From: a virus
IMG/VR virus record: IMGVR_UViG_3300046167_000526
Location: 1-34,922 of that record
Direction: 5' to 3' (one strand)
Length of the DNA: 34,922 bases
The notes under the pieces were generated by a model. That model had not been told where the DNA came from. It made no database searches and saw only the letters and a list, made by a program, of their open reading frames with translations. Shown piece after piece: positions 1-34,922 of the stretch. The translations under genes and the position numbers were made by a program. The stretch's first letter is position 1; each line of letters begins with the position of its first letter.

Positions 1-84
1 ACTACAACAAAACCTGTTATATTGGCTCATATAGATGCCTGGAAGAACGAATTAGAAACAATTAAACAATTTACAAATACATAA
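1..84 (+). CDS. C-terminal end of an unidentified gene (partial)
   Basis: An open frame enters from the left edge and gives 27 residues ending ...ELETIKQFTNT before a TAA at 82-84. The A of that stop is the first base of the nrdB ATG (TAATG), which indicates translational coupling and a shared operon. The visible tail has a short hydrophobic stretch (PVILAHI) followed by a charged helix. It is too short to assign to a family. A redox partner or another nucleotide-metabolism protein would fit the neighbours, but nothing in these residues shows it. Confidence 0.6.
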   Translation, partial: TTTKPVILAHIDAWKNELETIKQFTNT

Positions 85-1055
85 TGGGATTATTTGATAA
101 AAGAATAGCCTACAAGCCTTTTGAGTACCCTGAATATTACACCGAAGGTTGGTTAAAACAAGCTCAAGCATTTTGGTTACACACTGAAATCTCAATGCAA
201 AGCGATATAAAAGATTGGAATGAAAAACTTAATGAAAAAGAAAAAAACCTCGTCGGAAATATTTTACTTGGGTTCGCTCAAACAGAATGCGCAGTTTCCG
301 ACTATTGGACTCAAAAAGTTGTTGGATGGTTTCCTAAACACGAGATACAGACAAATGGCAATGATGTTTGGATCACAAGAAACTGTACATGCAGTTGCTT
401 ATAGTTATCTTAAACGAAACATTAAAATTAGAAGACTATGAAGCGTTTTTACACGAACCTGCTACAGCTAGAAAGATTTGATAATCTTGTTGCTTATGAA
501 GGAAAAAGTTCAGTTAATATTGGTAAGTCTCTTGCTGTTTTTTCTGCTTTCGCTGAAGGGGTTAGCCTTTATTCTGCTTTTGCTGTACTATATTCTTTTC
601 AATTAAGAAATTTACTAAAAGGTATTGGACAACAAATGAAATGGTCAGTAAGAGATGAATCATTACACAGTAAAATGGGTTGTCAATTATTTCGTCATAT
701 GTGCGAAGAAGATAATCAATTACTGAGTTTATGTCGAGAAGATATAATCAAAGCTGCTGAAACAATGGTTAATCTTGAAGTTAAATATATAGACAAGATG
801 TTTGAAATGGGCGATATAGAAGGTATATCATCTAATGATCTTAAACACTTTATAAAAAAGAGGGCAAATGAAAAACTTGTGGAACTTGGTTACGTCGATT
901 TGGGCAACTACTTCGCGTATGACACTAAAGCAGCGAGTAATCTTGATTGGTTTTACCATCTTACCGGGGGTGTCACTCATACTGATTTCTTCGCTATTAG
1001 GCCAACAGATTATTCGAAAGCTAACGAAGGAGAAGACTTCGATGACATGTGGTAA
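84..1055 (+). CDS. nrdB: Class Ia ribonucleotide reductase small subunit, interrupted by three +1 frameshifts
   Basis: NrdB holds the di-iron centre and tyrosyl radical that start ribonucleotide reduction by NrdA, supplying dNTPs for phage replication. Joining the frames gives a 322-residue protein of normal length. It has ligands E68, E99, H102, E157, E191 and H194 (from TEC, QETVHAVAY, FAEG, RDESLH) and the radical tyrosine Y106, so the full active site is encoded. The gene is not one open frame. Extra bases are needed at 348-351, 409-415 and 470-479 to follow the protein; their sum of three restores the starting frame. Unshifted reading stops at TAG 402-404, after 106 residues. The start is fixed by the TAATG overlap with the upstream gene. 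The C-terminus (...GEDFDDMW) looks native. The family call is secure; whether the gene is functional, decayed or mis-sequenced is open. Confidence 0.9.
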
Positions 1056-1092
1056 ATTTCTGTAAGTAACAATGAAATTATAGAACAATTAT

Positions 1093-1335
1093 ATGAAAGA
1101 TATACTTAGTAAATTAGTTAGACAAAAAAGGTTAACACCTGTAAAAAGACTAGCAACTAGAGTAGGTTATATGGGCAGTGGTTTTTTAATCGCTGCTCAA
1201 TGGACTATAGATCCTAAATTATATATAATAGGATTTATATTAGTTATGGTACAAACGGCTTCAAGAAAACAATGGAATCTTGTAGCTTTAAATATGAATG
1301 GGCTTATAGCCTGGTTAACACACTCAATATTATAA
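1093..1335 (+). CDS. Small two-helix membrane protein between nrdB and nrdA
   Basis: This 80-residue protein begins with a basic stretch (KLVRQKRLTPVKRLATR) followed by two hydrophobic segments at about residues 26-42 and 44-59, then a polar-aromatic tail (RKQWNLVALNMNGLIAWL). That layout suggests an integral inner-membrane protein with a positive cytoplasmic N-terminus. It starts 37 nt after nrdB and its TAA shares an A with the nrdA ATG (TAATG at 1333-1337), so it is co-translated with the reductase genes. Unlike both neighbours, it has no frame break. I do not recognise the family. The tail faintly resembles membrane transporters of the PnuC kind, but this is too weak to use as a call. Confidence 0.65.
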   Translation: MKDILSKLVRQKRLTPVKRLATRVGYMGSGFLIAAQWTIDPKLYIIGFILVMVQTASRKQWNLVALNMNGLIAWLTHSIL

Positions 1336-3056
1336 TGTGGAACAATGAATGGAAAAAAGGAGAAGATTACCCTGCGTGGGGTAATACGGACGTATACAAG
1401 AAGACAATATCCGGGGGATATTTATTTGACGGAGAAACGCCTAGAGAGGCATACCAAAGAGTCGCTAAAACAGTTGCTCGTAGACTTTATAAGCCAGAAA
1501 TGGCTGAAACGTTTTTTAACTATATTTGGAATGGTTGGCTTTGCCTTGCTTCTCCAGTGCTTTCCAATACTGGTACAGATCGCGGTCCTTCCTATTAGTT
1601 GCTTTGGTATCGACGTTGCTGACAGCTATACAAGACATAGGTCAGTAAAAATTTAGAAATGATGCTACTCGCTAAGCACGGCGGTGGAGTAGGTATCGGT
1701 ATAAATCAAATAAGACCCGCTGGCGCTAGAATAACAGGTAATGGAACATCAGACGGAGTCGTACCTTTCTGCAAGATATATGACTCAACAATTCTTGCAA
1801 CTAATCAAGGGAGTGTCCGTCGTGGAGCTGCCTCAGTTAATATCAACATTGAACATGATGACTTCGAGGAGTGGCTTGAAATCAGGGAACCTAAAGGAGA
1901 TGTTAACAGACAATCGCTTAATCTACATCAGTGCGCAATTGTTGGTGATAAGTTTATGCGAAAGCTTGAACAAGGAGATAAGGAAGCAAGATCTAGATGG
2001 AGTAAATTACTTAGAAAGCGAAAAGCAACTGGAGAACCGTATATTATGTTTAAAGGAAATGTTAACAAAGCAAATCCAGCAGCATATAAAGACAACGGAT
2101 TAAAGGTGCACATGACTAATATATGTTCAGAAATAACATTAACAACTGATGAAAACCACAGCTTTGTATGCTGTTTATCATCATTAAACTTAGCTAAATA
2201 TGAAGAATGGAAAGACACTAACCTTATATACCACGCTACGTGGTTTCTTGATGGGGTTATGGAGGAATTTATTCAAAGAGCAAAAGGACTTAGAGGTTTT
2301 GAAAATGCCATTCGTTCTGCTCAAAAAGGACGAGCACTCGGATTGGGTGTACTTGGATGGCACACGTATCTCCAAGAAAAGGGAATACCTTTTGAAGGTT
2401 TACTTGCTCAGTTTGAAACTAGGAAAATATTTTCACAAATCAAAATTGAAAGCGAAAGAGCCTCGAGAGATCTTGCGGAAATTTACGGAGAGCCTTTATG
2501 GTGTGTTGGAACCGGTATGCGTAATACTCATTTACGGGCTATTGCTCCTACTGTTTCTAATAGCAAGCTTAGTGGTAATGTTTCTCCTGGTATTGAGCCG
2601 TGGGCTGCGAATGTTTTTACAGAGCAGAGTGCGAAGGGGACTTTTATTAGGAAAAACCCGACGTTAGTTAAATTATTAAAGAAACATAAACTAAACAACA
2701 ATGAAACGTGGAATAAAATATTGGCTGACGGAGGTAGCGTACAGGGTATCGATGCTTTGGATAGTATTACTATGGGCCATGACATTCCAGTTAAAGAAGT
2801 TTTTAAAACTTTTAAAGAAATTAATCAATTGGAATTAGTTAATCAAGCTGGACTGAGACAACAATACATAGATCAGTCAGTTAGTTTAAACTTGGCATTT
2901 CCCTCTGAAGCTACACCTAAGTGGTTAAACAAAGTTCATTTTGATGCTTGGAAAAAAGGTGTTAAAACCTTGTATTATACTAGAACAGAATCTGTTTTAC
3001 GTGGTGATATAGCTCAGCAAGCAATGAGTGAAGATTGTTTAGCTTGTGATGGCTAA
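1335..3056 (+). CDS. nrdA: Class I ribonucleotide reductase large (catalytic) subunit, interrupted by three +1 frameshifts
   Basis: NrdA reduces ribonucleotides to deoxyribonucleotides using the radical from NrdB. Joining the frames gives 572 residues, a short form lacking the N-terminal ATP-cone of cellular NrdA (about 760 aa), as in many marine phages. Catalytic features are present: C89 in LPISCF (first redox cysteine), N261/C263/E265 in NICSE, a cysteine pair at 278-279 (CCLSSLNLA), the radical-relay tyrosines 546-547 in TLYYTRTES, and a C-terminal CLAC (567-570) that would be re-reduced by a thioredoxin or glutaredoxin. Three extra bases at 1584-1590, 1624-1627 and 1643-1646 break the frame around C89. 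Unshifted reading stops at TAG 1596-1598. From 1659 to the end the gene is a single clean frame of 465 codons. The start (MWNNEWKKG) follows the TAATG overlap with the gene before. Confidence 0.9.
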
Positions 3057-3073
3057 AGGCTAAAAGTTATGAC

Positions 3074-3109
3074 TTTTTTATACATATAAAAACTAATATG
3101 TATAAAAAA
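3074..3109. repeat. Perfect 14-bp AT inverted repeat with 8-nt loop
   Basis: TTTTTTATACATAT at 3074-3087 is exactly complementary to ATATGTATAAAAAA at 3096-3109. The repeat lies 18 nt after the nrdA stop. As RNA it forms an A/U-only hairpin; as DNA it resembles a dyad operator. There is no G/C core, so it is weak as an intrinsic terminator alone, and the real terminator follows 30 nt later. It might protect the nrd mRNA 3' end or bind a protein. Confidence 0.7.
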
Positions 3110-3138
3110 CTCAATATGCTATACACATGTATACTAAA

Positions 3139-3165
3139 AAAGGGCTCTCAATACGAGAGCCCTTT
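3139..3165. terminator. Bidirectional intrinsic terminator between convergent operons
   Basis: AAAGGGCTCTC (3139-3149) pairs perfectly with GAGAGCCCTTT (3155-3165) around the 5-nt loop AATAC. On the + strand the stem is followed by TTTCTTTT, and on the - strand by TTTTTT, so it can end both the nrd transcript and the late transcript. It sits between nrdA (ends 3056) and the last late gene (ends 3211). The remaining bases of 3057-3210 show no gene that I can support. Confidence 0.92.
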
Positions 3166-3210
3166 CTTTTATAGGAATTGCAGGTATGGTACGCCTGATA
3201 ATTTTTATTC

Positions 3211-3531
3211 CTATTTACTTAATTCATTAATAACTTTTTGTATTTCTTTAGGATCTATAGTTAACTGCATCGTTAAACCAGCTTGCCATATTTTTTTTAA
3301 CTTATTGTTTTTATCAAATAATATTATAGCAGGTACTGATCTTACAGCTTCTTTAAATTTTTTAGGTTGCGAGTCATAGTCTACTTCTAGTATTTTTGCA
3401 CCCCTTATTAATCTTAAAAACTTGTAATCGTTTTTATGGTTCCAGTCTGAGTTCATATAGAGTAATGTAGGCTCTTGTGAAAACAAATTAAAAGATAATA
3501 TAAATGCAATTAAAATTAAAATATTTTTCAT
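3211..3531 (-). CDS. Exported thioredoxin-fold protein lacking the CxxC
   Basis: This 106-residue protein has a 19-residue signal peptide (MKNILILIAFILSFNLFSQ) of flavobacterial style, so it should act in the periplasm or envelope. The remainder follows the thioredoxin fold: a first strand (PTLLYMNSDW), a middle strand (AKILEVDYD), then the cis-proline loop SVPAIILF at P67 and a last strand/helix (KKIWQAGLTM). Where thioredoxins have WCGPCK, it reads WNHKND, and the mature part has no cysteine. A disulfide reductase role is therefore excluded, and a binding or structural role is more likely. It is the last gene of the late operon, 2 nt after the preceding stop. Family assignment is by pattern; function is unknown. 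Confidence 0.7.
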   Translation of the reverse strand: MKNILILIAFILSFNLFSQEPTLLYMNSDWNHKNDYKFLRLIRGAKILEVDYDSQPKKFKEAVRSVPAIILFDKNNKLKKIWQAGLTMQLTIDPKEIQKVINELSK

Positions 3532-3533
3532 GA

Positions 3534-3815
3534 TTACTTGTTTATTATTTCAAATAGTTTTTCATCTATTTTATCTAGTTTTTTACTGTTATTGTCTACT
3601 TTTTCATTTATGTTTATTATGGTTTCTCGAACAAGCTGATCTTTTAAATCATATTCTGTTCTATCTATTGGAGGTTTTGGCAATTCTTTAGCTAGCTGTA
3701 TATCTGATTGCAAAGCAAAATACACTGATGCTAAAGATATAGCTCCACCAACTATTATACCTATTGTTTTCAAGTCTAATGTAACCTGTGTGTTTTCTGA
3801 TATTTTATTAGTCAT
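3534..3815 (-). CDS. Single-pass membrane protein with coiled-coil tail
   Basis: The protein is 93 residues long. A short polar N-terminus is followed by one hydrophobic segment (about residues 17-36, IGIIVGGAISLASVYFAL), a proline-containing linker (KELPKPPIDRTEY), and a C-terminal heptad-like helix rich in N, K, D and I (residues 62-92, with VDNNSKKLDKIDEKLFEIIN). This arrangement is common among phage lysis accessory proteins (spanin-like or holin-associated) and small virion membrane proteins. It lies in the late operon near the M15 endolysin, which suggests an envelope or lysis role by context only. I do not recognise a named family. Confidence 0.7.
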   Translation of the reverse strand: MTNKISENTQVTLDLKTIGIIVGGAISLASVYFALQSDIQLAKELPKPPIDRTEYDLKDQLVRETIININEKVDNNSKKLDKIDEKLFEIINK

Positions 3816-3841
3816 AGTTGTTTTAAGTAAATAATTTTATA

Positions 3842-4105
3842 CTATTTATTTTTTTTCTTTTTCTTTTTAAATCTACTAACTCTACCTTTAGCATTTTTTT
3901 CTCTTTGAGCTGCTTTCTTTTCAGCGGGAGTTAATTCACTCCAAGTTGTAGCTGTTTTACTACTTATTCTTTTTTTAGGTCTAAACAAGTTTTCTCCACC
4001 GCTGTAGTCTTTATCTCCACTAGGTGTTTGCCACTCTTCTTTAAACCATCTTCGCAGGCTTGCGCCTTTTTCTGTTTTTCTAACAAACAACGGTGACTGT
4101 CTCAT
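3842..4105 (-). CDS. Small lysine-rich conserved-type protein (WFKEEW / Lys-rich tail)
   Basis: This 87-residue, very basic protein has an N-terminal LRRWFKEEWQTPSGD, a central ENLFRPKKRISSKTATTW followed by SELTPAEKKAAQ, and a tail of seven lysines in eight residues. The central pattern (RPxKRxSSKTxxTWxE) is one I associate with small proteins of marine phages and large eukaryotic algal viruses, but this is from memory. Its ATG shares a base with the stop of the 45-residue gene upstream (TAATG), so the two are translationally coupled. It has no membrane segment or enzyme motif. The lysine tail suggests contact with nucleic acid or another acidic partner. Confidence 0.65.
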   Translation of the reverse strand: MRQSPLFVRKTEKGASLRRWFKEEWQTPSGDKDYSGGENLFRPKKRISSKTATTWSELTPAEKKAAQREKNAKGRVSRFKKKKKKNK

Positions 4106-4242
4106 TATTTTTTACCTTTATTTTTTCTACACTTAGCTATTGCTCCACTCGCATACGCTGAAGGAAATACCTTGTATTGTTTCTTTACTTTATGATAGCA
4201 TGCATCTTTTAATTGAAATGGTGATCCTTTTGTTAATTTCAT
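4105..4242 (-). CDS. 45-residue protein with PSAYAS motif
   Basis: An ORF of 45 codons plus stop fills the gap between the M15 peptidase gene and the lysine-rich gene. It begins MKLTKGSPFQLKDACYHKVK and contains VFPSAYASGAIAKCRK, ending in a basic tail. Its stop overlaps the next ATG by one base (TAATG), and it starts 10 nt after the stop of the gene upstream, so spacing supports it as a real gene. The (F/W)PSAYASGA(I/L) pattern recurs, from memory, in small proteins of tailed phages and nucleocytoplasmic large DNA viruses. Its role is unknown. Two cysteines (C15, C38) are present but no zinc-finger spacing. Confidence 0.8.
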   Translation of the reverse strand: MKLTKGSPFQLKDACYHKVKKQYKVFPSAYASGAIAKCRKNKGKK

Positions 4243-4252
4243 AATTTTATTT

Positions 4253-4612
4253 TTAATAAGTCCATAATACGTTTTGTGCTTTATCTTTGTCTATATCAGC
4301 GTGAATAAAAGTCTTAGCAATACCAATTCTTTTAAATCCAACTTCTTTTAATATACTTGCTAATTTAAACCTGTCAGTAGAATTATTACATGCAATATCA
4401 ACCGCTAGACCTTTTGTATGAGATGACGCAGGTGTACCACCTACTTTAGCATTATGCTTTGCAGTTCTGTAACCTGAGTTAATAACAATAGATTTGCCGT
4501 ATTTCTTTCTAACAACATCAAGCATGTTAAGTAATTCTTCGCTCATCAACTGACCACTACCCTGAACATCAGGAGAGTCAAATTCTTCGTGTGTAAAATA
4601 TTTTAACTTCAT
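4253..4612 (-). CDS. M15-family D,D-/L,D-peptidase endolysin
   Basis: This 119-residue single-domain peptidase should cut peptidoglycan cross-links or stem peptides at lysis. The M15 signature is complete: SGYRTAKHNAKVGG (46-59), SSHTKGLAVDI with zinc ligands H65 and D72, and FIHADID with H104 and catalytic-region D106. The length fits stand-alone phage M15 endolysins. It has no signal peptide, so it needs a holin to reach its substrate; a holin candidate lies at 33819-34220, at the other end of the late operon. Its ATG shares one base with the stop codon of the giant virion protein gene, so the two are translationally coupled. Confidence 0.9.
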   Translation of the reverse strand: MKLKYFTHEEFDSPDVQGSGQLMSEELLNMLDVVRKKYGKSIVINSGYRTAKHNAKVGGTPASSHTKGLAVDIACNNSTDRFKLASILKEVGFKRIGIAKTFIHADIDKDKAQNVLWTY

Positions 4613-7600
4613 TATTTACTCATTCTTTTAAGTTTTTCAATTCTTTCTAATCTAGCTTTTTCTTCTTTTTCTTTCTTTTTTCTAGCTCTTGTTGCTTTTG
4701 CTTTTTCTGTACCTTCTATTTTTCTTTTAGCTTTAGCTTCAGTTTTTATAAGTTCATGCTCTTCATTTTCTGCACCTACATCCCAAGATCTCCAACCTAA
4801 AGCAAGAGCTAATCTTTGCCAAACGGTATTTCTATAATCTAAAGCTTCCGTTAAAGCATTCACTTCTGTTACAGCTCTATCTAAAGGTAAGTTTGTAATA
4901 CCTTCAGCTACAGCACCCAACACTTTGTATGATGGGCTTAAATTAAATTTACCGTCTATAGTAACATCCCATCCTCTTTTCTCAATAACATCTTTTTCAA
5001 ATTTCTTTGTTTGAATACCGCTGTAAACTTTTCTACCTTTTGATCCAATAGATGGAGCTAGATTAAAAAGAGATAATATTGTATAAGCGTGATCAGCCAT
5101 AAATCCTTTTTCATCTTGTTTATCCCACTCTACAGCAAAGTTTTTGAGAGTAGATATAAAAGCTCCAGGTAAACCAAATCCTCCTTTTAAAGTAGTATCA
5201 ATCATACCTTGTATTATTCTAGCCTGCTTTGTGCTATACACTTTTCCATACTTTTCTAATTGTTCTTTTTCAGTAAGTTCGTCATCTTCTTCTTCAAATC
5301 CAGGTATTAAAGCGAATAAAGCGTTTTGTAATGCAGAAAATATAACACTTTGAATAGTTCCGTAATATATAATTTGACTTAAATTAGAAAAATTACTTTG
5401 TGATAGCGTTTGCCCAGGCTTTCTTCTTCTGTTTTTTATATCTAAAGCAGCTTTCTTTATAGATCTGTTTAACTGTATAGGTGTATTTTGGAACGCTAAA
5501 AGTAGTCTACCTGCAGTACTTGCTTGATCAGACGATATTAAAGCTGGATCCCCTGACTGTTGAGTTTCTTCAGATATTTGACTAAAATCTTTAAAAGCCA
5601 TTTCTTCCGCTTGCTCTTTAGTGTATAAAGCTTCTCCTTCTTCGTTTACTTTTTTCAAATAAGATTTTATTCTATTTCTATAGAATGTAGCACCACCTGC
5701 TGCAATAGCAAAACTATCCGCTATTTGTGTAGGTAAAAACCCGATTTTCAATAAATAGCTTAACGCGGCTGTTGCTTTATTTTTAGACCCTTTAACCGCT
5801 CTTGCAATTTCAGCTTCATTAACATCACTTTTTAAACCAGATCTTCTTTGTTTTAGTTTAGGTGAATTAAATAACGTTGCAAAATCAGACCAGTATTGTT
5901 TTTGGTTAGCAAACGCGGCAGCGGCTTTTATAGGATTATTATCTGACCAATTAATAAAGTTAACTGTTGACAATGTTTGTAGCAACGCTGATCTTCTATT
6001 GAAAAACATTATTGCTCCAATAGAATTATTAATCCAGTTGTTCCATTTATTAGTATTATTAGTAGTAGTAGACGGTCTATTTGTACCGTTTTTCATTCTA
6101 TATAGAATATCCTTTAAAGCATCTTTGGTAGGTTCACCAAATCCAGCTTGAATTTTATTAAGATTATCCTCGCTAAATATTATGTCTGCATTTTCAATAA
6201 ATTCTGATAAGAATTCTTTCCTACCTACTTTTTCAGTTAAATTATTCAAATCAGACAATATAGTCTCTGCATCCCAAAAATCTCCAGGCTTAGCCCATTT
6301 AGGTCTTTTTGCTATTTGTTGCAATTTCCTAGCATACTCACTTAACTCAGCATCGTTATTTACATATTCAACTAGCTTTTTTTGATCTATTTCAGACAAA
6401 CCTGGTATGTCATATCCAGAAGCTTCCCATAAAGCAACCCTTATAGCTTGATCATGCGTAAATTCAGTTTCTGGTACAAGTTTACCAAGTTTCTTTATAA
6501 CAGGTCTCATTTGTTTATTAAGTGCCTTAAAGTCGTCCTTAAACGATTGCCTAGTTTCTTCAATAGCTCTTATACCTTTAAAATACGGATCTATTAAAGC
6601 ATCTTTAAAAAACTTTTGATCAGCTTCCCCTTGTTTGCCTTTACCAGCGAAAGTATAAGAAGTTAATCCTTTAAAGTCATCAAGAGATGAAGGTATAAAT
6701 AATTTAAACTTACCTTTATTCTTACCTCTCCTGTTTGCTATTGTTCCGCTAATAGTTTCGTCTGCAGCAATACCCGTGCTTCTTTCTAGCATTTTATTGA
6801 ACGTGCTGTTCATTGACTTGCTAAATTTAACGCTAGGTTTGTAAACTTTGTTTTTTTGGTTAAAAGATTCTTTGACGGTTTTTAATTCATTCATTTTATC
6901 AACAACAACATCCTTAACTCCAGCTGTTACTCTCTCTGCATAATACTCTGTTGATTGAGGAAAACCTACTTCTCTTTTTTGTATTATTTCTATTGTTTTT
7001 TCATTTACTTTTGGTAATGCAGGTGATTTACCATTTTTACCAATCCACTCAATTGTTTGTATATAATTATTTTCGTCTAATCTTTCAATTTTAACGTCAA
7101 ATGTTGTAACGATTTTACCTGTTGTTAAATCTTTAGTGGTAGTAAATGACGATGCTAGTACTCCATCAACGTATTTAGATTTTTTACGGTTAACAGCTTT
7201 TCCACCATTGTTCATTTTAGTAGGTGTGTCTTGAACTGTTAAAGCAAGCTTTCCGTCTTTATAAACTTTTGCTTCAATAAGCTCTTTATTCAAATCATAT
7301 ATCTTATAAGTAGCTTTTCTACCCATAAAGTCACCTTCGCCGTAGCCAACTATATCAACTCCACCTTGTGAATTTATTTCACCTCTTGTGGTTAGTCCAT
7401 CTTTCTTACCTAAATTTATTTGTAAATTTGCTGTTGGTTTATCAAATCTATCCCACCACTTCATATCAGTGCTACCGTCTCTGAAGGATATTAACTTCCC
7501 GTTTTGAAAAGCTACTACATATCCATTGCCATCTTCATTGTAATTTTTCCACTGCGTACGAGCGGTATCTAATTCTGACTTATCATTTGGTTTTCTAGCG

Positions 7601-10600
7601 ATCAAGCACCAACCATTGAAATCTTTACCCCAATTACTATCAGCTACTTTTCTCATCGCCATTTGCCCGGCCTTAGAGTCAACTACATCATATATGGTTA
7701 CGCCTTTAGGTAAAGATCTTTTATTACTAAACTCTTTTACGGTATCTGGGTTTATTCTCCTTGCTTTTTCTTCCTTAGCGAATTTATTTATTAATTCATC
7801 TGGGTTTTTATAAGCATAAGGATCTATTTTATTCACCTCAGATAATCTAATTGCTTCTTCTATTTTGTAACCGTCTTCTGGAAATATAGTATAACCATTA
7901 ACAGTATAATATAAAGCTAATTTTTTGTATTTAGACTTTTTATTATCTGGAACTTTTAATCCATCAGCCCATTTAAAAAGCTCATCAACTTGACTAGGTA
8001 TGTCTTTTAAATCAGGCCTTTTATTACGTAGCACATTTTCATATTCTTTTCTTTTACTTTTAGAAAACTGTATACGTAGTAGTGATTCATGATTGCTGTC
8101 AGGTTCAAGTCCAATTTCGTTTAAATCAACTGCATCAGATTTAGAAGATTTAAGAGATGTTGATTTAAGAGCTTTCTCAAAAGATTTATCAACAAAAATA
8201 CTAGATTTACTCTCAAGTTTTTTTGCACTATCATTAGTTAAAGTAGGAGTAGCTGAACGCATTAAAATAACATACGTCTTTTTATCAGGATTATCTTTAT
8301 TGTACCATCTTTCATCAAATTTCTGCCTAATAAACACCTTTCCGTCAAACTTTGCTATATCTAAATTTAAAGGGTTTTCATTTAACATGAAGTCACCTAG
8401 ATCGCTAAAAGATATATAATTAACAGGAGTTTCCTTGTCTGCATAGTATTCCTTAACAATACCTGTGTCTAATATTAAATTTCTAGTGTCAGTGCCTTTT
8501 AAAAGATTAGCTACGTTGGCGTAAAAAACGTCGTGATCTACCCTGTAGTTACCAGTTTGGGTTAAGGTTACTTTTTTATCATTTAACAGTTTTTCTAATT
8601 CATTATATACATTTTGTACATTTTTGTTTTGTAGATCATTTTTTAAAATCTTTTCCTTGTACTCTTCAGATATATTTTTGTTTAATTCATTATTTTTTCC
8701 TTGCCCTTTAAGTATAAACTTTCCTAGCCTAGCCGTTTTTCCTGATTTTATTTCCCATGCAATCTCAAGTCCCTTGTATTTGAATATTAGATCCGGCTTT
8801 GAAGAGTCTACTTGCAATTCTGTTTGTAGCACAACCAGTCCAGGTATTTTTTTTGCTATTTTTACTATGTTGTCGATTGCTTGTTGTTCAGTTGCTTTCC
8901 ACCCCTCTTCTTTTATTTTATTTAAAAATTCAGTGTATGGATCTATAACAAGGTTTGTAAGCCTGTTAAAATCGTCTTCAGGCATTATTTCTCTCAAATT
9001 AGCAATTGCTATTGATCTTTGAGTGTTAGTTTCGGCAGAGGTTATTTTATTAGCAGACTCTATTATTTGCTCATTAGACACACTAAACTTAACGGTACCT
9101 CTGTCAGCGTCTCTAAGTATTTGATTTACAAAATTGTCATTTAGTACTTCGCCTTGAGCTTCTTGATTTCCTTCAAAAGCTTTACTTATAGCAGAATTTT
9201 CATTTTGAATTTCTTTTGTAAAAATTTCAAAAGCTACTTCTTCAGCTATAGCTTTACCTAGAGCTTCTCTTTTACCTCTTATAAGTTTTCCTTTTTCGTC
9301 AATAAATAAACCTACAAAATCAGCATCAGAAACTTTGTCAGCAGGCACTCTTCTAACTATCTCATTACCAGCAGTAGCTCCTCTAACTAACGTTTTTTCA
9401 CGATCAATCTTCTGACCGACCCATTCTGGATATGGTACAAAGTTTGGTGCAAATTCTTCTTGCACTACTTCTTTACCTCCAACGTTTACAGTTACTTTCT
9501 TGCCAGTAAACTTACCACCTACAGATTTTTCAATTGCTTGAGGAATACCGCCACTTACTTTTTTACCGTTGTCTTTACCCATTAAAAAAGTAGTAGTCAT
9601 GTTCTCTACGATAGCTTTCTTATTTTTTATAAGATTCTTTTCATAAGTACCATCCTTTAACTTACCTAGTCTCTGTATAACAAGTTTAGGGGCAGCCTCA
9701 GGGTCTCCTACAACTTTTCCTATGTTTTTCCTAATCTCAGCAATTAAAGGTGTTGTAGCAGCATTAGCTCCTCTTTTATCTGTCATCTTAGTTGTTAAGT
9801 TCGACAGCACATTAGTTAGCTTATCTGTTATAGCTGTTACAGTAAAGTTAGGTATAACATTACTTTTAGTAATTGGAGTGTATTTTCTTTTTTCTTTTTC
9901 TTGAATAGTTGTATCTTCTTTTGCTGCAATATTTTTAGCTACGCTAACATCTTCTTTAAATCCACCTTCACCTTCTTTCTTAAATTTAGCCAAAGCTTCT
10001 TTCACTCTGTTTCTTACACCGTACTGACTACCTATTATATAGCCACCTAAATCATCATTTGATTCAGGATTAAAAGCCATTATATTCTTTTTTAGTTGAA
10101 CACCTGCAACTTCTGTAAAGAAGTCATCCCAACTTTTACCGTAAACATTGTCAGCAACAACGCCGTAACCAGCAGCGATCTTTTTAATTAAAGGGTTAAG
10201 CATACCTTTATCGATGTCATCTATGACCTTAACAGCATTTTTTTCTTTAAATTCTTTATTTGTTGTACCTAAAGGCACCATAGATTTTAGCTGATCACCA
10301 ATTCTTTTCTCATTTTTCTTAGTGTCTTCTTTAATTTTTTCTTTGATCTCTGTACTTACCGCAGGGTTTGCTGTTTCTTTTTTCTTAGCTAATCTTATTT
10401 TTGTTTCTAAATTAGTTTTAGCTGTTTGAAAATCTACTTCATTGTCAAAATCAAACTCATCCAAGTTATCTAATTGCTCTTGCAATTCTAATGATTTACT
10501 AGACTTAATATCAGTTTTAATTTCAGCGTCTATTTTCTCTTTAACTAATTTTCCTTTAGCTTGTTTTTCTGTAATTGCTTTTTGAGCTTTAGTTAATTTC

Positions 10601-12825
10601 CCTTTTTCTATGCTTTTATTGTAATCTTTTACGAAATTGTAAACATCTTTACCGCTATTAAACTTTATACCCGTGAGTCCAGCGTTTTGTAAAGCTCTAC
10701 GAATTACATCACCAATTTTTGTAAATACGTTTTCATTAAATTTTATATCACCAGTAGCGATAGCATCTGAAAACAAAGTCAAAACCTCTTCGCTCTGAGT
10801 AGCTTTATCTGATTCTTTATATCGCTTTAATCTATTAGCAAACTCACTGTTTTTAATTTGATTAGCATCAATTTTGTTTATATATTCGTTTAAAGACGTA
10901 CCTAAAGCTATTTGTGTTTCAGGTGAGTCTTTTACTGTTTGAAATAAAGTAGCATGTAGAAATTCATGAGCGGCTACATTCACAGCAAAATCCTTATTAG
11001 CTATTTCTTCGTTTATAACTATGGTTTGCTTACCAGTTTTAGAATCTTGCAGCACATAACCATGTTCTGAAGCTGCTTTTTTTATCAAGTTCCTATCTTT
11101 AACTATTTGATCCGCTTGCTTCTGATCTTTAGCTATTTCTATGTTTACAGATTTAACGTCTTCAGCAATTTTCATTACTTTTTCTGTAGTATTTCTAACT
11201 ACAGTAGCAGCAAGTTCGTTGTCTATAGTTTTTACTCTTTCTATTTGAGGAGTAGTTAAAGCCTTGTCATTTACTCTCTTTATTTCAGAGTTTAATTTTG
11301 CTTTTTCTTTTTGTAGCTCAACAACTTTTATCTCATTATTTTCAGTTAAATTTAAAGGTTTTATCCTGTTTAAAATACCTTGAGTTTCCGCAGCGTTAGT
11401 TTTTATTTTGTCAGCTTGTTCAGAAGTGATTTCTCCATTGTCAAGCTTTGTATTTAGCTCTTCATTAAGTATTTTTTCAGAGTTTTTAATTTTAGATAAA
11501 TTAATTTCTATAGCGTCAGTTTTTGTTTCAGGATTAAAAACATCTACTATATTACTATAATCACTATTTTTTACTTGTTTATTTATTTTTACTCTGTCTA
11601 TATTTGTTTTTAAATTCCGCAACTGCCCAACTAAACTTAAAGGAGCACCTGCTTTTCCTACAACACCTTCAGATATTATATCTTTAGCGTTCATTTCTTG
11701 ACCAGCTACAAATCTTCCAGCAACTTCACCTGTACTACCACCTATCATTTCTACAGCTCCGGAAGTGGTTGCACCAGCAATTGGAGCGCCTCTAAAACCA
11801 GCTTTAGCAATTTTTCCACCAACACCTTTAGCTACGCCTAGAGTAGCCAGCTCGGTAGCAGCTATTGTAAGACCTCTACCGATTGCTTTGTTTTTTAAGT
11901 CAGCTAATCGCTCTGGGTCTTTTAGTATTTTTTTAATTTCTTTAGAGTCAAGTCCACCCGCTTCTTCTTGTAGCAACTCAGAGAAAGTAAGTCCTGTTTC
12001 CATAGCCATCATAGAACCACCCATTATGCCTGGAAGAACTCCAGCTCCACCACTAACAGCAGCACCAGTAGCGGCTCCAGCGGCAGCAGCAGCTTTTACT
12101 TGATTAGAATAATATATAGAACCTGCTTGGCTTGCTACAGAACTGATTAGCATACTAGGAAGTACTGACGGATTTTTGTAAGCACCTTTAATGAAGCCCC
12201 AAAACCCACCACCTTCTTCTTCATAAATTCTATCAAACTCTTTCATTTCAGCAGATCCTAAATTTTTTCTTGCTATTTCTTTGTTCTTATTTACAAAGTC
12301 TGCAACTTCTTTATCAGTAGAATCTCCTCCTGAAGACAAAAGGTCAAAAGCTGGCTCAACAATTTCACTCTGCTTCAGTCCTTCTTTCCAAGAACGATGC
12401 ATATCACTAAAAAAGTCCACATATCCAGGTATGGTATAAAAACTTTCGCTATCCTCAATTTTATCTTGATTAGCTAAGTCTTGTTCGTATTGCTCAAACT
12501 CTTCTTTAGTAACTTGGTAGCCATTTACAGAAAAAGGAAAAGAAGGTTGCAGTTCTAAAGATGGGTCAGCTGGCGCTAAAGGAACATCTTCGACTTTTTC
12601 AGTATCTTGTGATTCCGATGGAGTATCTACCGAAGGTGATTCCGTAAAACCTGCTTGCGATGCTGTCATTGGTTGCTGCACTGCATCCGCATCCTCTACA
12701 GTGCTTGTTGGAAAATCCTGTGGTTCGTCTTTAATAGCGATAGCATCGGGAAATCTTAATAAAAAAGACTCTACTTTATCTTCCGGCAGGTTGTAGGTTT
12801 TATTGTTTACTTTATATTTTGGCAT
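4612..12825 (-). CDS. Giant multidomain internal virion (polyvalent/ejection) protein, 2737 aa
   Basis: By size and place in the late operon this is probably packaged in the head and ejected with the DNA. Visible layout: an acidic P/S/E-rich N-terminus (1-100); a Gly/Ala-rich hydrophobic part (about 215-400) able to associate with membrane; coiled coil (about 440-600); an HEFLH zinc-peptidase motif (H620, E621, H624); a long Lys/Glu-rich part; a PD-(D/E)XK-like nuclease motif (D1345, E1358, K1360 in KPDLIF and AWEIKSG); a Trp/Gly-rich beta segment (about 1730-1950); a C-terminal helical domain (about 2050-2640) like those of large polyvalent proteins in podoviruses; and a Lys/Arg/Glu tail. 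V-K/I-Q-F-S-x-S motifs at 1245-1250, 1585-1590 and 1999-2004 lie between segments. One uninterrupted 8.2-kb frame supports good sequence quality here. Domain activities are inferred, not shown. Confidence 0.85.
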   Translation of the reverse strand: MPKYKVNNKTYNLPEDKVESFLLRFPDAIAIKDEPQDFPTSTVEDADAVQQPMTASQAGFTESPSVDTPSESQDTEKVEDVPLAPADPSLELQPSFPFSVNGYQVTKEEFEQYEQDLANQDKIEDSESFYTIPGYVDFFSDMHRSWKEGLKQSEIVEPAFDLLSSGGDSTDKEVADFVNKNKEIARKNLGSAEMKEFDRIYEEEGGGFWGFIKGAYKNPSVLPSMLISSVASQAGSIYYSNQVKAAAAAGAATGAAVSGGAGVLPGIMGGSMMAMETGLTFSELLQEEAGGLDSKEIKKILKDPERLADLKNKAIGRGLTIAATELATLGVAKGVGGKIAKAGFRGAPIAGATTSGAVEMIGGSTGEVAGRFVAGQEMNAKDIISEGVVGKAGAPLSLVGQLRNLKTNIDRVKINKQVKNSDYSNIVDVFNPETKTDAIEINLSKIKNSEKILNEELNTKLDNGEITSEQADKIKTNAAETQGILNRIKPLNLTENNEIKVVELQKEKAKLNSEIKRVNDKALTTPQIERVKTIDNELAATVVRNTTEKVMKIAEDVKSVNIEIAKDQKQADQIVKDRNLIKKAASEHGYVLQDSKTGKQTIVINEEIANKDFAVNVAAHEFLHATLFQTVKDSPETQIALGTSLNEYINKIDANQIKNSEFANRLKRYKESDKATQSEEVLTLFSDAIATGDIKFNENVFTKIGDVIRRALQNAGLTGIKFNSGKDVYNFVKDYNKSIEKGKLTKAQKAITEKQAKGKLVKEKIDAEIKTDIKSSKSLELQEQLDNLDEFDFDNEVDFQTAKTNLETKIRLAKKKETANPAVSTEIKEKIKEDTKKNEKRIGDQLKSMVPLGTTNKEFKEKNAVKVIDDIDKGMLNPLIKKIAAGYGVVADNVYGKSWDDFFTEVAGVQLKKNIMAFNPESNDDLGGYIIGSQYGVRNRVKEALAKFKKEGEGGFKEDVSVAKNIAAKEDTTIQEKEKRKYTPITKSNVIPNFTVTAITDKLTNVLSNLTTKMTDKRGANAATTPLIAEIRKNIGKVVGDPEAAPKLVIQRLGKLKDGTYEKNLIKNKKAIVENMTTTFLMGKDNGKKVSGGIPQAIEKSVGGKFTGKKVTVNVGGKEVVQEEFAPNFVPYPEWVGQKIDREKTLVRGATAGNEIVRRVPADKVSDADFVGLFIDEKGKLIRGKREALGKAIAEEVAFEIFTKEIQNENSAISKAFEGNQEAQGEVLNDNFVNQILRDADRGTVKFSVSNEQIIESANKITSAETNTQRSIAIANLREIMPEDDFNRLTNLVIDPYTEFLNKIKEEGWKATEQQAIDNIVKIAKKIPGLVVLQTELQVDSSKPDLIFKYKGLEIAWEIKSGKTARLGKFILKGQGKNNELNKNISEEYKEKILKNDLQNKNVQNVYNELEKLLNDKKVTLTQTGNYRVDHDVFYANVANLLKGTDTRNLILDTGIVKEYYADKETPVNYISFSDLGDFMLNENPLNLDIAKFDGKVFIRQKFDERWYNKDNPDKKTYVILMRSATPTLTNDSAKKLESKSSIFVDKSFEKALKSTSLKSSKSDAVDLNEIGLEPDSNHESLLRIQFSKSKRKEYENVLRNKRPDLKDIPSQVDELFKWADGLKVPDNKKSKYKKLALYYTVNGYTIFPEDGYKIEEAIRLSEVNKIDPYAYKNPDELINKFAKEEKARRINPDTVKEFSNKRSLPKGVTIYDVVDSKAGQMAMRKVADSNWGKDFNGWCLIARKPNDKSELDTARTQWKNYNEDGNGYVVAFQNGKLISFRDGSTDMKWWDRFDKPTANLQINLGKKDGLTTRGEINSQGGVDIVGYGEGDFMGRKATYKIYDLNKELIEAKVYKDGKLALTVQDTPTKMNNGGKAVNRKKSKYVDGVLASSFTTTKDLTTGKIVTTFDVKIERLDENNYIQTIEWIGKNGKSPALPKVNEKTIEIIQKREVGFPQSTEYYAERVTAGVKDVVVDKMNELKTVKESFNQKNKVYKPSVKFSKSMNSTFNKMLERSTGIAADETISGTIANRRGKNKGKFKLFIPSSLDDFKGLTSYTFAGKGKQGEADQKFFKDALIDPYFKGIRAIEETRQSFKDDFKALNKQMRPVIKKLGKLVPETEFTHDQAIRVALWEASGYDIPGLSEIDQKKLVEYVNNDAELSEYARKLQQIAKRPKWAKPGDFWDAETILSDLNNLTEKVGRKEFLSEFIENADIIFSEDNLNKIQAGFGEPTKDALKDILYRMKNGTNRPSTTTNNTNKWNNWINNSIGAIMFFNRRSALLQTLSTVNFINWSDNNPIKAAAAFANQKQYWSDFATLFNSPKLKQRRSGLKSDVNEAEIARAVKGSKNKATAALSYLLKIGFLPTQIADSFAIAAGGATFYRNRIKSYLKKVNEEGEALYTKEQAEEMAFKDFSQISEETQQSGDPALISSDQASTAGRLLLAFQNTPIQLNRSIKKAALDIKNRRRKPGQTLSQSNFSNLSQIIYYGTIQSVIFSALQNALFALIPGFEEEDDELTEKEQLEKYGKVYSTKQARIIQGMIDTTLKGGFGLPGAFISTLKNFAVEWDKQDEKGFMADHAYTILSLFNLAPSIGSKGRKVYSGIQTKKFEKDVIEKRGWDVTIDGKFNLSPSYKVLGAVAEGITNLPLDRAVTEVNALTEALDYRNTVWQRLALALGWRSWDVGAENEEHELIKTEAKAKRKIEGTEKAKATRARKKKEKEEKARLERIEKLKRMSK

Positions 12826-12838
12826 AATTTTATTTTAT

Positions 12839-14281
12839 TTAATTTTCTGAAACTTCTAACTCAGCAAGTTCTTCATCTGTAATTGGAATTATCCCCTCTT
12901 CATTACCTTTATTTATATTATCAACTCTGTTTTCCCATTTATCTAAAGCAGATTCTTTATCTTCTTTACTTACTCCTTGAACATCATAACCTAACTCAAG
13001 AGCTAGCTTTTTGAAATCTCTTGGGCTTTTTAAACTTGATAAGTCCTCCCATTTATTTCCGTTTTTTTGTTGTATTACCCAAGACCCAACATCTTCTTTC
13101 CATTTAGCTTGTACTCCTGTTGTTATAGAAGAGGGGATTATTTGCGGAGTAGGAATTCCTTTACCATCCCACTTTTGAAGAGCTTTAAATTGTTTATCAA
13201 CTTTTGCAGACATTTTTTCTAGTCCACTAAGTCTAGGCGCAGATCCTTTTTTATCTTTTTTATCTTCACTTACTTTAGCAAATATATTATAGGATTTTTT
13301 TGTTTGATGCATCAGTGAATTTACTAAAGCATTTTTAATTAATTCATTTTTTCCTTCTCCAGTTAAGTCATCATCATAATCAAGATCTGGCTTATTACCT
13401 TTGTCAAGTGTATTATTATATAATCTTATTTTTTCTCTAGGAGATAACCCAGCTAGTACCATATCAGCATTAGGTGCTAATTGTTTTCTAAAATAATCTT
13501 CAGTAACTTTATAGCCCGTGCCTTTACCATCTGCCCCAACAAAAGACCCCGCATCTTTTCTATATTCCCCAAATCTCGAAACAAAATCATTTGTGTTCAT
13601 AGTTACATTAATAGCTTCAGTCATTTCCTTTGTAACATCAGGAATCACAGGTGGCATTTGCGTAGTCCCTACGTTGTCGTTTATAACACTACCTACAAAC
13701 CTTTCGCCATCTTTTGTTTTCTTATAAACGTCTAAAGAAAAAACAACTTGTCCGTTTTTATTAATTTTATATTTAGCTTTAGTTCTTCCTTCTGATTGAT
13801 TTGCTAATACTGAAAGCTTCGCATAAAGCTCAGGGTTTTCTTTAGGGTCTATAGCGCCTGGTGTACCAGGTATTTTATTGACTTGGTCAAGTGTTGCTTC
13901 TTGAGCCATGGCTGTATTTTTTAATGTGTTAGCCATAGTGTCTCCAATATTTTCCATGCTGTTGATGAATGTTTTTTCTTCAGCGGTTCTTTTAGCTGGA
14001 TCTTTCATTAACAATTTATTCATTAAGTCAAGTTGCGAATCTAGGTCTCCAAAATCTGCGGTAGGATTTTTAGATTGCGTTTGCATTATAGAGTTTTGAG
14101 CATCAGCAACTCTTTTGTCAGCTTCAGCTCTAATAGCAGCCGTCTTAGCCGCATTATCAGCATGTATTTTGTTTATACTAGTGACAACACCTGTTCCTAT
14201 ACCTGCTAAAGTTTTTTGCAAGTTTTGTTCAATCTGTCCAGATTGTCTGTCTATATATTGTGTTGGATTTCTATAACTCAT
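12839..14281 (-). CDS. Putative internal virion / cargo protein (480 aa)
   Basis: The protein is soluble, lysine-rich and largely helical. Its N-terminus (IDRQSGQIEQNLQKTLAGIG) is amphipathic and followed by an Ala-rich helix (residues 38-65), a Lys/Asp-rich centre, a W-containing beta segment (VQAKWKEDVGSWVIQQK, about 400) and an acidic C-terminus. There is no enzyme motif or membrane segment. It lies between a coiled-coil candidate ejection protein and the giant virion protein, with gaps of only 13-19 nt. This position in short-tailed phages is usually taken by head-internal proteins released with the DNA. The role is inferred from position and composition only; a structural tail role is the alternative. 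Confidence 0.6.
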   Translation of the reverse strand: MSYRNPTQYIDRQSGQIEQNLQKTLAGIGTGVVTSINKIHADNAAKTAAIRAEADKRVADAQNSIMQTQSKNPTADFGDLDSQLDLMNKLLMKDPAKRTAEEKTFINSMENIGDTMANTLKNTAMAQEATLDQVNKIPGTPGAIDPKENPELYAKLSVLANQSEGRTKAKYKINKNGQVVFSLDVYKKTKDGERFVGSVINDNVGTTQMPPVIPDVTKEMTEAINVTMNTNDFVSRFGEYRKDAGSFVGADGKGTGYKVTEDYFRKQLAPNADMVLAGLSPREKIRLYNNTLDKGNKPDLDYDDDLTGEGKNELIKNALVNSLMHQTKKSYNIFAKVSEDKKDKKGSAPRLSGLEKMSAKVDKQFKALQKWDGKGIPTPQIIPSSITTGVQAKWKEDVGSWVIQQKNGNKWEDLSSLKSPRDFKKLALELGYDVQGVSKEDKESALDKWENRVDNINKGNEEGIIPITDEELAELEVSEN

Positions 14282-14300
14282 TTCTTGTATTTTTTATTTA

Positions 14301-15233
14301 TCAGCTTTTTGGCAATTTTAATTGACCAACACTACTATCAAACCCACCACCAGTGTTTACATTAAACATACCCCCGTTTAAATTATCTGTAAAACCAGTG
14401 CTTCCACTAGGCAACGAGGCAGAATTGTCATAAGCGTTTGCTTGCCGCGATGCTAGACCTGTTAATAGGTTTCCACCAATAGAAGCTAAACCTCCTATAA
14501 GTCCAGCTTGGTTTGCTCTTCTATCAGCAGACGCTTGCATAGCCCTACCTTGAGCACCGCTTAATTGTGCTGATACTCTGTCTAGTTGTTGCATCTCTCT
14601 TGCTTCTTGAGCGCCAAATACAAATTGTTTTCCAGCTGCTTCTAATCCCTGCACTCTTCCACCTTCACCTATTTGAATGCCTTGAACTCTTGCAGCTTCT
14701 TGCATTCTCATTCTATCTAGTTGTTGCTCTCCTTGCGCTCTTAGCCTTTCATTATTCGCTTCTTGTTGCTCTATACTAGCTGAAACCCCTTTTTTACTTT
14801 GCAAAGCAGCTTGAGCTAACGCGGTAGCGCCTCCTGCACTAGCACCTGTTGACCTTAGGGTATCTAAAGTATTAGCTAATGATATGTCCGCTTGTTCTAT
14901 TTGCATTTCCGCTGCTTGAGTAGCAACACTTAAATTTGCGTATGGATTAGAAAGTGATGAACTAAGGTCTATAGCTAAGCCACTTAAATCCCTTACACCT
15001 GAATAAGGGTTAGTTATTTCTTGCCTACTAGCTTCTAATGTGCTTAACTTTCTTTGTAGTCTAGCTTGTTCTTGCTGTGCTTGTCTTTCAGCTCTTCTTC
15101 TTCTACCGCCTCCAAATATAGATCCTATTATTTGAATACCGCCAGATATTAAGGCAGCTCCTGCCATGGATAAAGGCTCGGCCATTTGAACATTACCTTG
15201 TCCAAAGAAAAATATTTCTAAAAATTCTATCAT
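14301..15233 (-). CDS. Putative DNA-ejection / internal virion protein (Ala/Gln-rich, 310 aa)
   Basis: An N-terminal Gly/Ala/Ile-rich hydrophobic segment (about residues 21-42, AALISGGIQIIGSIFGGG) is followed by a run of arginines and a long Q/A/R/E-rich helix (45-240), then a Gly-rich second hydrophobic patch (LIGGLASIGGNLLTGLAS) and a Gly/Ser/Asn tail. This composition is typical of small ejection proteins that line a trans-envelope channel, such as T7 gp14-type or crAss-like cargo proteins. Two starts are possible: the first Met (MIEFLEIFFF) or Met17 (MAEPLSMAGA). The second begins like many phage homologues and may be the true one. It is 12 nt after the preceding gene. Confidence 0.65.
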   Translation of the reverse strand: MIEFLEIFFFGQGNVQMAEPLSMAGAALISGGIQIIGSIFGGGRRRRAERQAQQEQARLQRKLSTLEASRQEITNPYSGVRDLSGLAIDLSSSLSNPYANLSVATQAAEMQIEQADISLANTLDTLRSTGASAGGATALAQAALQSKKGVSASIEQQEANNERLRAQGEQQLDRMRMQEAARVQGIQIGEGGRVQGLEAAGKQFVFGAQEAREMQQLDRVSAQLSGAQGRAMQASADRRANQAGLIGGLASIGGNLLTGLASRQANAYDNSASLPSGSTGFTDNLNGGMFNVNTGGGFDSSVGQLKLPKS

Positions 15234-15245
15234 GTTGTTTGTTTT

Positions 15246-16664
15246 TTATCTTCCGTAAGTTGCACCGACTGCAAATAATTCTTTTAATCCACCTGGATCT
15301 GTTGTAGCATCTGTTTTCATAGTTACTGTAGCATAATAAGCTTTTATACCTGTACTGCTAGGCCCCATTATTACTTGGCCAGCTATAGGTGTGGGTGAAT
15401 TGTTTGGTATTGCTGCTGCATATCTGTTTTGTTTTCTATCAAACCCTGCTCTGTATTGAACATTACCATCTAAATAAGCACCTTCGTCATAGCTATATAT
15501 TTTAGTATAAGTGTTAGGGGTAGCTGGGGTAGTAACATCTACTGTTGCTTGATTAACATTATTAGTCCAACTACCACTTGATACATCTGCTCCAGTTTCA
15601 TCAGAAACTAAAGATGTAACTTCCCATCCATTACTACCCTCGTAATTAATTGTTTTAAAAGTCTTCATAGAGGTAGGCTCTGGGTTTAAAACAAACTTTA
15701 CAGAAGCATCATTATTTACGCCGTAAAATTGACCTCTTGGTACAGAGTTATTACTATTGTCGGTTAATGAGTAATGTTTATATACGGAATCAAGATTAGT
15801 TGTGTAAAATTGACCTCGAGAGCCAAACATAAAACTAGGTTTGTAAGTATAAAAACTACTCCACCCGTTTGTAGCTTCATTAAACGATAGCGTAGCATAA
15901 TCACCGTTCAGTTGCTGCATAGATAATGTATAATTTTTATTATATATATCATAGCCTCCTATTATTTTACCGGTTGAAGAGACTAATCCAGACTGATCTC
16001 TAAAGAAATCAACCATACCATAGTTTGATATTTCAGTTATACCATCCATAGATAATCTAAGTACCGCATTTCTGTTTCTGTCAGTAAAATATTTTTGATA
16101 ACCGTAAACAGCAAAAGACTCGGGATTTGTAGATATACCAAACTCCCCAGCGTAAGCTATTATTTGACCTATAACTAATTTAGCAGATGTTGTTATTGCT
16201 CCGCCTTCAGCAGAATATATAGCGTCTTTATCTATTAAAGCTCTATTTACTTTTCTTTCTTGGAATATAATTAAGTTAGTATCTTCAGCATAAAGCTTTT
16301 GTATACTACCATTAATAGGATCCACACTCCTAGTTATTTCTTCTGCAACACTGAATTCATTAGTTCTATTTATACCTGTTCTTGAATTTAAAACACCTGA
16401 ATATATTAATGAATTTGATAGTCTTGATTGATTGTCGTTGTCCTCAACTAAGTAAGCTTTAACTCCATAATCAGTAGATGTATTGTTATAACCGCCTCTA
16501 ATTCTAGACTCTTCAATGTACCAATCTTGATCAGTGTCTTCTGTTTGAGGAGACGACCATGGTAGTGATGTAATAGCTGAATCTACCAAATCTTCATAAG
16601 GCACATCAGATATCTTCTTAACAGCATAAGAGTTAAAGTATGGTACTTCAAGTGTTATAGACAT
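15246..16664 (-). CDS. Tail/portal-vertex structural protein (472 aa), companion of the 1410-aa protein
   Basis: A beta-rich protein with aromatic and Asn/Gly-rich repeats (NYNNTSTDYG, GGYDIYNKNYTLSM, GWSSFYTYKPSFMFGSRGQF). It has the block NLIIFQERKVNRALIDKDAI followed by YSAEGG, then GEFGISTNPESFAVYGYQKY and NGITEISNYGM-like text, which I associate with the large stabilisation or muzzle proteins of crAss-like and related podoviruses. In some of those phages this part is fused to the longer upstream protein; here it follows the 1410-aa gene as a separate gene, 40 nt later. It probably sits at the tail end with that protein. There is no enzymatic motif. Confidence 0.65.
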   Translation of the reverse strand: MSITLEVPYFNSYAVKKISDVPYEDLVDSAITSLPWSSPQTEDTDQDWYIEESRIRGGYNNTSTDYGVKAYLVEDNDNQSRLSNSLIYSGVLNSRTGINRTNEFSVAEEITRSVDPINGSIQKLYAEDTNLIIFQERKVNRALIDKDAIYSAEGGAITTSAKLVIGQIIAYAGEFGISTNPESFAVYGYQKYFTDRNRNAVLRLSMDGITEISNYGMVDFFRDQSGLVSSTGKIIGGYDIYNKNYTLSMQQLNGDYATLSFNEATNGWSSFYTYKPSFMFGSRGQFYTTNLDSVYKHYSLTDNSNNSVPRGQFYGVNNDASVKFVLNPEPTSMKTFKTINYEGSNGWEVTSLVSDETGADVSSGSWTNNVNQATVDVTTPATPNTYTKIYSYDEGAYLDGNVQYRAGFDRKQNRYAAAIPNNSPTPIAGQVIMGPSSTGIKAYYATVTMKTDATTDPGGLKELFAVGATYGR

Positions 16665-16704
16665 ATTATATTTATTACTTGTTTTTTACTGTTATTACTT
16701 TGAA

Positions 16705-19700
16705 TTATATAATATAACAATTACTATTTGGGCCTGTTCCATATACAGCATCTCCAAATTTCACATGAAAAATCCCTGCGTTGGTGCCGCCTCCGCAATT
16801 AGCGCCTGCCATTTTAGAAGCAATAACCCTGTATTCTCCAATAGCGTCAAATTCCCAATAGTCCTCAACAAAAGCAGGTCCGCTATTGTCAATTGATATT
16901 CTCTCATAACCAGTAGGTGACGCAAAAGTATTACCATTAGCTAACTGAGCCGTAGCCCAAGAAGAACTACTCGTTGCTCTATATTGAACTAAATAATCAA
17001 CATAAATATCATCACTTAAAACTGTTTCTCTTTGCAGGTAAGGTTTTATATACATTTTACCTTGAGTTAAAGCTCCTGTTGTTTTAGGATTAAAATTAGA
17101 TCTATATTTAGCGTTGTATATTTTATTTGGAGGATATGCCGTGTTGAATGGCGTTCCCGCGTAAGTACCGCTAACTTGTTCATTAGTTCCGTAAGCAAAA
17201 AATTGATACTCTATATTTTCATTACATTCAGCGTTCGTACCTCCTTGTCTACCAGCACAAATAGTTTGAGGAACTGGATCTGTGCCAGCAGTGAATGAAA
17301 TAGTACATGTGTTAGACGAACCAAATCCATTAGCGTCTGTAACTTTAACAATTATGCTATACGCATCTTCATCAACCAAAGTGCCTGAATTAGCGGTTAA
17401 AACACCTGAGGAACTTATGCTAAATCCATTTAATATAGCTTGTGGGTTACTAGAATCTAATTCAAAAAGTAATTCGCTAGCTTCATTACCTCCGCTGGTA
17501 TTACTTCCGTTTTCAGCTGTAAAACTATAAATTGTAGACGTGCCTGTAGTTATACCTGTTAAAGTTAGCGGACAAGTTGCAGGCAAGGTAAATGTTGGTT
17601 GCTCGTTGGTTAACGTAGCTGTATATGTTGTGTTATCAGTATACACTGTTCCAGAAACAGGTTCATAAGTAGTTTGAAAAGTTAAATTGTAAATATCACT
17701 AGAGGGGTTATCAGCTGAGTCTTCACTGTACCAAAAATATGTTGCGGCTGCTGTCTTTAACTGGTACTGAGCATCTATATTTGAATAAACCAGCTGGAAT
17801 TGACTAGCTATATTGTTGTTTTGACCTACATCGCTAGCTCTATAAGCAGACAGTATAACAGGAGCTGATGTAAATAAAGCGTTGTCTGTTATATTTGTTC
17901 CTGATCCATCTTTCCAAATTATATTACTACTACCTATTTGACTTTCCGGAGCAAGACTTTCTGAAAAAGAAGCAAAATTATTTCCATCAATACCTATAAT
18001 TCCTACATATTGATTGTTTATTATTTCATTTAAAACAGCTACTTTACCTTGAAGCGATGTTTCATAAAATAACTCTAAAACAGACTCAAATGGTTTTGTT
18101 TCAGCTATTGATAAAAAAGGCTGCATGCTAACTATTGAGCCGGTAGCTGCTCTATCTTTATTCGTTACATAAGCCCCTATAGGCCCAGGATGAGTGGGTC
18201 TTGTTTGCGGTTTTGGTGTTTTTCCGTTCTGTGTGGTACTTATTTGTAAAATAAAAGGATTAGAGTCTGAATCGTATAATGGCTGTAATATAGGTGATTG
18301 CCCCCAGGGTATAGATCCTGTGGGGTTAGTATTTTCTTCAACTCCTGTTACCGCCCCTCCATACGGCGGTGTTTGGTAAGTATAGCTGCTAGTTGTAACA
18401 ACAGAGCCATATTCTCCTTCTGGAGCATTGGCTACAAAAGGTATACCTGATATTTCTAAATCTCTGACTGTAGATATTGTTGTAACTTCCTGCCTTATTA
18501 AGCCTGGGTAGTATTGTTTATTCCAAGGTTCAAATTTTTGTGGATAACCATAAGGCCTATCACCCACTGCAGCGTTTTTGTTTATAGCCGGGTTATTTAC
18601 TCTTATAAAAAGACTTTCACTACTACTATATTCTCTATCATTAGGGCCTACTTCATTAAGATCCCTAGGAACTTTATTTATATTGTCACTTAGCAACACT
18701 GAAAACGATGTTTTATCTTTTTCTGTTGAATTAATCACAGGATAACCATCTACAAATCCCGGTAAATACACATTATAATATTCTTGTTCTTGCTGTTTAA
18801 CAACTATTTTGTACGAATACCAACCTAAAGGATTATAATTACTAGAGGTGGAGTCACCATTGTAAATACCTGGTTGACCACCCGTGGTTTCTGTACCTAT
18901 AGCAGAATCAATTCTAACACTTAAAGCGTCTCCTAGCCAGTTTATAACTTTAGAATTATTTTCTTGTTGAGCAAATGTTTTATATGGAGCAAATACAGTT
19001 GATCCACCTTCTTCGTTTTCATTATAATCATGAGAGGATAGTATTACATTTGATTGCCTGCCGTATTTGTCAGCTAATATAAATCCTACCTGATAAGTTC
19101 TGTTCTGTTTTAAAGTATGAGACGGGTATTCTATAGTGTTAACGCTATAAGCGTCTCTGTCCTTAACTATAGCCGCGTACGGTATATCAGAAGGGCTCGA
19201 GTGTTTGTCTATATAGTTTCCGTAGACAACTCTATTACCTATAATTTCCTGAGATAATGCCTTTACAGGCACTTTGTCATACACTCTAGTAATATCATTA
19301 TTGGGAAGAGTTTTATAAGGTTTGCTAGAAGCGTAATTATATGGATAATAATAAGTATCATTATCCCCATGTACAGCGTCATACCACTCTATGTATTCTA
19401 AGTTATTTGTTTTATTAGGTAAGTTTACTATATCTACAGTGTTTAAAACTTTCACTGCTAAAGCATCTGATTCTTTATAAAGTATATCTATATCTTTTAT
19501 TAAAAGATTATCTATATTTTGTTGTAGAGTATTATACGGTAGCGGTATTTTTAATAATACATTTTGAACGTTATTTTCAAACCAGGCAACTATTGTAGAT
19601 TTGTAAGCGTTATCCATATCTTCGGTTAAAGAATCTGTTCCTCCACCGAAGTTACTAAATTGTTTAGGTATAAATATAGGCTGAGTAAAAGGAGCCATTA

Positions 19701-20937
19701 AAGAATGTTCGTTATCTTCAAATTTAAACCTGTAGCTAAATCTAACAAATTTGTCTTCTAAAAACTTAGAGTTAGAATCTTGTTGAGACCAAAGCGGATC
19801 ATAATCTGAATTAATACCTAGCTTCATAACAGCGGATCCAGGCCAGGGATTTGGTAAGTTTATAGGCGCGTTAGATAAAGTAACTCGCCAGGTTAAAAAT
19901 TCACCACTTCCTGAAAATTGTGTAGCTGTTGCGGTGACTATAGACGTGTTATCTGGAAGGTAATTAGTTGTACCTGCTACATCTGTCATTAAAACTAAAT
20001 CACCTAGGTTAGGTATAACAGCAGCCTCTTGGTTTAAAGCTGGAAGTGAAAATTGGTAAACAGTGCTAGCACCTGTCCCTGAGGGTATAGAAATACCCTG
20101 CACTTTAAGCCCATTAGGATTGTACTCATTTGTCTTGTTAGTAGCCGTTGATCTAGTTATAGATAGTTTTTCGTTAGATGCAACAGTAACTTGTCTTGAC
20201 AAAGTTATCGTATTAGATACTCCTCCAGGATTTACTGCTACAACGTATACTCTATTGTCCCAGCCGCTAGGAACAGTTATTGTTTCTAAAGGAAATACAG
20301 CATCACCTGGTCTTATGCCTGTGGAATCATTAACAGTTAGAGTACTAACATTACTACCGGCGTTTGATTGTACTACAATTCTATCCATAGTTATGATAGG
20401 CTCGCATGGAGCGTACTTAGCTACTGATATTTGTTCTTCTTTAGTATAATGATTAGGGTTTGATGCGCTTTCCGGGTTAGCTAATGTTATATTTATTTTA
20501 CGGGGTTGGTTTAAATTGTCAGTAAAAAATAAAAGATCTTCTACTAAATTTATACCAATTATTGGAAATGATTGATTAAAATTTAAAAACGCGCCATAAA
20601 CTAATGTTTTTCTAGTGTAGCTACCAGCTAAAGATAGTTCATATATATAATTATTAGCCGAAGTGTTGTAATCCCCACTAGCGCTGTTATGATTTGTAGC
20701 AAAAATGAATACTCTATCATTAGACTCGTCTACGTAAAAACCTATTATTATAGCTGAATTTTCTGTTTGTGAAATTGATTTATTACCTAAAATATTTTCA
20801 AACTCACCAACAGTTGAACCCTCAGATCTACTCAAGGCTAAATTTATAGCCTCTCTATATTCACCATTAGGTATTATGCGAGGATCAAGATCTTGATTCA
20901 TCTTGCCTTTGAGAAATGTATTTTTAATTTCAGCCAT
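16705..20937 (-). CDS. Large tail / muzzle-like structural protein with cadherin-like domain (1410 aa)
   Basis: The N-terminus (KGKMNQDLDPRIIPNGEYRE) is a pattern seen in large tail-stabilisation proteins of Bacteroidota podoviruses. It is followed by beta-propeller-like text (GFYVDESNDRVFIFATNH, NLVEDLLFFTDNLNQPRK). The middle is beta-rich and aromatic. At about residues 1110-1230 there is a cadherin/Ig-like repeat (SELLFELDSSNP, GFSISSSGVLT, VDEDAYSIIVKVTDANGFGS) that may bind cell-surface glycan or calcium. The last 170 residues form another beta domain with several cysteines. Size and place (after the ring proteins and before the ejection proteins) fit the muzzle or tail needle assembly of crAss-like phages. 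It starts 6 nt after the ring-protein gene upstream. Confidence 0.7.
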   Translation of the reverse strand: MAEIKNTFLKGKMNQDLDPRIIPNGEYREAINLALSRSEGSTVGEFENILGNKSISQTENSAIIIGFYVDESNDRVFIFATNHNSASGDYNTSANNYIYELSLAGSYTRKTLVYGAFLNFNQSFPIIGINLVEDLLFFTDNLNQPRKINITLANPESASNPNHYTKEEQISVAKYAPCEPIITMDRIVVQSNAGSNVSTLTVNDSTGIRPGDAVFPLETITVPSGWDNRVYVVAVNPGGVSNTITLSRQVTVASNEKLSITRSTATNKTNEYNPNGLKVQGISIPSGTGASTVYQFSLPALNQEAAVIPNLGDLVLMTDVAGTTNYLPDNTSIVTATATQFSGSGEFLTWRVTLSNAPINLPNPWPGSAVMKLGINSDYDPLWSQQDSNSKFLEDKFVRFSYRFKFEDNEHSLMAPFTQPIFIPKQFSNFGGGTDSLTEDMDNAYKSTIVAWFENNVQNVLLKIPLPYNTLQQNIDNLLIKDIDILYKESDALAVKVLNTVDIVNLPNKTNNLEYIEWYDAVHGDNDTYYYPYNYASSKPYKTLPNNDITRVYDKVPVKALSQEIIGNRVVYGNYIDKHSSPSDIPYAAIVKDRDAYSVNTIEYPSHTLKQNRTYQVGFILADKYGRQSNVILSSHDYNENEEGGSTVFAPYKTFAQQENNSKVINWLGDALSVRIDSAIGTETTGGQPGIYNGDSTSSNYNPLGWYSYKIVVKQQEQEYYNVYLPGFVDGYPVINSTEKDKTSFSVLLSDNINKVPRDLNEVGPNDREYSSSESLFIRVNNPAINKNAAVGDRPYGYPQKFEPWNKQYYPGLIRQEVTTISTVRDLEISGIPFVANAPEGEYGSVVTTSSYTYQTPPYGGAVTGVEENTNPTGSIPWGQSPILQPLYDSDSNPFILQISTTQNGKTPKPQTRPTHPGPIGAYVTNKDRAATGSIVSMQPFLSIAETKPFESVLELFYETSLQGKVAVLNEIINNQYVGIIGIDGNNFASFSESLAPESQIGSSNIIWKDGSGTNITDNALFTSAPVILSAYRASDVGQNNNIASQFQLVYSNIDAQYQLKTAAATYFWYSEDSADNPSSDIYNLTFQTTYEPVSGTVYTDNTTYTATLTNEQPTFTLPATCPLTLTGITTGTSTIYSFTAENGSNTSGGNEASELLFELDSSNPQAILNGFSISSSGVLTANSGTLVDEDAYSIIVKVTDANGFGSSNTCTISFTAGTDPVPQTICAGRQGGTNAECNENIEYQFFAYGTNEQVSGTYAGTPFNTAYPPNKIYNAKYRSNFNPKTTGALTQGKMYIKPYLQRETVLSDDIYVDYLVQYRATSSSSWATAQLANGNTFASPTGYERISIDNSGPAFVEDYWEFDAIGEYRVIASKMAGANCGGGTNAGIFHVKFGDAVYGTGPNSNCYII

Positions 20938-20943
20938 TTAATT

Positions 20944-22146
20944 CTAGTGTTTTATCCATTTAGATTTACCTCTCATTACTTGAACTATCTCATCAAGTTT
21001 TATATTTGATAATCTTAATTTAGCGTTTCTTAATTTAGCACTTCTTTCTTGCTTTAATCTTCTTACTATATATTCAGGTTGGTTTATTCTAGAAGCTACC
21101 ACAGCGTGGCTTATATGAGCATATAGAGCCTCCTCCGCTAGTTTAGGAACTTTAGTTTCCATATCGGAAGCTAGACCGTCAGAAATATACTCTAAAACTA
21201 TAAGTGCCCCGGCTAAATTACTAGAAAAAGATATTTTACCTTCTCTGTGATTTATAGTAAACCATCCATTAACTTGAGCATACTGAGGATCTATTCCGTA
21301 GTTCTGTCCTAAAAGCTGTTCATCCCAACCCCAACTGTCATAACCTTCATTGTATAGATCTTCTAAATCACCTTGATTTATTAAAGTGTCTTCTGCTGTT
21401 CGCCATCTTTCTTCTGTTATCGATGTTCCTTCAATATTGTTTCCAAAATTGTCTTGTGTTGGCACACCTTTTGAATCTTGTACAGGGTTTTCAAACGGAT
21501 TCGTAGTTAAATTGTTTGCGGGGTATATAGGTCTTTTTACACCTAATTTATCTATCCAAGATATTTTAGTGTAGTTTACATAGTCTTGAGGTATCACCAC
21601 ACTCAGTCCGGGAGGTATGTTTAATTCTTGAGACTTAATACTTTTTAATGTATCGTAGCTAAATTCTTGTAACCCGCGCTTTGCATGAAAAACAAGATCT
21701 GTTCTTTTGCAACTTGTTATTAATTTACCGTCCCCTACGTAAGCAACCATAAAGTTATTTATAATATCGTCAAGCTTTATGTAAGAATAAGATCCGTAGT
21801 TTTCCTCAACAGTATTACCGTAAGCATCTCTGTTTCCGTATTCACCACCGCTCAATATTTTTAATTGAACAACTACACTTGTGTTAGCTGCTAGGTTTCC
21901 TGTAAATGTTATTGTATTACCTGATACAGTGTAAGGTAAAGTATATTCTGTATATGTTAAAACACCTGCGTCTGCGGTGTATAATTTAAAGTTATTTAAA
22001 GCATAATTTGGCTGAAGAGGATCATAACTACCTAGCACTAATTCAGTGTCAAAGGTAGTCGTGAAGGCTTGCCCAGTACCAGCTGCAGATAAAAACTTTT
22101 GTACACCTGCGTAATATTGCTGATTATTTTCTGTGATTAAACCCAT
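20944..22146 (-). CDS. Ring / head-to-tail connector protein, extended paralogue (400 aa)
   Basis: Residues from about 115 on match the 192-aa protein encoded at 22909-23487 along its length: LDDIINNFMVAYVGDGKLI, KRTDLVFHAKRGLQEFSYDT and PKLAEEALYAHISHAV all have counterparts there. It differs by a 115-residue N-terminal beta domain (YYAGVQKFLSAAGTGQAF onward) and an insertion of about 100 residues in the middle, starting near the YPANNLTTNPFENPVQD part. It ends in basic helices (RRLKQERSAKLRNAKLRL). It belongs to the duplicated module described separately and is followed within 6 nt by the 1410-aa tail gene. A role in the tail ring stack is inferred from position. Confidence 0.65.
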   Translation of the reverse strand: MGLITENNQQYYAGVQKFLSAAGTGQAFTTTFDTELVLGSYDPLQPNYALNNFKLYTADAGVLTYTEYTLPYTVSGNTITFTGNLAANTSVVVQLKILSGGEYGNRDAYGNTVEENYGSYSYIKLDDIINNFMVAYVGDGKLITSCKRTDLVFHAKRGLQEFSYDTLKSIKSQELNIPPGLSVVIPQDYVNYTKISWIDKLGVKRPIYPANNLTTNPFENPVQDSKGVPTQDNFGNNIEGTSITEERWRTAEDTLINQGDLEDLYNEGYDSWGWDEQLLGQNYGIDPQYAQVNGWFTINHREGKISFSSNLAGALIVLEYISDGLASDMETKVPKLAEEALYAHISHAVVASRINQPEYIVRRLKQERSAKLRNAKLRLSNIKLDEIVQVMRGKSKWIKH

Positions 22147-22149
22147 GTA

Positions 22150-22896
22150 TTAAGATTTTTCGTTTATGTCTTCTTGTTGTATTTTTTGAGCAGCTACTTG
22201 TATTATAGTAGGATCTTGTATTATTATACCAGAGTATAGTAGTATATTTGTTATAACGTTCACCTGTTCAGATGGATGAAGCTCAAAATTAACTGAGGAG
22301 GTTGCATCGTATATATACTGGCCTAAGCTACCAACTGAATACCCCCAGTTAACATTTTTTGGTTTTCTAAGAAAAGTAGCTTTTACATTGGTAATTATTC
22401 CTGTAGGTTTTACAGACAATTTACCGCTCTCGTAAAGATATACAGGAAAGTTTTCACTAGGAGCTGTTAGATCTGATCTGTCTATGTTATAAAATTCAAC
22501 TCTTTGAAGCCTTTGAACTTCTATGTCATTAAAAGTAACTGTACCTAGTCTATAGAAAGAGAATTGATTAGAGCCTGATGAGTCGTCATAAACTATAGTA
22601 GTGTTAGTTAAATCATCAGTTACAGGTAGAGCAAACGAGTTGGGTCCGTAATTACAAGAGCCTATACATTTAAAGTTTGATATCCTATCATCTATGTTAA
22701 TTTGTCTGTTACTGTAATCAAAATCAGCTTGTGTTACTCTTAGCTGCTGATTAAGATCTTCAAAGTATTTTTCAAATATATCTAACTGAACTTGAGTAGC
22801 TGTTTTATTGAATTCATCAGGCGTTATGTAGCCTCGTTGCTCTTGGTTAAGTACTAAAAGAACAGTTTTATACACGTTGTCTACATTTATTGCCAT
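22150..22896 (-). CDS. Ring / tail-completion protein, second copy (248 aa)
   Basis: Clear paralogue of the 229-aa protein at 23494-24183: starts MAINVDNVYKTVLLVLNQEQ against MAIDINKVYKAVLVVLEQEK. Both then share RGxxTPxEFNK, IFxxYFxDLNQ, the SxLTAP motif, a W-G segment (NVNWGYSVGSLGQYIYD) and an FEHP/FEIHKS-type (E-x-H) element. About half of the first 75 residues agree by eye. This type of protein lies next to portal-vertex and tail genes in crAss-like and related phages, so a ring or connector role is likely. It is 3 nt before the 400-aa gene and 12 nt after the 192-aa gene. Confidence 0.65.
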   Translation of the reverse strand: MAINVDNVYKTVLLVLNQEQRGYITPDEFNKTATQVQLDIFEKYFEDLNQQLRVTQADFDYSNRQINIDDRISNFKCIGSCNYGPNSFALPVTDDLTNTTIVYDDSSGSNQFSFYRLGTVTFNDIEVQRLQRVEFYNIDRSDLTAPSENFPVYLYESGKLSVKPTGIITNVKATFLRKPKNVNWGYSVGSLGQYIYDATSSVNFELHPSEQVNVITNILLYSGIIIQDPTIIQVAAQKIQQEDINEKS

Positions 22897-22908
22897 GCGG
22901 GTATGTTT

Positions 22909-23487
22909 TTATTCAGAAAAGTTAGTAAAAATTAATCTAGATTTTGATCTTTCTAATTTGTCTATTTTTTCTATTAATAATCTTTGTAGTAAGTTTGGAT
23001 CTGTTTTTTCTCTATTTGCTAATATAGCGTAAATCATACAAGCATATAAAGCTTCTTCAGCTAGTTTTGGAATTGCAGCAGATTCATCTGTTGTAAGCGA
23101 ATTTGATAAGTAGGTTAATACAAAATTAGGATCTCCTGTACTTCCTGGGTCAAAAGATATAGTTTTTGTGCTGTAGTTTATTACAAACTCTTCTTGGCCT
23201 GGATTTGCAGCAACTTGTTTATAAACATCCCCGTCTACAATTATTGAAATTATACTGACAAAATCCGCGGGTAAAGCATAGCTTAATGGTAAGTTACCTA
23301 CATCTACCGTGAATTTACTTTTTAAAGTTTCATAAGCAAATTCTTGCAGACAACGTCTAGCGTGAAATATTACTTCTGTTCTCTTAGAATCTGGTATAAG
23401 TTTTCCAGGTCCAGTGTATGATATTATAAAGTTGTTTATTACATCATTCAATGATATAAAAGCATTAGTTGATACTGTTGTTGCCAT
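22909..23487 (-). CDS. Ring / head-to-tail connector protein, short paralogue (192 aa)
   Basis: An N-terminal helix (FISLNDVINNFIISYTGPGK) leads into KRTEVIFHARRCLQEFAYET, then a beta section (LPLSYALPADFVSIISIIVD ... FVLTYLSNSL) and a C-terminal helical part (PKLAEEALYACMIYAI, KLERSKSRL). The helix-beta-helix order fits head-completion or tail-adaptor proteins (P22 gp4-like). It pairs with the preceding 229-aa gene (6-nt gap), and the pair is repeated just downstream. The longer copy at 20944-22146 carries an extra N-terminal domain. The connector function is inferred from order in the operon and fold-like pattern. Confidence 0.65.
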   Translation of the reverse strand: MATTVSTNAFISLNDVINNFIISYTGPGKLIPDSKRTEVIFHARRCLQEFAYETLKSKFTVDVGNLPLSYALPADFVSIISIIVDGDVYKQVAANPGQEEFVINYSTKTISFDPGSTGDPNFVLTYLSNSLTTDESAAIPKLAEEALYACMIYAILANREKTDPNLLQRLLIEKIDKLERSKSRLIFTNFSE

Positions 23488-23493
23488 GTCTTA

Positions 23494-24183
23494 TTATTTT
23501 TGATCGTTAGCGTTTATTTGTTGTTCTTTACCGTTAGCTAAAGACATAACAAATTGATCTTTAGTCATTACTCCTGCATATCCTAGTATTTTATCTATCA
23601 ATAATGGTTGATCTGATTTATGTATTTCAAAGTCTTGAGAGTCTAATTTATTATATATGTAGTGACCTAGTTCAATGTCTACATTAAATCCCCATTTAGG
23701 ATCTGCTGGAAATTTTAAATAATTTAAAACAACATCACCAGTAAGTACTGGGTATAAGGTTATCACCCCTCCCTCGTAGGTATAAGCAGGGTAATAAGCT
23801 GTAGGAGCAGTTAACGGAGATTGATTAGTTGTATATATTTCGTACTGCTGTATTCTTTGAGCTTCTCTATTATTATATATAACAGAACCTAATTCTTGAA
23901 CAGTTGAAGATGGCGTTACATTTGAAGAGCCGTCCAATGTCAGTGATTCATTCGTTTTAAATATAGATATTTTTTCATCCAGTAAAGCCATCCTGTCAGC
24001 GTAAGCTAATGATGTTTGAGGCATTCCAAGCAATTGATTTAAATCATCAAAGTACTGAGTAAAAATTTCTTGTTGCGCTTGAGCAGCAATTTTGTTGAAC
24101 TCGTTAGGCGTCAACACTCCTCTTTTTTCTTGTTCCAGCACAACTAGAACAGCTTTATAAACCTTGTTTATGTCTATAGCCAT
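23494..24183 (-). CDS. Ring / tail-completion protein, first copy (229 aa)
   Basis: The N-terminus is an alpha-helical block (KVYKAVLVVLEQEKRG, EFNKIAAQAQQEIFTQYFDD) followed by a beta region with YPAYTYEGGVITLYP and an FPADPKWGFNVDIELGHYI segment. The protein is paralogous to the 248-aa product at 22150-22896. It is the first gene after an intergenic hairpin (24215-24244), so expression of the tail genes from here on may be set separately from the capsid genes. No catalytic motif is visible. Its place after the capsid genes and before the large tail protein supports a portal-vertex ring role, by analogy with crAss-like virions. Confidence 0.65.
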   Translation of the reverse strand: MAIDINKVYKAVLVVLEQEKRGVLTPNEFNKIAAQAQQEIFTQYFDDLNQLLGMPQTSLAYADRMALLDEKISIFKTNESLTLDGSSNVTPSSTVQELGSVIYNNREAQRIQQYEIYTTNQSPLTAPTAYYPAYTYEGGVITLYPVLTGDVVLNYLKFPADPKWGFNVDIELGHYIYNKLDSQDFEIHKSDQPLLIDKILGYAGVMTKDQFVMSLANGKEQQINANDQK

Positions 24184-24214
24184 TTTCTTTTATTTTTAAA
24201 TTTGCTTGTTTAAT

Positions 24215-24244
24215 ATAAGAGGCTATGCTATTATAACCTCTTAT
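24215..24244 (-). terminator. 12-bp hairpin in the 79-nt gap after the 280-aa gene
   Basis: On the transcribed (-) strand ATAAGAGGTTAT pairs with ATAGCCTCTTAT (one G-U) around a 6-nt loop AATAGC. The bases after the stem on the - strand (ATTAAAC) are not a good T tract, so it may be an attenuator or an mRNA-stability/processing hairpin rather than a full terminator. On the + strand the stem is followed by ACTTTTTATT. Confidence 0.55.
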
Positions 24245-24262
24245 ACTTTTTATTATTACATG

Positions 24263-25105
24263 TTATTCTAAGTTTTTCTCTACTGACCTATAAACTTCTA
24301 CACCTTCGTCGGTTTTAAAGTAAGCTGCCATTGCAGAGTATGGGTTTTCATCAAAAGGTACAGTCATTAATTTTCTACCGTTTGACCCCCAAGTAAATGT
24401 TCTTTGATCTTGTGACAATTTGATAATACCCATTTCAGAAGCCTTTATAGCTATATTTCTTAATTGTACATTATCATCATTTGCTAACTCCATAAATAAA
24501 TCTGGATTTCTCTTTGCAAATAATAAAAGATCTCTCTTTAATTCTTTAGTTGTCATGCTCGAAACTTTAGACCCTAATTCAACACGAAGTATAGCTTCAG
24601 CGTCATCAACATCCATTGTTCTAGCTGCCATCATTGCATCTATTTGAACTTCTAAATCTTCTAATTCATCTTCAGCTATAGCTACCGGATTGTGTTCGTA
24701 GTATTTATTGCCTAATAAAGGATGATACAAAGATAGTAATTTTTGTAAATTTTGTTGTTCTTTTTTAACATATAAAGCACCGTCTTTAAACATTATATGT
24801 CCTAATGTTGCTTGACCGTTCTGCTCATCTATGAAAGGAGAATTTTGATTTGTTGCGTATCTAAGTTCTCTTTGAAGACCTTTTTCTTTATCAAAATATA
24901 ATAAAGGGTGTCTTGATGTATGTTTTGATGAAATTGTTAATGTTAATGGTGCTTGACCTATAACTATATACATTCTATCTTTTACTTCCCAACTTGGTTT
25001 AGCTGGTTCTTGTTTATTTGGAGCAGTCATTACTTCTTGCTCTTGTATTACTTCTTTATTTGCTACAGGCTTTTTAGCTGTAGGCTTTTTTGCATTTGCT
25101 GCCAT
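24263..25105 (-). CDS. Conserved-type virion-associated protein after the capsid gene (280 aa)
   Basis: A Lys/Ala/Pro-rich N-terminus (AANAKKPTAKKPVANKEV) is followed by a compact domain beginning YIVIGQAPLTLTISSKHTSR, then HPLLYFDKEKGLQRELRYAT and SPFIDEQNGQATLGHIMF. The second half is helical and acidic (EDELEDLEVQIDAMMAAR; DLLLFAKRNPDLFMELANDD) and ends in a helix-turn-like segment. It follows the major capsid gene, as do similar proteins in other Bacteroidota phages as I recall, but I do not know its function. A head-associated or scaffold-like role is possible. Its leader TTATATTATATT directly before ATG is the same as that of the scaffold-like gene. Confidence 0.65.
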   Translation of the reverse strand: MAANAKKPTAKKPVANKEVIQEQEVMTAPNKQEPAKPSWEVKDRMYIVIGQAPLTLTISSKHTSRHPLLYFDKEKGLQRELRYATNQNSPFIDEQNGQATLGHIMFKDGALYVKKEQQNLQKLLSLYHPLLGNKYYEHNPVAIAEDELEDLEVQIDAMMAARTMDVDDAEAILRVELGSKVSSMTTKELKRDLLLFAKRNPDLFMELANDDNVQLRNIAIKASEMGIIKLSQDQRTFTWGSNGRKLMTVPFDENPYSAMAAYFKTDEGVEVYRSVEKNLE

Positions 25106-25141
25106 AATATAATATAATAAAATTTTTAATAAGAGTAATAA

Positions 25142-25168
25142 TTACCCCTGTCAGTTCAACAAGGGTAA
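25142..25168 (-). terminator. Weak hairpin after the major capsid gene
   Basis: On the - strand TTACCCTTG pairs with CAGGGGTAA (one G-U) around a 9-nt loop, 24 nt after the capsid stop. The following bases (TTATTACTCTTATT) are T-rich but broken. It fits a partial terminator or 3'-end stabiliser that would raise capsid mRNA relative to downstream genes. Confidence 0.5.
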
Positions 25169-25191
25169 CTACTACATTAATTTAATCGGTA

Positions 25192-26673
25192 CTAGTCTGT
25201 GAATAACACAAAGTTGTTAGCCGCTTGAGTCACTAAACATCTTTCAGATAAGAAATGAACTTCCATAGCATCTAAATCAGAAGTAGCTGCGCCACCTACA
25301 GATCCAGTGATCCAGTTTTTCATTCTTCTATCATCAGCTTGAGAAGCTCTATATCTTACGTGTAAGAAAGGTCTTCTGATGTTAGTTCCTAATATTTGAT
25401 CGTAAACTGTAGAAGTTCCAGCAGGTACTAATACTCCTTCGATTCCAGCATCAGCAACACCTCCACGAGTAGAAGCGTCGTTTAAGTATTTCCAGTCAGT
25501 TTTGTAGAAGTCATAAGAACCTCTTCTGAATCCAGAGAAACCTAAGTTTAATGCCATTTCTTCAGAGTTTTCAAATACACCGTAAGAACTACCACCTTGG
25601 TAAACAGAACCTGCACCACCTGGAGCACCAACAGCTGCTAACATATCGTCAAAGTCTAGAGAAGTTTCTCTATTTAAGAATAACATGTTTTCTTCGATAG
25701 CTCCTTGAGTATCTAAGTTTTTAAGAATTGAATCAAACTGAGCTAAACCAGTTGTTGCAGTAAAGTCTACTAATACATTTCCACGGCTTTTAACAGCAGC
25801 GAAAAGACCTTCAGTACCTTTAGCAGTTGTAGTTGAACTTCCAGATTTTAATTCACCTTCTACCATAGACATTTCTAAGTAATCTTCAAAACGTAATCTT
25901 GTTTCAGATTCAGCTTTTAAGTACCATAAGAAACCTCCTTGACCAGACTCGGTAGCTACTTCAACCCATCCAATCTGAGCAGTGTCAGATCCATTGATTG
26001 CATACTTATCTTTAATGATAATAGGAGAGTTAGAGTATTGAGTGAAAGAAGGTGTTACAGAAATTCTGTTAGCATCTCCAGTTCCTTTTCCATACTCAGA
26101 TCCGTATACGAAAATCTTAAGTGCTGGTCCACCAGTTACTAAATCTACTTCAGCAGCTCCTGCTCCAGTTCCATCCAAGGCTTCTTGCGAGTAAGGTGCT
26201 ACAGTTAATACACCTGCACCTAATGCACTACCAGGAGTAGCTCCAGAAGCAACAACGTAACAGTTTAATTCTGCTCCAGTTGCTGGATTCATCACTACAA
26301 TTGTAGAACCAGGAGATACAACGTTTTCAATAAGAGTTGCACCAGATCCACCAACAGGAATAGTTAAAGTAGATACTTTTGATCCTACCGCACCTGTGTT
26401 AGTTGCTATTACATTCTCGTAAGAAATGTGTAATCTATTTTGCTCAGACCATACTACTTGATCAGAAGTCATTGGCATTTCAGCTCCTACCATTCTTAAG
26501 AAACCACCTAAGGTTCTATTTCCATAACGCTCTACTTCAGCTTCATAGATTTCTGGTAAGTACTGTTGTGCGAAGTCACTCGTTCCATCAGTAAAGTTTA
26601 AATAATTGCCTTCTAAGGCTTGTTTTTTTGGTGTTGGAATTAAACTTCCAAACACCGGGCTTACATTTGCCAT
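25192..26673 (-). CDS. Major capsid protein
   Basis: This 493-residue protein should form the head shell (HK97 fold expected). It has an N-terminal helical arm (NYLNFTDGTSDFAQQYLPEI; YEAEVERYGNRTLGGFLRMV), an Ala/Gly/Thr/Val-rich beta section (140-220), a helix-rich domain with ESETRLRFEDYLEMSMVEGE, and a C-terminal section (KTDWKYLNDASTRGGV; PFLHVRYRASQADDRRMKNW) that I associate with capsid proteins of crAss-like and related Bacteroidota podoviruses. Its codons are more C-ending than those of neighbouring genes, as expected for the most abundant protein. It follows the scaffold-like gene by 14 nt. No separate prohead protease is recognised in this window. Confidence 0.8.
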   Translation of the reverse strand: MANVSPVFGSLIPTPKKQALEGNYLNFTDGTSDFAQQYLPEIYEAEVERYGNRTLGGFLRMVGAEMPMTSDQVVWSEQNRLHISYENVIATNTGAVGSKVSTLTIPVGGSGATLIENVVSPGSTIVVMNPATGAELNCYVVASGATPGSALGAGVLTVAPYSQEALDGTGAGAAEVDLVTGGPALKIFVYGSEYGKGTGDANRISVTPSFTQYSNSPIIIKDKYAINGSDTAQIGWVEVATESGQGGFLWYLKAESETRLRFEDYLEMSMVEGELKSGSSTTTAKGTEGLFAAVKSRGNVLVDFTATTGLAQFDSILKNLDTQGAIEENMLFLNRETSLDFDDMLAAVGAPGGAGSVYQGGSSYGVFENSEEMALNLGFSGFRRGSYDFYKTDWKYLNDASTRGGVADAGIEGVLVPAGTSTVYDQILGTNIRRPFLHVRYRASQADDRRMKNWITGSVGGAATSDLDAMEVHFLSERCLVTQAANNFVLFTD

Positions 26674-26687
26674 AATCTTTTAATTTT

Positions 26688-27803
26688 TTAGTTAAATTTT
26701 TTTGTTTTAATTCTAAGTTTAGAAGAATCAGGACCACTTATTGACTTAACTTTTATTCCGTTTACGAACTCACCTGAGGTAGTTTGCCTTGGCTCTGTGC
26801 TAGGATTTTTAGACTTGTTAACTATTTCTTTAGTAGCGTCTGTTCTTCCTTGTTCGTAAAAATGATTAATAATCTTGTCAGCATTTGAAGCAATGTAAAT
26901 AGCTTTGTGATAACCTTTTGTGTCTTTTATATTACCGCTTTCGTCAAGAAACTTTCCTACGAAATTGTTAATACTTGATTGGTTTTCTGCAACTTTATTA
27001 GGATCTTGTAAACCATATCTAAACTTCTTCTCACCTACATTGAAGTCAAAACCTTTGAATTCATTAGTAAAGTAATCATTTGTTTTTGATTTAAAGTTCG
27101 AATGCTGTTGCTCAGCTATCTTCTGATCTTCTTGATATCGGTTGAAAAACTCCATTGCTTTTTGTTGTTCCTGAGTAACGCCGGGTCTCAACTTGATTTC
27201 GTCGTAATATTTACTCTTGGTATTTTCTAAAAAGCCTTTTGCTTTTGCAACCTCTTCTTTAAACGCAAGTTTCTTTTTGCGTATATCTCTTTCCTCATCT
27301 AAGTCCTCGTCGTAATCGTAGTCTTCTAATAGTAGGCTAACGTCGTCTGATTCTAAATAAGGTTTTGTTTGTTTGTAATATTCTTTTAATAGTGTTTTAT
27401 CATCAACACTTGAGTAGTCTGCGTTTAATCTAACGTAGTCTTCCACTGATCCACCTGTTTCTTCCATAAAAGTAACAAGTTTATCTATGTTTTCTGGCAA
27501 CACTCTTTGCTCAGCTACTGGCTGAACTTGTTGTTCAATAACTTTCTCAGGTTCTTGGGCAGGTTCTTCATCTACAATTTCTATAATACCATCTTCTTCC
27601 TCGTTTTCCTGAGTATCATTAACAACTACAACAGGCTCTTCTTTAACCTCTGGTATTACCACTTTAGCAACTTCTTCAGCTACTGGTTCTTTTACTTCAT
27701 CTATGTTAACCTTTATAGGTTCATTAGATTGATCACCTAATTTTTTAGGACTTGTTTTCTTGGATTTGATTTTAAAATCCCCTTCTTGTTTTACTTCTGA
27801 CAT
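26688..27803 (-). CDS. Scaffold-like protein (371 aa)
   Basis: The first 110 residues are disordered-looking and very acidic (VKEEPVVVVNDTQENEEEDG; EIVDEEPAQEPEKVIEQ). Next come helical charged segments (LLLEDYDYDEDLDEERDIRK; GVTQEQQKAMEFFNRYQEDQ) and a basic C-terminus (RIKTKKFN). It sits between portal and major capsid genes, the usual place for a head-assembly scaffold, and the basic tail is common where scaffolds contact capsid subunits. It has no protease motif, so it is not a scaffold-protease fusion. Assignment rests on order and composition. Confidence 0.65.
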   Translation of the reverse strand: MSEVKQEGDFKIKSKKTSPKKLGDQSNEPIKVNIDEVKEPVAEEVAKVVIPEVKEEPVVVVNDTQENEEEDGIIEIVDEEPAQEPEKVIEQQVQPVAEQRVLPENIDKLVTFMEETGGSVEDYVRLNADYSSVDDKTLLKEYYKQTKPYLESDDVSLLLEDYDYDEDLDEERDIRKKKLAFKEEVAKAKGFLENTKSKYYDEIKLRPGVTQEQQKAMEFFNRYQEDQKIAEQQHSNFKSKTNDYFTNEFKGFDFNVGEKKFRYGLQDPNKVAENQSSINNFVGKFLDESGNIKDTKGYHKAIYIASNADKIINHFYEQGRTDATKEIVNKSKNPSTEPRQTTSGEFVNGIKVKSISGPDSSKLRIKTKKFN

Positions 27804-27830
27804 AATATAATATAATTAAATAATTGTTTA

Positions 27831-30239
27831 TTAGCTAGGGCCAAACTCTTCTATTCCGAATCCACCTAACACATCATTTCCTGATGATTCAAAGTTTTTA
27901 GGTAATCCTTCTGTTTGTCTTTGTTGTATTAACTCAGACTGCTGGGATCCCTGCATTTTTATTCTTTTATCTTTTCTATCTTCAATTTCTTTTTCTTTAC
28001 TTCCTTCTGCATTTGCTCTTATTTGAGCTAGTTGCATATTAAAGTTGAACTCCTCAGCCATTAACTCTCTTTTTATTTGAGCTTCAGTTTGCATTCTTTG
28101 TATTTCAAACTGTGACTTAGCTTGCTCTATACTAACTTTTTCTTGGGTGAGCGCTTGTTGTTTCTGTACTTCAGCCATTGCTGCTTTTTCAGATGCTTCA
28201 GCATTTGCCTGTGCTTGCGCTTGAATGTTAGCTTGCTGCTGTTCTTGTTCTCTTTTTATTTTTTGAGTTTGCCTAAGCTTCAAAAATTGATTAGCTAACT
28301 TGATATTTTTTATTTGTCTAATATCAATTGCATCGGATAAAGCAATTGCTTGTGTCTGCAAAGCTACCTGTATGTTTTGCTCTAATAAAGCTTTTTCTTC
28401 ATCCTCTGGCTCTAACTCTAAATAAATACCAAAATCATGCAACTGCAAATTCATTAACTCTTCTAGAGTTTTAGTATTGAACGTACTTATAGCGTTTGTT
28501 AAAGCATTTTCTGTTAAAGGATTTTCAATAACATCAGCTACTTTTAGACTTATATTCTCGCAAGTTCTAACTGTTAAATACAGTAAAGAGTCTAATACGT
28601 GTTTTGTTGCAATGTTAGAAGCATTAGCTGCCATTTTTTGCAAACCTACTAATGAATCTTTATGAGGAGCACTTCCGTCTCTTGCTTCATTTAATCCGGT
28701 TACATCTCTTATCATTTGCAAATAATACTGATATGTACCTATTAAGCTTTGTATTTTTCCTTGACCACTTGAAGATGATAATTCTTGTACAGGTACTTTA
28801 CCTCTATTTAATTCACCGTCTTGAGTCAATGATCTACCTACAACAGAACCTGTTTGAAAATACATATTCAATGCTTCAGCTGGATTGTATGTTGTACCAT
28901 TACCTAAATCTACTTCAGCTAAACCATCCATATCTAAGAATACACCATCTGGAACTATTCTAGACATCACTTGTTGTAATTTAAGATGTGTTATTTGAAT
29001 CATATCAGCAAAGCTAGTAATTTTACTAACTATAGACTCTATACGTCCTTTATACATCCTAGGTGCAGATATACAGTAATTCATCATTACTTTTGTGGTA
29101 TCAGCTGTTGGTCTAGTCATATTTTCAGCCAACTTCCACTCTAGCATTATATTTGTACCTAACACTTTTGCTCCAGTATATAAAACTTCTATTGTTCTAG
29201 ATATTCTTTCAAAGTTATCGTTAGCTGGAGGATTAAACGTGTCAGGCTTTTCTAATGTTTTCTCTAATCCTTGATCTGTTTTCTTTATTTTAAATACTTG
29301 GTCTGAATACGTTTTGTACTCAAAGTATAATACTTGTATTGTATTTTCATCATAATTACCCCAGTTTGTCACATACTGCGAATTACCAGGCATATCCTGT
29401 ATTTTTTCTAATTCAGCTGGTGATAAATTTGGAAACTGTTTTTTAAGCTCTGCTAAAGATATTGATTTAACTTCACCTACATAATATATATCTTCAAAGT
29501 TTGGATCCTCTGTATATGAATAAATCATATTAGCAGGGTCAACATAGTCAGTAACTATACCTTCTGCTTTGTTAAACGATGTTTTAACAGCCCCAATACC
29601 TATAGTAGTTAAATCATGAGCCAACCGTTTTTTTGTTTGCTCATACTTATTAAAAGCTAATACGTTATTTATAACTTCCTCTTCTGCAATTTCTACATTC
29701 TGCTTAGGAGTCATTTGTAAATGTATATCTAACTCTTCTCTGTTTTCAGGTAAACTTTCTAAGTCTCCTGTTGTTGAAAAGTCCATACCTAAGTTTTGTT
29801 TTATGTTTAACAAAGCTTTTTTGGTATTCATATCTTTTTCAACAGACGCTGCATAATCAGTTCTGCTTTTTACAGAAAACGGGTCTTGAGCAAAAGCATT
29901 TATATCGTATGACTTGTTCGACATTCCGTTTACAACAATATCAACAAACTTTGATATGACCGGTATTGGTTTCCAGTCTAAATTAAGATAAGATAAATCA
30001 CCATTTATAGATAATTCATCTTTATACTTCTGTATTGATTGCTCACCTCTAGCGTATAAACGTAACGAGTGAAAACTATTCCAATTGTTTAAGTATCTAT
30101 TACCGTTACCTCTTCCTTGATTGAACCATTCTTGTTCAATAGCTCTAGAGACTTGTAAGCCGTAGTCATAACTAGCTTTTACTTCGTCGCTAACAACCTG
30201 GTTAGGGAAAGAACTATCAGTATTTGTTTGTATTTTCAT
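27831..30239 (-). CDS. Portal protein
   Basis: The 802-residue protein forms the dodecameric DNA entry ring. The wing/core contains WKPIPVISKFVDIVVNGMSN, the stem/crown region VTGLNEARDGSAPHKDSLVG, and helices such as MIQITHLKLQQVMSRIVPDG, all of which I associate with portals of crAss-like phages; the size also agrees. Residues 655-770 form a Gln/Ala/Glu-rich coiled coil (QQQANIQAQAQANAEASEKA onwards), and the last 30 residues are Gly-rich with FGIEEFGPS. Its ATG directly follows the TerL stop (adjacent codons), showing co-translation of the packaging genes. The long coiled-coil extension could reach into the head or anchor cargo proteins (inference). Confidence 0.85.
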   Translation of the reverse strand: MKIQTNTDSSFPNQVVSDEVKASYDYGLQVSRAIEQEWFNQGRGNGNRYLNNWNSFHSLRLYARGEQSIQKYKDELSINGDLSYLNLDWKPIPVISKFVDIVVNGMSNKSYDINAFAQDPFSVKSRTDYAASVEKDMNTKKALLNIKQNLGMDFSTTGDLESLPENREELDIHLQMTPKQNVEIAEEEVINNVLAFNKYEQTKKRLAHDLTTIGIGAVKTSFNKAEGIVTDYVDPANMIYSYTEDPNFEDIYYVGEVKSISLAELKKQFPNLSPAELEKIQDMPGNSQYVTNWGNYDENTIQVLYFEYKTYSDQVFKIKKTDQGLEKTLEKPDTFNPPANDNFERISRTIEVLYTGAKVLGTNIMLEWKLAENMTRPTADTTKVMMNYCISAPRMYKGRIESIVSKITSFADMIQITHLKLQQVMSRIVPDGVFLDMDGLAEVDLGNGTTYNPAEALNMYFQTGSVVGRSLTQDGELNRGKVPVQELSSSSGQGKIQSLIGTYQYYLQMIRDVTGLNEARDGSAPHKDSLVGLQKMAANASNIATKHVLDSLLYLTVRTCENISLKVADVIENPLTENALTNAISTFNTKTLEELMNLQLHDFGIYLELEPEDEEKALLEQNIQVALQTQAIALSDAIDIRQIKNIKLANQFLKLRQTQKIKREQEQQQANIQAQAQANAEASEKAAMAEVQKQQALTQEKVSIEQAKSQFEIQRMQTEAQIKRELMAEEFNFNMQLAQIRANAEGSKEKEIEDRKDKRIKMQGSQQSELIQQRQTEGLPKNFESSGNDVLGGFGIEEFGPS

Positions 30240-32450
30240 TTATCTTAATATTTTAGACGTAGAACCTCTATTGTCATATCTTTTAATTCCTAAATCGTAA
30301 ACCTTTTTTTGCACTGGGCTAACCGGTGAATATAGGTTTTTGTTACAAGCCATTATTGCTAAACCGGAACTTATAGAAGCATCATGCTTTGTCCTATTGT
30401 TTATATTGAATTTACCCCAGTCTTCTAATGTTCTTTGAAAGTACATATCTCCATAACCAGCTTCTGTTTGTCCAACACAAGTTTCTATATATGATTCTAT
30501 AGCTGCAGCGTGTGCTTGCTTTATATCTTCACTAGAGTTTGGTATACCGCCTATTTCTCTTTCAGTTACAGATAATTTGTTTAATCTTTTATCAGGTCTG
30601 TTCATTGAGAAGCCTCTATAACCTCTTCTTTTAAAATGATACAGTAATCTAGGTTTGTTGTTTTCCGCAAGTATTGGCATACCATAAAATATGCAAGCCA
30701 TTAATACGTCTTCAAAAAATATCTCAGCAGTTTGTGGTCTAGCTATATATTCTAAAAAGAATCTGTTAGGTGGAACATCTTCCATACTAAACTTAGTTAA
30801 ACCGTGCAAGGCTCCATTAGAACCTCTTTTATCAACTGTGCCTGATATATCATAACTGTCACAGCCAAAAGCGCCGCAGTGTTCATTACCTGGATATTTT
30901 GTATTACCTTTTGTTATAACTCTATTTTGCATTTGCACAGGTGGTACCCAACTAACGTTGAACCTACCGTTTTTATTTGGTACAAATATTACCTTAGTGT
31001 CTTTTATACCGTTTTCCCACATAAAACTTCCAGTGGTTATTATAGATGTATTCCTAAGGTCCTCGTTATAATCTATTTGTTCGTATATCTTTGTTAAGTT
31101 GAACAGAGATTGTTTTGCTTCATCTCTAAAAGCGTGTTGCTCCGTTCTTGGAAATTGACGATAGTATTCGTTTAAACCATCTTGATCCCCTTTTAATCCT
31201 TCAACTTCATTTGCCCAGTATTCAATTACTCCTTGCTTTATAGGTGATCCGTCAGGACCTTCAGCTGGTTTTTTTGGCGTTTCAAATACAGGAAATCCAA
31301 AAGAATCAATGTAGCCTTCGTAGTTCCATTCCATAGGAATGAACAAGCTATAGAGTCCCGAACGAGTCTGTCCATTTGCATTTCTTTTTGTTGTGTCGGA
31401 GTCATAGTATAGTTTTTTAAAGTTTTCGCCACCCTTATCTAAAGCATTTGACGTACTACCCATCATACACTTACCTATAATTTTTGAACCTAATCTCAAA
31501 CAAGTTTTTGTAACCCTCCAGTTATTTAATATATTTGTAGGTCTTTCCCATTTACCACTTTCATCGTGGACTAATAGTTTTAATTTTTCACCGTCGTACG
31601 AGTTGTCCCCGGTGTTCTTCCAGTCGATCGTTGTATCGAGCCCGGTGATCTCTTGTAGCTTTTCATTGGTGTCAAGCTTTTTTCTCGTAAATTTGGACGC
31701 GGGTACTCTGTACGCAAGTTCCGTCTTCGGCCTGTCCATACCGTCCTGGATTGGTTTGAAGAAGAAGGGATAATTAACCGAGATGGGTACCACTTTATCA
31801 GTAAACATCTTTTTTGCATCTGGACCAGACTTTGATAAAATTCCGAATCTAGAGTCTGTGGATATTGTAGCTTGATTAACCGTTTCGCCTGAGGCCATGA
31901 AAGAAAACCCTGACCGTCTGTTCTTAAGATAGCACATTCCGTAACAACGTACATCTGATTTACAAGCTTCCCAGAATATAAAGAATAATCTGTTTGACTC
32001 CCTAAAGTCTGCTGCCCCAACATCAATTTTGGACCACTGCAAGTACATGTAGTGAGTGCCAGTAATATAAGAAGGCTTGTCTTTATTGTAAAACCAAAAA
32101 CCTTCTTCACGCCTTTTAAATTCTGTATCAATATAGTCATACCATTTTTCTTTAAATTGTGAAGGGTATTCGTCCCAATCAAACACCGATTTTATTTTTG
32201 AAAGCTCTTTTGGGTATTCCATGTGTTTCCACTTGTCTCCTTCAAACTTAATAACATCATTTTCTTTTGGCAATGCTATTTTTACTCCTTGTATTTCGTA
32301 AATCTCCCCTATCTGTCCGGTCTTACTGATTACAACTACGTCATGTTCTTCGTTATAACCGTACTCCCATTTCTTATATCTGTTTAACCTTTTTAATATC
32401 TTAGGTTTAATATAGTCTTTTAATATTGCTACTAAGGTTTGTTCGTACAT
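30240..32450 (-). CDS. terL: Terminase large subunit
   Basis: This ATP-driven packaging motor and nuclease has 736 residues. ATPase motifs: a Walker A variant KNRRSGFS (176-183), Walker B LLVHDE (292-297, catalytic E297) and coupling motif MGSTSN (about 330-335). RNase-H-like nuclease acids: D531 or D534 in CDSYD, E596 in ILAENN and D690 in KHDAS. The form fits crAss-like terminases, including GGENFKKLYY after motif III. It starts within a TAATG overlap with the candidate small subunit and abuts the portal gene. Between the Walker motifs (31590-31790) the codons become GC-ended and GC content rises to roughly 43-50% in 60-base lines, unlike the flanks; see the separate feature. Confidence 0.92.
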   Translation of the reverse strand: MYEQTLVAILKDYIKPKILKRLNRYKKWEYGYNEEHDVVVISKTGQIGEIYEIQGVKIALPKENDVIKFEGDKWKHMEYPKELSKIKSVFDWDEYPSQFKEKWYDYIDTEFKRREEGFWFYNKDKPSYITGTHYMYLQWSKIDVGAADFRESNRLFFIFWEACKSDVRCYGMCYLKNRRSGFSFMASGETVNQATISTDSRFGILSKSGPDAKKMFTDKVVPISVNYPFFFKPIQDGMDRPKTELAYRVPASKFTRKKLDTNEKLQEITGLDTTIDWKNTGDNSYDGEKLKLLVHDESGKWERPTNILNNWRVTKTCLRLGSKIIGKCMMGSTSNALDKGGENFKKLYYDSDTTKRNANGQTRSGLYSLFIPMEWNYEGYIDSFGFPVFETPKKPAEGPDGSPIKQGVIEYWANEVEGLKGDQDGLNEYYRQFPRTEQHAFRDEAKQSLFNLTKIYEQIDYNEDLRNTSIITTGSFMWENGIKDTKVIFVPNKNGRFNVSWVPPVQMQNRVITKGNTKYPGNEHCGAFGCDSYDISGTVDKRGSNGALHGLTKFSMEDVPPNRFFLEYIARPQTAEIFFEDVLMACIFYGMPILAENNKPRLLYHFKRRGYRGFSMNRPDKRLNKLSVTEREIGGIPNSSEDIKQAHAAAIESYIETCVGQTEAGYGDMYFQRTLEDWGKFNINNRTKHDASISSGLAIMACNKNLYSPVSPVQKKVYDLGIKRYDNRGSTSKILR
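31590..31790. other. GC-rich patch with different codon use inside terL
   Basis: The lines at 31621 and 31681 hold 28 and 30 G+C in 60 bases, and the line at 31741 about 26, against roughly 20-22 in the terL lines on either side that I counted. Codons on the coding strand include runs such as CAG GAC GGT ATG GAC and ATC GAC TGG AAG AAC, where neighbours use A/T-ended synonyms. The protein frame is intact (about residues 220-287, between Walker A and B). Confidence 0.7.
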
Positions 32451-32725
32451 TATCTAGACCTTCCTTCTGCAAAACCTCTAAAAGCTTTTTCTTCTTTAGC
32501 TTCTTTTGGGTTTTCATTTAATCTTTCATCCTCCTCTTCTATTCTAGCAAGTATTTCAAAAGCATCGAATATAGCTAATTTTTTAGTTGCGGCAGCATTT
32601 TTAAGTCTGTCAGCTGATATATCATCTTCTGAGTCAACAATCTTTTCTTCTGCTACTTTAATTAACTCCTTAACTGCTTTTTGCCCAGCTAGGATTATAT
32701 TCTTCTTCGTTTCTTTTGTGTTCAT
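32450..32725 (-). CDS. Candidate terminase small subunit (91 aa)
   Basis: A short, fully helical, charged protein: AGQKAVKELIKVAEEKIVDS, DRLKNAAATKKLAIFDAFEI and ARIEEEDERL, ending in a Lys/Glu-rich tail and GFAEGRSR. It lies immediately before terL with a one-base TAATG overlap, the standard place for TerS. The central alternating helix could be the DNA-binding or oligomerising part, but I cannot see a clear helix-turn-helix. Its start lies inside the last 56 nt of the upstream 201-aa gene, an overlap longer than elsewhere in the operon. No other Met lies near, so this start is the only ATG option. Confidence 0.6.
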   Translation of the reverse strand: MNTKETKKNIILAGQKAVKELIKVAEEKIVDSEDDISADRLKNAAATKKLAIFDAFEILARIEEEDERLNENPKEAKEEKAFRGFAEGRSR

Positions 32726-33275
32726 ACTTTATAACAATATCATTAGATTTCATACAATAAACTCTCTGATCATCTATTATAAAGTCCCATTCACTTCCAG
32801 GCGTAAAGCCTACTGTATCTCCTGGGTTAATATTAAGCGCTTTTAAAGAACTATTACCTATTTTTAATATACCAATAAGCTCTTGCTCTTTTTGTGATCT
32901 TAAAGTGTCTTTGTTTTTTAAAGGCATTACAAAGCACCTGTCCCCAAATGATTTCCAATCCTCTGTATTTTTATACAAATATATTTGATCTGCTGAACAA
33001 AAGTGTAAGTCATCTTTAAAATGAGATCTACTTCTTTTCTTATTACCTCGGATATCATAAAAAACTCTAAACACATTATGATGTATTATTATGATGTCTC
33101 CTTTTTTTATACTTGTTTTAAAAGCTTTTGGTGTTTCAACTACTATAGCTAAATTGTTTACAGACTTAAAGTCTTCAATTTTAGTGTTTAGTATTAATGT
33201 AACGTCGCCTAGCTTTATTTTATTGTCGTATCTATCGCCAATTGGTTTAACGATAAAATCGTATAGACTTCTCAT
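32670..33275 (-). CDS. GroES-like (co-chaperonin-fold) protein, 201 aa
   Basis: The N-terminal part has the pattern of a chaperonin-10 barrel: IVKPIGDRYDNKIKLGD, LILNTKIEDFKSVNNLAIVV and IKKGDIIIIHHNVFRV, that is a K-P-x-G/D-R start, a mobile-loop-like stretch, and a KxGDxVxxHHN strand. A second similar barrel follows (CFVMPLKNKDTL, LIGILKIGNSS, INPGDTVGFTPGSEWDFIID). It would either assist folding of the capsid with host GroEL, as phage gp31 proteins do, or be a structural barrel. It is encoded directly after the 75-aa gene (adjacent stop and start codons) and just before the terminase genes. The GroES relation is a pattern-based inference. Confidence 0.6.
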   Translation of the reverse strand: MRSLYDFIVKPIGDRYDNKIKLGDVTLILNTKIEDFKSVNNLAIVVETPKAFKTSIKKGDIIIIHHNVFRVFYDIRGNKKRSRSHFKDDLHFCSADQIYLYKNTEDWKSFGDRCFVMPLKNKDTLRSQKEQELIGILKIGNSSLKALNINPGDTVGFTPGSEWDFIIDDQRVYCMKSNDIVIKYEHKRNEEEYNPSWAKSS

Positions 33276-33503
33276 TTAATATTCTAAATCATACTCAACG
33301 GATATTGCCATGTTAGAATTAAACTTCTTCCATGGCATAACCTCGTTTCCTTTCTTTATGTAAATACTGTAAGAATTAGATTGTGTGTCATGTAATATAC
33401 AATCTATAGTATGCCCTCCATAAACGTTTTGCCCTACTGAATAGTGCATAGCGTCGTTCTTATAGTCAGAACCTATACTTATTTTTCTTACAACAGAGCT
33501 CAT
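33276..33503 (-). CDS. Small conserved-type protein upstream of the GroES-like gene (75 aa)
   Basis: A compact beta-type protein: VVRKISIGSDYKNDAMHYSV, GQNVYGGHTIDCIL, SNSYSIYIKKGNEVMPWK and FNSNMAISVEYDLEY. From memory this pattern (KISIGxDYK...AMHY ... FNSNMxxSxEY) recurs near terminase genes of Bacteroidota phages, without a known function. It overlaps the preceding gene by one base (TAATG) and is directly abutted by the 201-aa gene, so all three are translationally coupled. It has no membrane segment or catalytic motif. Confidence 0.7.
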   Translation of the reverse strand: MSSVVRKISIGSDYKNDAMHYSVGQNVYGGHTIDCILHDTQSNSYSIYIKKGNEVMPWKKFNSNMAISVEYDLEY

Positions 33504-33763
33504 TACTCAGCTATCTCAAGAGTTTTTGTTTCCTCTTCTTTTTTAGCTTCTTCATAAGTTCCATCAGCTAAGTTCACGGTAATGTCCCCGTACTCTTCCC
33601 TGATTTCAGCTTTGATACCATCTAACTCTTTTACAGCTTCAAAATGTGCTGCTAGGTACTCTGCTTTTCTTGCCTCTAAAAATCCTACCTCAGTAAGTAT
33701 AGAGTTCATTTTTCCTGTTGCGTCTTTAATAGACTTTAATTGTTCATCTTTTAATTTTCCCAT
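33503..33763 (-). CDS. Small coiled-coil protein (86 aa)
   Basis: A charged helical protein (LKDEQLKSIKDATGKMNSIL; ARKAEYLAAHFEAVKELDGI) with heptad-like spacing across most of residues 4-55, followed by a beta-like DITVNLADGTYEEAKK and a Glu/Thr tail. It begins a run of translationally coupled genes (TAATG with the 75-aa gene) and is preceded by a 55-nt gap with short repeats. The role is unknown; it might be a small structural or assembly factor. Confidence 0.65.
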   Translation of the reverse strand: MGKLKDEQLKSIKDATGKMNSILTEVGFLEARKAEYLAAHFEAVKELDGIKAEIREEYGDITVNLADGTYEEAKKEEETKTLEIAE

Positions 33764-33818
33764 TTTATTTAATTTAATTGGTTACTGTTATTACTATTAT
33801 TACTTGTTTTTAATCTTT
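33764..33818 (-). repeat. Leader with 9-nt period repeats (AGTAATAAY)
   Basis: On the - strand the gap reads AGTAATAAT AGTAATAAC AGTAACC, three units of about nine bases, before the 86-aa gene. The words AAAAACAAGTAATAA and GTAATAACAGTAA also occur in the 40-nt gap before the 472-aa gene (16665-16704), in the opposite order. They could be low-complexity leaders or a shared regulatory site. Confidence 0.4.
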
Positions 33819-34220
33819 TTACTTTTTAAATAAAGGTCCTAGCTTATCTACTATTTTCTCACCACTTCTACCTATTACATAACCCCCAATACCTATTTCT
33901 AGTAAACCCCAAAACTGAGGCTCTAGTGTGGGTGTTATTAGTTGCGCTGATAACTGTGATATAAATTTTGTATATATTATTATAAAACCAAATGAAAGCA
34001 TTAGTATTGGTCTCCAGCTTCTCTGCAACCAATTACCATTAGCTTCAGCTACAATGATCTCAGTTTGCATTTTTTGCAACTCTAATTGAGCATCTTGCAG
34101 TACTTTGAATATTTCATTTCTAGCATTTAGTCTTTCTTCTTCGCTAGTGAATAGGTTATCAACCACATCTCCAACCTGTTTAAAGACTTTGGTGCTAAAA
34201 AAATCTAATATCTTTTTCAT
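33819..34220 (-). CDS. Holin (3TM-type)
   Basis: A 133-residue protein: amphipathic N-terminal half (VFKQVGDVVDNLFTSEEERL; LQDAQLELQKMQTEIIVAEA) followed by NGNWLQRSWRP and two hydrophobic segments, about residues 70-90 (ILMLSFGFIIIYTKFISQL) and 103-118 (FWGLLEIGIGGYVIGRSGE). The SWRP-helix-GGYVIGRSGEK pattern is that of the 3TM phage holin family. It should form the inner-membrane hole that lets the M15 endolysin reach the cell wall. The two lysis genes are separated by almost 30 kb, at opposite ends of the late operon. Confidence 0.8.
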   Translation of the reverse strand: MKKILDFFSTKVFKQVGDVVDNLFTSEEERLNARNEIFKVLQDAQLELQKMQTEIIVAEANGNWLQRSWRPILMLSFGFIIIYTKFISQLSAQLITPTLEPQFWGLLEIGIGGYVIGRSGEKIVDKLGPLFKK

Positions 34221-34227
34221 ATAATTA

Positions 34228-34461
34228 CTAGAAGCTTGAGTCTTCTAATCTTTTTTGAAGCCCGGCAAATTTTCTGAAACTTACGCTTTCATTTTTATAA
34301 GGGTTTTTAGCTGTTCTTTGCAGCGCTTTACTTCCAAGAGATTTAAAATGTTCTGTAGGGTCTGGATTTACCTTTTTTTTACTAGGTTTTTTTGTCTCTG
34401 GTTTTTTAGGATCTTCTTCTATATGAAGAGGTGAAATAAATCTTTTTATTTTAAATGCCAT
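34228..34461 (-). CDS. Small basic protein of unknown function (77 aa)
   Basis: The N-terminus (MAFKIKRFISPLHIEEDPKK) is followed by a Lys/Pro-rich linker (PETKKPSKKKVNPDPTEHF) and a C-terminal helix with KNESVSFRKFAGLQKRLEDS. It starts 2 nt after the stop of the metallopeptidase-like gene and begins with the same MAFK as that protein. A Lys/Pro linker between short structured ends suits a small minor virion or DNA-contacting protein. No family is recognised. Confidence 0.6.
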   Translation of the reverse strand: MAFKIKRFISPLHIEEDPKKPETKKPSKKKVNPDPTEHFKSLGSKALQRTAKNPYKNESVSFRKFAGLQKRLEDSSF

Positions 34462-34463
34462 AA

Positions 34464-34775
34464 TTATTTTGCTTTTCTGTATGCCTCAGCCTCCCAAGGT
34501 AAGTTTTTAGCTCCTTCTTTCATTTGAGCTCTTGAATATTTTTTTCCTTTCCAGTATACATTGTTATTGTCATAATCTAAATCACCGCGCTTCATTTGAT
34601 CTATATGCACTTTTTCGTGGTTTATGACGCTGTTTAATTTAGCTGGAGATAAGTTATTGTTTATAACAATAGTACCGTTATTATTAGCTTTTCCTAAAAC
34701 GCCGTCTTCCATATCCACACTATAAATAGGTGTATTATCTATAGCGTATGGAGGATTTTGTAATTTAAAAGCCAT
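34464..34775 (-). CDS. Small HExxH metallopeptidase-like protein (103 aa)
   Basis: Starting at the ATG at 34775 (MAFKLQN) the protein has 103 residues. A longer reading from 34814 adds 13 residues that overlap the coding end of the gene before and look unnatural, so the shorter start is preferred. A zinc-peptidase motif is present: INHEKVHIDQM with H53, E54 and H57, and a downstream PWEAEAY that could supply the third ligand (E95 or E97). The domain is short for a complete peptidase, but similar small HExxH proteins occur in phages and their substrate is not known. It might process a virion protein or act on the cell wall. Confidence 0.65.
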   Translation of the reverse strand: MAFKLQNPPYAIDNTPIYSVDMEDGVLGKANNNGTIVINNNLSPAKLNSVINHEKVHIDQMKRGDLDYDNNNVYWKGKKYSRAQMKEGAKNLPWEAEAYRKAK

Positions 34776-34779
34776 TAAT

Positions 34780-34922
34780 TTACTTTTTGCAGTGCTTAGA
34801 CATCCATGAACCACCCATATTAAGAGGCGATTTACCTAATTGAGATTTATATCCTTTGTTAAGATTTTTAACAGCAGATCCCTTATCCATTTTTGCTTCG
34901 TTGTTTTTGTCGTTGTAGTTTT
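34780..34922 (-). CDS. Small protein with MGGSWMSKH motif, N-terminus cut by window edge
   Basis: An open frame on the - strand enters from the right edge and ends at a TAA (34780-34782), 4 nt before the metallopeptidase ATG. The readable end is NYNDKNNEAKMDKGSAVK then NLNKGYKSQLGKSPLNMGG and SWMSKHCKK. The short gap and frame fit the operon. MGGSWMSKH-type ends occur, from memory, in small marine-phage proteins; function unknown. The true start may be the internal ATG of MDKGSAV or lie beyond the edge. Confidence 0.6.
   Translation of the reverse strand, partial: NYNDKNNEAKMDKGSAVKNLNKGYKSQLGKSPLNMGGSWMSKHCKK

Follow-up and report, generated by a model that had tools for sequence, protein, structure and literature searches.

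Six single-base insertions in the ribonucleotide reductase genes of a phage contig are very probably errors near the contig end

Can a phage make a class I ribonucleotide reductase from two genes whose reading frames are each broken three times, or do the breaks come from the sequencing? This question is raised by an IMG/VR virus record (IMGVR_UViG_3300046167_000526), a linear contig of 34,922 bases that was analysed at its full length and is called the window in the following. The window is phage DNA, with late genes for terminase, portal and virion proteins on the minus strand. The nearest phage record to its terminase is one environmental Caudoviricetes record (64%); the next seven matches listed are Flavobacterium phages with 45% each, and the match set, in which 87 records were counted, includes Cellulophaga, Tenacibaculum and Maribacter phages. 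Two minus-strand frames, 20944-22146 and 22909-23487, look like paralogues, since proteins of relatives that match one of them also match the other with about 34-53% identity; the product of 20944-22146 matches a PHROG virion protein.

An earlier note on this DNA had described three single-base +1 insertions in each of the two genes, and this observation is confirmed. It was borne out by three methods: three-frame translation, in which NrdB and NrdA each pass through three frames in order, multiple alignment with 15 nrdB and 14 nrdA relatives, and frameshift-aware protein-to-DNA alignment, which covered residues 1-323 of 323 in NrdB and 1-575 of 575 in NrdA with three +1 events in each (Table 1). 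The exact inserted base is ambiguous at several sites, because the codons of the relatives differ there. Above gathering score, the Pfam family Ribonuc_red_sm (PF00268) matched both outer fragments of nrdB, and Ribonuc_red_lgN and Ribonuc_red_lgC (PF00317, PF02867) matched nrdA. With three +1 steps per gene neither protein has an uninterrupted frame in the record, and it is correct, as had been noted, that unmodified decoding would yield neither subunit.

Table 1. Coordinates of the reductase locus and of the six +1 steps in the window
Feature	Position	Strand	Remarks
nrdB, class I ribonucleotide reductase small subunit	84-1055	+	frame broken by three +1 steps
nrdB, +1 step 1	351	+	extra base 350 or 351, depending on the relative used; absent from 15 of 15 relatives
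nrdB, +1 step 2	409	+	placement varies with the relative; absent from 15 of 15 relatives
nrdB, +1 step 3	469-470	+	placement of the base ambiguous; absent from 15 of 15 relatives
80-aa ORF without Pfam match, in the nrdB/nrdA gap	1093-1335	+	within the affected interval; frame intact
nrdA, class I ribonucleotide reductase large subunit	1335-3056	+	three +1 steps, all in the first fifth
nrdA, +1 step 1	1587	+	placement varies with the relative; absent from 14 of 14 relatives
nrdA, +1 step 2	1624-1627	+	placement ambiguous; absent from 14 of 14 relatives
nrdA, +1 step 3	1646	+	in-frame TAA directly after; absent from 14 of 14 relatives

The translation of the small ORF between the two genes, compared by eye, agrees with five relatives (L002, L003, L005, L008, L009) without a break. 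At four other loci (L011, L012, L013, L020) the blocks matching nrdB and nrdA are separated by only 11-21 bases.

Outside the two reductase genes, no tested gene of the window is frame-broken, as the earlier note had stated. Fifteen ORFs of the window (5808 aa in total), a set without some small ORFs such as 3211-3531 and 3534-3815, were put through frameshift-aware alignment against reference proteins of 150-1000 aa taken from other records; this gave six events, all of them +1 and all in nrdA or nrdB. When ORFs of five relatives were compared with the window, a procedure too blunt to resolve the steps of nrdA, only nrdB showed mixed frames on the side of the window; two further mixed rows belong to short ORFs of another record, G013, at places with breaks in G013's own sequence. 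No stop interrupts the 8.2-kb frame (4612-12825), and none of the late genes tested is broken. A uniform error rate had been rejected as an explanation, and this can be upheld, because six points distributed uniformly on 34.9 kb would fall within 1.3 kb with a probability of only about 4e-7 (calculated post hoc). The flanks at 1-350 and 1650-3056 are clean; the error rate, if errors are involved, is therefore not simply highest at the very end, which counts against an explanation by errors.

None of the insertions is conserved in the relatives that were compared. The 160 loci brought in represent 129 distinct contigs by manual count, and the following numbers are counts of locus names: no frame step was found at the nrdB site regions in 150 other NrdB loci spanning them, nor at the nrdA site regions in 155 other NrdA loci, with three loci carrying a '+2' before the nrdA start codon left out of the break count. 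The equivalent +1 events in related phages that had been envisaged thus did not turn up. Among 198 fetched loci, the unbroken form is present in 124 at nrdB site 1 and in 110 at nrdA site 3, and the +1 form of nrdA site 3 occurs in the window's own locus only. Degenerate patterns for three of the six sites (nrdB site 1, nrdA sites 1 and 3) and the literal pattern of nrdB site 1 returned no +1 form or match from the viral collection, in scans that exclude the window's own record and very near ones and so say nothing on near-identical viruses. The extra bases have no counterpart in the independent records of close relatives that were compared. In ungapped columns, both genes together contain 14 substitutions that are found only in the window, of which one (1625, itself an alignment ambiguity) lies within the shifted stretches; the breaks are therefore either artefacts or of very recent origin. 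Conservation looks the same inside the shifted parts as outside them. Because recoding, too, would leave conserved residues in the shifted frames, these residues do not separate the readings.

The comparison with the records of relatives is decisive, because like phages from metagenome 3300046167 show the same signature in other genes. A first hint came from the terminase gene: both G004 and the second of the two G013 copies have it split. The portal gene is split in three of 30 records; all three are among the six from 3300046167 or 3300047157, and none of the 24 records from elsewhere has a split portal. Simple counting of tblastn fragments proved too blunt, as it missed the window's own nrdA steps, and was replaced by a frameshift-aware aligner that was run on stretches of 24 relatives' records. 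Mechanically called ORFs, 150-1000 aa long and drawn from nine records, served as references; not all of them may be genes, a possible reason for the in-frame stops, of which each record had 1-13 and the window 4. An event was discarded if it lay within 8 residues of the end of an alignment, and the counts are of rows, not of unique places. The seven records from 3300046167 gave 47 event rows in 61,337 aa (36 +1, 7 -1, 4 +2) and the three from 3300047157 gave 20 rows in 33,744 aa (12 +1, 6 -1, 2 +2); the 14 control records from other metagenomes gave six rows in 107,165 aa (one +1, two -1, three +2). The controls were partly picked after intact genes had been seen: G003, G005, G010, G011, G012 and G014 had no event beforehand, G001 had two, and seven had an unsplit portal. 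A +1/-1 pair of G001 from an earlier frameshift-aware run is missing from the listing of the 24 records. After manual clean-up, 39 rows (32 of them +1) remain in 3300046167 versus a single -1 row (G027) in the controls. Of the 47 rows, the clean-up took out three repeats (two in G004, near 17.8 kb and at 18,491, and one in G017, at 57,287), two rows that had G033|L220|10 as their reference and three rows ahead of the nrdA start codon; of the six control rows it took out three with the same reference and two ahead of the nrdA start.

At base level, manual reading against clean relatives confirmed 17 single-base insertions and three single-base deletions in the records from 3300046167, for rows with a clean relative at 80% identity or more, which most rows of G017 and G018 lacked; in 3300047157 insertions and deletions are mixed. 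The closest parallel to the window is G008 (3300046167_000632). Its eight rows are +1 without exception, lie at 5,879-13,281 of 62,030 bases and fall in portal and virion genes, and seven of the eight were confirmed as single-base insertions against clean relatives. Its nrdA and nrdB (locus L009) show no step. Four of the events strike the portal gene, and since four +1 steps remain there the frame is not regained. In G017, 12 of 13 rows are +1 (one place is counted twice), and nine rows lie at 56.0-61.1 kb of 66.2 kb, a cluster near the contig end; the events of the window lie 351-1646 bases from the contig start. G018 (seven rows) and G021 (four rows) are likewise +1 only. The picture is not uniform, as G004 has four +1 and four -1 rows and G013 eight +1 and five -1, the events in G018 and G004 are spread out, and G006 and G016 have few events at all; the mixed and the scattered events count against the error reading. 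The genes affected in the records of 3300046167 are portal, terminase, virion and other genes, and the events are thus independent of the kind of gene. From these tallies, sets that are rich in +1 events or consist of nothing else are a property of certain records and not of the reductase genes.

G013 (3300047157_000162, L173-L179) is a contig of 129.5 kb with two diverged tandem copies of a phage genome of about 64 kb. With its several broken frames it is probably a chimeric assembly; its second nrdB is broken near the 3' end and nrdA near the start, neither at the sites of the window.

The sequence around the six sites was inspected as well. Of the two sites said to abut a stop codon, this is true in the frame being read for 1646 (TAA) only, and at the other five the next stop follows about 9 to 51 bases downstream. 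The proximity of CAG can be retained with a corrected count: it lies at or within 2 bases of four of the six sites, not three, in a parent sequence that is ambiguous. An ACAGCA-like parent motif that seemed to fit three sites was dropped, as the parent codon differs by relative. A shared signal cannot be claimed, because the parent sequence varies with the relative taken; the earlier view that no single slip signal unites the sites agrees with the six different contexts, in which we found none in common. It had also been pointed out that the insertions isolate catalytic residues. Literally this is so, as both ETVHAVAY in NrdB and PISCFG in NrdA lie between the first and the second event of their gene; as a meaningful pattern it is not supported. 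These stretches presumably hold the metal-ligand and tyrosine residues and the redox-cysteine residues, respectively, after NrdB and NrdA of E. coli. Such residues sit in the conserved cores of both proteins, and an event near them is therefore weak evidence.

What, then, do the six bases represent? If both subunits were produced by programmed recoding, with the ribosome slipping +1 several times or decoding four bases at once near the catalytic residues, the regained frame after three steps per gene and the match of the shifted-frame residues to relatives would be accounted for. We nevertheless regard this as very improbable, since no relative tested conserves any of the six sites, the scans for three of them found no +1 form, and the contexts differ without a shared slip signal; furthermore, a stop is met at once at one site and only later at the others, and events of the same kind occur in other genes of other records, including the G008 portal with its unrestored frame. 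As to a tRNA for four-base decoding, no tRNA of any kind was found in the window, which holds an incomplete genome, and 20 stretches of seven related records contained only two tRNA-Met. The narrower version, in which the bases are real and six separate +1 decoding events constitute a very recent recoding specific to this phage, has an equally slight chance of being right. Removal of the extra bases from the RNA, by editing or by splicing of one base, is the least probable of all readings. Its sole attraction is that the frame would be restored; the insertions are not conserved in any of the relatives or spanning loci compared, no Rfam family reached the gathering score in the window, and phages are not known to excise individual bases from their mRNA. 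An intron or ribozyme was rejected on the same Rfam result. Taken together, a meaningful pattern of three plus three insertions, whether by recoding, four-base decoding or RNA-level removal, is not supported, since the genes of close relatives are uninterrupted and none examined conserves an insertion, which is the second of the two findings that the earlier note had named as refuting it.

It is somewhat less improbable, although still unlikely, that the insertions are real and recent and that all six, by breaking the frames, have cost this phage lineage, or a defective genome, its ribonucleotide reductase. Both genes would indeed be dead under normal decoding, and the lack of any record found with the same insertions is what one would expect of a very young event. 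However, decaying genes normally show deletions, stops and larger losses next to insertions, and here there are six insertions and no deletion; the equal conservation of shifted and unshifted parts also speaks against it, as does the +1-only cluster of G008, whose targets, the portal and virion genes, a phage should not be able to do without.

Very probably, the six extra bases are sequencing or consensus insertion errors near the contig end and no real biological feature. They would be insertion-type errors of reads or consensus, of the kind carried by long-read metagenome assemblies, and would have arisen in a short and presumably thinly covered stretch near the start of the linear contig; the phage itself would possess ordinary, uninterrupted nrdB and nrdA genes. 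We infer from the error signature that 3300046167 is a long-read data set and that the window derives from a data set of this kind. Among the options listed in the earlier note, a local low-quality region is the best supported one, as the clustered +1-only signature is also found in G008, in other genes. That there are insertions only, and that the frame is regained in both genes, is a mild coincidence under the error reading and counts against it. A 3/3 split arises by chance with a probability of 0.25 (shares by gene length) or 0.31 (equal shares), and the portal frame of G008 is not regained; therefore, no mechanism is needed to explain the split.

Single-base insertions can thus be tightly clustered in public viral records and mimic recoding or pseudogenes; sister records, when compared, help to distinguish the cases. 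Were the bases real, the window would be an extreme case of recoding. Frame breaks dominated by +1 steps are common in the records of 3300046167 (L180-L189, L199-L212), and its gene calls therefore need care.

Among known phages, Flavobacterium phage immuto and Cellulophaga phage phi14:2 likewise possess an nrdA/nrdB pair, whose DNA is about 68% similar to the 3.6-kb query over 22-26% of its length; compared with their reductases, the frames of the window are each broken by three +1 steps. Programmed +1 frameshifting, as in prfB and antizyme, has the direction in common with the window. Programmed sites of this type are conserved, usually occur once per gene and carry a slip signal, whereas the window has six sites, none of them found conserved and with no common signal found. 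A parallel is offered by the errors of long-read viral metagenomes, as described in one study (PMC6487183). There, PacBio subreads are called rich in insertion errors, nanopore reads in errors of the insertion-deletion type. For a mock community, virus assemblies from nanopore reads contained on average 474 indels per 100 kb before polishing and 22.78 after it, and in a marine set of nanopore assemblies the polishing got rid of as many as 172,854 insertion errors and 12,674 deletion errors. Compared with the errors described there, the cluster in the window is tight and happens to regain the frame in both genes; in common with the assemblies of that study, the records of 3300046167 contain, in many genes, frequent frame-breaking single-base insertions that persist in the consensus.

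What the first reader, a model, noticed from the sequence alone, without database searches (positions are those of the whole stretch)
4612..12825. Three near-identical FSxS motifs at domain borders of the giant protein
V-K-F-S-V-S (1245-1250), I-Q-F-S-K-S (1585-1590) and V-K-F-S-K-S (1999-2004) divide the protein into blocks of about 1250, 340, 410 and 730 residues, each with different content. Such spaced, matching motifs look like cleavage or linker signals; the HEFLH domain at 620 is a candidate processing enzyme.
Basis: inference. Interest (0 to 1): 0.65.

Follow-up and report, generated by a model that had tools for sequence, protein, structure and literature searches.

The report
Module-border tags in phage giant protein
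A giant protein made by a phage carries the same short sequence tag at each border between its swappable working parts, and comparison with many other phages shows that the tags inside one protein match each other although they differ between phages, which is what one expects of cutting sites read by one specific protease.

Summary
In detail: VKFSVS (1245-1250), IQFSKS (1585-1590) and VKFSKS (1999-2004) are the only FSxS sites in the 2737-aa protein and exceed chance. The strict FSxS consensus is too narrow; the conserved core is about [VI]K[FY]S.

The protein is a polyvalent-type virion protein. Relatives show that the tags are borders of exchangeable modules: one conserved left flank ending in RG[TN][VI]K[FY]S is followed by 18 unrelated right flanks, and BLAST homology stops at the tag. 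An unrelated family (LPD38 proteins) has comparable tags (DIRYSR, GLPLFSR) at its borders.

Tags differ between phages but match within a protein (KSEDR/KSEDR, VKRSA/VKRSA, YSLR x4, STAR x5). In a prospective test on ADP-ribosyltransferase modules, 27% of upstream/downstream tag pairs share at least 4 of 5 residues, against 4% when permuted (z about 7, only at the borders). Codon choice points mostly to protein-level selection.

Best explanation: specificity-matched polyprotein processing sites, possibly cut by the embedded HExxH...E metallopeptidase, whose catalytic residues are invariant in 21 sequences. Cleavage itself is not shown. Embedded-peptidase processing was proposed in 2017; I found no report of tags or their covariation.

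The parts
4615..12825 (-). 2737-aa giant polyvalent-type virion protein
   Evidence: Single open frame; lies in one gene run with a crAss-type muzzle gene and other virion genes
9094..12825 (-). N-terminal part and conserved core 1, residues 1-1244, ending RDADRGT just before tag 1
   Evidence: The end of the core is conserved in 20 non-redundant proteins with 18 different right-hand neighbours; HSP ends stop at the tag
10546..11148 (-). Zincin-like metallopeptidase domain, about residues 560-760
   Evidence: AlphaFold model with mean pLDDT 78: helix, three strands, HExxH helix, helix with E; weak match to the catalytic domain of lethal factor, Z 6.1; in relatives H620, E621, H624 and E680 invariant
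10954..10968 (-). HEFLH, residues 620-624
   Evidence: Sequence; invariant H/E/H in the alignment
9076..9093 (-). Border tag 1 (J1) VKFSVS, residues 1245-1250
8074..9075 (-). Module 2, residues 1251-1584, exchangeable; PD-(D/E)XK-like signature (PDLIFKYKGLEIAWEIKSGK) seen by eye only
   Evidence: Replaced by unrelated modules in L002 and L003/L006; absent between the two tags in L311-L314; no Pfam hit over cut-off
8056..8073 (-). Border tag 2 IQFSKS, residues 1585-1590, in front of module 3
   Evidence: Conserved as IQFSK/IQFSR in front of module 3 in all four relatives L311-L314
6832..8055 (-). Module 3, residues 1591-1998; second half predicted as many beta hairpins (weak MORN-like matches)
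   Evidence: Relatives L311-L314; model; BFVD matches
6814..6831 (-). Border tag 3 (J3) VKFSKS, residues 1999-2004, at the edge of a predicted flexible linker
   Evidence: Conserved in most of about 80 relatives; model residues 396-410 have pLDDT under 50 and the tag is model residues 408-413
4615..6813 (-). Conserved C-terminal core, residues 2005-2737
   Evidence: 80 IMG/VR relatives at 41-90% identity; 3 contigs of Bacteroidota MAGs

Best explanation
The three motifs are copies of one protein-specific border tag that separates independently exchangeable modules of a phage polyvalent-type virion protein. They most likely work as polyprotein processing sites: a protease with matching specificity, possibly the embedded HExxH...E metallopeptidase, cuts at the tags so that the modules (nuclease-like module, module 3, C-terminal core) act separately in the virion or after ejection into the host. 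Shown here: the tags, their place at module borders, their within-protein covariation, and largely protein-level constraint. Inferred: cleavage, the identity of the protease, and timing.
For: Enrichment in the family: [IV][KR]FS 54 versus 6.6 in shuffles over 58 non-redundant proteins, and 3.29 per 10,000 residues versus 0.34 in neighbouring ORFs. Three non-homologous junctions carry it. BLAST HSP ends around J1: 307 in the bin that begins at the tag, 0 in the 25 residues before it. Flank clustering: the J1 left flank has 18 right partners, the HAD right flank 8 left partners, the LPD38 right flank 12; partner switching is 0.48 per clustered site versus 0.00-0.25 for seven control motifs. Tags follow Pfam domain ends by about 9 residues (LPD1 and ART-PolyVal in L172 and L170). 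Prospective test on ART modules recruited without reference to tags: upstream and downstream tags match within a protein, 26.6% with at least 4/5 identities versus 4.0% permuted (maximum 18.8% in 20,000 permutations); z 7.1 only for windows at the junctions, about 0 elsewhere. J1/J3 covariation: J1 F/Y goes with J3 F/Y in 20 of 21, J1 R/K/E in 0 of 12. Tags recur 3-5 times in some proteins. Catalytic residues invariant. Tag 3 lies at a low-confidence linker.
Against: No cleaved fragment has been seen. Tag density is not higher in proteins with HExxH. Phage N4 virion RNA polymerase, which also has such a domain, is packaged uncut (PMC5512222). On the C-core tree the F/non-F difference needs only two changes, so the 20/21 versus 0/12 count is not 33 independent cases; collapsed to 10 clades p is 3e-4 and to 3 clades it is not significant. 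Some tag pairs share more codons than expected, so copying at DNA level contributes. Several relatives lack a recognisable tag.
Confidence: 0.58

Rival explanations
1. The tags are seams of DNA-level module shuffling: cassettes enter by recombination at short repeats, or duplicate the border on insertion, so tags match within a protein without any role in the protein.
For: Within-protein matches arise naturally; some pairs share codons beyond expectation (ART set 54 of 91 identical codons versus 38.0 expected; L058 7/7 and L048 5/5); modules are present, absent or swapped between tags.
Against: Serine at one and the same junction uses both codon blocks (AGY and TCN), and the 50 junction 12-mers fall into 38 different DNA sequences when counted by junction type; within-protein J1/J3 codons agree in 58 of 95, 48.8 expected; tags stay conserved where the cores have diverged to 40-60% identity.
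Confidence: 0.17
2. The tags are docking or packaging peptides: each is bound, without cutting, by a shared partner (another part of the protein, or a capsid or ejection component), for example by strand addition.
For: Short strand-like sequence; covariation also fits a co-evolving binding pocket; tags are largely confined to this protein.
Against: No partner is known; one tag per border rather than one per protein is what separation of modules needs (inference).
Confidence: 0.15
3. The tags are plain flexible hinges that help the chain unfold and pass through the tail.
For: Tag 3 lies at a predicted flexible linker.
Against: Hinges need no specific sequence, and would not match within a protein while differing between phages.
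Confidence: 0.06
4. Chance plus descent: a few short matches inherited with the domains.
For: Motifs are short; homologous sites are counted more than once in simple tallies.
Against: Non-homologous junctions share the tag; shuffles, control motifs and shifted-window controls do not reproduce it.
Confidence: 0.02

Closest known systems
Polyvalent proteins of phages (Iyer et al. 2017, PMC5512222)
   Same: Very large multidomain protein in the virion gene region with an embedded zincin-like HExxH domain and exchangeable modules; processing by that domain was proposed there.
   Different: The main text of that paper names no cleavage motif or border tag, as far as term searches and the peptidase section show; the window protein matches no LPD/PolyVal Pfam model.
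Polyproteins of eukaryotic RNA viruses, such as potyvirus NIa sites (from general knowledge)
   Same: Site consensus shared by the junctions of one polyprotein and different between species, as a result of protease-site coevolution.
   Different: Different domains and peptidase type; here cleavage is not demonstrated.
Polymorphic toxin proteins with a conserved motif before the variable C-terminal domain (from general knowledge)
   Same: Conserved left part, short border motif, then a variable effector module.
   Different: Here tags are repeated at several internal borders, match within a protein, and a conserved core follows at the C terminus.
Head-protease maturation sites of giant phages, such as SPN3US (PMC10052503, abstract only)
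   Same: Phage protease processing of head proteins, some of which are ejected into the host.
   Different: A separate head protease cuts many head proteins; here the tag is largely confined to one protein.

Membership tests
Phage polyvalent proteins (Iyer et al. 2017) | Several distinct domains in one very large polypeptide of a phage or mobile element | tested here: met
   2737 aa; core 1, two exchangeable modules and a C-terminal core shown by comparison with relatives
Phage polyvalent proteins (Iyer et al. 2017) | Encoded with virion genes, so likely packaged and delivered | tested here: met
   Same gene run as muzzle and virion structural genes; packaging itself not testable. An LPD38-type protein of phage JC1 is in virions by mass spectrometry (PMC9144972)
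Phage polyvalent proteins (Iyer et al. 2017) | Zincin-like peptidase with HExxH and a distal glutamate (common, not obligatory) | tested here: met
   Invariant H620, E621, H624, E680; order of elements as described; structural match weak
Phage polyvalent proteins (Iyer et al. 2017) | Match to a catalogued LPD or PolyVal Pfam domain (diagnostic, not defining) | tested here: not met
   No Pfam match over cut-off in any part
Zincin metallopeptidase of the lethal-factor kind | Domain-wide structural match to solved zincins | tested here: inconclusive
   Foldseek gave none below E 0.001; VIA-align Z 6.1 over 154 residues to a lethal factor catalytic domain, within the noise range
Viral polyprotein with specific processing sites | Recurring junction consensus shared within the protein | tested here: met
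Viral polyprotein with specific processing sites | Cleavage at those sites by a defined protease | not testable with these tools
   Needs N-terminal sequencing or mass spectrometry
Crass-like phages | Muzzle protein of crassvirus type | tested here: met
   PF25729 and PF25731 hits for the gene at 15246-16664; other hallmark genes were not tested, so membership is not claimed

The most novel reading that the evidence does not exclude
Phage polyvalent proteins are true polyproteins that carry a private, fast-changing cutting code: each phage lineage has its own tag, copied at all module borders and tracked by its own protease, and any module that moves between phages must adopt the new tag.
Probability: 0.42. 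Interest if true: 0.87.

Novelty: new variant of a known kind. Interest (0 to 1): 0.76.

Why it matters
It gives a sequence handle on how phages deliver many effectors in one chain and turns the 2017 proposal of peptidase processing into a testable prediction with named cut sites. It also offers a practical rule to cut these huge unannotated proteins into modules for annotation, since the tag of each protein can be found from its repeats.

Tried and rejected
Strict FSxS as the consensus: too narrow. tblastn of the whole protein against phage records: no match. Relatives of module 2 by viral scan: none. Link between presence of HExxH and tag density: none found, with the caveat that many frames are incomplete. 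Gene fission at tags: no split loci found; L014 looks split only through apparent frameshifts in the contig. Foldseek of the peptidase model against PDB: no significant match. LPD38 Pfam search in 296 genomes of the phylum mostly returned short proteins. Control motif with [FY]S followed by acidic or other residues reached 0.25 partner switches per clustered site, so partner switching alone would be weaker evidence than the covariation test. Literature: no paper in the held library contains FSxS with phage or five typical tag sequences; the library is open-access only.

Full report
What is there. The window is a 34,922-base IMG/VR virus record. The gene at 12825..4612 (-) encodes 2737 residues and stands in one run with a crassvirus-type muzzle gene and other virion genes. 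The three motifs are at the stated residues and are the only FSxS sites; chance gives 0.43 for FSxS and 0.016 for the longer form.

Module borders in close relatives. In L002 the same core ends in GTVKFSMS and is followed by an unrelated module, then KPSTKFSKTMNSTFNKML; in L003/L006 VKYSMK leads to yet another module. In four relatives of module 3 (L311-L314) a leader of the form LGLxPxSNHxSLLxIQFSK travels with module 3 (shorter and more diverged in L314), and the nuclease-like module of the window is absent: a J1-type tag (SSLMFSK or LQDIQFSLG) stands 18 to 33 residues before IQFS. So the window carries a cassette between two tags.

Eighty relatives. A scan with the C-terminal core gave 80 loci. 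The scan patterns were FN[KN]MLER and [ED]AD[QI]KFF, not the tag. In the 58 non-redundant proteins [IV][KR]FS occurs 54 times, 6.6 in shuffles. Three non-homologous junctions bear it: the end of core 1 (RG[TN][VI]K[FY]S), the start of a HAD-like module (SIKFSKxPKGISVFDFDDTL) and the start of the C-core (QQAK[IV]KFSKxLxxxFNxM). Pairwise homology at J1 ends on the tag: 307 HSP ends in the five-residue bin that begins at the tag and none in the 25 residues before.

A second, unrelated family. LPD38 proteins from phages of other hosts show FS[KRV] 140 times, 72.5 in shuffles, with contexts such as FDPxNPDIRYSR and EGLPLFSR. Clustering of 60-residue flanks over both families: one left flank with 18 right partners, one right flank with 12 left partners, one with 8. 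Seven control motifs switch partners less per clustered site. Pfam ends of LPD1 and ART-PolyVal lie about nine residues before tags in L172 and L170.

Prospective test. I then recruited ART modules by their own sequence and looked at what flanks them. Only 18 of 79 had [FY]S[RKVLMQI] within 16 residues upstream, so the FS form is not universal. But the upstream and downstream flanks match each other within a protein: KSEDR/KSEDR, QESSS/QESSS, NILNQ/NILNQ, VRYSLRQ/VRYSLRQ, LGTPA/LGTPA, SNIPP/SNIPP. Of 64 non-redundant cases 26.6% share at least 4 of 5 residues, against 4.0% when partners are permuted. Windows 22 to 80 residues away show no effect. Further copies occur in the same chains: STAR five times in L258, RFAV five times in L240, YSLR four times in L257. 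A search for repeated four-letter words without any prior motif found 18 of 205 proteins at p below 1e-6, 2.2 expected from shuffles; some of these are ordinary domain repeats.

The same covariation in the window's own family. J1 and J3 read VKRSA/VKRSA (L045), VKRSV/VKRSV (L048), VKESKGL/VKESKGL (L058), KKSIAR/KKSLAR (L035). F or Y at J1 goes with F or Y at J3 in 20 of 21, and R, K or E at J1 in 0 of 12. These are not independent: the C-core tree needs only two F/non-F changes, both shared by J1 and J3; at 10 clades p is 3e-4, at 3 clades 0.34. The J1/J3 strings in that test were taken by hand from the output. The ART set is the stronger evidence.

DNA or protein. Serine codons of both blocks occur at J1 and J3. 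Codon agreement between tags of one protein is 58 of 95 with 48.8 expected in the window's family and 54 of 91 with 38.0 expected in the ART set. I read this as mainly protein-level constraint with some copying at DNA level.

Candidate protease. In 21 sequences H620, E621, H624 and E680 are invariant. The model has the order helix, three strands, HExxH helix, glutamate helix, as described for polyvalent-protein peptidases (PMC5512222). Foldseek found nothing significant; the one domain-wide VIA-align match of note is the lethal factor catalytic domain at Z 6.1, a value that can be noise. Tag density does not depend on HExxH. The model of module 3 and the C-core puts tag 3 at the edge of the least confident linker.

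Prior knowledge. Iyer et al. 2017 proposed that embedded peptidases release the domains and compared this with RNA-virus polyproteins, without a site motif in the passages found. No held paper contains the tag sequences searched. The claim of novelty rests on an open-access library only.

Judgement. That the motifs are repeated module-border tags under selection: about 0.9. That they are cutting sites: about 0.6. That the embedded peptidase is the cutter: about 0.4.

Noticed in passing
window 84-3056: Ribonucleotide-reductase-like genes at the left end look broken: a small-subunit-like sequence is split over ORFs 84-404 and 438-1055, and a large-subunit-like ORF starts late at 1659, with two odd small ORFs (1093-1656) between. 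Read by eye only.
   Followed up: no
window 4253-4612: A 119-aa M15-type peptidase-like (endolysin-like, by eye) gene directly downstream of the giant gene; the same gene follows in L014.
   Followed up: no
L005, L028, L051 and others, about 200 aa before J3: A HAD-phosphatase-like module (VFDFDDTL) is the commonest middle module of the family, and its end (NVKAVKDVLDTFDVKGKVQQAK) adjoins J3.
   Followed up: partly
L014 7180-7250 and about 10800: Apparent frameshifts split an otherwise intact relative; its tags are VKYSMK and TKLSMK, another matching pair.
   Followed up: partly
L311-L313, between module 3 and J3: An extra LSKSVDKAAKS-like segment before the C-core, perhaps a further degenerate tag.
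   Followed up: no
L088, L089, L090: Relatives of the C-core lie on contigs binned with Bacteroidota MAGs (Sphingobacteriales, Cryomorphaceae, Saprospiraceae), suggesting Bacteroidota hosts.
   Followed up: no
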